DNA of 64,000 nucleotides from Bacteroidia bacterium (lineage in GTDB: Bacteria; Bacteroidota; Bacteroidia; SpSt-205), in assembly GCA_026414975.1 (NCBI GenBank), contig JAOAHZ010000006.1, forward strand, positions 62,001 to 126,000, in the 5' to 3' direction. The position numbers and the translations under genes were made by a program. The first letter of the stretch is position 1. The number at the start of each line of letters is the position of its first letter. Below the pieces are notes generated by a model. The model was not told the DNA's origin. It saw nothing but the letters and a program-made list of their open reading frames with translations, and did not search any database. Positions 1 to 64,000 of the stretch are shown piece after piece.

Positions 1-2
1 CT

Positions 3-1238
3 GATGAGGGGGAGGACAAAATCCTCAAAAAAGCCCGCTTGGAAAAAATAGAACCTATAGAGGTAGCCCAGCGTTACACAGCCTTGTATCATAAGGCGAT
101 GGATGCCCTGAATGTGCGGCGTCCTTCTATAGAGCCTACGGCTACGGGCCATATTCCTCAGCAGATCGCTATGGTACAGCGGATACTGGAGCGGGGCTAC
201 GCCTATGTCGTGAATGGCTCGGTTTATTTAGATGTAGAGCTCTATCGTCAGGATTTTCCTTATGGAGTTCTATCGGGGCGTCAGGTGGAGGAACTCATAG
301 CGGGGAGTCGTGAGTTAGAGGGCCAGGCCGAGAAGCGGCATCCCTGGGATTTCGCTTTATGGAAACGAGCTGAGCCAACTCATCTCATGCAGTGGGACTC
401 TCCATGGGGACGCGGCTACCCCGGCTGGCATATTGAATGCTCAGCCATGAGCACGCATTACCTTGGAGTGCCATTTGACATTCATGGGGGTGGATTGGAT
501 CTGATTTTTCCTCATCATGAAGCTGAAATTGCACAAGCTCACGCTTGTTATGGCGAAGCAGCTCATCATCAAGCTCGCTTTTGGATACACAATAACCTTG
601 TTACCATAGATGGACAGAAAATGAGTAAGTCCCTCGGCAACTTCATCACCATAGAAGAGGTCTTTTCAGGGAACCATCCCAAGCTAAGCCGAGGCTATCC
701 TCCTATGGCTCTGCGCTTTCTCATTCTCCAAGCCCACTACCGAAGCACCTTAGATTTTTCGGAGGAAGCCCTTAGAGCGGCTTATCGCGCCTACTTGCGC
801 CTAATGAATGCCTATCGTCGTCTCTTGCAGGTGCGCCCTCACAGCTATGCTACTTACTCCATAGGAGCTTGGAAGGAAAAAGTATTCGCAGCGTTAGATG
901 ATGATCTCAACACGGCAGCTGCTCTGGCTCTTTTCTTTGAGCAAACCGATGATATACTCCGCTTATACCGAAATGAAATTTACCTCTCTCCAGAGGACTT
1001 GGATAGCTTAAAGCGCATCTGGCAGGAGGTCTTGTTTGATATTTTAGGGCTTACTCCGATCCATCAAGTCGAGTGGGAGAGGTGGGAGCGGGTGGTAAAT
1101 CTACTGATTCACTTGCGGCGTCAGGCTCGTTCAGAACGGAACTTTGCCTTAGCTGACTTCCTCCGAGATGAGCTTCAGCGGCTTGGTGTGAGACTTTTGG
1201 ACTTTCCAGAGGAGACCTTATGGGAGCTGGCCGAGTGA
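3..1238 (+). CDS. cysS: Cysteinyl-tRNA synthetase, 5'-truncated by window edge
   Basis: Charges tRNA-Cys with cysteine in the cytosol. The frame is open to the left edge (first full codon at 3), so the N-terminal Rossmann part with the HIGH motif lies outside. Visible are the class I signature KMSKS (618-632), the zinc-site block with IECSAMS and FPHHEAEIAQ, and the C-terminal helical domain ending in ARSERNFALADFLRDELQRLGV, all typical of CysRS. The stop overlaps the start region of the next gene. The TTG at 39 is an internal codon, not a start: the residues before it (DEGEDKILKKAR) fit the family. Confidence 0.96.
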   Translation, partial: DEGEDKILKKARLEKIEPIEVAQRYTALYHKAMDALNVRRPSIEPTATGHIPQQIAMVQRILERGYAYVVNGSVYLDVELYRQDFPYGVLSGRQVEELIAGSRELEGQAEKRHPWDFALWKRAEPTHLMQWDSPWGRGYPGWHIECSAMSTHYLGVPFDIHGGGLDLIFPHHEAEIAQAHACYGEAAHHQARFWIHNNLVTIDGQKMSKSLGNFITIEEVFSGNHPKLSRGYPPMALRFLILQAHYRSTLDFSEEALRAAYRAYLRLMNAYRRLLQVRPHSYATYSIGAWKEKVFAALDDDLNTAAALALFFEQTDDILRLYRNEIYLSPEDLDSLKRIWQEVLFDILGLTPIHQVEWERWERVVNLLIHLRRQARSERNFALADFLRDELQRLGVRLLDFPEETLWELAE

Positions 1239-2080
1239 GCCCCCGCTGCTTTTTAGTGGGTTTTTGGGTAGCTGTGTTAGAAACCTTACAGGCTCAACTC
1301 CCCTCCATCACGATCGGGGTGATAGGGCGTGATTCTCGGTTTATCTTGCAGAAGCCTTCCCCTCACCAAGTAGATTCCCTTCGGCGAGCTGCCCGAGCGG
1401 GAGACCCCTCAGCTCAGATGGCTATGGTGGAGTACTTTCAGCTTATAGACCTGAGGCCTGATAGCGCTCGAGCTTATCTTAGGATGGCGGTCAACAACGG
1501 CTTACCTGAAGCCCAATACCTCTTAGGACTGATGTACCTGCGTGGTGTAGAAGGACCCAAGCGCCCCCAAGAAGGTCGTCGCCTCTTAGAGCAAGCCGCT
1601 GCCAAAGATCACATCCTGGCTCTGCGGGTGTTATACGAAGCTTTGGAACCCCCTGATAGCATCGGTCCTCTATATGTGCAAGTTTTGCCTCATGACGCTA
1701 AAGCGGCCTTTCGTTACGCCCTTAGGGCAGCGGAGTTAGGGGATTACCCCTCCATGGTAAGGGTGGCTCAGTATTACTTCGCTGGAAAAGGCGTAGGGCG
1801 CAGCGATTCCTTAGGTGAGCTATGGCTACGTCGTGCAGCAGAGAAGGGGTATATACCCGCTCAGGTCCTTCTCGCTGAGTGGCATGTTAGCTCGCAAGGC
1901 TGGAACCCCGAGCGCGCCCGCTTCTGGGCCGAAAAAGTGCTCTCTCACGAATATGCTCTCCCCGAGGAGCAGATTCGGGCGAAGGTCGCTTTATACTACG
2001 CCGAGACTTTTCCAAGTTGGATAACTTGGTTTCGTCGGTGGCTAAGCTCGCCCCCTAACCTCTCGCAGAAGATTCCCTAA
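1220..2080 (+). CDS. Exported Sel1-repeat (TPR-like) protein
   Basis: 286 residues. An N-terminal hydrophobic segment ending in LQAQ looks like a type I signal peptide. It is followed by at least three Sel1-like helical repeats of about 36 residues (for example NNGLPEAQYLLGLMYLRGV and EKGYIPAQVLLAEWH). Sel1 repeats are protein-binding scaffolds; the partner cannot be inferred. The start is either ATG 1220 or GTG 1235; the GTG overlaps the cysS stop as GTGA, the coupling seen elsewhere in this window. The last 39 bases overlap the convergent glycosyltransferase gene. Confidence 0.8.
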   Translation: MGAGRVSPRCFLVGFWVAVLETLQAQLPSITIGVIGRDSRFILQKPSPHQVDSLRRAARAGDPSAQMAMVEYFQLIDLRPDSARAYLRMAVNNGLPEAQYLLGLMYLRGVEGPKRPQEGRRLLEQAAAKDHILALRVLYEALEPPDSIGPLYVQVLPHDAKAAFRYALRAAELGDYPSMVRVAQYYFAGKGVGRSDSLGELWLRRAAEKGYIPAQVLLAEWHVSSQGWNPERARFWAEKVLSHEYALPEEQIRAKVALYYAETFPSWITWFRRWLSSPPNLSQKIP

Positions 2081-3085
2081 CGTCTGCTTGCTTTGCTCCC
2101 AGAAGGGTTTCTCGTACAGAGGTTTTGTAGGCAGGGCATGAAGAAGCTCTATTAGCTCAGATGGGGTGGAATAGAAAAAGCTGGCATCCCTGAGATCCTC
2201 CTCATCGGCAAAAGCCGAATGCAGTAAAAGAGGCTTCCGATGAGTAAAGGCCGAAGAAAAGGCGCCCGTGATTTGGTACTGAAGATACTTCTTGAAGTAG
2301 GGCGTGCTGGGGTGGATGAGAGGCAGTACTGCGTCACAAGCTCTCAAATAAGCGTGATAATCCCTAAACGAAAGTCCTTGGGGAAAAACCTGAAAGTAGG
2401 ACAAGATACCTCGGTCCCGGAGATGAAAGGCGACAGTTTTCCAGTCGCTGTAAGGTGCTTCGGCGGGACCGAGAAGAAGAAATCGCCAGGCAGGCATCTT
2501 CGACGCTGGCGGAAGCGCCTGAATAAGGTCTAAATAGGCTCGGCGCTTGAGTTCAACCCGCCCCGGAATAGCTATCCACTTTTCATGATTTGGCTTATGA
2601 AGGGTAGGCAATCGTGCCCAAAGAGAGGCGGGTAAGTCCGTCAGGTGAAGTACATGGGCTTTAGACCGCCAAATGCCAGGTAGATTGCGGTATAGCTTCT
2701 CTCGTAGGACGAAAAAGCCGCTCAAATGCCATGCAATAGACCAGCCCATGAAACTAAGCTGGTGAAGCTTAGCTGTATCATGTACGATACCGATTTGAGG
2801 TAACCCTTTTAGCAGCCGGGACAGCCTCAGCGTAAGCCGTCCGTAGGCAGTATTGTGCAATACGAGCTCTATTTTCTCCTCTTGGACCCAGGTCATCATC
2901 TCTTCAAGGGAATCCGATAGAGAAAAGTATCGCCTGACCTCGTCTAAAGAGGTATATAGGGACTGATACAAGGAAGGAGCCGCCACAAAAACCTCTATGG
3001 GATCAGGCTGCGCTTGAGCGTGCGCAATGAGGGCTAAGAGAGTCTCATGATGATTAAGAGAGGGTTCTATAAGCAGAAGACGCAT
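2042..3085 (-). CDS. Glycosyltransferase-like protein (GT-B fold)
   Basis: 347 residues, soluble. The N-terminal half has a Rossmann-like opening (MRLLLIEPSLNHHETL) and IELVLHN. The C-terminal half begins near KWIAIPGRVELKRRAYLDLIQAL and has FLLLGPAEAPYSDW, resembling the donor-binding half of family 4-type glycosyltransferases. The usual E-x7-E motif is not obvious, so the sugar and acceptor are unknown. It is the last gene of the minus-strand run starting at rsfS, 3 bases after the DUF2007 gene. Its 3' end overlaps the convergent Sel1 gene by 39 bp. Confidence 0.6.
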   Translation of the reverse strand: MRLLLIEPSLNHHETLLALIAHAQAQPDPIEVFVAAPSLYQSLYTSLDEVRRYFSLSDSLEEMMTWVQEEKIELVLHNTAYGRLTLRLSRLLKGLPQIGIVHDTAKLHQLSFMGWSIAWHLSGFFVLREKLYRNLPGIWRSKAHVLHLTDLPASLWARLPTLHKPNHEKWIAIPGRVELKRRAYLDLIQALPPASKMPAWRFLLLGPAEAPYSDWKTVAFHLRDRGILSYFQVFPQGLSFRDYHAYLRACDAVLPLIHPSTPYFKKYLQYQITGAFSSAFTHRKPLLLHSAFADEEDLRDASFFYSTPSELIELLHALPTKPLYEKPFWEQSKQTLGNLLREVRGRA

Positions 3086-3088
3086 AAA

Positions 3089-3331
3089 TCAGAGGCTAAA
3101 AAACGCCTCTATAAGCCTTAGAGCGGTCTCTGTTTGAGGGACCGGTACCCAAAGGCGAAAAGGCCCCAGGGCAGCATTAGCTGGAACGATTGAGGGCAGT
3201 CCCGCTCCAAGCGTATGTTGCATGTGTTCATTCTCCAGCCACACCTGGATTCCTGCTCCCTCTAAATAGCTGCGCAAGAGAGCTGCCCACAATCCATTCG
3301 GACACTCCGCTACGATAGCCCAACCGCTCAT
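3089..3331 (-). CDS. DUF2007-type small protein
   Basis: 80 residues. The sequence WAIVAECPNGLWAALLRSYLEGAGIQVWLENEHMQ, then LWVP and ETALRLIEAF, matches the DUF2007 (putative signal-transducing) pattern, in which an ACT-like strand-helix unit is followed by a conserved valine-proline strand. Biochemical role unknown. It overlaps the lipoprotein gene by 4 bp (ATGA), so the two are translationally coupled. Confidence 0.75.
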   Translation of the reverse strand: MSGWAIVAECPNGLWAALLRSYLEGAGIQVWLENEHMQHTLGAGLPSIVPANAALGPFRLWVPVPQTETALRLIEAFFSL

Positions 3332-3789
3332 GGAACGATAAGGGCAGCATCCGTCCGAACGCGATTACTCTCGTGCCCCGCCCGGTCTATTAGGTATATC
3401 TCAAAAGCGATGTTTTCCGAAGGGTCGTTGGGGTCTAAGCGGGCCACCGCTGGAACGGTGATTTCTATACTACCTTGAATAGATTGGGGTGGGCCCTCGT
3501 AGAATCTTGGCATATTGTATCGTAAAATGCCATCGTATCCTGCCGGGAAGCGGCTGCTATCTCGAAGGTCTATCAGAAATAAATCAGGCGATCCATTCGT
3601 TTGCCCTCCTAAGTCCCCGTCTCCATCTTTGTATCGGATGGTAATAACTATCGTACCAAACTCTTGGACCACAGGAGGTGTCAAGCCGACATACTGAATC
3701 TGAGGAACGACAGAGAACACAATCGAATCACGCTTACAGGATAAGAGCGCCCCTGCGCTCAAAAAGCACAATACAAGTCTTATCGCCAT
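3328..3789 (-). CDS. Predicted lipoprotein with an Asp/Gly-rich loop
   Basis: 153 residues. The N-terminus MAIRLVLCFLSAGALLSC is a lipoprotein signal with Cys18 as the acylated residue. The mature part looks all-beta. YKDGDGDLGG at about residues 54-63 resembles a calcium-binding loop and recurs in Bacteroidota surface lipoproteins. Function unknown. The start lies 10 bp inside the end of the GAF gene. Confidence 0.75.
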   Translation of the reverse strand: MAIRLVLCFLSAGALLSCKRDSIVFSVVPQIQYVGLTPPVVQEFGTIVITIRYKDGDGDLGGQTNGSPDLFLIDLRDSSRFPAGYDGILRYNMPRFYEGPPQSIQGSIEITVPAVARLDPNDPSENIAFEIYLIDRAGHESNRVRTDAALIVP

Positions 3790-5123
3790 TTCATTCGGTA
3801 GAAAACCTTATTAGTGAAGACTACGATTTCTCTGCAAGCGATGTCTTCGGGCGGCGTCCATAGGACCCTCTGCTGGGTAAGGGCCTCTCTTAAGGCAGCG
3901 ATGTAAGCCTGCCGCTGTACTAACGGAACCTCGGTTAGCCATGGCAGTTCCTCTACAGGTGTATCAATGCTTTCTATGCTAACTTGAGCTTCTGAAACGC
4001 GAGCTATGGTGTCTAAGGCCCGGACCGTTGCCTCCTCCTCTTTACGAATCCGCTCATAGGCGCTGAAGTAAGCAATAGGAATATGTAAAAGGTCTCGGGT
4101 ACCTTCGGCTTCTATAGGATAGGGCTCTGGAAAAGCCATGCAAATTAGTCCTGTCAGGCCAGCGGTGGTATAATAAGGCAAAAGTAGCCAGTAGCTTCCA
4201 TTTGACTCAAACCCCACATCTACATCGGGGTAACATACGGCTTGTCGGAGCTTCTCTAAGGCCTCCGTAAGAAAAAAAGGTGGGTCCCACTTAGGCGGAA
4301 GGCTTAGGTGGGATTTCTTTCTAGTCCAAGTGGATAGAAGTCTCCAAGTCGTTTCTTCCCTTAGGAAGGCGCCCCCTGCTTCGGCTCGGAAGTATTGAAT
4401 GGATTGAGCAAGAAGAATGCGTGCCAAACTGCGAAAGCTATCAGGGTTTGCAGTAGCCATAAGCGTAAATAGGTCTATGATAAAGTTTTGTCGCTCACTC
4501 TGTTTGGCAAGAAGAAGTTGGGCGCGATGCATTTCTTCCTGCGTAACGGCGAGTTCTTCTAAGTTTTGCCGAAGCTCTTCCTCCCGAGTAATCAGTTCTT
4601 GGTTTTGGACCTGAGATCGTTCCAGGAGCGACTGAATGTATCGGCGTGAGCGGATGCTTTGCAGGTAAGCGGCCCATTTGTAGAGAAAGTCTTGCCATTC
4701 ATCTTGTTTGAATAGGGGAGTCAGGTCTTTTTCGGCAGCTATGCACCACACCCCCTCTACGTGGTCCTGATAGATAAGAGGTATAGCCAGCAAAGTAACT
4801 TCTGGAGCCTCCACTATGGCAGAGGTGGCAGGGGAGCCTAACGCTTCACCGGGAAAGCGCTCTCCTAACAGACGCCTTTCTTTCACCACTTGTCCTAAAA
4901 AGCCCTCACCTATACGAAACTGCGAGGGGGTTGGCTCTCGGGCTAAGCCGCTCCCTACCTCAAAGCGGTATAAATCGGCATCTAAAGGGTCATCTGTGTA
5001 TAAAATGCTCGCTACGACACCTAACTCTACACAAAGCTTGGCTTGAAGTCCTTGTAAAAGACCAGGCAGGTCTGTGTCAGAGACGGGTACGAGCAGTTCT
5101 TCTAAATCCCTCAGTGTGTTCAT
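3780..5123 (-). CDS. GAF-domain sensor protein with central coiled coil
   Basis: 447 residues, soluble. The N-terminal GAF-like domain (about residues 10-145) is followed by a coiled coil (LERSQVQNQELITREEELRQNLEELAVTQEEMHRAQLLL) and a second GAF-like region (about 205-345). No kinase, cyclase or phosphatase domain is seen, so this is a sensor without a recognisable output. Start: the frame runs back to TTG 5141, but ATG 5123 lies 5 nt after a promoter-like TAACTTTA (5136-5129) and is preferred. Not named further. Confidence 0.7.
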   Translation of the reverse strand: MNTLRDLEELLVPVSDTDLPGLLQGLQAKLCVELGVVASILYTDDPLDADLYRFEVGSGLAREPTPSQFRIGEGFLGQVVKERRLLGERFPGEALGSPATSAIVEAPEVTLLAIPLIYQDHVEGVWCIAAEKDLTPLFKQDEWQDFLYKWAAYLQSIRSRRYIQSLLERSQVQNQELITREEELRQNLEELAVTQEEMHRAQLLLAKQSERQNFIIDLFTLMATANPDSFRSLARILLAQSIQYFRAEAGGAFLREETTWRLLSTWTRKKSHLSLPPKWDPPFFLTEALEKLRQAVCYPDVDVGFESNGSYWLLLPYYTTAGLTGLICMAFPEPYPIEAEGTRDLLHIPIAYFSAYERIRKEEEATVRALDTIARVSEAQVSIESIDTPVEELPWLTEVPLVQRQAYIAALREALTQQRVLWTPPEDIACREIVVFTNKVFYRMKWR

Positions 5124-5133
5124 ACGGATAAAG

Positions 5134-5745
5134 TTAGACAAAGACCCGTTTCCTGGACTCTTTCAGAATGCGCCACACAATAGGTCCCGTTGTGACGACG
5201 ATCATGCCCAGCACAATCCATCCATAATACTGCTGTACCCAGGGGATGTTGCCGAGAAAGTACCCCACGCTCACTAATGTAACAGGCCATGCAACTGAGC
5301 CCACAGCACTGACGCTAATGAACTTTCGATAAGGCATTTGAATAACGCCAGCTAAGAGGGGCGCAAAAGTCCTCACAACAGGAAGAAACTTCCCCAGAAT
5401 AAGCACAGCGGCTCCATACTTCTGGTAGAACTTTTTCGTGAGCTGTACGTATTCTGGCCGGAAGATGAGACTTTTCGGTCGGTCGAAGAGAGCTTTTCCA
5501 GTGCGCCATCCGATCCAGTATCCGCTTTGATCTCCTAAAAAGGCGGCTAACCCGATGATGCCTATAACGAGCTGCACGGGCAGGTGAATCACCCTGACGG
5601 CTGTCAAGAGCCCCGCCGTAAAAAGAAGCGAATCCCCCGGAAACAAGATTCCGATCAGTAAACCTGTTTCGGCAAATACCACTAAGGCTAATAGTCCTAT
5701 CCCTCCGAAATAAATGATAGTCTTGGGGTTGAAAAGGTCAAGCAT
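5134..5745 (-). CDS. DedA-family membrane protein
   Basis: 203 residues with five to six hydrophobic segments. DedA hallmarks are GDQSGYWIGWRTGKALF and the re-entrant motif GKFLPVVRTFAPLLAGV with its conserved arginine. DedA proteins are undecaprenyl-phosphate or phospholipid translocases in the inner membrane; which substrate applies here cannot be told. The start overlaps the rsfS stop region by 8 bp, so it is co-transcribed with rsfS. Confidence 0.88.
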   Translation of the reverse strand: MLDLFNPKTIIYFGGIGLLALVVFAETGLLIGILFPGDSLLFTAGLLTAVRVIHLPVQLVIGIIGLAAFLGDQSGYWIGWRTGKALFDRPKSLIFRPEYVQLTKKFYQKYGAAVLILGKFLPVVRTFAPLLAGVIQMPYRKFISVSAVGSVAWPVTLVSVGYFLGNIPWVQQYYGWIVLGMIVVTTGPIVWRILKESRKRVFV

Positions 5746-6112
5746 AGGAGATCATCTTAGCGTCGCCCCATAACTCCTCTATCCGATAATACGCCCGAGC
5801 CTCTGGGGATAAGATATGCACGACGACATCACCAAGGTCTAAGAGAATCCACTGCCCTACTTCATAGCCTTCTACGCGGTAGCCCATGCGTTTACCTTCA
5901 GCTTCCTTGAGCTTGTCGGTCAGTGTATCTACGATAGCTTGGGCCTGACGATCAGATTCTGCTGTCGCTACGATGAAGTAATCACATAGTACATAGTTGA
6001 GCTCTCTAAGGTCTAAGACAACGATGTTATCGGCTTTTTTGTCGGATAGGACAGACAAAGCTAAGTCCAACCGTTCAGCCGTCGTGAGAGACTTAGCGTG
6101 CGCTTTTATCAT
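5738..6112 (-). CDS. rsfS: Ribosomal silencing factor RsfS
   Basis: 124 residues. It binds L14 on the 50S subunit and blocks subunit joining when nutrients are scarce. Family signature: ADNIVVLDLRELNYVLCDYFIVATAESDRQAQAIVD, then WILLDLGDVVVHILSPEARAYYRIEELWGDA. ATG 6112 is chosen over the longer TTG 6118 because a TATCTTTG promoter element (6127-6120) ends 7 nt upstream. It heads the minus-strand operon down to 2042. Confidence 0.93.
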   Translation of the reverse strand: MIKAHAKSLTTAERLDLALSVLSDKKADNIVVLDLRELNYVLCDYFIVATAESDRQAQAIVDTLTDKLKEAEGKRMGYRVEGYEVGQWILLDLGDVVVHILSPEARAYYRIEELWGDAKMISYA

Positions 6113-6119
6113 CTGCAAA

Positions 6120-6127
6120 CAAAGATA
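6120..6127 (-). promoter_or_regulatory. Promoter -7 element of rsfS
   Basis: TATCTTTG on the minus strand, the Bacteroidota TAnnTTTG consensus, 7 nt before ATG 6112. The dnaN promoter lies divergently about 92 bp away. Confidence 0.7.
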
Positions 6128-6218
6128 ACTTTTTTAGAGCGTGTGGAGATGAAGTGAGTGATTACCTCTTTCAAACGCTGTGTGGAAGATATGCGCATAT
6201 CAACCCAGAGAAGTTCGT

Positions 6219-6226
6219 TACCTTCG
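6219..6226 (+). promoter_or_regulatory. Promoter -7 element of dnaN
   Basis: TACCTTCG, the TTCG variant of the consensus, 4 nt before ATG 6231. It lies inside the longer open frame beginning at 6180, which argues that the longer frame is not the real gene. Confidence 0.65.
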
Positions 6227-6230
6227 TCCT

Positions 6231-7352
6231 ATGGCGTTTCGGGTGCGAGTTGAGGCCTTACGAGAAGCCCTCGGTCGTGTATTGCCTACGGTGCCTTCAC
6301 GATCCTTGTATCCTATCACCCAGAATATTCTCCTTCATCAAATGGGGGATACCTTGGAGATACGCGCCACTGATTTAGAGGTAAGTATAAGGACGGTGCT
6401 AAATGTGGTTCCAGAAGAAGGCGACGCGGTGAGCCTGGCTCTTCCACCCAAGCCTCTGATGGACCTGCTGAAAGGTTTTGGAGACGACGAAGTCATTAGC
6501 GCTACCCAACGCGATACCTTTTTGCAACTCAGCTCGGCCTACGGGAACTATGAGTTTGGAGGGCTGCCTTCTGAAGAGTTCCCCGCGTTTCCCAAGGTGG
6601 AGGAGGGGGGAGGAGTCCTCTTTTCCATAGAGCTTTTGGAGGAGGTTATTTCACAGACGGCTTTTGCAGCGGGCAAAGACGATGCCCGACTCTCTTTGAC
6701 CGGCATTTACTTTGACTTCACTGAAACACATGCCAACTTTGTTGCTACGGATGCGCATACCCTGGTTCGCCTTAAGCGAGAAGACATGCGTCTTTCTTAT
6801 GCGCCTAAGCTGCTACTGCCTGTACGGGCTCTTCAATCTCTCCAGCAAGCTCTAAGAGGGTTTCCAGCGGGTGATACCCTCACCTTGTATCCAGCTGAGG
6901 GTCAAGCCCTCTTTCACCATCCGATGTTAGACATGGTGTGTCGACTCATAGATGCGCGGTATCCCGATTATCAAAGCGTTATACCCCAGAAGCCCCCCTA
7001 CACAGCTCGGATTAGTACTGATGCCTTCAAGCGAGCACTGCGCCGCCTGATGGTATTGAGCGACAGAACTTCTAACCTTATTCGGATGAGTTTTGAAGGT
7101 AATACGCTCACTCTGAGCGCTGAAGACCCCATGCAGAATCGTTCTGGTAGAGAGACTCTGCCTTGCGAATACGAGGGACCAGATTTCAAAATTGCCTTCA
7201 GAGGCAGCGTCATAGGGGGAGTGGTAGATCATATTGCTTCAGCTGAGTTTATCCTACGCATGGAGGCACCGGGTAGAGCAGTAGTGATAGAACCTGATCC
7301 CCAGGTTCCGCCTTCTGAAGCCTTATTCCTCGCCATGCCTCTCATAATGTGA
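6231..7352 (+). CDS. dnaN: DNA polymerase III beta subunit (sliding clamp)
   Basis: 373 residues. The ring-forming clamp that tethers the replicative polymerase to DNA. The three-domain clamp fold is recognisable: MAFRVRVEALREALGRVLPTVPSR at the start, the TGIYFDF and FVATDAHTLVR repeat in domain 2, and the C-terminal FLAMPLIM, equivalent to the family MPM(R/K)L end. ATG 6231 is supported by the TACCTTCG element 4 nt upstream. dnaA and recF are not neighbours and no DnaA boxes are visible, so this is not an origin region. The stop overlaps the next start (GTGA). Confidence 0.95.
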   Translation: MAFRVRVEALREALGRVLPTVPSRSLYPITQNILLHQMGDTLEIRATDLEVSIRTVLNVVPEEGDAVSLALPPKPLMDLLKGFGDDEVISATQRDTFLQLSSAYGNYEFGGLPSEEFPAFPKVEEGGGVLFSIELLEEVISQTAFAAGKDDARLSLTGIYFDFTETHANFVATDAHTLVRLKREDMRLSYAPKLLLPVRALQSLQQALRGFPAGDTLTLYPAEGQALFHHPMLDMVCRLIDARYPDYQSVIPQKPPYTARISTDAFKRALRRLMVLSDRTSNLIRMSFEGNTLTLSAEDPMQNRSGRETLPCEYEGPDFKIAFRGSVIGGVVDHIASAEFILRMEAPGRAVVIEPDPQVPPSEALFLAMPLIM

Positions 7353-7963
7353 TCCTCTACGGTGGCGGTGATCATGCGCTCGGGCTTTGGGAAACGATCC
7401 AACTGCTCGAGCTCCCTTTTCAGGGCTTTTTTGACGATGGGCCGGGCCCCTTTGCCTTACCAGAATCATTTCATTTAGGACCTTACGATCCCACTGTCCA
7501 TCCGAATGTTCATCTGGTCATCGCTATTACCGATAACGCCATCCGACGGAACTTAGCGCTTCGTGTAAGGCATCCCATTGCGTCTGCCCTTGTTCATCCT
7601 ACAGCTTATGTATCTCCTTCTGCTAAGTTGTCTCCCGGCGTGACCGTCTTACCAGGGGCCGTGATTCACAGCGCTGTCCAGATCGATGTCCATACGATCA
7701 TAAATACGGGTGTAGTGGTAGAACATTTCGTGAGAATCGGTGCATTTTGTCATCTCTCCTCTCGTAGTGTAGCGGGCTGCCGCAGTGAAGTTGGCAGTGG
7801 CTGCCTAATCGCCACTGGAGCCATCGTAGCTCCTGGCGCTAAAGTAGGCGAAGGCTGCGTAGTGGGGGCAGGCAGCGTAGTGCTCCACGAACTGCCTCCT
7901 TTCACGAAAGCGTGGGGCATCCCTGCTAAACCTCAAGCCTCCTCCTTCTCGTCTGAGGAATGA
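7349..7963 (+). CDS. NeuD/PglD-like sugar O-acyltransferase
   Basis: 204 residues. The N-terminal Rossmann-like part (ILYGGGDHALGLWE, residues 2-15) is followed by a left-handed beta-helix of hexapeptide repeats from about residue 85 (ALVHPTAYVSPSAKLSPGVTV, then GAFCHLSS, GSGCLIATGAIVAPGAKVGEGCVVGAG). This is the architecture of NeuD/PglD acyltransferases, which acylate nucleotide-linked amino sugars using acetyl-CoA. Sugar substrate unknown. GTG start overlapping the dnaN stop by 4 nt. Confidence 0.85.
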   Translation: MILYGGGDHALGLWETIQLLELPFQGFFDDGPGPFALPESFHLGPYDPTVHPNVHLVIAITDNAIRRNLALRVRHPIASALVHPTAYVSPSAKLSPGVTVLPGAVIHSAVQIDVHTIINTGVVVEHFVRIGAFCHLSSRSVAGCRSEVGSGCLIATGAIVAPGAKVGEGCVVGAGSVVLHELPPFTKAWGIPAKPQASSFSSEE

Positions 7964-8035
7964 GACTTTCGGAGAGATAAGTTACACTTTACCCGCTTTG
8001 GGCTAATATTGATACATTTGTTGCAGTAATCGGCT

Positions 8036-8043
8036 TACCTTTG
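8036..8043 (+). promoter_or_regulatory. Promoter -7 element of the TauE/SafE gene
   Basis: TACCTTTG ending 5 nt before ATG 8049. A second match, TACATTTG, lies at 8013-8020 and may be an alternative start site. Confidence 0.7.
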
Positions 8044-8048
8044 CAGAC

Positions 8049-8810
8049 ATGGAAGTGACTATCGGCGTCGGACTTGGGCTTCTGGCGGGACTTCTTAGTG
8101 GCCTCGTAGGTATAGGAGGAGGCACACTTATTATTCCTCTACTGGTTTTAGGGTTTGGATACAGCCAACATGAGGCGCAAGGCACAGCCCTGATGGCCTT
8201 TGCTTTTCCTGTGTTCATCATGGCGGCCTTGACCTACTATCGCCATAAACGGGTACGGGTGCGACTGGCTCTTATCATGGGGTTAGCCTTGGCCATTACG
8301 AGTTATCTTGTAGCCTTGTGGGTGCAAGATATAAGTAGTCAATCGTTGAAGCGGATTTTCGCTGTGTTTCTTATAGCGATGAGCTTATATGTCTTTGGAA
8401 AGTCGACTCGTCCGATTCAAGCTCAGTCGGCTGCAGCTTCCAGTCAACGTTCAGAAATAGGTGTAGGGCTTCTAATAGGGGGTCTTACGGGCGCAATCAA
8501 GGGTCTCACGGGGCTCGGGGGTGGGGTGATAATGGTGCCTCTCCTTGTCTTGTTGGCTAAGTTGGATCAGCACACGGCACAGGGGACCAGTCTATTGACG
8601 ATGACCTTACCCGTCGCCTTTACAGCAGCGATCCCTTATTGGCAACATGGACATATTCGCTGGATGCTGGTACTTGGCCTTGTGATAGGCGTTCTCATAG
8701 GTAGCTTTTTCTCTTCTAAGGTGGCTCAAAGGCTGACAGGCCGCCTTTTAGCTCAGATATTTGCTATAGTCATTGGCAGTATGGGAGTTGTCATGTTGGT
8801 GCGGGGATGA
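8049..8810 (+). CDS. TauE/SafE-family sulfite or organosulfonate exporter
   Basis: 253 residues with about eight membrane segments arranged as two homologous halves, each opening with a glycine-rich helix (GLLAGLLSGLVGIGGGTLIIPLL and IGGLTGAIKGLTGLGGGVIMVP). Both have HxAQGT in the following loop (HEAQGTALM and HTAQGTSLL). This is the TauE/SafE (DUF81) pattern. Exported anion not determined; members move sulfite, sulfonates or sulfur intermediates. Monocistronic. Confidence 0.9.
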   Translation: MEVTIGVGLGLLAGLLSGLVGIGGGTLIIPLLVLGFGYSQHEAQGTALMAFAFPVFIMAALTYYRHKRVRVRLALIMGLALAITSYLVALWVQDISSQSLKRIFAVFLIAMSLYVFGKSTRPIQAQSAAASSQRSEIGVGLLIGGLTGAIKGLTGLGGGVIMVPLLVLLAKLDQHTAQGTSLLTMTLPVAFTAAIPYWQHGHIRWMLVLGLVIGVLIGSFFSSKVAQRLTGRLLAQIFAIVIGSMGVVMLVRG

Positions 8811-8838
8811 GAGGGGGCAGGTACTTCTTGGGAAGCGA

Positions 8839-9993
8839 CTATCCCACGGGTCGCAAAGCTTCTAAAGCCCGGTTCAAATAGGCGAGGGCTATTTGAATAT
8901 CGGTTTCAGTAGTGAACCGTCCTACGGAGAAGCGGAGGGTACTGCGCGCAAGCTCAGGCGATAGCCCCATCGCCAGTAAGACATGAGAAGGTTCGGGGCG
9001 AGCTGAGGTGCAAGCGGACCCTGTCGCAGCTGCTACAAGCGGGGCGCGAGCTAAGATATCAGATGCTTTAGCTCCTGGAAAGCTGATGTTCAAGGTGTTG
9101 GGGAGACGAGGAGCGCCTGAGCCGTTTATTTGAGCGAGGGGGTAGAGATGCAATAGTCCTTGAGCCAACTGGTCTCGGATTAAGGCTTGACGAGCTGACT
9201 CTTCAACTAAGTCCTTTGATACCTGTTCGTAGGCGGCTTTCATTCCTACGATGAGAGGTACAGGTAGCGTGCCGCTGCGAAGTCCCCGTTCATGTCCCCC
9301 ACCATATAAAAGCGGTTGTAAGCTCACGCGAGGTTGCCGGCGCCTGATGTATAGAGCTCCAATCCCCTTGGGTCCATAGAACTTATGAGCCGATAATACC
9401 GCTAAATCTACCTCTAAATCGGGCAGGTAAACGGGTATTTTGCCTATCGCTTGAGTCGTGTCGCATAAAAAGAGAGCACCTACTTCGTGGGCCATTTTAG
9501 CTAAGTGGGCGATGGGCTGGATGACTCCTGTCTCGTTATTAGCAAGCATGATGCAGACTAAAAGCGTATCATCTCGTAGGGCTCGCCTGAGATCATCAAG
9601 AGATACGAGACCGTTTTCATCTACGGGGAGTAGTTCAGTGATCCATCCCCGCTTTGATAGGATGCGGAGAGGGTCTAAAATAGCTTTATGTTCGGTTGAG
9701 GCGGCGAGGATGCGTCGGCGTCCTGTGGTTATATAGGCTTCGGCGATGCCGAAAAGAGCCTGATTAAGAGCCTCTGTAGCCCCGCTGGTGAATACAATCT
9801 CTTGTGAGGTTACGCCGAGGCTGCGAGCGAGAGATTCTCGGGCTTCCTCTACAGCCATCTGAGCGTCCTTCCCCCATAAGTGAGGACTGGCTGCATTCCC
9901 AAATCGCTCCGTAAAGTAAGGCAGCATAGCCTCTAAAACTTCCGGAAGGACGGGCGTCGTAGCATTGTAGTCCAAGTATACGCCTTGGCTCAT
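8839..9993 (-). CDS. Cysteine desulfurase (NifS/IscS family)
   Basis: 384 residues. PLP enzyme that takes sulfur from L-cysteine for Fe-S clusters or thiolated tRNA. Lys204 in SAHKFYGPKG is the PLP lysine. His102 in TEHKA and the NNETG motif contact the cofactor. Cys328 in GSACTSARPEPSHVL is the persulfide cysteine on the long active loop of the IscS/NifS group. No iscU, sufE or thiI lies nearby, so the acceptor is unknown. It is the last gene of the SiaB/SiaC operon, overlapping the coiled-coil gene by 4 bp. Confidence 0.94.
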   Translation of the reverse strand: MSQGVYLDYNATTPVLPEVLEAMLPYFTERFGNAASPHLWGKDAQMAVEEARESLARSLGVTSQEIVFTSGATEALNQALFGIAEAYITTGRRRILAASTEHKAILDPLRILSKRGWITELLPVDENGLVSLDDLRRALRDDTLLVCIMLANNETGVIQPIAHLAKMAHEVGALFLCDTTQAIGKIPVYLPDLEVDLAVLSAHKFYGPKGIGALYIRRRQPRVSLQPLLYGGGHERGLRSGTLPVPLIVGMKAAYEQVSKDLVEESARQALIRDQLAQGLLHLYPLAQINGSGAPRLPNTLNISFPGAKASDILARAPLVAAATGSACTSARPEPSHVLLAMGLSPELARSTLRFSVGRFTTETDIQIALAYLNRALEALRPVG

Positions 9994-10535
9994 TTGGGGG
10001 GAACAGTGCGGCTCAAAAGTGATTCAACAAATTCCTCCAGAGGTTTGAAAGCTAAAGCCACTAGGGCTTTGAGTCCAAAGGAGATGAAATTAGCCCACTG
10101 GCTAGTAGCATCTGAAGCGCTCCGCTCTATGTAGTACTCTATGAGCTCTGTAATCATGAATATCACTATAGCACTTAGCCCGAGTACGGTGAGGGCTCGG
10201 CGGCGACGCTGGCTTTCTTGGAGAGCGTCTAAGGTTTCTTGAAGCTCTCTGTTCTTTTCACGAAGTTGGAGATTGTAGTGTGCGATCTCTTCATTCTTCT
10301 GGGCAAGTTCTTCGTTAGCGGCTCGGAGTTTAGCTTGTAGGCGATCGCCCATGCGGACCAATAGCCGAGCATCCCGCAGTAAGGATTCATAATACACCCG
10401 TATCTCCTCTAACCTGAGACGAAACTCAGAGTCATCGGGTAGCTCGTTTATCCAGGTTCGTAGTTTTTCTGCCCCGGCTTCTTCTCGCTCAAAACTAACG
10501 CTGATTGGCTGAGTTGCGTCTCGCCGGTCCTTCAT
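9990..10535 (-). CDS. Coiled-coil protein with two C-terminal membrane segments
   Basis: 181 residues. A long charged coiled coil (about residues 40-115, rich in heptads such as LQAKLRAANEELAQKNEEIAHYNLQLREKNRELQE) is followed by two hydrophobic helices (ALTVLGLSAIVIFMITELIEYY and WANFISFGLKALVALAF). No enzymatic domain. It sits in an overlapping cassette after the SiaB-like kinase and SiaC-like phosphoprotein, a position held in Pseudomonas by the diguanylate cyclase SiaD. I infer, without direct evidence, that it is the membrane-bound target or scaffold of that switch. Confidence 0.7.
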   Translation of the reverse strand: MKDRRDATQPISVSFEREEAGAEKLRTWINELPDDSEFRLRLEEIRVYYESLLRDARLLVRMGDRLQAKLRAANEELAQKNEEIAHYNLQLREKNRELQETLDALQESQRRRRALTVLGLSAIVIFMITELIEYYIERSASDATSQWANFISFGLKALVALAFKPLEEFVESLLSRTVPPK

Positions 10536-10939
10536 TCATTCACCGGAACGAGCTCGAAGGGCACCCGAACGGCCGCTTGATAGTCTAATCCCGCATCTTC
10601 CATTTCAGAATCTTCCTTCAGATAAATCCAGCGGATTTGTACGGGCTGACCCTTTTCATGAAGCGACTCAAATAGGCGAAACAAATCCAGCAAAACTTTA
10701 GCTGTGCTGGTATTGAAATATTCCAGCTTGACCTCTACTGTAAGTGTATCTGACGAGGGGGTATGCTTACTTGCCCAGTTCTGTACCCACTGCAAGACAG
10801 GACCATAAAATTTGAGAGAGTTTTCAGGATAAGAATTGCCTCCTATGAAGAAGTGCCGAGCAGCTGGATCAAACCGAATCTCCGGCGTGGTAAAGGTCGG
10901 CTCAATAATCAGCTTCTCAGAAGTTGTCAGATCACTCAT
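10532..10939 (-). CDS. SiaC-family regulatory phosphoprotein (DUF1987)
   Basis: 135 residues. Family landmarks are TFTTPEIRFDPAARHFFIGGNSYPENSLKFYGPVLQWVQNW, then VKLEYFNTSTAKVLLDLFRLFE. The Ser/Thr cluster in YFNTSTAK matches the region phosphorylated in Pseudomonas SiaC. In that system SiaB phosphorylates and a PP2C phosphatase (SiaA) dephosphorylates SiaC, which controls a partner protein. The SiaB-like gene is 4 bp upstream. A SpoIIE-type phosphatase and a second SiaC-like gene are elsewhere in this window. Confidence 0.88.
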   Translation of the reverse strand: MSDLTTSEKLIIEPTFTTPEIRFDPAARHFFIGGNSYPENSLKFYGPVLQWVQNWASKHTPSSDTLTVEVKLEYFNTSTAKVLLDLFRLFESLHEKGQPVQIRWIYLKEDSEMEDAGLDYQAAVRVPFELVPVNE

Positions 10940-10943
10940 AGGC

Positions 10944-11444
10944 TTAGAGTAGGAAAGTTGCTTTGATAGTGAACCAACTGTATTCCCCTTCAGCAGGCAT
11001 CAGCTCGTGCTCAAAGGAATCTGATTTGAAGAGTACCTGCACAATCCCCAAGCCCGCTCCTCCAATGTCTGAATAAGAACCTTCAGTCAGTGTGTTGTAG
11101 TAGAGCCTCTCTAACTCCTCTCGGGGCATTTGTATTAAGTTACGCAGATAAGCGTGTAGAAAAAACTCTTGGCTACAGTGAATGAGATTTTTAGCGATTA
11201 GTACAAAGCCTTGGTCGGAGCGGCTAAGCATAAGGAGGGGGGGATATTTTTCATCTACCGCAGCATATCGGATGATGTTCTGCGCCACTTCTATTAGGGA
11301 GGACACAATGCGCCGGCGCAGAGGCGGCTTAGCACCTTCTTTTTGTAGGGCTTTATCAGCCGTATGGACAAGGAGAGGCAAAACCTCCATATCCAGAGGC
11401 CCTTCATGCCTAAAAAGAAGGCGATGTTCATAAGACACGGTCAT
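10944..11444 (-). CDS. SiaB-family protein kinase (HATPase-like)
   Basis: 166 residues. It resembles the GHKL-fold SiaB kinases that phosphorylate SiaC: an N-box-like helix (SLIEVAQNIIRYA) with the Asn expected to bind Mg-ATP, and a glycine-rich ATP-lid motif (SDIGGAGLGIVQ). The longer frame starts at 11507, but ATG 11444 is preferred because a TACCTTTG element (11469-11462) lies inside the extension, 17 nt upstream. First gene of the operon running to the cysteine desulfurase. Confidence 0.82.
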   Translation of the reverse strand: MTVSYEHRLLFRHEGPLDMEVLPLLVHTADKALQKEGAKPPLRRRIVSSLIEVAQNIIRYAAVDEKYPPLLMLSRSDQGFVLIAKNLIHCSQEFFLHAYLRNLIQMPREELERLYYNTLTEGSYSDIGGAGLGIVQVLFKSDSFEHELMPAEGEYSWFTIKATFLL

Positions 11445-11461
11445 GCAAAGGACGTCCAGAG

Positions 11462-11469
11462 CAAAGGTA
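11462..11469 (-). promoter_or_regulatory. Promoter -7 element of the SiaB-like operon
   Basis: TACCTTTG on the minus strand, 17 nt before ATG 11444. This is a longer gap than at most genes here, so a short leader is expected. Confidence 0.5.
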
Positions 11470-11484
11470 TAGAAAAAGTCCTGT

Positions 11485-13044
11485 CTAAGGCGACACAGCC
11501 AATCCATAACCTACGAGAGCAAATTCTCGGATAGCCTCTATCTGAAAGGTAGGGATCTGCAGGACGTATAGCTTGGCGGGAAATCCTGCAATACCCCCTA
11601 TGTAGTGATGAGGAGGATCTGTTCCTGCTAAGTTTTCAAAGGAAAGTAAAAGCTGCCGCCTTACAGGGTCTGCGCCGATTCCTCTTGGCAGGTGACCAGT
11701 CCCATAGATATGTGTTAGGAGTCGTAAGGTATTTACATCTATCACAGCCACAGCGCCAAGTTTATCACCTTGAAGGGCGGGGGCTTGGGCTTTTAGACAG
11801 GCAACATACAGCAGCCCATCCTGATACACCATCAGTTTAGGAGCTATAGCGGTCGGTATAACCGCTATGAGACTGTCATTTGACTGACGGAAGACGCGCA
11901 CTTCATTAGAGGCATCGCAGCTCACGAAATAATATTGTCCCGAAGGCTCTGATACGATCTGATAAGGTCCCCAACGATTATCTACGCGAGGTATCAAACC
12001 AGGAGCTAACGGTATCTGCTCAAAGTCTATAAATCGCTGGCGGTCGGAGCTGATCTCTATCTTCGCAAGGTAATTGCCTGCATTCGCTGTTACATAAGCG
12101 TAGCGGAAATCAGGTGTAATCCACAATCCATGAGGCCGAGCGATAATCTGTCCGCCCGGGTCTTGGAGCACATCCAAAACCTGCATAGATAAGGCATCAA
12201 TCAGGGTGAGCTTCACAGGGGATACATCGGTGAAATGGGTGATGATGGCGTAGCGTCCATCTGAACTAAACTCTATGTGGGCGGGGTCAGGTCCGACTTC
12301 CACGCGGCCCACCTTCTCGTATGTATCCGTTCGGTATTTCTCTACGGCGCTGCCTGCGATGAGAGTTACATAGAAGTATTGCTTATCGGGTGAAAGCTGA
12401 ATGTAGTGAGGGCTTTCTATTTGGCCGGGTCGCACTCCGACAGGGATTTGAGCTAAGAGGTGATAAGTGTCTAAATCAAAAACAGCCACTACATCGCTTC
12501 CCGCAGCGCAAATGAAGACTTTGCGCCGATGGGAACTCAACCGCTCCTCCCAAGGACGGCGTCCCCTTGCATTGAGAGCGCCTTGAGCTATCCAGCTTCG
12601 CAGGGTCTCTATTTCCTCCCGGGATAGAAGATTGGAACTATCGGGATTAGGAGGAGGACACAAGGGTTGAAAGGTAGGACCCAAGTCTGAATAGCGATTG
12701 ACTTTCCACAAAAGGTGAGACCACTGCGCATCCCCCGGAACGACCAGGGGTACTTCGCGACTGGGTCCGTAGAAAAGGCTATCCCAGCGTGCCAAGTTTA
12801 GGGTATTGGATTGAGCGGGTGTCCCTGTAGGAGTTGAACCTCCATGGTGCGAAGGGGGAGCTGGCTGGCGGGCGCTACTGTGGCAGCCAGCGCAGCGCCG
12901 AACAAGAATCCTCGCTACTGGCTCCGGATACTGGCTCTCAAGCTCTAAAGGCAGCACTTCTACTCTCGTGCAGCTCCAGAGTAGAAGGAAGGATAGGGCG
13001 GCTCTCACCGAAAGTAAATATACGACTCCTCGGCGCCAATCCAA
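11485..13044 (-). CDS. Lipoprotein with c-type heme domain and YncE-like beta-propeller
   Basis: 519 residues. The signal ends in SFLLLWSC, a lipobox. One heme site, CAGCH, lies in an N-terminal cytochrome-like domain (about residues 40-155). A seven-bladed-type propeller of YncE/40-residue repeats follows, for example KVFICAAGSDVVAVFDLDTYHLLAQIPVGVRPGQIESPHYIQLSPD. Such fusions are periplasmic or surface proteins linked to electron transfer or substrate binding; the substrate is unknown. The start is uncertain: TTG 13044, or GTG 13008 (MRAALSFLLLWSC), which gives a cleaner signal peptide. It faces away from the tRNA pair and the multiheme gene. Confidence 0.82.
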   Translation of the reverse strand: MDWRRGVVYLLSVRAALSFLLLWSCTRVEVLPLELESQYPEPVARILVRRCAGCHSSARQPAPPSHHGGSTPTGTPAQSNTLNLARWDSLFYGPSREVPLVVPGDAQWSHLLWKVNRYSDLGPTFQPLCPPPNPDSSNLLSREEIETLRSWIAQGALNARGRRPWEERLSSHRRKVFICAAGSDVVAVFDLDTYHLLAQIPVGVRPGQIESPHYIQLSPDKQYFYVTLIAGSAVEKYRTDTYEKVGRVEVGPDPAHIEFSSDGRYAIITHFTDVSPVKLTLIDALSMQVLDVLQDPGGQIIARPHGLWITPDFRYAYVTANAGNYLAKIEISSDRQRFIDFEQIPLAPGLIPRVDNRWGPYQIVSEPSGQYYFVSCDASNEVRVFRQSNDSLIAVIPTAIAPKLMVYQDGLLYVACLKAQAPALQGDKLGAVAVIDVNTLRLLTHIYGTGHLPRGIGADPVRRQLLLSFENLAGTDPPHHYIGGIAGFPAKLYVLQIPTFQIEAIREFALVGYGLAVSP

Positions 13045-13053
13045 ATCATGCCT

Positions 13054-13061
13054 TATCTTTG
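13054..13061 (+). promoter_or_regulatory. Promoter -7 element of the tRNA-Val/tRNA-Thr unit
   Basis: TATCTTTG ending 8 nt before the mature tRNA-Val 5' end. This is a useful calibration point for the element, since the RNA start is fixed by the acceptor stem. Confidence 0.75.
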
Positions 13062-13069
13062 CGGTGTGC

Positions 13070-13143
13070 GGGAACTTAGCTCAGGGGTTTAGAGCGCCTG
13101 CCTTACAAGCAGGAGGTCGGTGGTTCAAATCCACCAGTTCCCA
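13070..13143 (+). tRNA. tRNA-Val (anticodon TAC)
   Basis: Cloverleaf with acceptor stem GGGAACT pairing AGTTCCC, discriminator A13143, anticodon stem CCTGC/GCAGG around loop CTTACAA, and T-arm GGTGG/CCACC around TTCAAAT. CCA is not encoded. Confidence 0.97.
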
Positions 13144-13144
13144 C

Positions 13145-13216
13145 GCCATCTTAGCTCAGCGGTAGAGCAGCTGATTCGTAATCAGCAGGTCGGCGGTTCG
13201 AATCCGCCAGATGGCT
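13145..13216 (+). tRNA. tRNA-Thr (anticodon CGT)
   Basis: Acceptor stem GCCATCT pairs AGATGGC, discriminator T13216. Anticodon stem GCTGA/TCAGC surrounds loop TTCGTAA, and the T-loop is TTCGAAT. One base separates it from tRNA-Val, so both come from one transcript. CCA is not encoded. The next gene starts at 13218. Confidence 0.97.
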
Positions 13217-13217
13217 C

Positions 13218-14891
13218 GTGCGGTGGAGCCTGCCGCTGTTAGCTATCGGGTTGGCTCTGTATGTGTCTTGTCAGGGCGCACCTGAGTCAGTCAATTCCTC
13301 CTCTCCTTTATATGTTGGCGATGTGGTATGTCAAAGTTGTCATGCTGATATAAGTCGTGCTTATGCTTCTACATGGAAAGCGCACTCTCTTTTGCCCATC
13401 ACTCCGGACATAGAGCGCATAGAGGACTTCACTCAGCCAGCGGTATACGACCCGCACTTGAACCTGTTTTATCGGGCGGTTTGGGAGGATAATTCACTTG
13501 TTCTATACGAGTACCGTCGGCGGGGTCAAGACACTATCTACCTCCGCAAGGAACGGCTGGATTTTGTGATAGGGTCCGGGCATCAGACCCGCTCTTACCT
13601 TTTATGGCGAAATAGATTTCTCTATGAGGCTCCGCTTACTTGGTATGCGCTTCCCCGCAAATGGGACCTTTCCCCAGGTTATGCAGAAGGCCGAAACAGC
13701 CGTTTCAGTCGCGAGATACAGCCTTCCTGCTTAGCTTGCCATGCTAGTGGTTGGGTGCCCATCCCTTGGACCTATAATCGCTATGAAGCCGTGGGGGGGC
13801 CCCTTGGTTGTGAGAGCTGTCATGGTCCAGGGAGCCTACATGTAAAAAATCCATCCGACTCGGCCTACCACTGGAGCCGATGGCACCCTCTGCGTCAAAT
13901 GGACGTATGCAGCCGCTGTCATTTGGAAGGTATAGCGGTAGAAAAGCGGTCTGGATGGCGACCGGGTGATACCTTGGCCAGCTATTGGGCTATCTTCTTG
14001 CCAGAAAGGCCTGAGTTGGGGCGTTTTGGCATCGCTTCTCATGTAGAGCGTCTTCTACGCTCAGCTTGCTATCAAAAGGGAGGAGCTACTTGTAGCAGTT
14101 GTCATAATCCCCATCCTCTCAAGCCTGTGCCCTCCTACGAGGCTCGCTGCCTGAGCTGTCATACGAAAGGATGCTCAAATCCTACTCATCCTACGACCCA
14201 GTGCATAACCTGCCATATGCCCAAAGGCGAATCCAGCGATATACCTCACACACGATTTACAGACCATTATATCCGCGTGGTGCGCTCTTCAGCGCCTTCT
14301 CCCCCTGTTTTCCAGCCGCGCCTCTTATGTGCTACAGAGCCTGCACCTGATTCAGCTCTGGTAGGGGAGGCCTACTTACAATGGTACAGTGAAGAGAACC
14401 CTGCGCCTTGGGTACTCCAAGAGGCGGTGCGGATTTTGGCTCATCATGGGCTGCCCAAAGCTCAAGCGAAAGCCTCTCTTCTCAAGGGGCAGCCTCAAGC
14501 TGGACTTCTCGCCGCGGAAAAGGCCTTAGGCCAAGATACCACACTGCAACTTTTGGAGTTATACAGCTATCTCTTGGAAATGAGCGGTCAGTTTGACAAA
14601 GCACTGAAGACATGGGCTGAGCTTGCTCGGCGTGCTCCAGCCTATCCAGAAGCGCTGTTTCGCTGGGTGGTTTTGGCCTACCAGCTTAAGCGGCTTAGTG
14701 CTGGGGAGGCTTATGAGAGGTTCCAAGTTCTCCTTAGAGAACAGCCGTGGAATCCACAGTTTCATTACAACGCTGCGGTCGTAGCCGGCGCGCTGGGGCG
14801 ATTGGGAGAGGCTAAAGCCCACCTTCAAGCGGCCCTTCGGTATGATCCTGACTACAAACTCGCCGCAGAAGCCCTCAACCGCCTGCCTTAG
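13218..14891 (+). CDS. Heptaheme c-type cytochrome lipoprotein with C-terminal TPRs
   Basis: 557 residues. MRWSLPLLAIGLALYVSC is a lipoprotein signal, acylated at Cys18. Seven CxxCH heme sites begin at residues 38, 171, 198, 231, 292, 311 and 329, in an arrangement like the cytochrome c554/multiheme family. Residues from about 385 to the end form TPR helices (ALKTWAELARRAPAYPEALFRWVVLA and FHYNAAVVAGALGRLGEAKAHLQAAL). Likely an electron carrier or redox enzyme facing the periplasm or cell surface; the redox partner is unknown. The GTG start is one base after the tRNA-Thr discriminator, and the signal peptide leaves no good alternative start. Confidence 0.88.
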   Translation: MRWSLPLLAIGLALYVSCQGAPESVNSSSPLYVGDVVCQSCHADISRAYASTWKAHSLLPITPDIERIEDFTQPAVYDPHLNLFYRAVWEDNSLVLYEYRRRGQDTIYLRKERLDFVIGSGHQTRSYLLWRNRFLYEAPLTWYALPRKWDLSPGYAEGRNSRFSREIQPSCLACHASGWVPIPWTYNRYEAVGGPLGCESCHGPGSLHVKNPSDSAYHWSRWHPLRQMDVCSRCHLEGIAVEKRSGWRPGDTLASYWAIFLPERPELGRFGIASHVERLLRSACYQKGGATCSSCHNPHPLKPVPSYEARCLSCHTKGCSNPTHPTTQCITCHMPKGESSDIPHTRFTDHYIRVVRSSAPSPPVFQPRLLCATEPAPDSALVGEAYLQWYSEENPAPWVLQEAVRILAHHGLPKAQAKASLLKGQPQAGLLAAEKALGQDTTLQLLELYSYLLEMSGQFDKALKTWAELARRAPAYPEALFRWVVLAYQLKRLSAGEAYERFQVLLREQPWNPQFHYNAAVVAGALGRLGEAKAHLQAALRYDPDYKLAAEALNRLP

Positions 14892-14899
14892 AAATTCCT

Positions 14900-14907
14900 T
14901 ACCTTCG
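14900..14907 (+). promoter_or_regulatory. Promoter -7 element of lpd
   Basis: TACCTTCG ending 4 nt before GTG 14912, just after the cytochrome stop codon. Confidence 0.6.
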
Positions 14908-14911
14908 CTTG

Positions 14912-16309
14912 GTGCAGCGTTATGATCTGGTCGTGATTGGCAGTGGGCCCGGTGGCTATGTAGCAGCTATTCGGGCGGCTCAGTTAGGGCTCTCAGTTGC
15001 TTTAGTGGAGCGCTATCCCACCTTGGGGGGTACCTGCCTCAATGTAGGCTGTATCCCTTCCAAGGCTTTACTGGATTCCTCTGAGCACTACTATAACGCT
15101 CAAAAGCACTTCGCCGACCATGGCATCTTAGTAGAAAAAATGGCCCTAAACTGGGAAAAAATGATGGCCCGCAAGGCTCAAGTGGTCAAGCAGACAGTAG
15201 GTGGCTTGGAGTATCTGATGAAGAAGAACAAGATTGAGGTCTTTCACGGTCATGGGCGGTTCGTGTCAGCTAATGAAGTGGCTGTAGATGGCGGTCCCAC
15301 CCTCTATGGTAAAGCCATTGTCATCGCCACAGGGTCCAAGCCAGCCGATCTGCCCCACATCCTCATAGATAAAAGACGCATCATTACCTCTACGGAGGCA
15401 TTGAGCTTAGGCGAGATACCCAAACGCCTGGTCATTATTGGCGGGGGAGTTATAGGCGTAGAGATGGCTTCTATCTATGGACGGCTGGGGACTGAGCTAA
15501 CTGTGATAGAATACATGGATCGGCTCTTACCCGGTATGGATGCGGATGCAGCCGAAGAGACTCGCCGCCTCCTCTCAGGCGATTACGGAGCCAAAATTCT
15601 TTTAGGCTATACCGCTCAACGAGCGGAGGTAGGAGAGGGGGGGGTTCGGATTGTAGCTGAACCCCGTAAAGGAGGGGAGCCTGTCATCGTAGAGGCAGAT
15701 TATGCGCTGGTAGCTGTAGGGCGGCGCCCTTACACGCAAGGGTTAGAGTTAGAAAAGGCAGGACTCTCTACGGATGAGCGGGGTCGTATCCCCGTTAATG
15801 CGCATCTTCAAACTGCCGTCCCGCACATCTACGCTATTGGTGATGTGATTCATGGACCTATGTTGGCGCATAAGGCGTCCGAAGATGGGGTCTTCGTAGC
15901 TGAGCAGCTTGCTGGACGTCGTCCTCATTTAGATTATCTGCAGGTGCCTTCAGTCGTGTATATATGGCCCGAGGTAGCAGGAGTAGGGTATACCGAAGAC
16001 ATGTTAGAAAAGGAGGGGCGTGCTTACCGAGTGGGTAAGTTTCCCTATCGGGCGTCGGGGCGGGCTCGAGCGGCTCACGAGAGCCGGGGCTTTGTCAAGG
16101 TGATAGCCGATGCAAAAACCGACCTACTCTTGGGTATGCATATCGTAGGGCCTCGCGCTGCTGATCTTATTGGTATAGGTGTAGCCGGTTTGGCTTATGG
16201 GGCTTCGGCTGAGGACATATTTCGCTTGCCTTTGGCTCATCCTACCTTCAGCGAGGCTCTCAAAGAGGCGGCTCTGGCGGCTTCTGAAGGCGCTTCCATT
16301 CATCTGTGA
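14912..16309 (+). CDS. lpd: Dihydrolipoamide dehydrogenase
   Basis: 465 residues. E3 flavoprotein that reoxidises dihydrolipoamide of 2-oxoacid dehydrogenase or glycine cleavage complexes with NAD+. FAD-binding GSGPGGYVAAI, redox disulfide Cys42/Cys47 in GGTCLNVGCIPSK, NAD-binding IGGGVIGVEMASIYGRLG, and the C-terminal catalytic His-Glu motif in LAHPTFSEALKEA are all present. GTG 14912 is favoured over TTG 14909 because it lies the usual 4 nt after the TACCTTCG element. No E1 or E2 gene is adjacent. Confidence 0.96.
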   Translation: MQRYDLVVIGSGPGGYVAAIRAAQLGLSVALVERYPTLGGTCLNVGCIPSKALLDSSEHYYNAQKHFADHGILVEKMALNWEKMMARKAQVVKQTVGGLEYLMKKNKIEVFHGHGRFVSANEVAVDGGPTLYGKAIVIATGSKPADLPHILIDKRRIITSTEALSLGEIPKRLVIIGGGVIGVEMASIYGRLGTELTVIEYMDRLLPGMDADAAEETRRLLSGDYGAKILLGYTAQRAEVGEGGVRIVAEPRKGGEPVIVEADYALVAVGRRPYTQGLELEKAGLSTDERGRIPVNAHLQTAVPHIYAIGDVIHGPMLAHKASEDGVFVAEQLAGRRPHLDYLQVPSVVYIWPEVAGVGYTEDMLEKEGRAYRVGKFPYRASGRARAAHESRGFVKVIADAKTDLLLGMHIVGPRAADLIGIGVAGLAYGASAEDIFRLPLAHPTFSEALKEAALAASEGASIHL

Positions 16310-16454
16310 GAACCAAAAGGCGGCGTTGGATTGTGCGAAGTGCTTGTAGGGGTGGGTCCCCCGAGCTTTTAGGAGGTGAGATAGCTGTTAGCCCTTTCTC
16401 AAAAAGGGGTACAGGTCCTTTTGGGGATATACCTTTACTTTGAGAGGGCTAAAG
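16310..16454 (+). other. Intergenic region with probable kynureninase promoter
   Basis: 145 bp between lpd and kynU. It holds a promoter-like TACCTTTA at 16430-16437, one mismatch from the consensus, 17 nt before ATG 16455. The rest shows no ORF, RNA gene or clear hairpin. Confidence 0.5.
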
Positions 16455-17630
16455 ATGTTCCGTCCTCTGTTTGCTATACCTCGCCGAGATAAGCAGCGGG
16501 AATGGGTTTACTTTTGCGGACATTCCCTGGGTGCCCAGCCCAAGGCAGCTCCAAGTTATGTTCGGCGTGCCTTGGAGGAGTGGGCGTGGGAGGGGGTAGG
16601 AGCGTATTTTTCGCCAAGGGCTCACTGGGTAGATTATGCAGACAGGTTAAGAGCGAAGCTCGCCCCGCTGGTAGGAGCTTCTCCCGCTGCTATAGCTATT
16701 GCTCACACCCTGACGACCAATATTCACCTTCTTCTGGCGACCTTCTATCACCCTACGCCTCAGCGGTATTATATCCTCACTGAGCAGCAGCTTTTTCCTT
16801 CAGACCGGTATGTCCTTGAGAGCTGGGCTAAGCAGTATGGATACTCGGACGCTATTGTAGAGTTGCCCGAGCTTGTACCGTCTACTCAAGCCGTTCTCCA
16901 GGCGATTACTCGCTTGGGGGAGCGTTTGGCTGGCGTCTGGATGAGCGGCGTTCATTATCTGACAGGGCAAGCGTTTGACATACAAAAAATCACCGAGGCT
17001 GCTCATGCGGTGGGGGCGTGGGCAGGGTGGGATTTGGCTCATGCGGTGGGAAATGTCCCTTTGGCGCTGGAGAGATGGGGGGTAGACTTTGCTGTGTGGT
17101 GTAGCTATAAGTATTTGAATGCTGGTCCTGGCGCGGTGGGGGGGCTCTATATTCACCCAAACCATCATGAGCGAGGACCTTGTTGGGCTGGCTGGTGGGG
17201 TAATCGATTGGAGACCCGATTCCTCATGCGACCTCAGTTTGATCCTGTCCCCGATGCTCGGGCTTGGGTCCATAGCAATCCTTCTCCCTTGCTGCTGGGG
17301 GCTTTAGAAGCTAGCTTGGATATTTTTGCCCAACTACCTTTAGAGTTGTATTTTGAGCAAGTGCGAGCCTTTCATCACCGTCTGCGTCAGGGTCTGAGCG
17401 CTCTTCCTCATGTAGAGGTCCTCACCCCACCCGAAGCTCATGGAGCGCAGGTCTCTTTTCGGCTAAAAGTACAGTCCCCTAAGGCAGCGTTTGAATGGCT
17501 TTTAGAGGAGGGGTTCTGTATAGACTGGCGTGAGCCAGACATTCTGAGGGCGGCGCCTGTCGCTTTGTACAACCTTCCAGAAGAGATAGATGCGTTCGTA
17601 CAGGCCGTGGCTACTTTGCCTCATGACTGA
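16455..17630 (+). CDS. kynU: Kynureninase
   Basis: 391 residues. PLP enzyme cleaving kynurenine to anthranilate (or 3-hydroxykynurenine to 3-hydroxyanthranilate) plus alanine. Family motifs: YFCGHSLGAQPK near the start, GWDLAHAVGN with Asp193 and His196, and CSYKYLNAGPGAVGGLYIHP with Lys219 as PLP lysine. ATG 16455 is preferred to TTG 16440. Tryptophan 2,3-dioxygenase lies two genes downstream, so kynurenine pathway enzymes cluster here. No formamidase or monooxygenase is seen, so the end product is unresolved. Confidence 0.94.
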   Translation: MFRPLFAIPRRDKQREWVYFCGHSLGAQPKAAPSYVRRALEEWAWEGVGAYFSPRAHWVDYADRLRAKLAPLVGASPAAIAIAHTLTTNIHLLLATFYHPTPQRYYILTEQQLFPSDRYVLESWAKQYGYSDAIVELPELVPSTQAVLQAITRLGERLAGVWMSGVHYLTGQAFDIQKITEAAHAVGAWAGWDLAHAVGNVPLALERWGVDFAVWCSYKYLNAGPGAVGGLYIHPNHHERGPCWAGWWGNRLETRFLMRPQFDPVPDARAWVHSNPSPLLLGALEASLDIFAQLPLELYFEQVRAFHHRLRQGLSALPHVEVLTPPEAHGAQVSFRLKVQSPKAAFEWLLEEGFCIDWREPDILRAAPVALYNLPEEIDAFVQAVATLPHD

Positions 17631-19347
17631 GCTGCTTGGAGCTGGCCCCATTCGCTATCGCTTGTCTTGGGAACAGCCACCTCGCTACCTCTACCAAGTA
17701 GAGATAGAAGCTGAGCCCAGCAAAGGGAAATACACCGACTTCGCCATTCCTGCTTGGCGGCCAGGGCGTTATATCATCCAAAACTACGCTGGAGCTATTT
17801 CCCACTTTGCCGCCTACGATGAAGCGGGAAACCCCCTTTCTTGGCGGAAAATCACCAAAGACCGCTGGCGAGTCCCAAATCCGTCTCGGGGGCGGCTGAA
17901 GGTACGCTATCGCTTTTACGCAAGGCAGATAGATGCCGGCTCAAGTTATCTCTCAGAAGAGCTAGTGTATTTCAACCCTATAAACTTGCTGATGTATCTC
18001 CCAGGGCGTACTGAAGAGCCTTGTGAGCTGGAGCTCCTGAGCCTATCCAAGGATTGGGACGTAGCGACAGCCCTCCCCCGAAAAGGCGAATACCTGTTTT
18101 ACGCTCAGACCTACCATCATTTAGCCGATTCTCCTTTCCTGAGCGGTCCCTCGCTGCGCAGTGAAAAAACTACTTGCTGCGGAGCTACCCTGCATGTGCA
18201 TTTTTGGGGACGAGTAGGGGTACAGAATCTCAAAGGCTTCTTAGACGACCTATGTAAAATCGTTCAAACTCAGGTTCGTATATGGGGAACCCTGCCCCTT
18301 CAAGAATACCACTTCATCTATTTACTGGTTCCCTTTCAGATTCGTCATGCAGTGGAGCACGAGTACTCGGCTATGTTTGTTCTACCAGAGGAGGGGGCGG
18401 CTTCAGAGGAGGCGCTCAAGAGTTTCCTCGGTATATCGGCGCATGAGTTTTTCCACGTGTGGAATGTCAAGCGTCTGCGCCCCGAAGCTCTCGTACCATA
18501 CCAATACGACAGAGAGGTTTATACCAACCTTCACTGGCTAACTGAAGGCATCACAGACTACTACACGGCCGTAACCTTGGCCCGAGCTGGACTTATATCC
18601 CCAACCGACTACTGGCAGCGTCTCAGCGCTGAGCTGACGCAAATAGAAAACACCCACGCTTATCAGCTTTTTTCCCCGGCTGAGCTAAGCATAGATAGTT
18701 GGCTGGCTACCTCACCCTATCGTCCTGCGGTGTATCAGGGTTCTTTTTATGCAGCGGGTAAAAGAGTGGGCTTCCTTTTAGACATGCTTTTGCGCCGAGA
18801 GACCCATGGTCGGGTGAATCTGGATTCGCTCTTGCGCTATTTGTATCGCCGTTATTATGAGCGACGGGCCGGCATTCCCGAAGATGGGGTAGAGAAGGCC
18901 GCTATTCGGCTGGGGGGAGCGGCGTTTAGAGACTTCTTTAGGCGGTATGTGTGGGGCCGGGAAGCACCGGATTATGAGCGGTTACTCCAAGGGTTGCCTC
19001 TTCGGGTGGAGCGGCGGGTAACCCTCTATCCCGGCCTAGGGCGAATAGGTATCCTCCGAACAAGCCCCACTGAATCCAGCGGACTTCGTGTCCAAGAGGT
19101 TTTGCCCGAAAGCCTCGCTGACCGAATCGGGATAGAGAGCGGCGATGTGCTCCTTACGGTAGGCCAGTACGCAGCCGATGCCTTGCCTGCTGACTTTTGG
19201 GAAAAGTGTCAGGATGGAGAAAAAATCTCTTTGGGATGGAGTCGCGCCGGATTTCCGATGGAAGCAGAATTTTCTTATGAATACTCTCTACTGACCCGGC
19301 GTATCGTCATAGACATCTTCCCTATGCAAGACTCATTTGTGCCATAA
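17590..19347 (+). CDS. M61-family (glycyl) aminopeptidase with C-terminal PDZ domain
   Basis: 585 residues in the long form. N-terminal beta domain (about 20-190), gluzincin catalytic domain with HEFFH at residues 285-289 and zinc-ligand region WLTEGITDYY, then a PDZ domain (about 490-570, GRIGILRTSPTESSGLRVQEVLPESLADRIGIESGDVLLTV). The enzyme releases N-terminal residues from peptides. Two starts are possible: ATG 17590 gives a signal-like MRSYRPWLLCLM with 41 bp overlap of kynU, while ATG 17623 gives an 8 bp overlap and a cytosolic protein. Its place between two tryptophan-catabolic genes may be accidental. Confidence 0.88.
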   Translation: MRSYRPWLLCLMTELLGAGPIRYRLSWEQPPRYLYQVEIEAEPSKGKYTDFAIPAWRPGRYIIQNYAGAISHFAAYDEAGNPLSWRKITKDRWRVPNPSRGRLKVRYRFYARQIDAGSSYLSEELVYFNPINLLMYLPGRTEEPCELELLSLSKDWDVATALPRKGEYLFYAQTYHHLADSPFLSGPSLRSEKTTCCGATLHVHFWGRVGVQNLKGFLDDLCKIVQTQVRIWGTLPLQEYHFIYLLVPFQIRHAVEHEYSAMFVLPEEGAASEEALKSFLGISAHEFFHVWNVKRLRPEALVPYQYDREVYTNLHWLTEGITDYYTAVTLARAGLISPTDYWQRLSAELTQIENTHAYQLFSPAELSIDSWLATSPYRPAVYQGSFYAAGKRVGFLLDMLLRRETHGRVNLDSLLRYLYRRYYERRAGIPEDGVEKAAIRLGGAAFRDFFRRYVWGREAPDYERLLQGLPLRVERRVTLYPGLGRIGILRTSPTESSGLRVQEVLPESLADRIGIESGDVLLTVGQYAADALPADFWEKCQDGEKISLGWSRAGFPMEAEFSYEYSLLTRRIVIDIFPMQDSFVP

Positions 19348-19380
19348 TCGGCTCGCTGGGCTGAGTCTAGGGGCGTTTCT

Positions 19381-19388
19381 TATGTTTG
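19381..19388 (+). promoter_or_regulatory. Promoter -7 element of the tryptophan dioxygenase gene
   Basis: TATGTTTG ending 4 nt before ATG 19393. Confidence 0.65.
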
Positions 19389-19392
19389 TGAC

Positions 19393-20361
19393 ATGCAGGA
19401 GAAGTTAGAAGCTCTTCGGCGTAAATATAGCCTCCTCGGACAGGATATGGAGGCTTATTTGGAAGGGCTCCTGTACAGCCGTTCGCTCACTTACTGGGAC
19501 TACATAGAGCTGGATACCCTTCTCACGCTGCAGAAGCCTCGTACGGACTTTCCGGACGAAATCATATTCATTGTTTATCACCAGATTACTGAGCTTTACT
19601 TCAAGCTCGTCAAGGTTGAACTGGAGCTTCTTCTACAGGAGAGTTGGCAAGAGGAATCGCCCCTTATCAAGCGACTATCGCGGATCGTTAGCTATTTTCG
19701 GCATCTCTCGCATAGCTTTGAAATCATGATACACGGCATGGATTCACCCAACTTTCTCCGATTTCGTACGGCTCTCCTGCCCGCTAGTGGGTTTCAATCG
19801 GTGCAGTTTCGGGAAATAGAGCTATATTTCACAGGGCTGCGGCAGCTCTTAGCGCCTCATAAGAGAGAGATGGTCTGCGAAGACATCGCTCAGTTGTACG
19901 ACCACATATATTGGAAGTACGGGAACTTAGATAGCCGAACGGGTGAAAAGACTCTGACCTTACGGCTTTTTGAGCAGAAATACGATAATCATCTGTTGGA
20001 CATGGCGAGACGGCTATGGGGTAAAAATGTCAATGCTCGCTTAGAGGAAGCTCTCAGTCGGGGCCAAGCCACAGAGAAACTCATCCAAACCTGCCGGGAG
20101 GTGGATGTACAGGTCAATATTCACTGGCGCTTGGTGCATTTGCGGACGGCGTCCTATTATCTCAAGAGGGAGGAAGGGGCTATACCCTCTACGGGCGGGA
20201 CCAACTGGCAGAAGTATCTTCCACCGTACAATCAGGGAATCCAGTTTTTTCCCAGCTTATGGTCCGAGCAGGAGCGAGCGGAATGGGGGCGTGGGAGCTT
20301 TTTGGAGCGATACGAGAAGGAAGTAGAAGGTTACTGGCGAACAAGAAGCGCTACGGCATAG
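19393..20361 (+). CDS. Tryptophan 2,3-dioxygenase
   Basis: 322 residues. Heme enzyme opening the indole ring of L-tryptophan to N-formylkynurenine. Signatures: DEIIFIVYHQITELYFKLVKVELELLL (with the distal-site histidine), HSFEIMIHGMDSPNFLRFRTALLPASGFQS and the C-terminal YKLR-like helices with HLRTASYYL. Slightly longer than many bacterial members. It has its own promoter and the 3' end overlaps convergent ispF by 31 bp. Confidence 0.93.
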   Translation: MQEKLEALRRKYSLLGQDMEAYLEGLLYSRSLTYWDYIELDTLLTLQKPRTDFPDEIIFIVYHQITELYFKLVKVELELLLQESWQEESPLIKRLSRIVSYFRHLSHSFEIMIHGMDSPNFLRFRTALLPASGFQSVQFREIELYFTGLRQLLAPHKREMVCEDIAQLYDHIYWKYGNLDSRTGEKTLTLRLFEQKYDNHLLDMARRLWGKNVNARLEEALSRGQATEKLIQTCREVDVQVNIHWRLVHLRTASYYLKREEGAIPSTGGTNWQKYLPPYNQGIQFFPSLWSEQERAEWGRGSFLERYEKEVEGYWRTRSATA

Positions 20362-20810
20362 GCTGCAATTCCCTCAGCCCGTCCGAGGGCTCCCATACCT
20401 TCTGGCGTTGTGGCCTTAATGCTCACTTGGTCAGGGGCAACGCCAAGGGTCTCTGCTATCGCTTGACGCATAGATGGGTAGTACGGACTCAGGCGGGGTA
20501 CTTGGGCAATCAGCACCGAATCTATATTGACGATAGTCCAGCCTGCTACGCTGAGTCGCTTTTGCACCGCCTTCAGCAGAAGTCTTGAGTCTAAGTCCTT
20601 ATAAGCAGGGTCCGAAGGTGGAAAGTGCTGCCCGATATCCCCTTCTCCCGCTGCGCCTAATAAGGCATCGCAGATCGCATGTAAGAGAACATCCGCGTCC
20701 GAATGTCCTTGTAGGCCTCGCTCATAGGGGATTGTAACTCCACCGAGGCGCAGCGGTCGTCCATCGGTAAATTTGTGAGCGTCGTAGCCTAACCCGATGC
20801 GCAGGTTCAT
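20331..20810 (-). CDS. ispF: 2-C-methyl-D-erythritol 2,4-cyclodiphosphate synthase
   Basis: 159 residues. MEP-pathway isoprenoid enzyme. Zinc ligands lie in GLGYDAHKF (Asp10, His12) and HSDADVLLHAICDALLGA; GDIGQHFPPSDPAYKDLDS and SIKATTPEGMGALGR complete the family pattern. The upstream element is the imperfect CATATTTG at 20825-20818, 7 nt before the start. The gene is divergent from the DUF4271 gene, whose proposed start overlaps it by 14 bp. Confidence 0.96.
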   Translation of the reverse strand: MNLRIGLGYDAHKFTDGRPLRLGGVTIPYERGLQGHSDADVLLHAICDALLGAAGEGDIGQHFPPSDPAYKDLDSRLLLKAVQKRLSVAGWTIVNIDSVLIAQVPRLSPYYPSMRQAIAETLGVAPDQVSIKATTPEGMGALGRAEGIAAYAVALLVRQ

Positions 20811-21873
20811 AAGCCTTCAAATATGCACCGCTTTAGCTCAAGGCGTTGTCTCTCCTGTGGCTTTTCTGCCTGAGAGTGCTATATCGCAGGGTTACCGAGT
20901 CATAGCCGAAGTTAGCCGGGGATGGGTAGGTCCTACCCTGCCGTTTTATGAACCTGGCTCATGGAGGCTTTCTCAGAGCTTGAAACTCCAAACGGACTCC
21001 GTCATCTTGTACATAGAGGGAGCTGTAGGGAAAGTCTCGGTATATCAAGACAAACGACTTCTATGGCGAGGGGAACATCCAACCCTTTGGATACCGCTTA
21101 TAGGACGGGGGACCATCAGACTCCAAATCAAAGGCGAAACGGGAGGTATTACGGGAGGCATATATCTATTAGCTCGCTCTGATACGCAGGCTTGGCCAAG
21201 AGAGCCTTATCCGCCGCCTGTCCCCTTATGCAAGACTCCTTCTCTGAGGCTAAATTCTCAAGAGGCCCTAAGCCTCAGCCCTCTGAATAGAACATCTGGC
21301 CTTTGCGTGGGATATGATTTTTACCCACCCGCACGAATACAAAAAGCTCTACTCAACCGCCAACATTCCCTGAGCCAGCTTTCCTCCTCGCCAGCGGATT
21401 CGGCCTCAAACCAGCCTCTTTCTCAGTCTGCCTTTGTACTGATGGCGGTTGGCTTAGCTCTATTGAGCGCAGCTTTGCCGAGTATTTATGAAGGTTTTTG
21501 GAAAGGGATGTATGCGTCTGTACCTTCAGGTCCGATAGAAGCTCTGTTGAGCTTGCTGTGGATAAGTATAGGAATACTCATGGCGGCTATGTGTATGAGA
21601 GCTACGGGGGTTTTTTGGTTGTTCTTAGGGTTTATGGTGATAGAAAGTCTGACGCTGAGATACTTTTTGCGACGCCTTGAATGGGTCTGGCAAAGCTGGC
21701 TTCTACCTACTGGGTTGATTCTAATAGTGAGCTTCCTTGCGCCTAAATATGTCTTTTGGAGCTTAGTAGCGCTGTGGGCTTTGCGAGCTTTGCGCCTCAT
21801 CTTATATTTTCCGAGACTTACCTACCTTTGCACAGGTGAAGCCTTTTTAGCCATCCTTTTGATAAGCCCATGA
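20797..21873 (+). CDS. Membrane protein with C-terminal DUF4271 domain
   Basis: 358 residues. An N-terminal exported region with possible beta structure (about 25-150) is followed by several membrane helices from about residue 205. The end FPRLTYLCTGEAFLAILLISP matches the close of DUF4271, a family usually next to hemD in Bacteroidota. Molecular role unknown. The start is uncertain because the ATG at 20797 lies inside the ispF start region. The stop overlaps hemD by 4 bp. Confidence 0.7.
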   Translation: MRRFISLQICTALAQGVVSPVAFLPESAISQGYRVIAEVSRGWVGPTLPFYEPGSWRLSQSLKLQTDSVILYIEGAVGKVSVYQDKRLLWRGEHPTLWIPLIGRGTIRLQIKGETGGITGGIYLLARSDTQAWPREPYPPPVPLCKTPSLRLNSQEALSLSPLNRTSGLCVGYDFYPPARIQKALLNRQHSLSQLSSSPADSASNQPLSQSAFVLMAVGLALLSAALPSIYEGFWKGMYASVPSGPIEALLSLLWISIGILMAAMCMRATGVFWLFLGFMVIESLTLRYFLRRLEWVWQSWLLPTGLILIVSFLAPKYVFWSLVALWALRALRLILYFPRLTYLCTGEAFLAILLISP

Positions 21874-22643
21874 AGCGAGTTCGCCACATTCTTATTTTGC
21901 TGCCGCCCCCTCCCTCGGACTCACCTTACTACGAGCTGGCTCGCTCATGGAAGTTGGAAATCCATTTTGCCAACCTTGTGGAAATACAAGGGCTTACTCT
22001 GCCTGAGTTTCGTGAGCAAGGTACGAGTCCTTTAGACTACAATACTTACATCTTCACGGGGAAGCAGGCGATTGACCACTTTTTCCGCCTGATGCAGGAA
22101 ATGCGGTTAGACATACCTGCGGATAGTCGCTTTTTATGCGTAGGTGAGGCGGTGGCTCAGCATCTTTTTCAATACATAACCGGGGCTATGCGTCGTCGCA
22201 CCTATGCTCAAGCGCAAACCTTGAACGATTTGATTCCTTATATGAGAAAGCACCCATCGGCGAAGTACCTGTATGTCGGAGGTGGCGTAGCACCTCTGCA
22301 GTTCTTTGAAGAAGCGGCCCGGTATGGCTTGTCTTTGGGGATTATACGGGTCTACCATGTGTCGTATGTTCCCCTCCCAGAATCTTTGAGAAAAAAGCGT
22401 TTTGACTTGATAGCATTTCCCTCTGTGAGCAGTGTTATGGCATGGAAAAAGCTTTATCCGGCTTATGAGCAGAAAGACACGGCGATTTTGGCTTTCGGTT
22501 TAGACACGAAGCGTATCGCAGAGAACGAAGGATTTCAGGTGTCGGATTATGCACCTCGTGAAGGGGTAGGGTCGTTGTTAGGGCTACTTTCAGAGTACCT
22601 TCGTTCCCAGTCGGCTCGTCGTGGGTCTATTTCTTCAGGGTAA
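21870..22643 (+). CDS. hemD: Uroporphyrinogen-III synthase
   Basis: 257 residues. Cyclises hydroxymethylbilane to uroporphyrinogen III in tetrapyrrole synthesis. The divergent HemD two-lobed pattern is visible: YNTYIFTGKQAIDHFF and RFLCVGEAVAQHL in one lobe, KYLYVGGGVAP and FDLIAFPSVSSVMAWKKLYP with AFGLDTKRIAENEGF in the other. ATGA overlap with the DUF4271 gene. In Bacteroidota hemD often sits directly upstream of the por/gld genes, as here. Confidence 0.88.
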   Translation: MKRVRHILILLPPPPSDSPYYELARSWKLEIHFANLVEIQGLTLPEFREQGTSPLDYNTYIFTGKQAIDHFFRLMQEMRLDIPADSRFLCVGEAVAQHLFQYITGAMRRRTYAQAQTLNDLIPYMRKHPSAKYLYVGGGVAPLQFFEEAARYGLSLGIIRVYHVSYVPLPESLRKKRFDLIAFPSVSSVMAWKKLYPAYEQKDTAILAFGLDTKRIAENEGFQVSDYAPREGVGSLLGLLSEYLRSQSARRGSISSG

Positions 22644-22673
22644 GGCATGGACTTGCTTTTTCTGAAAACTCCT

Positions 22674-22681
22674 TATGTTTG
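22674..22681 (+). promoter_or_regulatory. Promoter -7 element of porP
   Basis: TATGTTTG ending 4 nt before GTG 22686. It lies within a longer open frame from 22647, so that frame is not the gene start. Confidence 0.65.
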
Positions 22682-22685
22682 CGTG

Positions 22686-23615
22686 GTGCGGCTTCGTTGG
22701 TTACTTCTTAGCCTAACTGGGTTGCTCTGGGCCCAGCAGGACCCTCAGTTTACCCAGTACATGTATAATCGTTTTGGGCTAAATCCTGCCGCGGCTGGCT
22801 ATGCCGGGGCCTGGCAGGTGGTAGGTTTGGGGCGCCTCCAGTGGATAGGGATTGATGGGCATCCAAATACTTTTGCTGTAAATGCCCATACCCCTGTTAC
22901 ATTTCTTCGGGGAGGGGTCGGGCTACACCTCATGGGCGATCAGATAGGTCCTTTCAGAACAGCGGATATTAAGGCAGCGTATGCGTTTCGGTTGCCTATA
23001 GGGGGAGGCGGTTCGTTCCTTCAACTTGGTATAGCAGGGGGCATTCTTAGCAAATCTTTAGACGGAGCTTCCCTCCGACCTGAGCAGATTCCAGATCCTA
23101 CCCTTTTCAACAGATCGTCTAATTTGACTGTTCCCGATTTGGCTGCCGGCCTATATTTTACTCTCCCCGAGGATAAGTTCTACTTCGGTGTCTCTGCTAC
23201 GCATCTCACTGAACCCTCCTTAAAGGACTTTACCTCTACGGGGAGAAGTCGAATCCCTCGGCACTTCTATGCAACAGCGGGATACACTGCTCGTCTCTCA
23301 GAGACGATAGAACTCATGCCCTCTGCTTTTTTCAAGCTTGCTGAGACTCAGTATATGGTCGAGGGGAATCTCTCCCTGCGAGTGCAGCCTGTCGTAATCG
23401 GTGCATCTTACAGGTTGGGAGATGCGGTTTGTGCTCTGTTAGGATTGCAAGCAACCGAGGCTCTCTTTATAGGGTATTCATATGATTACACGCTTTCGCG
23501 TTTAGGTGCAGTCACGACCGGTTCGCATGAGCTGGTGCTGGTCTACACATTCGCCCCAGCGTTTCGTCTTATTCCTCCCGACTTAGGAGTCCGAGACAAA
23601 AAAGACTTCCGATAA
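22686..23615 (+). CDS. PorP/SprF-family outer-membrane protein
   Basis: 309 residues. PorP-type beta-barrel of the type IX secretion/gliding apparatus. Signal peptide VRLRWLLLSLTGLLWAQ, then the family opening QDPQFTQYMYNRFGLNPAAAGYAG. Family blocks continue with GVGLHLMGDQIGPF and LPEDKFYFGVSATHL, ending in LVYTFAPAFRLIPP. PorP/SprF proteins anchor or export type IX components. The start is corrected from ATG 22647 to GTG 22686 using the promoter element and the signal peptide (GTG 22683 is also possible). It is followed by gldK. Confidence 0.92.
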   Translation: MRLRWLLLSLTGLLWAQQDPQFTQYMYNRFGLNPAAAGYAGAWQVVGLGRLQWIGIDGHPNTFAVNAHTPVTFLRGGVGLHLMGDQIGPFRTADIKAAYAFRLPIGGGGSFLQLGIAGGILSKSLDGASLRPEQIPDPTLFNRSSNLTVPDLAAGLYFTLPEDKFYFGVSATHLTEPSLKDFTSTGRSRIPRHFYATAGYTARLSETIELMPSAFFKLAETQYMVEGNLSLRVQPVVIGASYRLGDAVCALLGLQATEALFIGYSYDYTLSRLGAVTTGSHELVLVYTFAPAFRLIPPDLGVRDKKDFR

Positions 23616-23645
23616 TGAATAGACTTGCAGTTATGAGAATAGCCG

Positions 23646-23653
23646 TATATTTG
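23646..23653 (+). promoter_or_regulatory. Promoter of gldKLMN
   Basis: TATATTTG with a TTG (23625-23627) 18 bp upstream, fitting the -33/-7 arrangement of Bacteroidota sigma factor promoters. ATG 23675 follows after 21 nt, so a leader of roughly 15 nt is expected. Confidence 0.65.
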
Positions 23654-23674
23654 CCCCGAACAGTAACAAAGGCT

Positions 23675-24748
23675 ATGCGTGTGGGTAGATTAATACCGAT
23701 TTTGGCAGCCTTAGTTGTCGTCGCATGTGGTGGCGGCCAAACAGGTGCTCGCGGCGAGCTAACTGGCGTCAAAGGACGCCCTAAATGGGACAATCCAGTT
23801 CCATACGGAATGGTTACCATACCGGCTGGAACATTTCACATGGGAAACAACGAGCAAGATGTGAACTATTCGCAGAATGCTCGCATTCGCCAAATAACTA
23901 TGAGCTCATTCCACATAGATGATACTGAAATCTCAAATAACGAGTATAGGCAGTTTGTAGATGAAGTGGTGGCTGGCTCTGAAAATGCCTTTGCTGATAG
24001 TGTGTTCTCTTTCATGGAGAGGTACTATGACAAAAAGATCGCTAATCAAGAGGAGTACTTGCGCCTCGTCCTTCCTGATACGCAAGCCTGGAATAGAGAC
24101 TTTGGTAATTTTGTATACAATGAGCCGCTTGTAGAAAACTACTATTGGCACCCTGCTTTCGATGATTACCCCGTAGTTGCGGTCAGGTGGTATGCAGCCC
24201 AGGCTTTCTGCTATTGGCGCACCTTGTTCTACAACAAGTATCGAGCTGAGAGGGAGCTGCCTCCCATCCCTCGTATGCGCCTGCCCACTGAAGCCGAATG
24301 GGAATACGCTGCTCGTGGCGGATATGAACATAAAATCTACCCATGGCTTGGCCCTTATACGCGTAACTCCAAGGGTTGCCCTTTAGCTAACTTCAAGCCC
24401 GGCCGAGGCGACTACATAGCAGACGGATTTGAATACACGGCCCCAGTCAAGTCTTACTTTCCCAATGACTATGGTCTATATCACACGGTTGGTAATGTCG
24501 CCGAATGGTGTGAGGATGATTTTGAAGAAACTGGCCCAATCGCCTATACGCATGATATCAACCCCGTCTATCGTAGTCCTCGCAAACAAGAACGAAGGCG
24601 AGTGGTGGTTCGGGGTGGAGGATGGAATGATATTGCATACTTCTTATCCGTGGGTACTCGGGACTACGAATACGCTGATACGATGATGTCGCACATCGGC
24701 TTTAGATGTGCCTTGTCGGTCATCGGTCGTTCTGGGGCTATGCGATAA
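23675..24748 (+). CDS. gldK: Gliding/type IX secretion lipoprotein GldK (PorK)
   Basis: 357 residues. MRVGRLIPILAALVVVAC is a lipoprotein signal. The mature part is the formylglycine-generating-enzyme-like fold used structurally in GldK/PorK: GMVTIPAGTFHMGNNEQD, ISNNEYRQFVDEV, MRLPTEAEWEYAARGG, GNVAEWCEDDF, VVRGGGWND and HIGFRCA. GldK and GldN form the periplasmic ring of the type IX machine. The start is set at 23675, not 23615, since the promoter lies between the two. Confidence 0.94.
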   Translation: MRVGRLIPILAALVVVACGGGQTGARGELTGVKGRPKWDNPVPYGMVTIPAGTFHMGNNEQDVNYSQNARIRQITMSSFHIDDTEISNNEYRQFVDEVVAGSENAFADSVFSFMERYYDKKIANQEEYLRLVLPDTQAWNRDFGNFVYNEPLVENYYWHPAFDDYPVVAVRWYAAQAFCYWRTLFYNKYRAERELPPIPRMRLPTEAEWEYAARGGYEHKIYPWLGPYTRNSKGCPLANFKPGRGDYIADGFEYTAPVKSYFPNDYGLYHTVGNVAEWCEDDFEETGPIAYTHDINPVYRSPRKQERRRVVVRGGGWNDIAYFLSVGTRDYEYADTMMSHIGFRCALSVIGRSGAMR

Positions 24749-24796
24749 CCTAATCCCTATCTTGCTGTGAGAAACCGTTCCAAACTATAATGACTT

Positions 24797-25651
24797 ATGG
24801 CAACCAAAAAACAAGGAGCCTTTGACGCCCTTCTGAGGTCAAGAGGCTATCGTATCGCAATGAAGTACCTATATGCATGGGGTGCTTCAGTGGTTATTAT
24901 TGGGGCTCTCTTCAAAATCCTCCACCTCCCAGGGGCCAATGAAATGCTAATCGTTGGACTGGGTACGGAGGCTGCTGTGTTCTTTGTCTCTGGCCTGGAA
25001 CCCCTTCCAGAGGATGAACGCCACTGGGATTGGTCTAAGGTATTTCCTCAGTTGAAGGAGGATTCAGAGGAAGATGCGGTAGATGTGGCTTTGGGCTTGG
25101 GTGGGGGGCCTGGCGCGCTAGTTCCTGGGTTGGGTCCAGGCATCAAATCGTTGCAAGAGAGCAGTCTGACCCCAGACTTATTAGAGCAGTTGGCCTCCTC
25201 TATTGAAGGTCTCAGGGTGAGCGTTACAAGCCTCACTGACATAACGGATGCAGCTGTTGCCACGAATGAGTTCGCTCAAAAAGTCCGGGAGGCTTCTGTG
25301 AGAGTGGAGCAGCTTTCTCAAAGCTATGCCGTCACGGCTGATGCAATGTCCAAGATAGCTTCCTCTTTTGGAGACATCCAGAGCTATCAGGTGCAGATAA
25401 AAAATCTATCCCACACCATATCTCAGCTCAATACGGTCTATGAAAACGAGCTTCAGGAAATGCAAAAACATATCGCTGCGATCGGCCGCTTCTATGGTGG
25501 GCTTGGTCGCGTCCTCTCTAGTATGGAAGCTACAGCTGGAGACGCTGAACAGCTCCATAAAGAACTCATAGGGCTCAATAACAATCTCCGTGGGCTAAAT
25601 GCGGTGTATGGCGGAATGCTATCTGGTATCTCGACAGCCCTTCAAAGGTAG
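24797..25651 (+). CDS. gldL: Gliding/type IX secretion motor protein GldL (PorL)
   Basis: 284 residues. Two N-terminal membrane helices (YLYAWGASVVIIGALFKIL and MLIVGLGTEAAVFFVSGLEPLP) include the conserved glutamate used by the proton-driven motor. The rest is a cytoplasmic helical tail with coiled coil (LTDITDAAVATNEFAQKVREASVRVEQL). It pairs with GldM. It follows gldK after 48 bp with no clear terminator or promoter. Longer than some homologues because of a Gly/Pro-rich linker near residues 95-115. Confidence 0.94.
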   Translation: MATKKQGAFDALLRSRGYRIAMKYLYAWGASVVIIGALFKILHLPGANEMLIVGLGTEAAVFFVSGLEPLPEDERHWDWSKVFPQLKEDSEEDAVDVALGLGGGPGALVPGLGPGIKSLQESSLTPDLLEQLASSIEGLRVSVTSLTDITDAAVATNEFAQKVREASVRVEQLSQSYAVTADAMSKIASSFGDIQSYQVQIKNLSHTISQLNTVYENELQEMQKHIAAIGRFYGGLGRVLSSMEATAGDAEQLHKELIGLNNNLRGLNAVYGGMLSGISTALQR

Positions 25652-25658
25652 TTAGGGT

Positions 25659-27368
25659 ATGGCATCGGGTAAGCTTACACCCCGTCAGAAGATGATAAAT
25701 CTGATGTACCTCGTGCTCACCGCTCTTTTAGCCCTAAACGTGAGCGCTGAGGTGCTTCAAGCTTTCCAAAATCTGGCTGACTCCTTACAAATAACGGCCG
25801 ACCAGTTTCATCGTAACAATCAGGAGTTAGCTGCGGCGATCAAGGGGGCTATCCAGAAGGAAATAGAACAGGGTAGCCGCAAAAATGAACCTCTCATTGC
25901 GGAGGTGGATAAGGTTCGAGCCAAAGCCGACAGCGTTACGGATGTCTTGCGTACTTATATTCAGGCTTTGTTTGAAGAGAGAATAGCCGGCAAAGACCCC
26001 GAAACGGGTCGCCTCAAAAGGTTAGATGAGCGTGAGAATAACTATCGCTTTTGGATGGGCAAAAATGATGCTGCTAACGGTGGCCGGGGGGAAGGTAAGG
26101 CTCTGGAGATGCATCAGCTGTTGGACTCTTTTGTAGATTGGGCTAATCGCTTTTACGCTTATCACGCGGGTGGTAAGCTTCCTAATGCGGGAAAAGGTTT
26201 CAACCGCTTGGTGATAGACCCTCGGGACAATCCCTTCGTCAAGGAGAAAGAGTCCAAAGAAAAGACATGGGAGTACTTCACATTCCATATGACTCCTGCC
26301 GTTGCTAACTTGGCCGTTCTGTATAAATATATCAACGATGTGTATGTCATTGAGACTGAAATTCTCAACCTCCTCAAGACCAAACTTGGACAAGTTACGT
26401 TCAAAATAGATTCCTTAGTTCTGGTGGATGCCCCGCGCTCGGAGATAGTTGTGGCTGGTATGCGTTTTGAGACTAAGGTGTTTGTGGCTGCTACTTCCTC
26501 CGATGCTAAGCCTGTCTTCTCTGGAACAGGAAACATGAAGTTGGAGGGGGGTGGATACACGGCTGTATTTACGATTCCTGCATCGGCACGGGTTATCCCT
26601 CCAGGTCAGCGTAAAGGCAAGCAGACCTACACTGTTACGGCTCGTGTGCCAAAAGCCGATGGATCCTTCCAAGAGCTTCGCCTGCAGAAGTCTTTTGAGG
26701 TTGTCAAGCCAGAGATCGTAGTAACCTCTGCAGCAGTCCAGCTCTTGTATGCCGAATGTGGAAACGACTTGAATATTGATGTCCCTGCGTTAGGTGAGTT
26801 GTATGACCCTCGTGTAACAGCCGATAATGCTCAGGTTCTTCAGTCTAAGCAGAGCAAGAAAAAATTCCGTGTGGTCCCTCGAGGGGGGGCCAAAACCTGT
26901 CGGATCAATGTTGCTACTAATACCGCTGGTCAGGTCGTAGAGCTTGGTTATCTGGACTACAAGGTGGTGCCTCCTCCTCGTCCTTCCCTTCGAGTCTTTG
27001 TTAACAATGACCCATACAATGGCGTCTCCCCCGTCCCTCGTACAGCCACCGTCAGAGTGCAAGTTGTTCCCGATAATGACTTCGCTAAGTCTCTTCCTGA
27101 AGATGCTCGTTATGTGATTGAGAAGCCCGAAATTAAGGTGGTCAAAGGTTTGGCTGGGGCTACAGTCATCGGTTCCCTTCCAAATAGTCGCATTGCTCCC
27201 AATCCTTCCGTGGCCGTGGACCTCACTGATTATGCTCGGGGTCTCCAGCCAGGCAATGTGCTCTATATCCAGTTTAGCGACATTTATCGGGTAAACTTCC
27301 AAAACAAACAGGTGAAAGAGAATTTCTCTATCACCGAACTCACCTTCCCCGTTACGATTGGAAAATGA
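25659..27368 (+). CDS. gldM: Gliding/type IX secretion motor protein GldM (PorM)
   Basis: 569 residues. A short cytoplasmic N-terminus and single membrane helix (KMINLMYLVLTALLALNVSAEVL) with the family motif, then a long periplasmic part of helical and Ig-like beta domains that transmits motor torque to the GldK/GldN ring. Somewhat longer than the usual 510-530 residues. It starts 7 bp after gldL and its stop overlaps gldN (ATGA). Confidence 0.95.
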   Translation: MASGKLTPRQKMINLMYLVLTALLALNVSAEVLQAFQNLADSLQITADQFHRNNQELAAAIKGAIQKEIEQGSRKNEPLIAEVDKVRAKADSVTDVLRTYIQALFEERIAGKDPETGRLKRLDERENNYRFWMGKNDAANGGRGEGKALEMHQLLDSFVDWANRFYAYHAGGKLPNAGKGFNRLVIDPRDNPFVKEKESKEKTWEYFTFHMTPAVANLAVLYKYINDVYVIETEILNLLKTKLGQVTFKIDSLVLVDAPRSEIVVAGMRFETKVFVAATSSDAKPVFSGTGNMKLEGGGYTAVFTIPASARVIPPGQRKGKQTYTVTARVPKADGSFQELRLQKSFEVVKPEIVVTSAAVQLLYAECGNDLNIDVPALGELYDPRVTADNAQVLQSKQSKKKFRVVPRGGAKTCRINVATNTAGQVVELGYLDYKVVPPPRPSLRVFVNNDPYNGVSPVPRTATVRVQVVPDNDFAKSLPEDARYVIEKPEIKVVKGLAGATVIGSLPNSRIAPNPSVAVDLTDYARGLQPGNVLYIQFSDIYRVNFQNKQVKENFSITELTFPVTIGK

Positions 27369-28267
27369 ATTGCGCTATGCGTATGCGAAGTATAGTTTGG
27401 TTTTGCTCGGTTGCAGTCCTACTGCATAGCCTTTATGCCCAGTTCCCACCTCGAGTAGAGGATCACTTTTGGCGAAAAAAGGTGGTTTTGACCTTAGACC
27501 TGAGAGAAAAGATTAATGTTCCGATTGAACGCGGGCAAGAGGGTTATCGTCTCTATACTAACTACAGTACGGACCCCATAACAGACAAGTCGCCCTATTC
27601 TAATCGTGAAGGAATAATCGTGGCGCTTTTGAAGGGCTTCAAGGACGGAAAGTTTGTAGGATATAGCCCTAAAAATCTGAGTCAACAAGTGTCCTTTGAA
27701 GATTTTGATGCGCGTTCTCGTAGGATTGAAGCTGGTGGCGAGCCCGTTGAAGGTGCAGATGAAGGGATGGGAGGGGGCGAAGAAGATTTTGGTGGCGATG
27801 AATTTGGTGGCGATGAATTCGGTGGTGATGATTTGGGGGGTGGCATAGATGCTGCTCCCGCCGCCGAAGGGTCAGTTACGCCTTCATCGGATAAGAGCTT
27901 TCCTTATCTCAAGTATTATCGGACGCTTGTTCGGCTCATTGAGGATCGCATCTTTGACAAGAATAAGTCGGACATGTACTATGACACGCAATATATTTGC
28001 TTAGTGCAGGTAGATCCCAAGGGCGCTCTGGCTGATGAAGATGCCATTTGTTTCCGCTATAAGGATGTGATGGATGTTTTAGATGACACCCAGTGGCGAA
28101 ACAGGGCGAATGATGCGGAAGACCGTTCTATGCGAGAAATCATTGAACTTCGGCGCTTCAGCGGGTATGTAACCGTCGTATCAGGTGAAGAATCGCGTAC
28201 TCTCAATGAAGCCGAGCTGCGGCGTCAGCAAATCATAGAGTTTGAGCACCACCTCTGGACCTTCTAA
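27365..28267 (+). CDS. gldN: Gliding/type IX secretion ring protein GldN (PorN) with acidic insertion
   Basis: 300 residues. Signal peptide ends LLHSLYAQ. The family body includes FWRKKVVLTLDLREKINVP, NREGIIVALLKGFKDGKF, and after the insertion YLKYYRTLVRLIEDRIFDKNKSDMYYDTQYICLVQVDP. Between them, residues about 123-175 are a Gly/Asp/Glu-rich insertion with tandem GGDEF-like units (27785-27844). This is a low-complexity linker, not a diguanylate cyclase. GldN partners GldK in the periplasmic ring. Last gene of the operon. Confidence 0.92.
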   Translation: MNCAMRMRSIVWFCSVAVLLHSLYAQFPPRVEDHFWRKKVVLTLDLREKINVPIERGQEGYRLYTNYSTDPITDKSPYSNREGIIVALLKGFKDGKFVGYSPKNLSQQVSFEDFDARSRRIEAGGEPVEGADEGMGGGEEDFGGDEFGGDEFGGDDLGGGIDAAPAAEGSVTPSSDKSFPYLKYYRTLVRLIEDRIFDKNKSDMYYDTQYICLVQVDPKGALADEDAICFRYKDVMDVLDDTQWRNRANDAEDRSMREIIELRRFSGYVTVVSGEESRTLNEAELRRQQIIEFEHHLWTF

Positions 28268-28289
28268 GGTATTTACGCAAGCTTGCTTA

Positions 28290-28317
28290 GGGGTCTCTCG
28301 CCATGGCGAGAGACCCC
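28290..28317. terminator. Perfect 28-bp palindrome after gldN
   Basis: Two 14-base arms meet without a loop at a central CCATGG and read the same on both strands. Only three T follow, so as an intrinsic terminator it is imperfect. It may end the gldKLMN transcript or act as an operator for nuoH, whose -33 region (about 28303) falls inside it. Confidence 0.6.
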
Positions 28318-28324
28318 TTTGGCT

Positions 28325-28332
28325 TATATTTG
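28325..28332 (+). promoter_or_regulatory. Promoter -7 element of nuoH
   Basis: TATATTTG ending 4 nt before GTG 28337 and starting 7 bp after the 28-bp palindrome. Confidence 0.7.
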
Positions 28333-28336
28333 CCGT

Positions 28337-29347
28337 GTGTCGGCCACCTTTTGGATCACGCTGACGGGGCTTCTTCTTGTGTTTTTCACTCTCGCTGCTT
28401 ATGCCACCCTCGCTGAGCGCAAAATATCCGCTTGGATCCAAGACCGGGTTGGACCAAACCGAGTCGGTCCATGGGGGCTCCTTCAGCCCCTTGCCGATGT
28501 ACTAAAGCTGGTGTTCAAGGAGTCCTTTCAACCCGCTTCAACTTATCGATTTCTTCAAATTTTGGCTCCGGTCTTGATGGTTACTTTGGCTATGGGAGCA
28601 TTGGCTATATTGCCTCTATCACCTCATCTGTCTTTATTTGAAGGTAGTATTGGTATCCTCTACCTACTTGGAGTTTTGTCCTTATCGGTTTATGGACTGT
28701 CTTTAGCGGGGTGGGCTACAGCGAGTAAATACTCTCTGCTTGGCGGCTTGCGGAGTGGAGCTCAAGTAGTTTCCTATGAGCTTGCCCTGGGTTTGGCTCT
28801 ATTGAGTGTACTTCTTTTGACAGCGCATCATCTGCCCAATGCGAATCCTCTTCTACCCCGAACTATCGTAGAAGCTCAGCGAGAAGCATGGTTTGTCCTT
28901 ATTAACCCCATCGGATTTCTGATCTATGTCGTTGCTGCTTTCGCTGAGGCTAATAGAGCACCTTTTGATTTAGTGGAGGCCGAGCAAGAGCTCGTCGGAG
29001 GCTACCATACGGAATATTCGGCTATTCGTTTTGGAGCTTTTTTTGTCGCGGAATATATGAATATGATTACAGCGTCGGCCCTGATATCTACCTTCTTTTT
29101 TGGAGGATACTTGGGGCCGTTTGAAGAGGCCTTAGGTGTGTCCACATGGCAACCTATATGGCAAAATGTCTGGGGGATTAGTTGGCTTTTAGCTAAGACA
29201 CTTTTTTGGGTGTTTGTGTTCATTTGGGTTCGGTGGACTCTACCTCGATTTCGGTATGATCACCTTATGCGGATAGGCTGGAAGGTGCTCCTACCGTTGG
29301 GTGTCTTAAATTTGGCAGCTTTGGCAGGATTATTGTTAGTACTCTAA
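28337..29347 (+). CDS. nuoH: NADH-quinone oxidoreductase subunit H
   Basis: 336 residues, about eight membrane helices. The complex I membrane subunit at the quinone site. Conserved loops are present: LAERKISAWIQDRVGPNRVGPWGLLQPLADVLKL, and EANRAPFDLVEAEQELVGGYHTEYS. The frame extends back to TTG 28283, but that would translate the palindrome and the promoter; GTG 28337 fits the family length. No other nuo genes are adjacent, so complex I genes are split in this genome. Confidence 0.94.
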   Translation: MSATFWITLTGLLLVFFTLAAYATLAERKISAWIQDRVGPNRVGPWGLLQPLADVLKLVFKESFQPASTYRFLQILAPVLMVTLAMGALAILPLSPHLSLFEGSIGILYLLGVLSLSVYGLSLAGWATASKYSLLGGLRSGAQVVSYELALGLALLSVLLLTAHHLPNANPLLPRTIVEAQREAWFVLINPIGFLIYVVAAFAEANRAPFDLVEAEQELVGGYHTEYSAIRFGAFFVAEYMNMITASALISTFFFGGYLGPFEEALGVSTWQPIWQNVWGISWLLAKTLFWVFVFIWVRWTLPRFRYDHLMRIGWKVLLPLGVLNLAALAGLLLVL

Positions 29348-29353
29348 GAGCCT

Positions 29354-31858
29354 ATGGAATCCGACTTCTCGCCCAAAGCACGCGAAATCGTCTCTCAAAG
29401 TCGCGAAGAGGCGATTCGCTTAGGGAATGATTATGTTGGGGTGGAGCATGTGATGTTAGCCCTTTTGCGCGAGGAACAGGACAATACAGTTTTTCAGATA
29501 TTGGTGGCTTTAGGGGCGCCAGTGCGAGAAATGCGTCGTTCTTTAGAGGAATGGGTTCGCCCTCCGCAGGTTCGTCCTGTGAGCGGCCGCATTGCTCTGT
29601 CTAAGCAGGTAGAGCGGGTCTTTCGGCAAGCCTCTTTAGAGGCTCACCGCATGCAGTCTAATCAGATTCACCCCGAGCATATACTGCTTGCCATTTTACG
29701 CCAGACAGATTCACCTGTTACGCAGCTTTTTGAGAAGTATAGCATTTCTTATGCGGTGGTACAAGCGGAGTTAGAACAAAAGCCAGTGGTGGGTATGGCT
29801 TCATCTGAACCCGCTGATCCGGAGCCACCGCTACGGGGAGGACGCAGTAACCCTTCTGCTAGCAAATCTACCGCTCGGTCCCGCACGCCGATTCTGGACA
29901 ACTTCGGTCGCGACCTTACGCGTCTGGCCGAAGAAGGTAAGCTGGACCCTGTGATAGGGCGGGAGCGCGAGATTGAGCGAGTGGCGCAAGTCCTCAGTCG
30001 TCGTAAGAAGAACAATCCTGTTCTGATCGGCGAACCTGGGGTAGGCAAAACAGCTATCGTAGAAGGCTTAGCGCTGCGCATTGTACAGCGAAAAGTCAGT
30101 CGGGTTCTTTTCGGCAAGCGGATCGTAGCCTTAGACTTGACCGCTCTCGTTGCAGGTACGAAGTACCGCGGGCAGTTTGAGGAGCGTATGAAGAGCGTCC
30201 TCGCTGAACTGGAAAAGGCACCTGAGGTTATTTTATTCATAGACGAACTTCACACGATTGTAGGGGCTGGGGGGGCTTCGGGCTCCTTAGACGCCTCTAA
30301 TATCTTTAAGCCAGCCTTAGCTCGTGGAGAGATTCAGTGTATTGGTGCAACGACTCTGGACGAGTATCGGCAATATATTGAAAAGGATGGAGCGTTAGAG
30401 CGGCGTTTTCAGAAGATTATGGTTGATCCGCCGACCGAAGAAGAAACCCTCCAAATCCTCATGCAGCTCAAAGATCGCTACGAGGAGCACCACCACGTGA
30501 TCTACACCGATGAAGCCATCCGAGCCTGTGTGCGTCTCAGTGGGCGTTATATCACCGATAGGCAGTTTCCCGACAAAGCCTTAGATGTTCTGGACGAAGC
30601 AGGAGCTCGGGTCTATATGGCTAATATTCACGTGCCTCCCCAAATAGCTGAGTTAGAAGCCAAAATAGAGGAGATCCGAGAGAAAAAAGCTCAAGTCGTA
30701 CGCAGCCAACGGTATGAAGAAGCAGCCCAACTGCGCGATACCGAAAAGCGCCTCCAAGAAAAGCTGGAGACTGAAAAGATTAGATGGGAGGAGGAGCTCA
30801 AACATAAACGATTCAAAGTAGATGAGCCGGACATTGCCGAGGTGGTTGCTTCCATGACGGGTATCCCTGTGCAAAAGATAGGAGAAGGGGATATGCAGCG
30901 ATTAGCTAATATGGAAGCAGCTCTTCGGGAGCGAATCATTGGCCAAGATGAAGCTATAGAGCGGGTCGTCCGAGCTGTCCGTCGGGCCCGAGCTGGCTTC
31001 AAAAACCCTCGTAAGCCCATAGCGTCCTTTGTATTTCTCGGGCAGACGGGGGTAGGCAAGACCGAGCTGGCCCGAGCCCTCGCTGAATACCTCTTTGAAG
31101 GAGCGGATGCTCTCATCCGAATAGACATGTCAGAATACATGGAAAAGTTCTCTGTGTCGCGCCTCATCGGAGCCCCTCCTGGCTATGTAGGGTATGAAGA
31201 AGGTGGGCAGCTCACCGAAAAAGTCCGACGCAAGCCTTATAGTGTCGTCTTATTGGATGAGATTGAAAAAGCTCACCCTGATATATTCAACATTTTATTG
31301 CAGGTGTTAGACGATGGTTCGCTTACGGACGGACTGGGACGACGCGTGGACTTCCGCAACACTATTATCATCATGACCTCTAATGTGGGGGCTCGCGAAC
31401 TAAGGGAGTTTGGTACAGGGGTCGGATTTATGACCAGTGCCCGTAGAGAAAAAAATCAAGAAGCCGCCCGCCAAGTCTTAGAAGGAGCTCTTCGGAAGGT
31501 ATTTCGTCCAGAGTTTCTCAATCGGATAGACGAGATTGTGATCTTCAATCCGCTTACTCGCGAACACGCTCGGCAAATTCTGGAGATTCAACTCAAGGAT
31601 TTGATGAAGCAGATTAGTGAGAATCAGTGGACGCTGGATATTACAGAGGCTGCGAAGGCCTTCTTGGTGGACAGGGGGTTTGATGAACAGTTTGGCGCGC
31701 GTCCTCTTCAAAGAGCTATCCAGCGGTTTTTAGCGGATAAGCTCGCTGATGCGGTCATCCTTTATGGTGTTCAAGGTCCAGCTCACTTTATTGCAGATTT
31801 ATCGGAGGACAAGACCACGATAGAAGTCAAGCTGGCTGAGCTTACCCCTTCGGCGTGA
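29354..31858 (+). CDS. clpC: ATP-dependent Clp protease ATPase subunit ClpC
   Basis: 834 residues. AAA+ unfoldase feeding ClpP. Two N-terminal Clp repeats (about 1-145), first AAA domain with Walker [14 protein letters not shown] and Walker [11 protein letters not shown], a UVR-type middle coiled coil ([34 protein letters not shown]), second AAA domain with [14 protein letters not shown] and [12 protein letters not shown], and the D2-small C-terminal domain. The middle segment marks it as ClpC rather than ClpB. It follows nuoH by 6 bp and its stop overlaps the next gene (GTGA). Confidence 0.95.
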
Positions 31859-32544
31859 AGTACGCGTGGATAGCTTTCGCCTCCTTCTTGTGGGCGCAGC
31901 CAACGGTTCCAGATTCTTTACGCGAGCTTTTTGAGAAGGACTTTGCTTTTGACCTTGTCATTGGGCGGAGTTTCCCATTAGTCCCGACGCTCACGGACAC
32001 CTACCCTATTGTCCCTCTGCTTTCAGGGCACTGGCGCATAGGCATAGCTTGGCATCTTCGCTTTTACCGACTACTTGGCCTTACGGTTCAGAGCGGTTAC
32101 GCATGGTATAAACATGTTTTGAGAGCTACTACAGCCAGTACTGCTCCGTATGTTGATCTCCTGCCGGACGGTTATCGCTGGCTCAGGTATCGTCAAGGAG
32201 CTATTTTTCTCCAGGGCGGACTCCACTGGAGGCAGGAGCGGCAGGGAGAATTTTTCCCTCGGTACTGGATAGAAATAGGGGGGTGGCTTCAGCGGCAGGT
32301 GGGGACCAGTCTCAAGTATGTCGCCGTCCGTGGAGAACGAACCGAACGAGTCCGCTGGGAGGGGCTTCGTCTTTTCTCTCCTTGGCAAGGTGGGCTTTAC
32401 TTCATGATAGGGCGACAACTGCTTGGGCTGAGCGCTTATTATCACTTGTTTCCGCTCTTTCCCAAAGAGCAGGTGGGTACGATTGCCCCTCGGCGATTTC
32501 CTGGCTTTTCTCGCTGGGAAGTAGGTTTTCTTGTCTCGCTATGA
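31855..32544 (+). CDS. Small predicted outer-membrane beta-barrel protein
   Basis: 229 residues. Signal peptide [15 protein letters not shown] with Gln at +1. The remainder alternates aromatic and polar residues in beta strands (RIGIAWHLRFYRLLGLTVQSGYAWY, YWIEIGGWLQRQVGTSLKYVAVRG, GLYFMIGRQLLGLSAYYHLF), consistent with a barrel of about eight strands. No specific family recognised. It is translationally coupled to clpC and to ubiX. Confidence 0.65.
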   Translation: MKYAWIAFASFLWAQPTVPDSLRELFEKDFAFDLVIGRSFPLVPTLTDTYPIVPLLSGHWRIGIAWHLRFYRLLGLTVQSGYAWYKHVLRATTASTAPYVDLLPDGYRWLRYRQGAIFLQGGLHWRQERQGEFFPRYWIEIGGWLQRQVGTSLKYVAVRGERTERVRWEGLRLFSPWQGGLYFMIGRQLLGLSAYYHLFPLFPKEQVGTIAPRRFPGFSRWEVGFLVSL

Positions 32545-33116
32545 GGAAAATAGCTGTGGCGATTACCGGGGCAAGTGGAAGCATCTACGCAGCACGGCTC
32601 TTAGCTTATCTGAGGCAGTTCCGTGAGAGAGAGCCGATAGAGGTAGCTCTTGTCTTCTCGGAGAATGCTCGTACCGTGTGGGAATGGGAGCTTCAAGCGC
32701 CGCTACCGTCCGACTTTCCAACTTTCGGAGTTAAGGATTATTTTGCCCCGTTTGCATCGGGATCGGCTCGGTATGAAGCTCTGGTCGTTATTCCCTGTTC
32801 TATGGGTACAGTAGGACGGATCGCCTCGGGCATATCAGATGACCTTATCACGCGGGCTGCTGATGTGATGCTCAAAGAGCGTCGCCGTCTTCTTTTAGTC
32901 CCACGGGAGACGCCCCTTCACGCTGGACACTTGGAGAACCTACTTCGTTTAGCCCGGCTTGGCGCTTTGATAGTGCCAGCCATGCCCTCTTTTTACAGCC
33001 GCCCCATTAGTATTGAGGCAGCTGTGGATACGGTAGTTCTCCGAGTATTGGACTTATTAGGCTTTTCTGTTGAATATCAGCGATGGGGCTCACAACCCCC
33101 AAGTGGCTCGGTCTAA
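32541..33116 (+). CDS. ubiX: Flavin prenyltransferase UbiX
   Basis: 191 residues. It makes prenylated FMN for UbiD-type decarboxylases. Start RKIAVAITGASGSIYAARLL (the FMN-binding GASG loop), then VIPCSMGTVGRIASGISDDLITRAADVMLKERRRLLLVPRETPLHAGHLENLLRLARLG and PAMPSFYSRP are all canonical. The start overlaps the previous stop (ATGA); longer frames back to 32283 are not real. No ubiD partner in the window. The 3' end overlaps convergent comM by 27 bp. Confidence 0.95.
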   Translation: MRKIAVAITGASGSIYAARLLAYLRQFREREPIEVALVFSENARTVWEWELQAPLPSDFPTFGVKDYFAPFASGSARYEALVVIPCSMGTVGRIASGISDDLITRAADVMLKERRRLLLVPRETPLHAGHLENLLRLARLGALIVPAMPSFYSRPISIEAAVDTVVLRVLDLLGFSVEYQRWGSQPPSGSV

Positions 33117-34628
33117 GGTGCGATAGGTGATCGCCTCCCCGAGATGTTCGGGACGGATGGCTTCGCTACCCTCTAAATCGGCTATCGTGCGTGCTACTTT
33201 CAGGATACGATCGTAGGCGCGAGCTGAAAGCTGAAGGCGATTCATAGCGTTCTCTAACAAACGACGACCGGCCTCGTCTAGCCGACAAAATTCTTCCACC
33301 ATTTTAGGAGGCATTTGAGCGTTGGTGTAAAGGTTGGGCATGTCTCCGAAGCGTTGGCGCTGAATCTCTCGAGCCCGCTGTACCCGAGCGCGGATCTCTT
33401 CGCTGGTCTCTCGGGACGCTGACTCCCCCAAGGCCTGCGTTTCTACGGGGGTTATCGATACATGCAGGTCAATCCGGTCTAATAGCGGGCCTGAGATGCG
33501 GGCACTATAGCGCTGAATCACTCCCGGCGCACAAGTACAAGCCCGAGTCGGATGAGTATAGTATCCACAGGGACAAGGGTTCATTGCAGCCACGAGCATA
33601 AAGCGAGCCGGGTATTCCACCCGAAATCGGGCGCGGGCGATAACAATCTGTCCTTCCTCTAAGGGTTGTCGAAGCACCTCTAAAACCTGTCGCTTGAACT
33701 CGGGTAGCTCATCTAAAAAGAGAACCCCATTATGAGCGAGACTAATCTCCCCTGGCATGGGATAGTTGCCTCCCCCGACTAAGGCGATATCGCTAATGGT
33801 ATGGTGGGGATTGCGAAAGGGGCGCTGGGTTATGAGGCCTGTATGGTCCTTCAAGAGCCCTGCCACCGAATGAATGCGGGTCGTTTCTAAAGCCTCCTCC
33901 AAAGTCAGTTGAGGGAGGATCGTCGGTAGGCGGCGCGATAACATGGTTTTTCCTGATCCGGGCGGACCTACCATGAGGATATTATGTCCTCCAGCGGCGG
34001 CTATCTCTAAAGCGCGCTTAGCTTGGATTTGTCCCTTTACTTCGCTCATGTCTACTGGGGCGTTCTCGCTCGCTTGGCGGAATAGGGCTCGCGCATCTAC
34101 AAAAACCCATTCCAAAGGTAGCTTTCCTTCTAAGAATCCAACTACCTCTCTAAGATTCTTCGGAGCGTATACGCGGATATCTTTGACAATACCTGCCTCA
34201 GCGGCGTTAGCTGGCGGTACAATCAGACGGGAAATATTCTGTTTGCGAGCAGCGATGGCTATAGGGAGGGCACCTCGGATGGGCATGACGGTGCCATCTA
34301 AAGAGAGCTCACCCATGATCATCGTATCGTCCCAAGTAACCCGCTGAATCTGACCCGAGGCAGCTAAAATCCCTATCGCTATAGGTAAGTCGTAGGCAGT
34401 ACCCTCCTTTCTAAGGTCAGCTGGTGAAAGGTTGATGATAATCTTGCCTCGGGGAAAGGAAAAACCGCTATTGCGTATCGCTGTTTCTACGCGTTCTCGG
34501 CTCTCTTTGACGGCATTATCGGGCAGTCCGACTATGGCATACCCTAACCCAGGCGATAGATTGACCTCTACGCTCACGGGATACGCATAAATGCCATAAA
34601 GCGCTGCTGCAGGTACTTTGATGAGCAT
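33090..34628 (-). CDS. YifB/ComM-family Mg-chelatase-like AAA+ ATPase
   Basis: 512 residues. N-terminal Lon-like fold (YPVSVEVNLSPGLGYAIVGLPDNAVKESRERVETAIRNSGF), AAA+ core with Walker A VGPPGSGKTMLSRRLPTILP, Walker B VLFLDELPEF and a Zn-like cluster NPCPCGYYTHPTRACTC, then the C-terminal Mg-chelatase domain. ComM is a branch-migration helicase used in integration of transformed DNA. A variant element TATTTTCA (34640-34633) lies 4 nt upstream. Divergent from the ABC ATPase. Confidence 0.94.
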   Translation of the reverse strand: MLIKVPAAALYGIYAYPVSVEVNLSPGLGYAIVGLPDNAVKESRERVETAIRNSGFSFPRGKIIINLSPADLRKEGTAYDLPIAIGILAASGQIQRVTWDDTMIMGELSLDGTVMPIRGALPIAIAARKQNISRLIVPPANAAEAGIVKDIRVYAPKNLREVVGFLEGKLPLEWVFVDARALFRQASENAPVDMSEVKGQIQAKRALEIAAAGGHNILMVGPPGSGKTMLSRRLPTILPQLTLEEALETTRIHSVAGLLKDHTGLITQRPFRNPHHTISDIALVGGGNYPMPGEISLAHNGVLFLDELPEFKRQVLEVLRQPLEEGQIVIARARFRVEYPARFMLVAAMNPCPCGYYTHPTRACTCAPGVIQRYSARISGPLLDRIDLHVSITPVETQALGESASRETSEEIRARVQRAREIQRQRFGDMPNLYTNAQMPPKMVEEFCRLDEAGRRLLENAMNRLQLSARAYDRILKVARTIADLEGSEAIRPEHLGEAITYRTLDRATWGL

Positions 34629-34670
34629 ACCTTGAAAATACGCATAGGATTTGGATAAGGTTTTCGCCTT

Positions 34671-34678
34671 TATATTTG
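34671..34678 (+). promoter_or_regulatory. Promoter -7 element of the dipeptide-type ABC ATPase gene
   Basis: TATATTTG ending 3 nt before ATG 34682. Confidence 0.7.
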
Positions 34679-34681
34679 AGT

Positions 34682-36460
34682 ATGCTGGAGGTTCAGGGAC
34701 TTTCGGTCTCCTTTCGTACCCGCAGTGGCAAGATCAAGGCGATAGATCAGGTGTCTTTTAGCTTACCGCGGGGTCAGACCTTAGGTATTGTCGGTGAGTC
34801 CGGTTCAGGTAAAAGCGTAACCTCGCTTGCTATCATGAGGCTTATTCCTTCTCCACCCGGAGAAATAGAGAGCGGGGCGATCTGGTTTGACTCGCCTTCG
34901 TTGGGTCGGGTCAATCTGCTCACCCTCTCTGAAAAACAAATGCAGCATGTGCGGGGGAATGAGATAGCGATGATTTTTCAGGAGCCGATGACTTCTCTCA
35001 ACCCAGTTTTCACGTGTGGCGATCAGGTTGTAGAGGCGATTCGCCTCCATCAGAAAGTCTCTAAAAAGGAAGCAGAGGAGCGAACACTGGCTCTCTTTGA
35101 AGAGGTGAAACTTCCCAATCCCCGCCGCATTTTCGCTGCCTACCCTCATCAACTTTCAGGGGGGCAAAAGCAGCGAGTCATGATAGCAATGGCTATTAGC
35201 TGTGAGCCCGCGTTGCTCATAGCCGACGAACCCACTACTGCTTTGGATGTTACCGTCCAAAAAACCATCTTGGACTTGCTCTTGGAACTCCAGGCTCGTC
35301 ATGGCATGAGTCTCATTTTCATATCGCATGATTTGGGGGTGATTGGGGAGATTTGCGACGAAGTATTGGTGATGTATAAAGGCAAAGTAGTGGAGCAGGG
35401 AGAAGTCCAAGAGATTTTCGCGGCGCCGAAGGAAGCCTACACTAAAGGTCTCATTGCCTGTCGTCCCCCGTTAGATAGACGGCTTCATCGTCTACCCACT
35501 TTGGCAGACTTCCTCAAAGCTCCGGATAAGCTCACCGTAGAAGAAGCTCTCCAAGCTGAGTCTATCTCAGAAGAGGCCTACCGGCAGCGACAGCAGAAGC
35601 TCGCTGAACAGCCTCCTCTCTTGACAGTAGAGGAGCTTCGGGTGTATTTTCCTGTAACGAAAGGCCTTTTTGCCCGAGTGGTGGATTATGTACGAGCGGT
35701 GGATGGGGTGAGCTTTACGGTCTACCCAGGTGAAACGGTCGGTCTGGTAGGAGAATCGGGTTCAGGCAAAACCACCACAGGGCGTGCGATTCTGCGCCTC
35801 ATAGAACCAACTGGGGGGCGAGTTACTTTCATGGGCTATGATATAACTCGTCTCTCAGCCACTGAACTGCGCAGTTTGCGTCGGCATATGCAGATTATTT
35901 TTCAGGATCCCTATAGCTCACTCAACCCACGCCTCACGGTCGGAGCTACCCTAACCGAACCCCTTCTTTTCCATCGTATTGCGGCTCATCCTAAGGAAGC
36001 TAAAGAGCGGGCTATCCTCCTGTTAGAACAAGTCGGCTTAGAGGCTGATCATTTTTATCGGTATCCTCATGAGTTCTCTGGAGGGCAGCGACAACGCATC
36101 GCTATCGCCCGGGCTCTCGCTGTCCAACCTAAATTCATCGTGTGTGATGAAAGCGTTTCTGCCTTAGACGTCTCTGTACAAGCTCAGGTGCTCAACCTCC
36201 TTTTAGACCTTCAGGAAAAGTATGGGTTGTCCTACATCTTCATTTCGCATGACCTAAGTGTCGTAAAGTTTATGAGCGATCGCCTCCTTGTTATGCATCA
36301 AGGTAAAGTGGTAGAAAGCGGTTATTCGGAGGACATTTATCGCTCACCTCAGCATCCCTACACCCAGAAGCTGATAGAAGCCATACCTAAGGGGCGCATG
36401 GAAGACATAGAAGCTGCAGTACGGAGGCGTAGACAAAGTCGTCCCCTTCCTATCTCTTAG
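34682..36460 (+). CDS. Fused dipeptide/oligopeptide ABC transporter ATPase (DppD-DppF type)
   Basis: 592 residues with two complete ATPase domains. The first has Walker [18 protein letters not shown], signature [16 protein letters not shown] and Walker [13 protein letters not shown]; the second has [33 protein letters not shown] and [12 protein letters not shown]. It energises import of peptides or nickel-type substrates. A DppC-like permease is at 40344 but no DppB or binding protein is present, so the full transporter is scattered. ATG 34682 is chosen by its promoter. Confidence 0.93.
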
Positions 36461-37362
36461 AAGGTCCATAACGCTATTAGCCCCCCCACCATGGCAAACT
36501 TGAGAGTCAGACTCATGAATCGGTAGTCACCCCACTCAGAGAGACCCCATAGGAGAGGAAGGATAGTCGTAGGGAGGATAGCAGTGATGAAAGGAATGGG
36601 CAGTTTGTCCCAAACCACATAGTAGAGTCCTGCTGGCATGAGAGCTAATCCTATTAGGGCTATCCATAGAGCGTACAGAAGACGACTCCAGGCTGAAGTG
36701 GATATACGCCCGGGTAGCGAACGAACCCCATAAGTCTGATCTCCCGGTAAATCCTCGGCATCCTTGACCAGCTCCCGCACAAAGTTGAATCCAATAGCCA
36801 AAGGTACCATCCACGCTGTGGCATAGGTGGTTCGCTCGGATAAAAGGATGACCTCCCATGGAACCATGCCCGTAAGGGTAGCCACAGCTGCATTGCCGAG
36901 AAGTCCCGTGCGCTTTCCAAAACGGGCATACCAGGCTAATACCAATATAGCTCCGATATGTAGAATCAGAATCCTCAGAGGCAGGTTGAGAGCGATTATG
37001 ACGCCGAGAAGCCATGCAGCCGAGGTAGCCGTCAAAAGAAAACGCTGGCCCGCTCGAGCCACCCACATGGCCCGAGTAGGTCGGTTAATGCGATCTATCA
37101 GTTGATCATAAAGGTCATTCAGCCAGTATCCTCCAGCTGCGATCAGGAGCGTGCTTAAAAGCATCCATGACCACTCAGTCCAAGGAGGGTAGTACCGCTC
37201 CGTTTTGCTCCAGAGGAGAAGCTGGGCACTAAGGCTTGTAGCAGTGATCAGAAGAAGATTAACCGGACGAGCGAGTCGCCCCAGAGCTTCAGCATGTCGT
37301 AGGACTCGTCTTAGGGGCGATACACGCGCCGAAAGGTGCCAGTGCGCTGACGAAGAACCCAT
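36457..37362 (-). CDS. UbiA-superfamily prenyltransferase, DGGGP-synthase-like
   Basis: 301 residues, about eight membrane helices. The first Asp motif is LNDLYDQLIDRINRP, the second FVRELVKDAEDLPGDQTYGVRSLP. The latter resembles the geranylgeranylglycerol-phosphate geranylgeranyltransferase group found in many Bacteroidota rather than MenA or UbiA. The likely reaction is prenyl transfer onto a prenylglycerol phosphate or another acceptor; not certain. The start lies 52 bp inside the upstream esterase gene, with no clear alternative start. Confidence 0.82.
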   Translation of the reverse strand: MGSSSAHWHLSARVSPLRRVLRHAEALGRLARPVNLLLITATSLSAQLLLWSKTERYYPPWTEWSWMLLSTLLIAAGGYWLNDLYDQLIDRINRPTRAMWVARAGQRFLLTATSAAWLLGVIIALNLPLRILILHIGAILVLAWYARFGKRTGLLGNAAVATLTGMVPWEVILLSERTTYATAWMVPLAIGFNFVRELVKDAEDLPGDQTYGVRSLPGRISTSAWSRLLYALWIALIGLALMPAGLYYVVWDKLPIPFITAILPTTILPLLWGLSEWGDYRFMSLTLKFAMVGGLIALWTF

Positions 37363-38411
37363 ACGCCTGAAGGCAAGTCTCCTATACTGAACTCACCGAC
37401 ATACCTTCCGTCTAAGCTCCAGACTGAATACATCATCTCGGGCGATTTATCCTGAAGCTCACTCTGAAGGGAAGTAGCAAAGCGTGTATTCCACTGGTAG
37501 AAATGATACCTCAAAAACTCCTCTACATCCTTCATGTAGGTGGGGTTGACTGATTGCTGAGTGCCGTAAGGGACATGACCAGCTCCTCTCCACGTGAAAA
37601 GAGCATGATACAAGCCGCGAGCTGCAGCCACTGAGTCTATGTTGTAGCCTCCTTCAGCCGGTAGAAGGATAATAGGCAGAGAACCGCTTCTATAGGGTAC
37701 TGTAACATCTCCTGTTCCATGCATGGCTATGACCGCCGAGACTTTATCCGGCTGAATCCAGCTTGTCTTTAGCATACCTCCCGATAGAGAGAATACGCCT
37801 GCGAATCGGGAGCTGTATCCGGGGTTACCCGAGTTGCCCTCAATACCACCCTGAGTAGAGAGATAGCTTATGTCGGCTTGGGGAACTTGAGCCAGCTCGG
37901 CTTCCGAAGTCAAATAAGCGGCATGGAGCGCCGTAAAAGCGCCCGCAGAAGACCCCCCCACATAGATGCGATTAGTATCTATGCCATAAGGATTACCTTC
38001 TTCGGTGAAGCTGTGTTTAAGATATCGGATGAATGCTTTAAGGTCGTGCATGGCTCGGACGCTAGCTTTTATCCACTCTGTGGCTGTGGGCTGAGTCAGG
38101 CCTATTCGGTAGTCTATAGTAGCTGCCACATAGCCTCGTTTAGCGAAGTAGCGTGCTATATGGGTGACGTCAGCATCATTCCGAGAACCAGAGATGTAGG
38201 CCCCCCCAAAAAGAATAACAATCACGGGCCGGTTCGTAACAGTATCGGCTTCAGGGATATAAAAGTTGGCCCTTAGTGTCTGGAGGCTACCTAATACGCT
38301 TACAGCTTCTCCATAAGTAGCTGTCTCTAATCTCCAATTGAATAGGCTGTCCCAGTAGCGCCCCGACTGAGCCCATAGGAGGCTGATTAGCAAGCCAAGT
38401 CTTACTCGCAC
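37311..38411 (-). CDS. Secreted carboxylesterase-like alpha/beta hydrolase
   Basis: 366 residues. Signal MRVRLGLLISLLWAQ. Catalytic parts: oxyanion region VILFGGAYISGSR (HGG replaced by FGG), nucleophile GGSSAGAF, acid in HGTGDVTVPY and His in GAGHVPYGT. The end (SVWSLDGRYVGEFSIGDLPSGVWVLRQRTGTFRRVYRP) resembles the last strands of a type A sorting domain, so type IX export is possible. GTG 38411 is selected by TATATTTG 4 nt upstream; the longer frame to 38447 is not real. Confidence 0.82.
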   Translation of the reverse strand: MRVRLGLLISLLWAQSGRYWDSLFNWRLETATYGEAVSVLGSLQTLRANFYIPEADTVTNRPVIVILFGGAYISGSRNDADVTHIARYFAKRGYVAATIDYRIGLTQPTATEWIKASVRAMHDLKAFIRYLKHSFTEEGNPYGIDTNRIYVGGSSAGAFTALHAAYLTSEAELAQVPQADISYLSTQGGIEGNSGNPGYSSRFAGVFSLSGGMLKTSWIQPDKVSAVIAMHGTGDVTVPYRSGSLPIILLPAEGGYNIDSVAAARGLYHALFTWRGAGHVPYGTQQSVNPTYMKDVEEFLRYHFYQWNTRFATSLQSELQDKSPEMMYSVWSLDGRYVGEFSIGDLPSGVWVLRQRTGTFRRVYRP

Positions 38412-38415
38412 CGAA

Positions 38416-38423
38416 CAAATATA
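38416..38423 (-). promoter_or_regulatory. Promoter -7 element of the esterase gene
   Basis: TATATTTG on the minus strand ending 4 nt before GTG 38411. It lies just downstream of the barrel-protein stop codon. Confidence 0.7.
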
Positions 38424-38427
38424 CTTT

Positions 38428-39132
38428 TCAGGGTTGAAAAGCGGCAAGCACCCTCACCTCTACGTAGCGAGGGGGGAGGTAATAACTGCCAGTCTCAGAC
38501 CGTGTATCTCCAGCGATAGAGCGACTTGTAACGGTGTAGTATGCCGGTCGCCCCCAAGTCAGAGGATAGCTCAAGCCAAGCCCCAAAAAAGTTCTTTTTT
38601 CCTCGGCTAAGCGAAGCCATAGGGTGGGACTTATGCCGATACCTATGAAACTGTTGCTCTCTATCAAGATCAAGTATTCTCCCTCAGAGGGCCGATTGAT
38701 GTTCCATACAGGGTAGCTTATGTAATGGATGCGTAGGTCAGCAGGTAAAGTGATATGCCACTTAGAGCTGAGATGAAAGCGATAGATGAGTCCCAGTCCC
38801 CCTACATTTGAGAACGGTAGGCGAAGGTTGCGAATGTCTGTGCTGTCATTAGGAAGCGGGGGGAGAAGCCCATCTAAGATGCTTTTCGTGCGGAGGCTCC
38901 AGCTAATAGCTTGAAAAAAGACAAACCAGCCTAAGGTGCCTTGACGGTTGTAGTACTCTTTCGCCCCGAAGGCACCTATACTGTATCCCGCTGCTCCGCT
39001 TTGAGGAAAGTAAGCGGAAATCTGCCCCCAAGTTTCGGTCGGGAAAAGGGGGGTTACCCCAAAAATGAGGGGTTTGTAAGGGGACTGAGCGCTCAGCAAA
39101 CTGATCGTTGCCAAGAGAGCTCTACATCCCAT
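38428..39132 (-). CDS. Predicted outer-membrane beta-barrel protein
   Basis: 234 residues from ATG 39132 (MGCRALLATISLLSAQ, a signal peptide with Gln at +1); a longer frame starts at 39174. The body has alternating aromatic strands (GLIYRFHLSSKWHITLPADLRIHYISYP, IGIGISPTLWLRLAEEKRTFLGLGLSYPLTWG) typical of small barrels. No named family recognised. The chosen start overlaps the ScpA-like gene by 40 bp. Confidence 0.6.
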   Translation of the reverse strand: MGCRALLATISLLSAQSPYKPLIFGVTPLFPTETWGQISAYFPQSGAAGYSIGAFGAKEYYNRQGTLGWFVFFQAISWSLRTKSILDGLLPPLPNDSTDIRNLRLPFSNVGGLGLIYRFHLSSKWHITLPADLRIHYISYPVWNINRPSEGEYLILIESNSFIGIGISPTLWLRLAEEKRTFLGLGLSYPLTWGRPAYYTVTSRSIAGDTRSETGSYYLPPRYVEVRVLAAFQP

Positions 39133-39806
39133 GGAGACTTTAGGGTTAGAGATAAGGTTCCTTCTTGGATCCACACTAAAATCATCAAAAAGGCCAAGGC
39201 TTTATAGATGGGATGGGGGAGTAGCTGAGACCAGAGGTGCGATAACAACTGGGTTGGTTTATGTTCAAAAATGCGAACAAGATGGGTCTCTACCTCCTCG
39301 GGCGTAAAAGGAAGAGGTGTAGGGCGATGCACCGCTTGTCGGCGGTGGTAACGTCGGACCATCTCCTCATAAGTGCGAAAGAGCCGCATCGGGGTCAAGC
39401 CTAAGATTACAGGTTCGGCTGTTTCAGGTGGTTTCTCCGCAGAACGACTTAGCCTATACAAGCTCTCTTGTATAAGCGGCTCCCATACATGACTTACCTT
39501 TTCCCAAAATGAATCGGCTTTTGAAAAGGTGGGTGGAGTTTCGGGGGTTTCCTCGGATTGATTAGGAGTCGGTAGGAGTGAGAAGGCCTTCAATCGCATA
39601 AGATGAGATACAAAGAGTAGCACCTCTATTCTTTCCTCCAAGGGGAGAGCGGGTAAAATAGCCAGCATCGCTGAAAAAAGCTCTTCCAGACATATATCTT
39701 CCCAGCGAATCTGGGCTCGCTGGGCGAAGGTCAAGAGCAAATCGTGAGGCCCTTCATAAAAGTCAGTTTGAATCCAGACCTGTCCATCCACCCAATGGAG
39801 CTTCAC
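39093..39806 (-). CDS. ScpA-like segregation and condensation protein
   Basis: 237 residues. Divergent ScpA (kleisin): the N-terminal VWIQTDFYEGPHDLLLTFAQRAQIRWEDICL contains the hallmark F-x-GP-x-DLLL, then LLFVSHLMRLKAFSLLP, a variable linker and a C-terminal winged-helix-like part. It would bridge SMC heads with ScpB in chromosome condensation; smc and scpB are not in the window. GTG 39806 is chosen because TATCTTCG lies 4 nt upstream; the longer frame runs to 39833. Confidence 0.75.
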   Translation of the reverse strand: MKLHWVDGQVWIQTDFYEGPHDLLLTFAQRAQIRWEDICLEELFSAMLAILPALPLEERIEVLLFVSHLMRLKAFSLLPTPNQSEETPETPPTFSKADSFWEKVSHVWEPLIQESLYRLSRSAEKPPETAEPVILGLTPMRLFRTYEEMVRRYHRRQAVHRPTPLPFTPEEVETHLVRIFEHKPTQLLSHLWSQLLPHPIYKALAFLMILVWIQEGTLSLTLKSPWDVELSWQRSVC

Positions 39807-39810
39807 GAAA

Positions 39811-39818
39811 CGAAGATA
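39811..39818 (-). promoter_or_regulatory. Promoter -7 element of the ScpA-like gene
   Basis: TATCTTCG on the minus strand, ending 4 nt before GTG 39806. Confidence 0.65.
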
Positions 39819-39833
39819 CAGGCTTTGAAGCAC

Positions 39834-39996
39834 GCAGAGGAGATTTAGTTAGACTCCATAGACGGAACACATTAGCCTTTGGCCTATTCGGGGCTTACCT
39901 TTGACTGGTGCTGTGAGGGGGAGGGTTAAGAGGGAATAGCTGGCATTTCGTCTCTGATCTAAGGAAGCGGGAAAAGTTGTATATTTGGGTTGCTTC
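39834..39996. other. Intergenic region between the ScpA-like gene and tmRNA
   Basis: 163 bp. It contains two plus-strand promoter matches: TACCTTTG at 39896-39903 and TATATTTG at 39980-39987. The first is followed after 4 nt by a GTG that runs straight into a stop, so it more likely serves as a second tmRNA promoter or a small RNA start than a gene. Nothing else is evident. Confidence 0.5.
39980..39987 (+). promoter_or_regulatory. Promoter -7 element of tmRNA
   Basis: TATATTTG ending 9 nt before the mature tmRNA 5' end at 39997. Confidence 0.75.
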
Positions 39997-40342
39997 GGGG
40001 GTGACAGGATTTGACAGCTAAGGGAAGGTGGCAGGTGCATGCGAGGTTCGCTGTCCTCCTCTCAAAAGGGCAGCCGGACAAGAAGTGCCGAAACTTCTTA
40101 CGCACTCGCTGCCTAATTAAGGCAGGGCGGAGGCGGGGAGGCCCCGCCTGAGGCTGAACCGTCTCTGAAGGATATATCAGGCTAAGGGTGAGTGAGAGCC
40201 CCGGCACTCACCGACTCGCAGGGGTGGGGGAGGGCTCGCTATCTGCCTCTGGATAGCCCCTCCGACGGCCGTACAGAGGCTAAGCATGTAGGACCGACAC
40301 CGGACCTTAGACTGGACGCGGGTTCGATTCCCGCCACCTCCA
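39997..40342 (+). ncRNA. ssrA: Transfer-messenger RNA
   Basis: 346 nt. Rescues stalled ribosomes and tags their products. The 5' end GGGGGTG pairs with CACCTCC at 40335-40341 to form the tRNA-like acceptor stem, discriminator A40342; the T-arm loop is TTCGATT. The tag frame is 40087-40116: resume codon GCC, peptide AETSYALAA, then TAA. The ALAA end is the standard ClpXP/ClpAP recognition end. Internal GC-rich inverted segments fit the pseudoknots. CCA is not encoded. The DppC-like permease begins one base after its 3' end. Confidence 0.95.
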
Positions 40343-40343
40343 C

Positions 40344-41105
40344 TTGAGGTACGTGGTATGGGGGGGATTGCTGATCGGGGTGGGCGCAGGCTACTTTTTT
40401 CCAGTGGAAACCGATTGTATGCTCTGCTCTCCTTCATGGAGTGGGCCATGGTTAGGTACCGACTCGCTTGGACGAGACATTTTGATCCGTCTATGGAGAG
40501 GCCTTGCACTGAGCATAGTTGTAGGCTTTAGCTCCGCTGGGCTTAGCGTGGGGTTAGGTACGGCATGGGGAATCCTCTTGGGGAGCCGGGGCGGATGGGT
40601 AGATCGGCTCTTCTCCTCCTTCCTTCAATCGGTATGGGTCGTACCTGCTTTGCTTTGGGCGACCCTCCTGGCATTCGTCGGTGGAAGAGGCTTTTGGACT
40701 TTGCTCATAGCTATAACCTTAAGCACTTGGACTGAAACAGCCCGACTTATTCGGCTGGAGGCACGCCGGATTTGGCAAATGCCCTTTATGGAAGCAGGGC
40801 GTGCCATAGGGTTTCCTTTTACTTATCTAATCGTACGCCATATGCTTCCCATGCTGTTGCCGCTCTTGAGAGTGCAGTTTTTGCAGGTGTTTGCTACGGC
40901 TGTGCTTATAGAAGCGGGGTTAGGCTTCGTCGGATTAAGCTTAGGTCCTCCTCACAGCAGCTTGGGGAGTTTGCTTTTTGAGTCCATAAACTGGCTAACC
41001 CATCCTCAAGGACAGATTCAAGCGATTGTGTCAGGCCTGCTTTTAGGGGGAATGATTTTTGCCGTATATTCGCACACAGGTTATGGGCGCCGCCTTGTCG
41101 GATAG
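40344..41105 (+). CDS. DppC/OppC-like ABC transporter permease
   Basis: 253 residues, about six membrane helices. The start PWLGTDSLGRDILIRLWRGLALSI is the typical DppC opening. The EAA-type loop is EAGRAIGFPFTYLIVRHMLPMLLPLL. The end EAGLGFVGLSLGPPHSSLGSLLFES is also family-typical. It would pair with a DppB and an ATPase such as the one at 34682. TTG 40344 is one base after the tmRNA end and gives MRYVVWGG with a basic N-terminus; GTG 40353 is the alternative. No separate promoter is visible, suggesting co-transcription with tmRNA. Confidence 0.86.
   Translation: MRYVVWGGLLIGVGAGYFFPVETDCMLCSPSWSGPWLGTDSLGRDILIRLWRGLALSIVVGFSSAGLSVGLGTAWGILLGSRGGWVDRLFSSFLQSVWVVPALLWATLLAFVGGRGFWTLLIAITLSTWTETARLIRLEARRIWQMPFMEAGRAIGFPFTYLIVRHMLPMLLPLLRVQFLQVFATAVLIEAGLGFVGLSLGPPHSSLGSLLFESINWLTHPQGQIQAIVSGLLLGGMIFAVYSHTGYGRRLVG
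41065..41072 (+). promoter_or_regulatory. Promoter -7 element of the SpoIIE-type phosphatase gene
   Basis: TATATTCG inside the 3' end of the permease gene, 10 nt before ATG 41083. Confidence 0.55.
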
Positions 41106-42405
41106 TTCCATGAGCTTCTCCGCCCAGCAGCTTATCCGTGAGTTAGAGCTGCGTCGTGGGGAGGTGGAGGCGGTCCAAGAGATTGTCCGACTACTGGCGC
41201 CCCGCATCCGAGACACTGCTCTTCTCTTATCGGCGGCTTCTATCCTCCGAGGACGATTTGGTGTAGAACGTTTGGCTTACATTCATACCTTCACGCCTAA
41301 TCATACACCGAAGCTTGCCTATTTCCATAACTTCCCCAGTGTATCGCAGGAAGCTCTCAATGAATGTATCACCTATACTGTAACTAGCGTCCCGACGCCG
41401 GGTAGCTTCTTAGCGCACATGGGGGTGGAAATAGTCATGCCTTTGGGGCGTTTTGTCGGGCCTTCTACACGAGTGCGGGTTGTGGAACCGCGTGCCTGGT
41501 GGCTTCTAGGCCAGTTTGCTGAGACCGAGGAAGAAAAGGCCAACGACCTGCTCTACTTAGAAATCATAGGCAGTCTCATCACGGTATATTTAGAAAACGC
41601 TTTTTTCCAAGAACAGCAGCAGCAGGCTGAGATTCTCAAACTCAAACAGAAAGCCCAAGAACAAGAGATTGCGCTTGCTTCCCGAATCCAGCGGCGAATC
41701 TTGGCTATAACTAATCCCACCGCCCATCCCCGTTTGGATACTGCTACTTTTCACATCTCGCACGGTGGGATAGGAGGGGATTTATTTGAGCTTATTCCTC
41801 TGGACGAGCGACGCATCCTTTTCTACATTGGGGATGTATCAGGTAAAGGTGTATCGGCGGCGATTGTTATGTCTAATGTGCAGGGGCAGATTCGCACTTT
41901 AGCCGAACTAAATACCCCTTTGCCTCGCCTTCTCAATCAGCTTCACCGCCGTCTTCTCCAGCTCTATGGAGAAGAAGATGGCTTCGTTACCCTTTTTATC
42001 GGGGAGCTTATCATAGAGCCTGAAGGGAAGTCGCTCCTCCGATATCTCAATGCGGGCCATCAACCTGCTTTTTTACTACGAGGTGGTCAAGTCATAAACC
42101 TGCCAGCCACGCATACAGTATTAGGGTTGGCTTTGTTGGATGAGGTGATAGCCTCGGAAGCTGAACCTCAGTGCGTATCTCTTTACCCTGGTGATGCCCT
42201 TTTTGCTTATACAGATGGACTGATAGAGCAAAGCAATCCTCAGGGCGAACAGCTGGGACTAGACCGACTGCGTAACTATTTAGCCGGTCGTGCTTTTACC
42301 GATGCTCAGACTCTCCTCATTCAGACTCGTCATTTCTGGGAAGCTCACAAGGGTTCATTGCCCCCCGAGGACGATACCAGCCTCCTTGTATGCAAATTGC
42401 TCTGA
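41083..42405 (+). CDS. PP2C/SpoIIE-type serine phosphatase with N-terminal GAF-like domain
   Basis: 440 residues. A GAF-like sensor part (about 20-170), a coiled coil (EQQQQAEILKLKQKAQEQEIALASRIQRRIL) and a C-terminal SpoIIE phosphatase with metal motifs GGDLFELI, YIGDVSGKGVSAAIVMSN, LRYLNAGHQPAFLL, FAYTDGLIEQSN and PEDDTSLLVCKL. It probably dephosphorylates anti-sigma-antagonist-like or SiaC-like proteins; two SiaC-like genes are in this window. The metal motif has Glu where RsbU-like enzymes have Asp (GGDxxD). ATG 41083 or 41110 can be the start. Confidence 0.88.
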   Translation: MGAALSDSSMSFSAQQLIRELELRRGEVEAVQEIVRLLAPRIRDTALLLSAASILRGRFGVERLAYIHTFTPNHTPKLAYFHNFPSVSQEALNECITYTVTSVPTPGSFLAHMGVEIVMPLGRFVGPSTRVRVVEPRAWWLLGQFAETEEEKANDLLYLEIIGSLITVYLENAFFQEQQQQAEILKLKQKAQEQEIALASRIQRRILAITNPTAHPRLDTATFHISHGGIGGDLFELIPLDERRILFYIGDVSGKGVSAAIVMSNVQGQIRTLAELNTPLPRLLNQLHRRLLQLYGEEDGFVTLFIGELIIEPEGKSLLRYLNAGHQPAFLLRGGQVINLPATHTVLGLALLDEVIASEAEPQCVSLYPGDALFAYTDGLIEQSNPQGEQLGLDRLRNYLAGRAFTDAQTLLIQTRHFWEAHKGSLPPEDDTSLLVCKLL

Positions 42406-42923
42406 ACGAAGCCGCTCTTAGAGCCTACCAAACCCCTCTCCATGGTCAAAATCTTCCCGCCATTACTCTTCCAGAGCTTCTCGTGAGTGCCCCATTTATT
42501 TGGATGCAGTTTCTTAGGCATTTAGGCTGTATTTACTGCAAAGGACTCGTCCAGGACATCCGAGCATTTATAGAGCGTTGGAACGGTCGGGTGCGTCCTA
42601 AACTCATATTCGTTCATCCTAATACACTTGAAGAGGGACGAAGGTTTTTTGAAGAGTTTTATCCGGGCGCATCCTTTATAGCTGACCCTGAACTAAATCT
42701 GTATAGGCTTTTTCAAGTGAGACGAGCCTCTTTTTTTCAGCAAATACATGTCTCTAATCTCCTGCGCCTATGGACGCTCCTGCGGCGCGGTCTATCTAAC
42801 GATCGTCCCAAAGCTGATCCTTGGCTTCTGCAAGCAGCTTTTTTATTTCATCGGGGAAAGTTAGTTTGGAGCTATTATGCCAAAACCTTCAGCGATGTCC
42901 CAGATTGGAAACGACTCCTTTAG
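42390..42923 (+). CDS. AhpC/TSA-like thioredoxin-fold redox protein
   Basis: 177 residues. A thioredoxin-fold protein of the AhpC-TSA_2 (PRX-like 2) type: WMQFLRHLGCIYCKGLVQDIR gives a CxxC pair, with LIFVHPNTLEEGRRFFEEFYPGASFIADPELNLYRLFQV following. It may reduce peroxides or disulfides; substrate unknown. The start overlaps the phosphatase gene by 16 bp. Confidence 0.78.
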   Translation: MQIALNEAALRAYQTPLHGQNLPAITLPELLVSAPFIWMQFLRHLGCIYCKGLVQDIRAFIERWNGRVRPKLIFVHPNTLEEGRRFFEEFYPGASFIADPELNLYRLFQVRRASFFQQIHVSNLLRLWTLLRRGLSNDRPKADPWLLQAAFLFHRGKLVWSYYAKTFSDVPDWKRLL

Positions 42924-43767
42924 GATACTGGCTCCTATAGCCTTAGACTCTACAAACGAGGAGGAAATCCTGCTCAGTCTTCATTACCTTTTGCATGGCC
43001 TGCATAGTGTGCCAGAGCTTCGCTTGTTTCATGTGATTTCGCCAGACAGGGTCCAGCTTGCCCCAGTGCGTGGTGAAAGCTTCCTTCATCAGATTGAGCT
43101 GTGCACGAAACAAGCTGAAGAAAAACTCCAAGGTTACATCACTGTGCTTCGGGGAAAAAGTCCTCCCTCCGCTCATCTAACCTACCACATAGAAAGCCAC
43201 GAAGTGGCTGCCCCTGCAGAGGCTATTCTGGCTCATTTATCATCGTATAACTATTCGCTTGTAGTTCTCTCCTTCAAGCAACGCCGAAAATGGGAGCGAT
43301 TTTTTGGCACGACCGCTCTATGGGATATCATAGAACAGGCTCGTGTCCCCATTTTACTCTTGTCGGTTCCTCTTTCTATCTCGCCGCGTCGGATTTTATG
43401 GGTGTCCTCTATGGAGCCTGATTCCTTCGCTCTGCTTGGTTCTCTTGTCCCCTTCGTTCGAAAACTAAATGGGACTTTTTACTGTGCGAAAATCAACACT
43501 CCTCACACATTTACCACGCATCGAACTTTTCAGCGACAGGTTTTAGACATGTGTGACTACATCATAGACCATGTTGATCCTGATTTCATTCCTGAGGAGT
43601 GCTTATTATATGCAGACAAAGACATAAGTGAAGGAGCTTTGCATGTTGTTCAAGATTTTTTGATGGATATTGCAGCCATGGATGCGGAAGAAGCTCTTTC
43701 AGAATGGAAAATGGTAGATAAACTGATATCTCATCAAGTTCCCCTCCTTTTTCTAAGGTCCCGATAG
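42877..43767 (+). CDS. Tandem universal stress protein-like protein
   Basis: 296 residues. The first UspA-like half ends with YNYSLVVLSFKQRRKWERFFGTTALWDIIEQARVPILLLS, the family pattern for the last strands. The second half (about 170-296) repeats the fold and ends VDKLISHQVPLLFLRSR. The ATP loop G-2x-G-9x-G is not well kept. Start ATG 42877, or ATG 42895 with less overlap of the preceding gene. Third gene of a phosphatase, redox and stress cluster. Confidence 0.8.
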   Translation: MPKPSAMSQIGNDSFRILAPIALDSTNEEEILLSLHYLLHGLHSVPELRLFHVISPDRVQLAPVRGESFLHQIELCTKQAEEKLQGYITVLRGKSPPSAHLTYHIESHEVAAPAEAILAHLSSYNYSLVVLSFKQRRKWERFFGTTALWDIIEQARVPILLLSVPLSISPRRILWVSSMEPDSFALLGSLVPFVRKLNGTFYCAKINTPHTFTTHRTFQRQVLDMCDYIIDHVDPDFIPEECLLYADKDISEGALHVVQDFLMDIAAMDAEEALSEWKMVDKLISHQVPLLFLRSR

Positions 43768-43789
43768 CGGTTGGACATGACTTCGTCGT

Positions 43790-44677
43790 CTAAAAGAATA
43801 GTTGCAGAGCATCAGCAAAGAAGTATCTCAGCCCTTCTCCAAATCCATAGGATAAGATACAAGTCGCTGAGAGTACCACAAGGCTCTCGACCGCTTCTTG
43901 CCTAAAAGACCGCTCAAAAATCACTGAGCTGTAATACATAAACGCTAATACCATCATGACAGCTAATAGAACTGACCACCAAAATGCAGCTTTAGTGCTC
44001 GGGAAGCTAAAATAGGGTAGAGCTAAAATAACTACAGCTACGATATACGAAATGCCTGTGTAAAGGGCGGAACTTAGGGGGGATATAGAGGGATTCTGTT
44101 TAGCTTGGAGATAGGCGGCAGAAGCCATAGATATGGAGGCAGCAAAGCCCACAATCAGACCTGCCAAGCCGGCCGCTAAAGGCCGATGAGACATGCCCAG
44201 AAAACCCGCATGAACGCCCGTTACCTCAATGATCGCATCCGATAAACCTAGTATGATAAATCCAGCGTATTTCAGTCTGGGCTCCTCGGCTCGTATAGCG
44301 TTGATAAACTCGGCTTCATGTTTCTCTTCATCCTCTATTAGACGATGAAGAGTAGATTGAGGCTCGGGCGGTAGAGTGGGGAGAAGTCGCCGATAGGCTT
44401 CTATTGTTTGATGTTCTTTTAGCTCCAAGAGGCGCAGGACAAAACTAATCCCGAAAAGCCACAGGAGAATCTTATACCACCAGAATCGCCATTTAGGATA
44501 TGTAGCCTTCTCTGAGAGCCACTGCTGCCAGAAGGTGTAGTGGGATCGTTCTTGGGAGGCGAAGCTGAGGAGAATCTCACGCATTCTGGGGTTTTTGGTG
44601 GTTTGGGCGAGCCATTCGTATAGGTGAGTATTGAAGAGTTCTTCAGAGGCGTATCGGAGAGCGAGATGGATCGGCAC
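43790..44677 (-). CDS. Ferritin-like/VIT1 iron or manganese transporter fusion
   Basis: 295 residues. N-terminal rubrerythrin-like four-helix domain (YASEELFNTHLYEWLAQ, SQERSHYTFWQQWL, LHRLIEDEEKHEAEFI with Glu/His metal ligands) joined to a CCC1/VIT1 membrane domain (IILGLSDAIIEVTGVHAGFLG and five hydrophobic segments). Such fusions export or sequester Fe2+/Mn2+ and protect from iron stress. GTG 44677 is selected by a TACCTTTG element 4 nt upstream; the longer frame reaches 44716. Divergent from the thiolase gene. Confidence 0.88.
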   Translation of the reverse strand: MPIHLALRYASEELFNTHLYEWLAQTTKNPRMREILLSFASQERSHYTFWQQWLSEKATYPKWRFWWYKILLWLFGISFVLRLLELKEHQTIEAYRRLLPTLPPEPQSTLHRLIEDEEKHEAEFINAIRAEEPRLKYAGFIILGLSDAIIEVTGVHAGFLGMSHRPLAAGLAGLIVGFAASISMASAAYLQAKQNPSISPLSSALYTGISYIVAVVILALPYFSFPSTKAAFWWSVLLAVMMVLAFMYYSSVIFERSFRQEAVESLVVLSATCILSYGFGEGLRYFFADALQLFF

Positions 44678-44681
44678 TCTA

Positions 44682-44689
44682 CAAAGGTA
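44682..44689 (-). promoter_or_regulatory. Promoter -7 element of the VIT1 fusion gene
   Basis: TACCTTTG on the minus strand, 4 nt before GTG 44677 and only 5 bp from the divergent thiolase element. Confidence 0.7.
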
Positions 44690-44694
44690 ATCTG

Positions 44695-44702
44695 TACCTT
44701 CG
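44695..44702 (+). promoter_or_regulatory. Promoter -7 element of the thiolase gene
   Basis: TACCTTCG ending 5 nt before ATG 44708. It nearly touches the divergent VIT1 element. Confidence 0.7.
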
Positions 44703-44707
44703 CTTTT

Positions 44708-45886
44708 ATGCCACAAGTATTCATCGTCGCAGCCAAGCGTACCCCGATCGGAAGCTTTATGGGGTCGCTTTCTACAATACCTGCCCCTGAACTTGGGGCA
44801 ATCGCTCTTAAGAGTGCATTAGAGCAAGCGGGGGTCTCTCCCGAAGCGATCGAGGAAGTGATTTTTGGAAATGTTTTATCTGCCAACTTAGGGCAAGCTC
44901 CAGCTACCCAGGTGGCGCTCAAGGCTGGATTGCCTCCTACTGTGCCTGCGACGCTCGTGAACAAGGTATGCGCTTCTGGCCTGAAAGCCGTCATGATAGG
45001 GGCCCAGGCTATACTCACAGGCCAAGCTGACCTTATTGCAGCAGGAGGGATGGAAAATATGAGCTTGACCCCTTTTTACTTAGTCCAGCAAAGGGCAGGC
45101 GCTCGCTTTGGTCATACGCAGACTATAGATGGAATCCTGCGCGATGGGTTGGAGGATGCTTATTGTAGTTTGACCATGGGTGCTGTAACTGAAACCTGCG
45201 CTGCTACTTATCATATCACGCGTCAAATGCAAGATGAATACGCTATCCTTTCCTATCAGCGGGCTCAGGCCGCTCAGGCCAAGGGGCTCTTTGCAGATGA
45301 GATAACTCCAGTTAGCGTCAGTCAAAAAGGTTCTGCTCTACTTGTATCAGAGGATGAGGAGCCTAAAAAGGCCAACTTTGACAAGATACCTACCCTAAAG
45401 CCCGCCTTTCGGCCTGATGGGACTATAACTGCAGCGAACGCCTCCAAGATAAACGATGGAGCGGCAGCCGTGGTACTGGCTTCGGAAAAAGCGGTGGAGC
45501 GGTATAACCTTCGTCCTTTAGCTCGGATACTAAGCTGGGCTGACGCAGCTAAGGAGCCGACTTGGTTTAGCATTGCTCCCACCGACGCTATCAAAAAAGC
45601 TCTTGCTCGTGCTCAGCTTTCCATAGAACAGATAGAGGCCTTTGAGATAAATGAAGCCTTTGCTGCCGTGGCCTTGGCTAATCAGAAACTGCTCGGCATT
45701 CCCACGGAGAAACTAAATGTGTTAGGCGGTGCAGTGGCTTTGGGGCATCCTTTAGGGGCTAGCGGTGCCCGCATCTTGGTGACTCTTCTGACAGCCCTCA
45801 AACAAATGGGAGGCCGATATGGAGCGGTTGGGATTTGTAATGGAGGTGGAGGCGCATCGGCTATGGTGATTGAGAGGGTGATGTAG
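44708..45886 (+). CDS. Acetyl-CoA C-acetyltransferase (thiolase)
   Basis: 392 residues. Condenses or cleaves acyl-CoA thioesters. The nucleophile Cys is in VNKVCASGLKAVMIGAQ, the His in GGAVALGHPLGASGARI, and the second Cys in GICNGGGGASAMVIE; EAFEINEAFAAVAL is also conserved. The start RTPIGSFMGSLSTIPAPELG is family-typical, and ATG 44708 is confirmed by the promoter. The longer frame from 44624 overlaps the divergent gene and is rejected. Confidence 0.95.
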   Translation: MPQVFIVAAKRTPIGSFMGSLSTIPAPELGAIALKSALEQAGVSPEAIEEVIFGNVLSANLGQAPATQVALKAGLPPTVPATLVNKVCASGLKAVMIGAQAILTGQADLIAAGGMENMSLTPFYLVQQRAGARFGHTQTIDGILRDGLEDAYCSLTMGAVTETCAATYHITRQMQDEYAILSYQRAQAAQAKGLFADEITPVSVSQKGSALLVSEDEEPKKANFDKIPTLKPAFRPDGTITAANASKINDGAAAVVLASEKAVERYNLRPLARILSWADAAKEPTWFSIAPTDAIKKALARAQLSIEQIEAFEINEAFAAVALANQKLLGIPTEKLNVLGGAVALGHPLGASGARILVTLLTALKQMGGRYGAVGICNGGGGASAMVIERVM

Positions 45887-45891
45887 GCTCT

Positions 45892-45919
45892 GGAGAGAGA
45901 AGGCGATTTGTTTCTCTCC
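45892..45919. promoter_or_regulatory. Inverted repeat between thiolase and DNA ligase genes
   Basis: GGAGAGA (45892-45898) and TCTCTCC (45913-45919) with a 14-nt loop, ending 4 nt before the ligase ATG. It could be an operator or an RNA hairpin over the start; no T-run follows. Confidence 0.35.
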
Positions 45920-45923
45920 ATAC

Positions 45924-47525
45924 ATGCAGCGGTTGATTGCCCTGTATCAGGCCTTAGACCAAACCCAAAGTCAAAATGCCAAGCTTCAGGCTTTACGCAA
46001 GTACTTTGAGGCGGCTGATCCCCACGAAGCCGCATGGACCGTGGAGTTATTGCGTGGAGGGCATGCTCGCCGATTCATCTCTCCTCGCAAGCTGCGTCAA
46101 TGGTTGGCTGAGTACCTAAACTTGCCCTTCGAAGTGGTAGAGGATTGCTATCACTATGTGGGAGACCTCTCTGAGACGGTTGCCCTTCTCCTGCCTAACC
46201 GCCTCAATCCTCCCAATCATCTCCCATCCCTGCCCTACTTGGCCGAAATAGAGCTACCTCGGCTAGCTTCACTGTCTGAATCAGAACAGCAGGCGTGGTT
46301 ATACGAGTACTGGGGTAAACTAAACTACTGGGAGGCCTTTCTTTTCCATAAGCTCCTTCTTGGAGCGATGAGAGTAGGTGTGGCTGAAGGGCTCTTGACT
46401 CGAGCCTTAGCAGAAGCTCTTGGCTTATCAGAAGCCCAGGTGGCCCAGCGGCTCGCTGGCGAGTGGAAGCCCTCGCCTTACTTTTATCAGCACTTGCGTA
46501 GGGGAGAAGGAAATAGTTTGGAACCCTATCCCTTCTTCTTGGCTTATCCCATAGAAGACTTGGGGGAAGCCTTTCGAGAGAAGTTGAACGATCTATCAGA
46601 TTATCAGATAGAATGGAAGTGGGATGGGGTTCGAGTACAGGTAGTGCGGCGTGAAGGCGGAATCGCTCTTTGGTCCCGAGGCGGCGTGTGTATAACCGAG
46701 AGCTTCCCCGATATTATCCAGAGGTACGCTGCTTTGCCCCCCGGTACCGTCATAGATGGAGAGTTGCTGATTGTAAAAGAAGGTGTAATACAGCCATTTT
46801 CAGCTCTGCAGAGGCGCCTTTTGAGAAAGAAGGTCTCTTCTAACATCCTCAGGGAGTTGCCAGCTACCCTTTTTGCCTATGACTTATTAGAGTGGAACGG
46901 GAAAGACCTTCGATCTCATCCCCTTTCTGAACGCAGAGCCTTATTAGAAGGGCTTTCTCTTTCGTATCCCTTTGTAGAGTTGTCCCCGACGGTGGAGCCG
47001 CTGGATTGGGCAGCTTTAGAGGAGCTGCGAGCCCATCCTCCTTTCGGTGCAGAAGGACTTATGCTCAAAAAGAAAGACAGCCCTTATTTGATAGGGAGAC
47101 GACGCGGCTTTTGGTGGAAGTATAAACGCAGTCCCTTTTCTGTAGATGCTGTCTTGATCTATGCGCAGCGCGGACATGGGCGGCGCTCAGGCTGGTATAC
47201 TGATCTCACCTTTGCCTTATGGGATGGCAGGGGGCGCTTGGTAACATTTGCCAAAGCCTACTCTGGCTTGACCGATCAAGAGATGCAAGAGCTGACGCGA
47301 TGGATTCGTGCGCACGCCGTGGAGAAGGTCGGACCTGTAGTTAAGGTTCCACCCGTATGGGTATTTGAGATAGGGTTTGAGGGCATTCAAGTTTCCACCC
47401 GTCATAAGTGTGGATATGCGGTACGCTTTCCTCGGGTCCTTCGGTGGCGCCGCGATAAGAAGGCTGAGGAGGCTGACTGTCTAAGCGCTTTGGAGCGCAT
47501 CGCTGCCCTGCAAGCACCCCTATAA
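45924..47525 (+). CDS. ATP-dependent DNA ligase
   Basis: 533 residues. An N-terminal helical DNA-binding domain (about 1-190) is followed by a nucleotidyltransferase domain with motif I EWKWDGVRVQ (adenylated Lys), motif III TVIDGELL, motif IV AEGLMLK and motif V FWWKYKRSP, then an OB-fold. This is the long bacterial ATP ligase type. In other bacteria it is often clustered with a ligase-associated exonuclease and a DEXH helicase, which are not here. It would act in repair; the NAD+ ligase is expected elsewhere. Confidence 0.93.
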   Translation: MQRLIALYQALDQTQSQNAKLQALRKYFEAADPHEAAWTVELLRGGHARRFISPRKLRQWLAEYLNLPFEVVEDCYHYVGDLSETVALLLPNRLNPPNHLPSLPYLAEIELPRLASLSESEQQAWLYEYWGKLNYWEAFLFHKLLLGAMRVGVAEGLLTRALAEALGLSEAQVAQRLAGEWKPSPYFYQHLRRGEGNSLEPYPFFLAYPIEDLGEAFREKLNDLSDYQIEWKWDGVRVQVVRREGGIALWSRGGVCITESFPDIIQRYAALPPGTVIDGELLIVKEGVIQPFSALQRRLLRKKVSSNILRELPATLFAYDLLEWNGKDLRSHPLSERRALLEGLSLSYPFVELSPTVEPLDWAALEELRAHPPFGAEGLMLKKKDSPYLIGRRRGFWWKYKRSPFSVDAVLIYAQRGHGRRSGWYTDLTFALWDGRGRLVTFAKAYSGLTDQEMQELTRWIRAHAVEKVGPVVKVPPVWVFEIGFEGIQVSTRHKCGYAVRFPRVLRWRRDKKAEEADCLSALERIAALQAPL

Positions 47526-47667
47526 AATGCTCGTGGGCGTCGGTCGGTTGGCTAGAGCTCTGGTTTTCAGCTAAATCTCTCTGCGGCGTGGATAACTAAA
47601 GCGTGTAACTCAATAAAGGCGGAAGGTTTGGAAACAGGTGGCGCGCTAAGAAGCGCGGCTTCAAGCC
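47526..47667. other. Intergenic region between convergent ligase and TonB-receptor genes
   Basis: 142 bp without an ORF. A 6-bp GC-rich stem with an AAGA loop (47642-47657) could be a weak bidirectional terminator; there is no T-run. Confidence 0.35.
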
Positions 47668-50487
47668 CTAACCCCGGCTCAGAATGTATCGTACAGTCAA
47701 ATAGAACCTATAAGCCCACCGTTCCCAAGTGGGCTGTGTATCCTGTCCTACTCTAAACTTGCTTACATTGCCTACCTGTTGAGTGCGTCGGTAAGGTTGA
47801 TTGATAAAGTCCCATACAGCGAGGCGCAACTCCCATCTATCACCCAGGCGATAGGTTGCCTGTCCTTCAACCATCACTCGTCCCCGCTCTATGACATGCG
47901 GATAGATATAAGGGTCAAATCCGATGGCCCAAATCTGCAAACTGGTATAAGTAAGGAAGCCCGCCAGCTCATACCGCGGATGTGTGTAGATCAGTCCAGC
48001 ATTTCCGACTATTGGGGCGTGCCCTTGTAATCTTCCTTCCAACCAGCCTATTTTACCCCATACAGGCTGTTCCAGTCCGCTCTCACTGACAGTTAAGGTA
48101 GCGTAGCTCCAAAGGCGAGAACCCCCAGTCTCCCATATGGGATAGCGAGTCTCTAGCTCTATGCCCAAAATCTCACCCCAAGAGCGACTCCTAATCGCAT
48201 AGCTGAAGGTCAGGGTATAGCTGGCGGGCTCCAAATAAGTCTCGGGCAGATGCCATATCCGCTTGTAGAATAAGCCTATGGCGAAAAGTTGAGCTTTGCT
48301 CCGCAACCATTCCCATCGGATATCGGCATTCCAACTGCGGCCGGTTTGTACATTTTGATCACCCCGCCAATAAATACCCCAGAAATAGTCAAAGTAGGCT
48401 AAGGGGACCTGAGTCGGAAAGGGGGGCCGAATAAGAGTGAGATTAGTTCCTATGCGTAAAGTCTGTATTTCCCCTATCCTGTACTTCAAGAGCATAGCGG
48501 GTAAAAGATGGGCCTCGGTGATTTTCACCAGGGTTGTTTCTTGCTCTGAAGCAACAGGCACATTCCAGATGTGTCTCTGCCAGGTTTCATAGCGCAATCC
48601 GCCTAGTATCTCCCACCGAGGATTCCAAGATGCTCGAATCCATCCATATCCGGCCGATAGTTGAGTGGTTCCTCTGTGCCGATGATAGTTGCTCGTTCGG
48701 TCTATTAGGTACCATCCTCCGGGCTGAATATACGAAGGACTATACACCTCTCGGATAAGGGAGAGGCTTAGGGCATTCGGATTCATGAAGGGGAACCCAC
48801 CAGCCGTATCCGGCATAAAGCCCACCTGGCGTCCTCTGAATCGCTGCTGCTCCAGTGAATACCAGCCTCCCACTCTGAGCTGTATCCATCGGTCTTGGGA
48901 GCCCCAGCGCCTTTCTATGTGAGGATGGACATAACCCTGAAAGGCGCTGACCTTGGAGGTCCAGATTTGAGCATAGATTTCCGACTCGTTGTAGAGCTCA
49001 CGCTCGTAGACAATATCCAATGAGTCAGGATAGCGAACATAATTCATGGCGCCAGCCTGAGGAATAGCGTTCTTTTGAGATACAAAGCCCAGTTGCACTC
49101 GTCCTTGCCATTCCCCAAAGTTGAAACTCCATCCAGGCCGAATAATCCCCAGCCACGAACGCTGAACAAGTAGGCTGGAGTACCAGCTATACACCTTTCG
49201 GGTGGAGTCTATGTCTGGATTTATGTACAAAGCCTCTTCTAAGCTAAACTTTTGGACGGTACTTGCAAGAAAAAAGCCCTCAAGCGTAAGCGCGTGGGCT
49301 AATGTAGGGCTGTAGTGAGCGTGCCAAGACAGGCCTCCGCTTTGGTTATAGACATGAAGAGGTGAGTTTCTTACAGGGTCAAGGTGGCTCTCAAAAGACC
49401 ATCTGCCGTCTTTTTCAACAAAGGTGCCATGTTGGAATGAAAATTCGCTTGTGAGGTATCGCCTGGAATAGGCAGCTCGTAGAGCCAAGCCACCTCTGAC
49501 TAATCGTTTATCTAAGCTCAGGGACAAAAGTACTCCCGGTGGACCGTGGCGCAGCGTATCGGGTATAGTGTAGCGCTGAACCTGTCGTCCATAGGTAAAG
49601 TTTTCTGGAAGAGGAACTCCCCTATTTTCAGAGGCTTGTATCACACGAGGGGGAGGAAAATCCGACGGTAAGGGTGATTTCAAAGGGCTCCTGAGGGAAG
49701 CAAAAGGACGTCCTAGAGCACCGGCGTCCGCTTCAGTGGTGAAGCTGATTTGCCATCCTTCCGTAGAGGCCGTAGGTAACTGGAAATCAACCATACCGCC
49801 GCCAAAGTGTCCCAGTAGCTCGGGCGTCCAAAACTTACGAACCTCTATGCGCCCCAACAAGGTCGTGATTAGCTGATCTAACTCACCAAAACTCGCATCG
49901 TAGTTGAGCCACGCAGGATAAGCAGCCCAAAAGGCAAAGGCATTGTATCGCTCACCCATACCCCGTATGCTCACAAAGCGTCCCGAAAGGAGCGATACCC
50001 CTGGCAGCCTTCGCAAAACGTTTGGAGCATAGAAATCCGTGCTACGCTTCATGATAAGCTCTTGCGAGTATAGCTCCCCTATCTCCAAACTTCGTAGCCG
50101 CTCTATGAATGCTCCAGTTTCTGATTCGCGCTGAATGTCTGAAACAATTTGAACCTCCTCTAATTCTGCTTCAATCGGCATTAATGGCAGCAGTACCTCT
50201 ACGGACGGATTAGGAATATAGACTTTTAGGGTGCGATAGCCTGACAGGAAGACTATTAGGGTGTCAGCCGACTCGAAAGGTATGACAAAAGCACCTCTCT
50301 CATCCGTAAAGCCCCCTCTTCCTGACAAGCGAATCTGAACGCCAGGCAAGGGTTCCCCCGTGCGAGCCTCAATCACTCGCCCGCGTAAAATAGCAGGCAC
50401 CCTGTCTAAAGGAACGGGGGAAATAGCTATACGCTCCTCTTGAGCCAGCAGTAGGCTTATGACTATGCATCCGTAGAAAAGTCGCAT
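47668..50487 (-). CDS. TonB-dependent outer-membrane receptor with CarboxypepD-like domain
   Basis: 939 residues. Signal MRLFYGCIVISLLLAQ, then a carboxypeptidase-regulatory-like beta domain (about 30-110, LRGRVIEARTGEPLPGVQIRLSGRGGFTDERGAF), a plug (about 120-240, LRRLPGVSLLSGRFVSIRGMGERYNAFAF) and a long barrel. Substrate unknown. There is no SusD partner, so it is not a typical SusC. The start is supported by TACACTTG (50499-50492), 4 nt upstream. Confidence 0.92.
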   Translation of the reverse strand: MRLFYGCIVISLLLAQEERIAISPVPLDRVPAILRGRVIEARTGEPLPGVQIRLSGRGGFTDERGAFVIPFESADTLIVFLSGYRTLKVYIPNPSVEVLLPLMPIEAELEEVQIVSDIQRESETGAFIERLRSLEIGELYSQELIMKRSTDFYAPNVLRRLPGVSLLSGRFVSIRGMGERYNAFAFWAAYPAWLNYDASFGELDQLITTLLGRIEVRKFWTPELLGHFGGGMVDFQLPTASTEGWQISFTTEADAGALGRPFASLRSPLKSPLPSDFPPPRVIQASENRGVPLPENFTYGRQVQRYTIPDTLRHGPPGVLLSLSLDKRLVRGGLALRAAYSRRYLTSEFSFQHGTFVEKDGRWSFESHLDPVRNSPLHVYNQSGGLSWHAHYSPTLAHALTLEGFFLASTVQKFSLEEALYINPDIDSTRKVYSWYSSLLVQRSWLGIIRPGWSFNFGEWQGRVQLGFVSQKNAIPQAGAMNYVRYPDSLDIVYERELYNESEIYAQIWTSKVSAFQGYVHPHIERRWGSQDRWIQLRVGGWYSLEQQRFRGRQVGFMPDTAGGFPFMNPNALSLSLIREVYSPSYIQPGGWYLIDRTSNYHRHRGTTQLSAGYGWIRASWNPRWEILGGLRYETWQRHIWNVPVASEQETTLVKITEAHLLPAMLLKYRIGEIQTLRIGTNLTLIRPPFPTQVPLAYFDYFWGIYWRGDQNVQTGRSWNADIRWEWLRSKAQLFAIGLFYKRIWHLPETYLEPASYTLTFSYAIRSRSWGEILGIELETRYPIWETGGSRLWSYATLTVSESGLEQPVWGKIGWLEGRLQGHAPIVGNAGLIYTHPRYELAGFLTYTSLQIWAIGFDPYIYPHVIERGRVMVEGQATYRLGDRWELRLAVWDFINQPYRRTQQVGNVSKFRVGQDTQPTWERWAYRFYLTVRYILSRG

Positions 50488-50491
50488 GAGA

Positions 50492-50499
50492 CAAGTGTA
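50492..50499 (-). promoter_or_regulatory. Promoter -7 element of the TonB receptor gene
   Basis: TACACTTG on the minus strand (one mismatch from TAnnTTTG), 4 nt before ATG 50487. Confidence 0.5.
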
Positions 50500-50613
50500 C
50501 TCAAAGAGAAACTAAGCCTGAATAAAGACTTATAGCTTCTGCTCTAAGAGTTTACCAATGCCCATTCTCTCACGATTGTGCCTCTATTTGGGGTTTTATT
50601 TTATTTTACTGGC

Positions 50614-51477
50614 ATGCGAGTGGTAGGGGGCATGATTCTTCGCAATGGCATCAAGTTAGATTATCCGTTTCGGGAAGCGATTTTATCGGCTTTGCCTTTA
50701 TGTGAGCGATTCTATGTAAGCGTCGGGCAAAGCGAAGATGGTACTCGCGAGGCAGTCCTCAGTTTGGGTTCTCCCAAACTGGTGCTTTTGGATTCTACTT
50801 GGGATTTGAGTCTTCGGAAAGGGGGTATGCTTTTGGCGGTGGAGACAAATAAGCTCTTGGACTGGCTTCCGCCGGCGGATTGGGTTCTCATTCTTCAGGC
50901 AGATGAGGTCCTGCATGAGGCGGATTACACAGCCATAGAGGCAGCGATGGTTCGCTGGAAAGAGGACCCTAAAGTAGAAGGGCTAGTGTTTGACTATCTG
51001 CACTTTTATGGCAGTTACGAATGGGTGGGGGCTTCGCGTCGGTGGTACAGGCGAGAGGTTAGGATCATTCGGTCAGACCCTACCATAAGAGCTTATAAGG
51101 ATGCGCAAGGTTTTCGCCGAAAAGGACGAAAACTCCAAGTGAAGCCCAGCGGTGGTCGTATCTTCCACTATGGGTGGGTGCGTCCGCCTGAGGCTCAACT
51201 CCGCAAGTTTGCTGAGATGGAGCGTCTATGGCATAGCGATGATTGGCTGGCTCGGCACCAGCCTCAACGCTTTGTTTATCACACGACCGATGTACTCAAA
51301 CGGTATGAAGGAACTCATCCCCAAGTAATGACTGAGCGTTTAGCTGTCCCTCGTTCGTGGCACTTTGAATACAATCCAGCCGAGGCCAAGCAGACCCTCC
51401 GTGAGCGCCTGCTTCACTGGATAGAAAGACGAACAGGATGGCGTCCATGGGAGTTTCGTAACTATCGCCTCATCTAA
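50614..51477 (+). CDS. Family 2-like glycosyltransferase
   Basis: 287 residues. GT-A-like start MRVVGGMILRNGIKLDYPFREAILSAL, then FYVSVGQSEDGTREAV, and QADEVLHEADY as the metal or nucleotide-binding acidic motif. The HFYGSYEWVGASRRWYRREVRIIR block is common in small glycosyltransferases of this type. Sugar unknown. The longer frame starts at GTG 50578; ATG 50614 fits the fold better. The 3' end overlaps the convergent GNAT gene by 8 bp. Confidence 0.78.
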   Translation: MRVVGGMILRNGIKLDYPFREAILSALPLCERFYVSVGQSEDGTREAVLSLGSPKLVLLDSTWDLSLRKGGMLLAVETNKLLDWLPPADWVLILQADEVLHEADYTAIEAAMVRWKEDPKVEGLVFDYLHFYGSYEWVGASRRWYRREVRIIRSDPTIRAYKDAQGFRRKGRKLQVKPSGGRIFHYGWVRPPEAQLRKFAEMERLWHSDDWLARHQPQRFVYHTTDVLKRYEGTHPQVMTERLAVPRSWHFEYNPAEAKQTLRERLLHWIERRTGWRPWEFRNYRLI

Positions 51478-51889
51478 GGGAGAGTCTGAACACCACCTCT
51501 GGGTCGCCAGCTGAGGGCATGGGCTGAAACCCCACTTTTACGAACACATGCTGGGCCCCCTGGTTGTCTGGATGGATGGCTGCACGAATCTCAGTGATTC
51601 GGGTGCGCAAGCGCAGGCGTTCTATCACTGAACGTAGGAGGAAAACGCCATATCCAAGTCCTTGATAAGCTATATCTACCCCGACTCGGGCTATCCAGAG
51701 AAGGGGAGGTGTCCCGACCACTTCTACGAAGCCGATGAGTCGCTCCCCTTTCCATAAGCCCCATACTTGAGCCCTCTTTGTCTCGACGAGTCTTTCAGGA
51801 AGGAAGAGAGTCTGCTCAGGGGCAAGGGATACTTTCTCGATCAGAGGGTATTCATGCCTCTCAAGAGGACGTACGATGAGGTCTGTCAT
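51470..51889 (-). CDS. GNAT N-acetyltransferase, RimI-like
   Basis: 139 residues. Acetyl-CoA site motif VDIAYQGLGYGVFLLRSVIERL and NQGAQHVFVKVGF, as in RimI, which acetylates ribosomal protein S18. The upstream neighbour tsaB is a frequent partner of rimI, which supports but does not prove that role. ATG 51889 overlaps the tsaB stop (ATGA); the longer frame to 52078 is inside tsaB and rejected. Confidence 0.8.
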   Translation of the reverse strand: MTDLIVRPLERHEYPLIEKVSLAPEQTLFLPERLVETKRAQVWGLWKGERLIGFVEVVGTPPLLWIARVGVDIAYQGLGYGVFLLRSVIERLRLRTRITEIRAAIHPDNQGAQHVFVKVGFQPMPSAGDPEVVFRLSLR

Positions 51890-52515
51890 GGCTTTCGGGC
51901 GGTAGGGATGAAATCTCGGTAATACAGCGGCACTAACCCAGCGATAGCTTCTCCACCTCGTAGAGGTTCCACATAACGAGCGGCATAGGCAACCCATTGC
52001 CAACGGATTTCTTCTACATAAAAGCGTGCAGAAGGATGATTGCCGACCCATAGGGCTGAGTGGGCGTTCCGTTCCCATTCAGTTTGTGGCAGCAGTTCGG
52101 GGGGACTGACTGGCTCCTCCTCCCAAATCTGACCATACCACTCCGCTGGGCGACTCTGCCAAAAAGTGAAAATAGGTCCTTTCAATTCTAATCTGTGGCG
52201 TGCCCATCTGTATAGCGTATGCATGAGCGGCACGGGATAGACTATCCACCCCAACGACAGGGCCCAAGCCTTCACTGCAGCCAATCCAATGCGTAGGCCT
52301 GTGTGGGACCCCGGCCCTTGGTGATACACGGCGTATTGAATGTCTTTCCATCTAAGCTGATGGGATGCCAAAAGGGCTTGGCTCAGGACAATGAGCCGTT
52401 CTGCATGCTGATTAGATGCATCCCACTTTAGGCCAGCTACGGGAGCTTCACCCCTAATGAGACCCAGTTGAAGGCTCGGTCCCGCTGTCTCTACGACCAG
52501 ACCCCAAGTATCCAC
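51886..52515 (-). CDS. tsaB: tRNA threonylcarbamoyladenosine biosynthesis protein TsaB
   Basis: 209 residues. Partner of TsaD in making t6A37 on tRNAs. Family features: LVVETAGPSLQLGLI, NQHAERLIVLSQALL, and YHQGPGSHTGLRIGLAAVKAWALSL. GTG 52515 is chosen by alignment to the usual N-terminus; the gene then overlaps the small membrane protein gene by 62 bp. Confidence 0.9.
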   Translation of the reverse strand: MDTWGLVVETAGPSLQLGLIRGEAPVAGLKWDASNQHAERLIVLSQALLASHQLRWKDIQYAVYHQGPGSHTGLRIGLAAVKAWALSLGWIVYPVPLMHTLYRWARHRLELKGPIFTFWQSRPAEWYGQIWEEEPVSPPELLPQTEWERNAHSALWVGNHPSARFYVEEIRWQWVAYAARYVEPLRGGEAIAGLVPLYYRDFIPTARKP

Positions 52516-52711
52516 CTGAGCGCATTCGTTTATACCATAGCCAGCCAATCGCCCCAGCCACTACATAAGGAGCGGCCAAGAGAAAAACAATTCCCACCCG
52601 AAGTCCTTTCGCCAAACCTGGAGAGGCTTTTTCGGCATTCTTTCGACACATGGCGCACTGGGCCCAGCTCAGCAGAGGAAAAAGCAGAAGCCCGATTAGC
52701 CAGCGCTTCAT
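52454..52711 (-). CDS. Small membrane protein with signal peptide
   Basis: 85 residues. MKRWLIGLLLFPLLSWAQ is a signal peptide, followed by CAMCRKNAEKA (a CxxC pair) and one membrane helix (VGIVFLLAAPYVVAGAIGWLWY). It recurs next to DUF420 genes in Bacteroidota respiratory clusters as I recall them; function unknown. The start is set at ATG 52711; the frame to 52891 lies inside the DUF420 gene. Confidence 0.7.
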   Translation of the reverse strand: MKRWLIGLLLFPLLSWAQCAMCRKNAEKASPGLAKGLRVGIVFLLAAPYVVAGAIGWLWYKRMRSGGYLGSGRRDSGTEPSTGSH

Positions 52712-52718
52712 CTTATTA

Positions 52719-53258
52719 TTAAGTTGGGTAGTACGGGGACAAAAATACATAAACCAGCACGCCAGTAACCGATACATATAACCACAAAGGAAATGTCCAA
52801 CGAGCCAGTTTCTTATGATTGGAGTAGCGACCCAGCAAGGCTGGATATACCGTAAATAGCGCCATCGGCACCACAAAGACGCTGAGTCCAATATGCGTGA
52901 TGAGAATGAAAAGGTATAGCCCTCTCATCCATCCAGTCCCTCCATATCGTACCTCCTCATGAGTCAAGTGATAGAGGACATACAAAACGAGAAAAAGGAC
53001 GCTTAGCCCGAGAGCTATTAGCATTACCTTCCGATGAAGGTGGATTAACTTCCGCTGAATGAGCCAATACCCAGTTATTAGAAGCACTGACACTGCAGTG
53101 TTGATGAGAGCATTTAGACGGGGTATGAAGCTGGTATCTACCCCCACGTCAAGGCGGGGTAAGCTCAAAAGCACCCCTACAACCAGAGGAATAGCGATGG
53201 AGACAATCCAAATGATGCGGCGGATTGAGCTTTCTGAAAGCCCCCCTATGCTTGACAT
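52719..53258 (-). CDS. DUF420 membrane protein
   Basis: 179 residues, about five helices. HRKVMLIALGLSVLFLVLYVLYH and RGLYLFILITHIGLSVFVVPMALFTVY with HKKLARWTFPLWLYVSVTGVLVY are DUF420 hallmarks with conserved His residues. The family includes CtaM, involved in heme-copper oxidase assembly; that role is inferred. ATG 53258 lies 5 nt after TTCCTTTG, a near-match to the promoter element. Confidence 0.85.
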   Translation of the reverse strand: MSSIGGLSESSIRRIIWIVSIAIPLVVGVLLSLPRLDVGVDTSFIPRLNALINTAVSVLLITGYWLIQRKLIHLHRKVMLIALGLSVLFLVLYVLYHLTHEEVRYGGTGWMRGLYLFILITHIGLSVFVVPMALFTVYPALLGRYSNHKKLARWTFPLWLYVSVTGVLVYVFLSPYYPT

Positions 53259-53326
53259 AGTAGCAAAGGAAAACAAAAGCTAATCGTTTAGGCGTTTCAG
53301 GCCAGAGTTTTGTCAGCCAAAATAAG

Positions 53327-53334
53327 TAGCTTTG
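53327..53334 (+). promoter_or_regulatory. Promoter -7 element of the second SiaC-like gene
   Basis: TAGCTTTG ending 6 nt before GTG 53341. Confidence 0.65.
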
Positions 53335-53340
53335 CCTATA

Positions 53341-53760
53341 GTGAAGTTCCACATACCCTCTACTCTCTATACACCTGAAATTTGGGCTGACCCCATTGCT
53401 CGGCAGGTTTTTTTGCGTGGTGCCTGTTTTCCTGAGGATAGTGTGGCTTTCTTCCAACCCTTTCGCTTATTTATCCAAGAGAACCTCTCGGATTTTCAGA
53501 AAGGACCAACCCTCTTTCATGTAGAGCTCACTTACATCAACTCTTCTGGGCAGCGTGAGTTGTATCAGGTCTTACATGAGCTGTTGCAGAACGGCATAGA
53601 GGTCGGGCTGGTTATTTATTTGGGTGAGGAGGAGGAACTAGATGACCTACGGCATGTGATAGCTGGACTGAGTAGATTGGGATTGAATAAGGTGGAGTAC
53701 AGGCGGGAATACTGCTCAATAGCACCGATTACGAAGGAAGCGCCGCCAAGTGAAGGGTAA
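53341..53760 (+). CDS. Second SiaC-family (DUF1987) regulatory protein
   Basis: 139 residues. YTPEIWADPIARQVFLRGACFPEDSVAFFQPF and VELTYINSSGQRELYQVLHELL align with the SiaC-like protein at 10532, keeping the Ser pair in the putative phosphosite (YINSSGQ for YFNTSTAK). It is away from any kinase gene, so it may share the SiaB-like kinase or the SpoIIE phosphatase at 41083. The 3' end overlaps the convergent methyltransferase gene by 45 bp. Confidence 0.8.
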   Translation: MKFHIPSTLYTPEIWADPIARQVFLRGACFPEDSVAFFQPFRLFIQENLSDFQKGPTLFHVELTYINSSGQRELYQVLHELLQNGIEVGLVIYLGEEEELDDLRHVIAGLSRLGLNKVEYRREYCSIAPITKEAPPSEG

Positions 53761-54999
53761 GGAGGGCCTTCCTTTGTAGAGCCAGCCGACCCCTAAGCCC
53801 TCCACAGTGACCCACTCCACGGGGGCTTGGGCTTGAAAGAGTTCGCCTCGGAGATACCTCTCAAAAGCCTCTGAACTGATAGGTCGCTCGGGGAAAGCTT
53901 GTGTCATACCCCCCACCATGAGAGCGGCTGCATGAGCTGGGCGTATGCGCTCTCCAAGGGGAAAAGCCTCCCATTTTTCCCGTTCCCAACGGGGAGGAAT
54001 CATTGCCAGCGCCCCAGGGGTCAAAGCATAATACATCTTGCCTTGGCGGAAACACTCTATGCCCTTTGGCAGGGGATAGGGAGCTGGAGTGGTTTTCCAG
54101 GATTGGGTCTCCAAGACGGATTGGCCTGAACGCTCCCAAGCCGATATGAAAAATCCTTCGCCTACGCTGCGGTGGGGGTAGAAGTAGTAGCCTACGCCTT
54201 TATTGCCATAGGAAACAGAGACCACTTCAGGGGGGGCGTTGGACCAAAGAACAGGATGCCAAGACGACTCATCTTGCATGAGATAGGCCAAGTTTTCTTC
54301 ATTTTCCTCGGGAGCGAAGGTACAAGTAGAGTAAATAAGGCGTCCGTCAGGGGCAACGAGAGCTTTAGCTGCAAAAAGGAGAGAGCGTTGAAGCCGCCGC
54401 ATACGCTGTACCAACTGCGTCGACCACTGACGCATGGCGGTGGAGTCTTTTCGCCAGAGTCCTTCTCCAGAGCAGGGGGCATCTAAGATAACTACATCAA
54501 ACGCCTCAGGATACCGCTCTGCCCAATAGCGAGGATGTCGCCCCGTAATGAAATAAGCCGGAATGCCCCACCTTTCTAAGTTCTCTTGCAAGGCTATGCG
54601 GCGAGCAGGATCGGGGTCGTTAGCTATGAGAAGGCCTCCTTCTAATCCTAACTCCGCCAAGACCAAGGTAGCTTTGCCGCCCGGAGCGGCGCTGAGGTCT
54701 ATAATGCGGAGGGGGCGCTTCTCCGGTAGAAAAGCTCTCAAGCTCATGCTGGAAGCCTCCTGAACATAATAAGCGCCAGCGTGCCAAAGCGGTTCGCGCT
54801 CGAAAGGTGGGCGCTGTTCTAAAACCTGCCCCAAGGGATGCCAGGGCACGGGACGAGCCTCCACGAAACGCGATATCCCCTTTTGTGGATGCCACCTCAC
54901 AGCGGTTTTAGGGGGAGTGGCCAGGGCGCAGAAAAAATCATGAGCCTCGCTTCCTAAACGAGCTTGCATTCGTGAAACGAAGGCCTGAGGTAGGCTCAC
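53716..54999 (-). CDS. RsmF-like 16S rRNA (cytosine-5) methyltransferase, NOL1/NOP2/Sun family
   Basis: 427 residues. SAM-binding DLSAAPGGKATLVLAELG, motif IV DAPCSGEGLWRK and catalytic Cys in STCTFAPEENE; a C-terminal RNA-binding region (about 290-427) is like RsmF. The exact target cytosine is inferred from family only. The start overlaps the HtrA stop (ATGA). Confidence 0.9.
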   Translation of the reverse strand: MSLPQAFVSRMQARLGSEAHDFFCALATPPKTAVRWHPQKGISRFVEARPVPWHPLGQVLEQRPPFEREPLWHAGAYYVQEASSMSLRAFLPEKRPLRIIDLSAAPGGKATLVLAELGLEGGLLIANDPDPARRIALQENLERWGIPAYFITGRHPRYWAERYPEAFDVVILDAPCSGEGLWRKDSTAMRQWSTQLVQRMRRLQRSLLFAAKALVAPDGRLIYSTCTFAPEENEENLAYLMQDESSWHPVLWSNAPPEVVSVSYGNKGVGYYFYPHRSVGEGFFISAWERSGQSVLETQSWKTTPAPYPLPKGIECFRQGKMYYALTPGALAMIPPRWEREKWEAFPLGERIRPAHAAALMVGGMTQAFPERPISSEAFERYLRGELFQAQAPVEWVTVEGLGVGWLYKGRPSLPFTWRRFLRNRCY

Positions 55000-56414
55000 C
55001 GCATCATAAAGTTCAGATAGAGGCGACGCCCCTGCGAATCTATGCCCTCTATGACTAACCTTCCTCTAACTTTTTTCAGGATGTCTTCTACCTCTTCGGG
55101 TGAGTCGGGGGTATAGCCGTTTATTTTGAGGAGGATAAAGCCTTCGGTCAACCCTATCTCGCTCAAGAGTCCGCTTCGCAGGTTCTGAATTCGGTAGCCC
55201 TTTTCTATACCCAATTGCTGAGCTTCTCGGGCGCTGATTGCTACAATATCAGCTCCTAAAGCATTTGAGCGATAAATGTTTCGGCGTAATAGGGTGGCTT
55301 CGCCATTCTCGTTGGTCAAAATAGCCGTGGTCTCGTAAAGTTTACCATTTCGTCGATATAAAACTTTGACTTTATCGCCGGGGCGATGTTGAGCCAGCCT
55401 TTCCAGTAACTCTGCTTGAGTTTGTACGGGGACGCCTTCTATCCCTACTAACATGTCGCCAGCTCGCAGCCCCGCTTTATCTGCAGCTCCTCCTGGATAG
55501 ACACGCCCGATATACAAGCCTTGAAGCGCTTCGGGGGGCACATTGCCTATTTTTTCCTCGGCTAAATCGGTTACCTCTATATCCAAAAAGGCTCTTTGAA
55601 CTACTTTGTAAGTCTTCAAGTCCTCTACGACTTTTCGCACGATGTTGATAGGAATAGCGAAGCCATAGCCTACATAAGACCCCGTACGAGAAGCAATAGC
55701 GGTATTGATGCCGACGAGTTGGCCTTTGAGATTGACGAGAGCTCCGCCACTATTGCCCGGATTGATGGCGGCATCCGTCTGGAGAAAGGACTCCAAGGGT
55801 AAAGGGCCTTGTAAAAGGTTCAGGTTACGTCCTCGGGCACTGATGATCCCTGCTGTAACTGTGTAGGTCAGGTTGTAAGGGTTTCCAATCGCTAATACCC
55901 ACTCTCCGATCTGCACAGAGTCAGAGTTAGCTAAGGGAAGGGGGGATAGGTTGGAGGCACTGACTTTGAGTAGAGCGATATCTACTCCTGCATCCGCTCC
56001 TACAAGTTCTGCTTCCAACGTGCGCTTATCAGGAAAGGTAACGAGAATTCGGCTTGCCTCGCGTATAACGTGGAAGTTGGTTACGATATATCCATCGCTA
56101 CTCCAGACAACACCTGAGCCTGCACTGTATACCTGCTGTGTACGAGGAATCCATAGACCCCAGTAGCTCCAGAAGTCGTCTCCTGCCATCCGTTCTCCGT
56201 AGGCCCGAATAAATACCACACTCGGTGTGGCTTTTCGAGCAGCCTCTACGAAACTAGCTCCCTCCAAGGCTTCTTCCATGCGCACTGACCGTAGAGGGAT
56301 AATAATAGTGGGTTCAGAGCCAGACCTCCCCCTCTTCAAGAAGAAATACATGGCTGAAGCCGCTACAATCCCAGAAAGGCCCCCTACCACGAGTAGAGGC
56401 AGCACCCTTCGCAT
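54996..56414 (-). CDS. HtrA/DegP-family periplasmic serine protease
   Basis: 472 residues. N-terminal membrane anchor or signal (MRRVLPLLVVGGLSGIVAASAMYFF). Trypsin-like triad: His in YIVTNFHVIR, Asp in GADAGVDIALLKV, Ser in NPGNSGGALV. Two PDZ domains follow (about 285-375 and 385-470). Envelope protein quality control. ATG 56414 is set by TACCTTTG 4 nt upstream; the longer frame to 56447 runs through the promoter. Confidence 0.93.
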   Translation of the reverse strand: MRRVLPLLVVGGLSGIVAASAMYFFLKRGRSGSEPTIIIPLRSVRMEEALEGASFVEAARKATPSVVFIRAYGERMAGDDFWSYWGLWIPRTQQVYSAGSGVVWSSDGYIVTNFHVIREASRILVTFPDKRTLEAELVGADAGVDIALLKVSASNLSPLPLANSDSVQIGEWVLAIGNPYNLTYTVTAGIISARGRNLNLLQGPLPLESFLQTDAAINPGNSGGALVNLKGQLVGINTAIASRTGSYVGYGFAIPINIVRKVVEDLKTYKVVQRAFLDIEVTDLAEEKIGNVPPEALQGLYIGRVYPGGAADKAGLRAGDMLVGIEGVPVQTQAELLERLAQHRPGDKVKVLYRRNGKLYETTAILTNENGEATLLRRNIYRSNALGADIVAISAREAQQLGIEKGYRIQNLRSGLLSEIGLTEGFILLKINGYTPDSPEEVEDILKKVRGRLVIEGIDSQGRRLYLNFMMR

Positions 56415-56418
56415 ACAA

Positions 56419-56426
56419 CAAAGGTA
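56419..56426 (-). promoter_or_regulatory. Promoter -7 element of the HtrA gene
   Basis: TACCTTTG on the minus strand, 4 nt before ATG 56414. Confidence 0.7.
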
Positions 56427-56577
56427 CGCCTTCTTCATGGGCGCCAAGACAGGGTTTGTAGGTGTTTTATCTCCCTTTGATTCAAGTCATATCCTGGTCT
56501 AAGTCCAATTCACCTTTGCCTCTTGGAAGGAGTTGCCAACCTTATTTATTCATTTGACGGGAGTCAGGAAAAAGCCT

Positions 56578-56585
56578 TACATTTG
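56578..56585 (+). promoter_or_regulatory. Promoter of the type IX cargo gene
   Basis: TACATTTG ending 8 nt before ATG 56594, with TTTG (56553-56556) 21 bp upstream as a possible -33 box. Confidence 0.65.
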
Positions 56586-56593
56586 CATTTGAT

Positions 56594-59500
56594 ATGCGAA
56601 GGATTAGTCTGCCTTTGTTTGCTGCAGTCTTGGGCTGGTATGATGGCTTGCACGCCCAGCTAAGTGGTAACTACACGATACCTACGGATTTTCCTACCAT
56701 CCAAGCAGCCTTTACAGCGCTTCAAACAAATGGTGCTTCAGGCGCTGTAACGATCACCCTCCCTCAAGGAACCACCTGGGACCCAGCGACTGAGCCTGCC
56801 GTGATCACTCTGAATGGCTATACCTGTAATAATTGTCAGGTAACCATCGTCTTAGACACCACTGTAGCTCTTATCAAGTCCCCTGGGACAAGTGCGGGCC
56901 AGCGGTTCGTGTTTCGTTTCACTGGTACTATCCAGAACTTTACTTTAGATGGGCGAGGCAAGTTTACCGTCCAGAGCACGGCTACGGGGGCCTCTACTAC
57001 CGCCGTAGTTGGATTCGTTTCTACTACCGCCACTCCCCTAAACCTCTCTAACGTGGTGATTCGTGGTCTTAGGTTGATTGGCAATGGCCGGAATAATACA
57101 TTCGCTGGCGTCTATGTGGGTGGGGATGCTTCGTTACCTTCTACTATATCAACTACCTCCTCTATAAATGGATTTGAAGTAGTCGGATGCGTCATTCGAG
57201 GCGTCAGACACGGGATAAACATACGTGGCTCGCGCCCTATCACCCAGAATGTAAGAATCAACCGAGATAGCATAGGCCTGCCAATGATAACCTTGGCTGA
57301 TACTAATCGTTCTTTTGGCTCTTATGGGAACACTAATGAGGGGGCGGGCATATATCTGACAGGGATAACCAACCCTTCTGTCACCCAAAATGTAGTCATG
57401 AACGCTTGGAGCGTGTCAGCGTATTACACCTCGGGCATACGGTTGGATAGCTGTGAAAACTTCTCCATAGAGCGTAACTATGTCGCTGGCATTCGCTATT
57501 TAGGAACAGGGGGCTGGGTAACCTGGGGCCTGAGTGTTTCCCTCCCAGCCTCTTTTATAGGTACCCCTACTAATACAGTAGCTAACAATATGATAGCCGA
57601 TATCGTGGCTGACGGCTATGCAACGACGACTGGTACCTTCTTTCCCTCAGGTATATTCCTTAGGGCACCCGCTACAGTGGTAGATGCAAGAACCCAAATA
57701 CTTCATAACTCCATACACTTATTCGGTAACTCGTTGCCCGGTAGTACCCTTAATAATGGAGGGGCGAGCAGCGGCATAACTATTTTCTTTAGCATACAAG
57801 GTGGCGTTCGCATTCAAGGTAACCTTATCCAGAATAACTTTCGTCCTTCCCTAAATCCTGATACACGAGCCTACGGTATAGCTATCATGACCTCTACGAT
57901 TTCACCTGTAGGTTTCGTTATCAATTACAACGGCTATCGAGTAGCGTCAGGTTACCGAGATACCTTGGCTCGGCTTGGTTCTATAAACTATTTGGATTTA
58001 GCTGCTTGGCAAAGTGCTCCCACTTCTCCTGACCCAAATAGCTATCAGGCCACGAGCAATATGCCTTTTATAGGAAGCCATGACCTTCATCTCGATCCTA
58101 CGGCGCCGTTCTTTGCTATCAATGCGGCTAATACAGGAATGGCCACAGATTATGATGGACAAAGTCGCCCCCTCCCCAATCCTGGCCCTGGCCCTAACGG
58201 CGATCCGGGTACCCTATCTGATATAGGGGCAGATGAAGTGGATGGCACTCCCCCTCCTTGCCTTCCTGTTTTGCCTGTCGCTCCAAATATTATCGTAATT
58301 ACTTCCCCGAATGCGGGGTCCAGCTATCTCTGGGGCACCCAGGTAATCATCGATACAACGGGTACAAACTCTCCTACCGCTTCTGGTAGCCTTCGGGTTA
58401 TTTACTCCTACGACGGTGGATCCACGTGGGTAAATGGACCTGCTATCTCGGCTTTTCCGGCTACCATTAACCTGCCTCCTCTTGTGGCACCTTTATATAC
58501 AGCGAATGCACAGTTAGCCATACGAGCCTTTCAACCAGCTTCTCATCCTGCCTGTCCTGACTTATCAGATACCTCTGATGTGTACTACCAGATTTCCCTC
58601 ACCGATCGTCCAGGCAATCGTCTGGCCACCGCTATACCTCTGACCCTCACCTACAATGCCTCAACGCAGCGGTGGGAAGCCTCAGTACAAGATAGTACAA
58701 TCGGTCCCTACCTGTCTAACGCTTATGGTGCTGGTAGCAGCAGCTCAAATCCAAGAGGTACAGGAGCTAATGACCTCTTTTTCAAGATAATCTTGCCCGC
58801 GTGCATGGATTCTCTAATAGTGAGTACCTGTCCATCTTTCACCAACTTTGACACCTATGTAAGTGTCATCAATCTAATCGATGCTGACACGATTGCAGGG
58901 GATGATGGATGTGCAGTCCAGACGCTTATCCGAGTCATAGGAAGAGCAGGTAGTACTGCAAGAATCAATACTTTTACGGGTTATGCCACGAATGTCGTAG
59001 ATACTATGCGCCTTGCAGCTGGAGACGAGATTATTATCGTAGTAGAAGGGTGGAATACACCAGTACAGGGTCGGTTTCAGTTGGATATCACAGGCTTTGA
59101 GTCCCCTTCCCCTCTGCTGCGTCCCGACTTGGGTGCCGATTTGGAGCTGTGTATAACGGCGGGCACTACCACTCTTACCGCGACTACTCCTGGCGCTTCA
59201 ACATATGAATGGGTCCTGAATGGTAATGTGATCTCGGGTGCAAATACTGACTCCTACACCTTGCCTCTCGTAGTCGGCACACATGAGGTGATTGCGCGGG
59301 CTATCTTCTTCAGTCTGAATGGCCCTGCATGCCACGATACTACTTCTGACACCGTGTTAGTTATAGTATCCCCCGAACCCCAAGCCTCCATCCAAGTAGG
59401 CTCTACCGTCTTCAATAGTGGAGATACCTATAACCTCTCTGCATCGGGATCATCGGTCAGTGAAACTTTTACCGCCAGTAGCTCTGTCAGTGGGAATACC

Positions 59501-59920
59501 TATGGCTGGGAGCTGTACAATCCAGGTAGCAACACACCTGATGCTACGGGCACAGGCAGTTCCTTCACTCATACCTTTTCAGGGAATGGCCTGTATACTC
59601 TTATTCTCATCTCAACGAATGGAGGCTGTGATGAACGCGACACCCTGTATGTGAATGTTGATCTTACGAGCGCTCTGAGTAGGGGTTCTCATAGCTTTTC
59701 TGCATTTCCTAATCCAAACCGAGGGGCCTTCCTCCTCATAGCCCCAGCACCTGGTAGCTACACGCTGTACATCACCGATATGGCCGGCAAAGTGGTCTAT
59801 ACGGGCCGCATGGAAGAGATGCGAAAAGAGCTGCATCTTGATCTGCCTGCGGGTTCTTATCAGCTCTTCATATCTGGCGAAGGTAAAAGCGACCTTATAC
59901 GCTTACTCATCACAGAGTAG
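56594..59920 (+). CDS. Large secreted protein with beta-helix and type IX sorting domain
   Basis: 1108 residues. Signal MRRISLPLFAAVLGWYDGLHAQ. Parallel beta-helix-like region (about 30-560) ending in DIGADEVDG. Ig-like and PKD-like domains follow (about 565-1020, with FTHTFSGNGLYTLIL). The C-terminal type A sorting domain (about 1035-1108) starts FSAFPNPNRGAFLL and has YTLYITDMAGKVVYTGRM and DLPAGSYQLFI. This is a cargo of the GldKLMN-PorP system. The ligand or function is unknown; it may be an adhesin or polysaccharide-binding protein. Confidence 0.9.
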   Translation: MRRISLPLFAAVLGWYDGLHAQLSGNYTIPTDFPTIQAAFTALQTNGASGAVTITLPQGTTWDPATEPAVITLNGYTCNNCQVTIVLDTTVALIKSPGTSAGQRFVFRFTGTIQNFTLDGRGKFTVQSTATGASTTAVVGFVSTTATPLNLSNVVIRGLRLIGNGRNNTFAGVYVGGDASLPSTISTTSSINGFEVVGCVIRGVRHGINIRGSRPITQNVRINRDSIGLPMITLADTNRSFGSYGNTNEGAGIYLTGITNPSVTQNVVMNAWSVSAYYTSGIRLDSCENFSIERNYVAGIRYLGTGGWVTWGLSVSLPASFIGTPTNTVANNMIADIVADGYATTTGTFFPSGIFLRAPATVVDARTQILHNSIHLFGNSLPGSTLNNGGASSGITIFFSIQGGVRIQGNLIQNNFRPSLNPDTRAYGIAIMTSTISPVGFVINYNGYRVASGYRDTLARLGSINYLDLAAWQSAPTSPDPNSYQATSNMPFIGSHDLHLDPTAPFFAINAANTGMATDYDGQSRPLPNPGPGPNGDPGTLSDIGADEVDGTPPPCLPVLPVAPNIIVITSPNAGSSYLWGTQVIIDTTGTNSPTASGSLRVIYSYDGGSTWVNGPAISAFPATINLPPLVAPLYTANAQLAIRAFQPASHPACPDLSDTSDVYYQISLTDRPGNRLATAIPLTLTYNASTQRWEASVQDSTIGPYLSNAYGAGSSSSNPRGTGANDLFFKIILPACMDSLIVSTCPSFTNFDTYVSVINLIDADTIAGDDGCAVQTLIRVIGRAGSTARINTFTGYATNVVDTMRLAAGDEIIIVVEGWNTPVQGRFQLDITGFESPSPLLRPDLGADLELCITAGTTTLTATTPGASTYEWVLNGNVISGANTDSYTLPLVVGTHEVIARAIFFSLNGPACHDTTSDTVLVIVSPEPQASIQVGSTVFNSGDTYNLSASGSSVSETFTASSSVSGNTYGWELYNPGSNTPDATGTGSSFTHTFSGNGLYTLILISTNGGCDERDTLYVNVDLTSALSRGSHSFSAFPNPNRGAFLLIAPAPGSYTLYITDMAGKVVYTGRMEEMRKELHLDLPAGSYQLFISGEGKSDLIRLLITE

Positions 59921-59940
59921 GGTTGAGCCGAAAAGCAGCC

Positions 59941-59974
59941 AAAGTCCCCGGCCTAACAGCCGGGGACTTTTTTT
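59941..59974. terminator. Strong hairpin terminator shared by convergent genes
   Basis: Two 12-base arms (59941-59952 and 59959-59970) around loop CTAACA, followed by T-run to 59974. It ends the type IX cargo gene on the plus strand. On the minus strand the porin stop codon lies inside the T-run region and the stem follows, so it can end both. Confidence 0.9.
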
Positions 59975-61205
59975 ATATGCCGAACTCTACCTGAAGTATA
60001 GCGGACACTCTGTTTCGCAGAGGCCGAAGGGAGAGCGTCTCGGTTCGATCGTCTAACCCTAAGTACAACTGAGCTTTAATGCGGTGTCCTCTGAGATAGT
60101 AGTTGTATGCTATAGCTCGGGTGCGCCAGTAGGCTTGATAGAGCCGGTAATCCAAGGAGGGACAAACCTCTGTCCAGCGAAAGGCTATCTCGTGCTGGCG
60201 CCGCCAGATTTTGCTTACCTGTAGATTCCAAGCATATCCTGAATATATGCTCCGAACAGACGGATCGAAAGGATCGGTTGGGCGAATGACACGCTGGAAG
60301 ACTTCTACCGAGATACACCATCCTCGGTATTTCAAAATCGCGTCGGTGAGTAAGGTTGTAATGTCAGTGGGAGAATATAGGGGTTGCCCCAGTTGTCCTC
60401 CGGCTCGTAAAGCTCTTTGATTTAGACTATAGGTAGCGCCAATAGACAATCGGGGACTCGGCTCCCAATCTAAGTCCCCTTCACTGTAATCACCTGTATT
60501 CTGAAAAGAGCCAAAAGGCAGATATTCCCATCGGAGGGTATAAGCTAACCCTGTGTTGGATAACCCTGACAAGCGCCCTTCGCCCCCCGTTATAGCTCCT
60601 TTAAGCTGAAACTGCTGGGCTCCAACCTGAACGGTTTTGTAAAAGAAGATACCTACATCCCGATCTAAGGTGTAAAACTGATTCGCATACGAGCGTTCGG
60701 GCATCTGTAGGTTGCCAGATGAAATAACGCGCTGACGATTACCGGGTAACTTGCTCTGTCCTAATCCAATATAGAATGATGGACTTACAGTGTAATAGAC
60801 CATGGCATCCCGTACAATATTGAGGGCAAAGCCTTCCACATAGTCCTGGTCGCCCGCCGAGAAAGATAACTGGATATAGTAGGAGAGGCGCAGAGAAGGG
60901 GCAAGGCCATCTAATCTTAGCCGAAGTCTCCTGACCCGAATATCATAACCTGCGGTGGCTGTGTCGTCTAACTGAGATAGATACCCGAAACGATTTTGCA
61001 TGCGAAAACGGAGATTTAGAGAGAAAAGCGAGTCTTGACTAAATGAGATACCCTGGTCTATACGAAGGAGAGGGCGCTCATCGGATTCATTTTGAGCGAA
61101 TAACCCCCGCAAAATCAATATCAAAGTTAGGGGTAAAAGCATTCGTGGCTCGTCCATGAGTGGAAAAAGGAGTTTTCTTTGGGGGCTTGCATGCAAGGCT
61201 CTCAT
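59973..61205 (-). CDS. Phosphate-selective porin-like outer-membrane protein
   Basis: 410 residues in the longest form; starts at 61157 or 61142 (MLLPLTLILILRGLFAQ) are also possible. The barrel strands LRFRMQNRFGYLSQL, YDIRVRRLRLRLDGLAPSLRLSYYIQLSFSAGDQD and SPSFYIGLGQSKLPGNRQRVISSGNLQMPERS match the OprO/OprP family. Ends AILQVEFGI. Permeant ion unknown. The first in-frame starts are near a TTTAGCC/GGCTAAA inverted repeat. Confidence 0.85.
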   Translation of the reverse strand: MRALHASPQRKLLFPLMDEPRMLLPLTLILILRGLFAQNESDERPLLRIDQGISFSQDSLFSLNLRFRMQNRFGYLSQLDDTATAGYDIRVRRLRLRLDGLAPSLRLSYYIQLSFSAGDQDYVEGFALNIVRDAMVYYTVSPSFYIGLGQSKLPGNRQRVISSGNLQMPERSYANQFYTLDRDVGIFFYKTVQVGAQQFQLKGAITGGEGRLSGLSNTGLAYTLRWEYLPFGSFQNTGDYSEGDLDWEPSPRLSIGATYSLNQRALRAGGQLGQPLYSPTDITTLLTDAILKYRGWCISVEVFQRVIRPTDPFDPSVRSIYSGYAWNLQVSKIWRRQHEIAFRWTEVCPSLDYRLYQAYWRTRAIAYNYYLRGHRIKAQLYLGLDDRTETLSLRPLRNRVSAILQVEFGI

Positions 61206-61217
61206 AGGCTTATACGC

Positions 61218-61236
61218 TTTAGCCTGATTGGCTAAA
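61218..61236. promoter_or_regulatory. Inverted repeat upstream of the porin gene
   Basis: TTTAGCC (61218-61224) and GGCTAAA (61230-61236) with 5-bp spacing, 13 bp from the most upstream porin start. It has the size of a dimeric repressor site, but it may also be a weak hairpin after glpD. Nothing else in the gap 61206-61299 is recognisable. Confidence 0.4.
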
Positions 61237-61299
61237 ATGCTACAATCTTAGTTCAGCCTACTAAGAAATAGCCTCTGATAACCTTTCGTAGGTTTCTCC

Positions 61300-62703
61300 C
61301 TAAGTTAGTTCAGACCACCGAGCCTGTAAAGCTGATTTGAGGCGAAGGGATCGGTTTTCGTTGATAAGATGAAGCTGCCAGCGTCCCTCCACGATGTCGG
61401 CTGGTGTATGAGCCCATCCCAGCCGGCGCCAAAACCGAACTTCACCCTCGGTAAAAGGTTCGCCTTCTACGATAGGCTGGGGAAATATGTGTTTTAGGGC
61501 TTCTAAGTCCGAAAGATCGGGTACGATCTGAGTTACTGGCTCACCTTCAACCACAGGGCGTCTTAGTAAGCGGGTGTATAAAGTGCGGACGGTATCTTCT
61601 CCCATAGAACGAAAGGTAGTCCATTTTCCCCCCATGAGGTGTATGGTGCGTTCAGCCTCCCAGACTTCTATCACATGGTTACGAGCTATGCGAGAGGTGG
61701 TTTGCTCACGAGAAAAAACCAATGGACGAAATCCAGCGAATCGAGCGACTACCTCTCCGCTTTGCTCAAAATACCGTGCTAAGTAGGCTCGGAGGTAAGA
61801 CTCTTCTTTGGCGGGAACTGGAGCGTTCCACTCAGGAGCTTCGGCTTCTTCATCGGTGGTACCGAGGAGCCATGTTCCCTCCTTCCAAGGAAGGATAAAT
61901 AACACGCGGTTGTCTACCGTGCGTGGAATGAGGAATCCTGCCTTGAGGGGCGGTAGACCCTTTAGTACGAGATGACTGCCACGGCTTATGCGCAGCCGTG
62001 GCGCCGTGTGGGGGCGTAGCCTTTTTCTTAGGAAATCCCCCCATGGCCCTGTGGCATTGATTAGAAAGTCTCCCGACTCTACATATCGCTCCCCTCCAGC
62101 CGTTTCTACACATACACGGACTTCATCCTTGACAACCTCTATATCCATCACCCTATGATAGGTACGAATATCTACTCCAAATCGCTGCCTCAAGTATAGA
62201 GCTAAATGGACAGCATACAACCTATCTTCAAACTGACCATCCCAATAAAGCCACCCCCCTATAAACTTTCTGTAAGCTATCGGGAAGTATTCATAAAATG
62301 CTTTCATGTCAATCCACTCCTTGGGAGCAAGGCGATAAGGGTAGCTTAGATAGTCGTAGAGAGTGAGCCCTATTCCATAGTATATCTTATCAGCTTTATT
62401 GGCAACAGGTAAAATTATAGGCAGCTTAGCGCACAAATGTGGATGACTTTCTATCATCCACTTTCGCTCACGGAGCGCTTCTCGGACTAAGTGCCAGTCG
62501 CTCAGTCGTAAGGTCTTTATAGCTGATTCTAAGTAGCGTATACCACCATGAATCAGTTTGGTAGAAGTCGTCGAAGTGCCTCCGCCGATGTCCTGGGCTT
62601 CAAATATCACGACTTTCCATCCTCGTCGCGCTGCGGCTAAGGCTGTGCCTAAGCCGCTACTCCCTCCGCCGGCTATCAGTAGCTTCCGTTGCGAGCTTTC
62701 CAT
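61300..62703 (-). CDS. glpD: Glycerol-3-phosphate dehydrogenase (FAD, GlpD type)
   Basis: 467 residues. Oxidises glycerol-3-phosphate to dihydroxyacetone phosphate at the membrane. FAD-binding LLIAGGGSSGLGTALAAARRGWKVVIFEAQDIGGGTSTTSTKLIHGGIRYLES is characteristic; WLLGTTDEEAE and GKWTTFRSMGEDTV follow. A C-terminal helical domain is present. ATG 62703 is preferred over 62739; it overlaps the upstream gene by 47 bp. Confidence 0.93.
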   Translation of the reverse strand: MESSQRKLLIAGGGSSGLGTALAAARRGWKVVIFEAQDIGGGTSTTSTKLIHGGIRYLESAIKTLRLSDWHLVREALRERKWMIESHPHLCAKLPIILPVANKADKIYYGIGLTLYDYLSYPYRLAPKEWIDMKAFYEYFPIAYRKFIGGWLYWDGQFEDRLYAVHLALYLRQRFGVDIRTYHRVMDIEVVKDEVRVCVETAGGERYVESGDFLINATGPWGDFLRKRLRPHTAPRLRISRGSHLVLKGLPPLKAGFLIPRTVDNRVLFILPWKEGTWLLGTTDEEAEAPEWNAPVPAKEESYLRAYLARYFEQSGEVVARFAGFRPLVFSREQTTSRIARNHVIEVWEAERTIHLMGGKWTTFRSMGEDTVRTLYTRLLRRPVVEGEPVTQIVPDLSDLEALKHIFPQPIVEGEPFTEGEVRFWRRLGWAHTPADIVEGRWQLHLINENRSLRLKSALQARWSELT

Positions 62704-64000
62704 AGGTCGCAAAAAGCACAGTGTAAAAGAAAAGTACACCGGGCACTCTATAGCGTACTAAGTTTCCAAAGTTACCTGAGGTAAGCCCCATCATGAAAAT
62801 AAAAAATATCGCAAATATCATGAGGAGTCGACTCCATTTGTGAGCGATGATTTGCTTTAGGACTAGCCCTATCCCGTGTCTAAACAGCCCATATAGGGTG
62901 ATTATGAGCAAAGCCGTGGTTTCCAGAGCAGCGAGTAGAATAGCGCCCTTTTTAGCTTCCCAGATGAATGGGCGAAGTAGGCCCGTGTAAAAGGCAATAG
63001 GAAACTTAGACAGTATGCCCGGTATGCTCGGCTCAAAATCACCTATGTCGTACACACTGCCGCCTGTTTCTACGTAATAGCTCTCGTTTCTTGTCAAGTC
63101 TAACTTAACTATGTACGCTTGCTGAAGTATGTTTTCGAAGCTGTATTTCCGGCTTGCTTCAGCCGCCAGGCTAAGGATATACAGAGTCAAACCTAAAACA
63201 ATGGGTATTGTCATGAGGTAGAGTATGTAAGAAAAAATGCTGCTCTTGAACTTTTCGCCGACATGCTGAACAGTTAAGAGTCCGAATATCGGTATTAGGC
63301 TTATAAGTATGTAAGGCTTGACCGCATACGAAAAGTACAAAAGAACCAGTGCACCTATTTTATCCAGTATGGTGGCTTGTTCTAAAAAGAGCTTGCGCAT
63401 GCCGTAAAGGACAAATAGGAGGGCGAAAGACTCCTTGAAAGGAAGGGCTATCCAAGATAGGACGGAGGGTAGAAACAGTATTGGAATAGCTGTCTTTTCC
63501 CAAGAAGTGGGATATATTTTGTGAAGAGCTAAGTAGAACCTAAATGAGCCGTAGAAGGAGTAAGTAGAGAATAGAGCAATCACGCCGTTCACGGAGCCGA
63601 GAGCTGCGAGGGCAAAAGGAAAAGTAAGAATGCCCACCGTCTGAGAGGCATAATCCGGTGTGTAAGTCAAGGATATGCCGTTATTCACCCAAAAAGATAG
63701 AAACTCAGGTGAGGTGTTGAAGTAATCTGTGTAGCTTCTGTGTAGGGTGGAATAGAGTAGGTACTCTATAGTTTGCCAGGGTCTCAGAGAAAAAGATTGA
63801 GCCAGGCTTATAGAGTCGCCTATGTAATGAATAACATCTCCACCACCGTAGTAGAGCAGGTAAAAGTAATAGGTGAAAAAAGCGCCCCCCACTCGCAAAA
63901 TCCAAGCCCAAAAAGCTATGCGGTGTAGCCCCCTAAGCGTGTTTATTCGTCTCTTGAGTGGATAGACAGCGGTTGCGTAGCCTATGAATATGGCAAGTAG
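62657..64000 (-). CDS. Polytopic membrane protein, polysaccharide polymerase-like, truncated by window edge
   Basis: The frame is open to 64000 with no start needed: 34 codons before TTG 63898 are also coding (ending HRIAFWAWI). Ten or more hydrophobic helices with short loops, for example ILFLPSVLSWIALPFKESFALLFVLYGMRKLF, and a large periplasmic loop near residues 255-300 (ESYYVETGGSVYDIGDFEPS). The layout fits Wzy or EpsG-type polymerases of surface polysaccharide, but no defining motif is seen. Low confidence in function, high in being a real gene. Confidence 0.6.
   Translation of the reverse strand, partial: LLAIFIGYATAVYPLKRRINTLRGLHRIAFWAWILRVGGAFFTYYFYLLYYGGGDVIHYIGDSISLAQSFSLRPWQTIEYLLYSTLHRSYTDYFNTSPEFLSFWVNNGISLTYTPDYASQTVGILTFPFALAALGSVNGVIALFSTYSFYGSFRFYLALHKIYPTSWEKTAIPILFLPSVLSWIALPFKESFALLFVLYGMRKLFLEQATILDKIGALVLLYFSYAVKPYILISLIPIFGLLTVQHVGEKFKSSIFSYILYLMTIPIVLGLTLYILSLAAEASRKYSFENILQQAYIVKLDLTRNESYYVETGGSVYDIGDFEPSIPGILSKFPIAFYTGLLRPFIWEAKKGAILLAALETTALLIITLYGLFRHGIGLVLKQIIAHKWSRLLMIFAIFFIFMMGLTSGNFGNLVRYRVPGVLFFYTVLFATYGKLATEATDSRRRE

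Follow-up and report, generated by a model that had tools for sequence, protein, structure and literature searches.

Protein genes directly behind tRNAs and tmRNA suggest tRNA punctuation in an apparently leaderless Bacteroidota lineage

In a Bacteroidota lineage whose transcripts appear to be mostly leaderless, 3′ processing of tRNAs and of tmRNA probably creates the 5′ ends of some mRNAs, in the manner of "tRNA punctuation". An extended form of this reading, in which such processing generates mRNA 5′ ends quite generally in a predominantly leaderless lineage and about a quarter of the tRNA genes border mRNAs, is one that we favor with rather less assurance. Both build on junctions, promoter positions, conservation and processing enzymes that were read directly from the genomes. 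Subscription papers mostly fell outside the literature that we searched, in which we found no description of bacterial mRNAs with a 5′ end derived from tRNA 3′ processing. The window, that is, the whole stretch of 64,000 nucleotides analyzed here, comes from a Bacteroidia bacterium and contains the junction of tRNA-Thr with a cytochrome gene as well as that of tmRNA with a permease gene.

The junction of tRNA-Thr and the cytochrome gene

The cytochrome locus comprises the following features:

13054-13061, + strand: predicted sigma-A −7 box TATCTTTG, presumed promoter of the entire tRNA-Val/tRNA-Thr/cytochrome unit
13070-13143, + strand: tRNA-Val(UAC), with C74 at 13144 (Rfam RF00005, 75.1 bits; ARAGORN 13070-13144)
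13145-13216, + strand: tRNA-Thr(CGU), with discriminator U13216 and C74 at 13217 (Rfam 72.6 bits; ARAGORN 13145-13217)
13218-14891, + strand: cytochrome c, putative lipoprotein, with seven CXXCH motifs and a C-terminal TPR, 557 aa, GTG start (Pfam Cytochrome_C554, TPR)
14900-14907, + strand: near-consensus −7 box TACCTTCG, 4 nt 5′ of GTG 14912 (TAnnTTYG scan)

The acceptor pairing GCCATCT/AGATGGC places the discriminator of tRNA-Thr at T13216, in agreement with the end given by Rfam, and CCA is not encoded. This confirms the claim of an earlier note on this DNA that the cytochrome gene begins one base after the tRNA, since C13217 is the sole base between the discriminator and GTG 13218. The cytochrome frame is closed upstream by a TAA stop codon at 13179-13181, and not a single ATG, GTG or TTG occurs from there to GTG 13218, which is therefore the earliest possible start; a start further upstream is thus ruled out. 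The earlier note had supported this start codon with a perfect lipoprotein signal. While the start itself is confirmed by relatives, the signal is good rather than perfect: the lipobox LYVS-C (LYLS-C or YFS-C in relatives) fits [LVI][ASTVI][GAS]C at position −1, but position −3 is a tyrosine in most of the proteins.

We compared ten further genomes of the same genus, nine of which have the cytochrome, resulting in ten carriers together with the genome under study. The gap between tRNA-Thr and the cytochrome gene is exactly 1 nt, a C, in all ten carriers, with protein identities of 60-73%. The start codon is GTG in nine of them (own genome included), while G007 has an ATG in the same position, and it is followed in every carrier by a signal of the type MR..hydrophobic..SC. 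The sister genus (G011) reads CTT-GTG, a gap of 3 nt. The comparison of tRNA-mRNA spacing in relatives, which the earlier note had set as a test, thus found the adjacency retained in relatives within the family, against the refuting outcome that the note had named. The spacer between tRNA-Val and tRNA-Thr varies from 1 to 6 nt among relatives, and a TAnnTTTG-type box lies 5′ of the tRNA unit in those relatives whose upstream DNA was examined.

Within 13000-13230, TATCTTTG is the only match to the promoter consensus TAnnTTYG. It lies 8 nt 5′ of tRNA-Val, which is the most frequent box-to-tRNA distance among the tRNAs of this genome. From the start of tRNA-Val to the cytochrome GTG, the consensus scan, which covers the TAnnTTYG type, yielded no match. 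A promoter within the tRNA genes that serves the cytochrome was consequently rejected as a candidate, and the absence of a promoter between tRNA-Thr and the cytochrome gene, as stated before, is in line with the position of the sole box ahead of tRNA-Val. We propose that tRNA-Val, tRNA-Thr and the cytochrome gene would form a single transcription unit starting from this box. The next gene, which is dihydrolipoamide dehydrogenase-like according to its sequence, seems to have a leaderless promoter of its own, as suggested by TACCTTCG.

Further tRNA-gene pairs and the tmRNA

We located all tRNAs in the 2.2-Mb genome and in that of a complete relative (G005) and measured the distance to the downstream ORFs. 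In the genome under study, an ORF begins 1-4 nt past the discriminator at 12 of the 45 tRNAs (binomial p ~1e-5, with conservation not yet counted). Together with the preservation of the cytochrome junction in all ten carriers, this frequency of starts no more than 4 nt from an RNA end excludes adjacency by chance. Eleven of the 12 pairs are also present in G005:

tRNA-Thr(CGU)/cytochrome, tRNA-Leu(UAG)/trigger factor, tRNA-Val(CAC)/Dxr, tRNA-Gln/PRPP synthetase
tRNA-Arg(UCG)/L25, tRNA-Ser(UGA)/FBPase, tRNA-Trp/SecE, tRNA-Met/OsmC
tRNA-His/DUF2480, tRNA-Phe/PhoD-like protein, tRNA-Leu(UAA)/small ORF

When the downstream ORF encodes 100 aa or more, the gaps fall into a class of 1-4 nt, one case of 7-8 nt (tRNA-Asp, LigA) and then gaps of at least 16 nt. 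Starts were picked from candidate ORF starts, and orthology and family N-termini concur for several of them; the starts of Dxr, L25 and FBPase, for example, agree with the N-termini of their families. An artefact of choosing the longest ORF was rejected, because orthologous starts coincide across genomes despite codon differences.

The gaps shrink with closer kinship. Between tRNA-Leu(UAG) and the trigger factor gene, the distance within the genus is 1 nt in seven genomes (own genome included), 3 nt in two and 10 nt in one; outside the genus, it is 1 nt in the sister genus, 2 nt in a relative of the same order (G012), 6-81 nt in class relatives that retain the pair, and 101 nt in the outgroup G047. 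Likewise, tRNA-Trp and secE are separated by 2 nt in the genus, 4 nt in G012 and 20 nt in G047, and no tRNA of G047 has an ORF within 12 nt. The 10-nt gap between tRNA-Leu(UAG) and the trigger factor gene in G008 (L239) holds AGGAGG before the ATG; initiation on a leader with a Shine-Dalgarno sequence may thus work in the genus too.

The linked genes, which include those for trigger factor, Dxr, PRPP synthetase, SecE, L25, FBPase and OsmC, share no common theme. The earlier note had proposed that the cytochrome would be coupled to the output of the tRNA, and one could accordingly imagine that the gene was placed behind tRNA-Val and tRNA-Thr so that its expression tracks tRNA output or growth rate. 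The linkage between tRNA and cytochrome indeed holds across the genus and extends to its sister. However, the sister genus lacks tRNA-Val at this locus, no tRNA occurs in flanks of ~1.5 kb around cytochrome homologues from beyond the family, G012 carries a different gene behind the same tRNA-Thr, and unrelated genes show the same arrangement. A dedicated regulation of this kind is therefore very unlikely in our view. The junction does not by itself argue for a special coupling, as the arrangement recurs throughout the genome, at the tmRNA and at 12 or more tRNA-gene pairs, and the ordinary promoters of the lineage look leaderless as well; any gene behind a tRNA promoter would be co-expressed with the tRNA.

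In all 12 units, TAnnTTTG is located 4-10 nt before the own tRNA or the preceding tRNA, and it is absent from the tRNA start to the start codon. The small genome and the missing theme among the linked genes would also fit mere compaction, in which the loss of intergenic DNA left a functionless junction, most of the trailer is broken down and a weak, unseen promoter drives the gene. We judge this unlikely, given that not one of the 12 units has a promoter box inside and that usually essential genes (SecE, Dxr, L25) would depend on such a weak promoter, whereas several genes located farther behind a tRNA own a TAnnTTTG box beside their start. Compaction may explain the origin of the arrangement, but leaderless expression would still be required.

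The same arrangement as at the cytochrome locus was found for the tmRNA in the window:

39980-39987, + strand: −7 box TATATTTG before the tmRNA (from the sequence)
39997-40342, + strand: tmRNA, with discriminator A40342 followed by C 40343 (ARAGORN; Rfam RF00023, 111 bits; acceptor pairing)
40344-41105, + strand: ABC transporter permease (BPD_transp_1), 253 aa, TTG start 1 nt past the tmRNA discriminator

The gap between tmRNA and permease gene is 1-4 nt in 10 of the 11 genomes of the genus, with TTG, GTG or ATG as start codon, and among class relatives no gene start lies right behind the tmRNA. In G003 (L282), the permease frame is open up to the RNA end and has ATC at the usual start position, which is possibly an AUC start at the 5′ terminus or else a sequence error.

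Leaderless promoter layout

Promoter statistics were obtained from 464 kb of the genome under study with 371 long ORFs. TAnnTTTG ends 0-9 nt 5′ of a candidate start in 100 of these ORFs, in 46 of them at exactly 4 nt. The outgroup G047 has the motif in this range at 19 of 308 ORFs with a flat spread (Fisher p 5e-13), and scrambled-motif controls gave 2-10 ORFs. Placement by chance is excluded, because the peak is missing from both the scrambled motifs and the outgroup. The start codons of the set with a nearby TAnnTTTG are 70 ATG, 26 GTG and 2 TTG, and motifs resembling Shine-Dalgarno sequences are not enriched (0/98 and 10/273 compared to 17/273 in the control region). Within the window, 16 of 54 ORFs have TAnnTTYG 3-8 nt before their start, for example those at 8049, 14912, 19393 and 28337, and further those at 38411, 44708 and 56414.

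In Flavobacterium psychrophilum, the box covers positions −12 to −5 relative to the transcription start site (PMC9723704). A gap of 4 nt between box and start codon would thus let transcription begin right at the start codon; the start sites of the present lineage are extrapolated from Flavobacterium, another member of the phylum. On this basis, the layout would represent leaderless promoters across the genome, and most transcripts of the genus with a recognizable promoter appear to be leaderless. This would be unusual for Bacteroidota: leaderless genes account for 3.7% in Bacteroides thetaiotaomicron (PMC7366714) and 5.5% in F. psychrophilum (PMC9723704), and they were found in one of 37 Bacteroidetes/Chlorobi genomes (PMC3160421). 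A 16S rRNA from which the anti-Shine-Dalgarno sequence could be read was not found, either with the covariance model in G000 and G005 or with a 3′-end pattern in G000, G005, G012 and G047.

Maturation of the tRNA 3′ end and related systems

Since leaderless translation would be common in the genus, a gene behind a tRNA or the tmRNA could use the processing site of that RNA instead of a promoter and a leader. In the proposed mechanism, RNase Z would cut endonucleolytically behind either U73 or the encoded C74, thereby releasing tRNA-Thr. The remaining cytochrome mRNA would carry a 5′-monophosphate, begin with (C)GUG and be translated by ribosomes as a leaderless message. The RNase Z cut site, the mRNA 5′ ends and leaderless translation are predicted here from sequence. 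At a junction of 1 nt, trimming by a 3′ exonuclease would destroy the mRNA, and only an endonucleolytic cut at this position would be expected to yield both tRNA and mRNA from one transcript. The genome encodes an RNase Z homologue with a full-length match to TIGR02651 (261.6 bits, below the NCBIfam cut-off of 293) and the HLHADH motif, whose best PDB match is Bacillus subtilis RNase Z (1y44, E 3e-41). A CCA-adding enzyme (PolyA_pol/CCA) is encoded as well.

Alternatively, the ribosome might enter the uncleaved tRNA-mRNA precursor internally, so that processing would not be needed for the mRNA. Translation in Bacteroidota proceeds largely without Shine-Dalgarno sequences (PMC10783764), and an upstream motif would hence not be required for such an entry. 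On the other hand, tRNA-Thr ties up the bases 5′ of GTG 13218 in its acceptor and T arms, RNase Z is encoded and tRNA function demands cleavage. Moreover, the gaps within the genus stay at 1-4 nt even though larger, apparently harmless gaps exist outside it. We therefore regard translation of the uncleaved precursor as quite unlikely compared to translation of an mRNA released by RNase Z.

The arrangement with processing by RNase Z resembles the tRNA punctuation of animal mitochondria, in which tRNAs abut genes as well and cuts at tRNA ends would free nearly leaderless mRNAs. In contrast to mitochondria, it is found on a bacterial chromosome of 2.2 Mb that has many promoters, and punctuation would be confined to genes that immediately follow a tRNA or the tmRNA; the enzymes acting would be the bacterial RNase Z and the CCA-adding enzyme, and cleavage is a prediction in the present case. 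Similarities also exist to the leaderless mRNAs of Mycobacterium, Deinococcus-Thermus and Streptomyces, which begin with an ATG or GTG, lack a Shine-Dalgarno sequence and have a promoter box abutting the start. Their 5′ ends arise mainly from transcription initiation, whereas tRNA 3′ processing would generate them here. Cotranscription of tRNA and protein genes from a common promoter occurs in other bacteria too. In E. coli, tRNAs precede tufB, and the pair of tRNA-Trp and secE is found in the present lineage as well. The gaps in such cotranscribed pairs usually leave room for a leader, as do the 20 nt between tRNA-Trp and secE in G047, in contrast to the 1-4 nt observed here. Similarly, tRNA-Lys of Thermococcus kodakarensis is cotranscribed with a downstream protein gene, but there the tRNA sits inside the 159-nt 5′ UTR of a single gene (PMC4247193).

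Taken together with the promoter layout, punctuation of the mitochondrial kind and leaderless mRNAs would meet in one uncultured lineage of a phylum whose mRNAs are thought to be almost always leadered. The lineage would provide a natural test, at many loci, of ribosome initiation on processed mRNAs with a 5′-monophosphate. It also bears on the interplay of tRNA maturation and mRNA stability and on the origin of an organelle-like arrangement in a bacterial chromosome. For gene finders applied to this clade, a start would be expected ~4 nt past TAnnTTTG or 1-4 nt past a tRNA.

The earlier note had RNase Z maturation leave an mRNA that begins with C-GTG. The enzyme homologue and the exact junction support this part of the claim, but the first base of the message may differ. 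C74 is encoded in 39 of 45 tRNAs of the genome under study and in 42 of 44, 28 of 28 and 32 of 33 tRNAs of three others, whereas N75 and N76 are random in the tRNA genes of these four Bacteroidia genomes. With C74 near-universal and the two following positions random, C74 looks like a property of the tRNA rather than of an mRNA leader. The RNase Z cut may thus follow C74, in which case the mRNA would open directly on its start codon. The encoded C (13144, 13217, 40343 and others) may mark the real RNase Z cut or represent a partial CCA.
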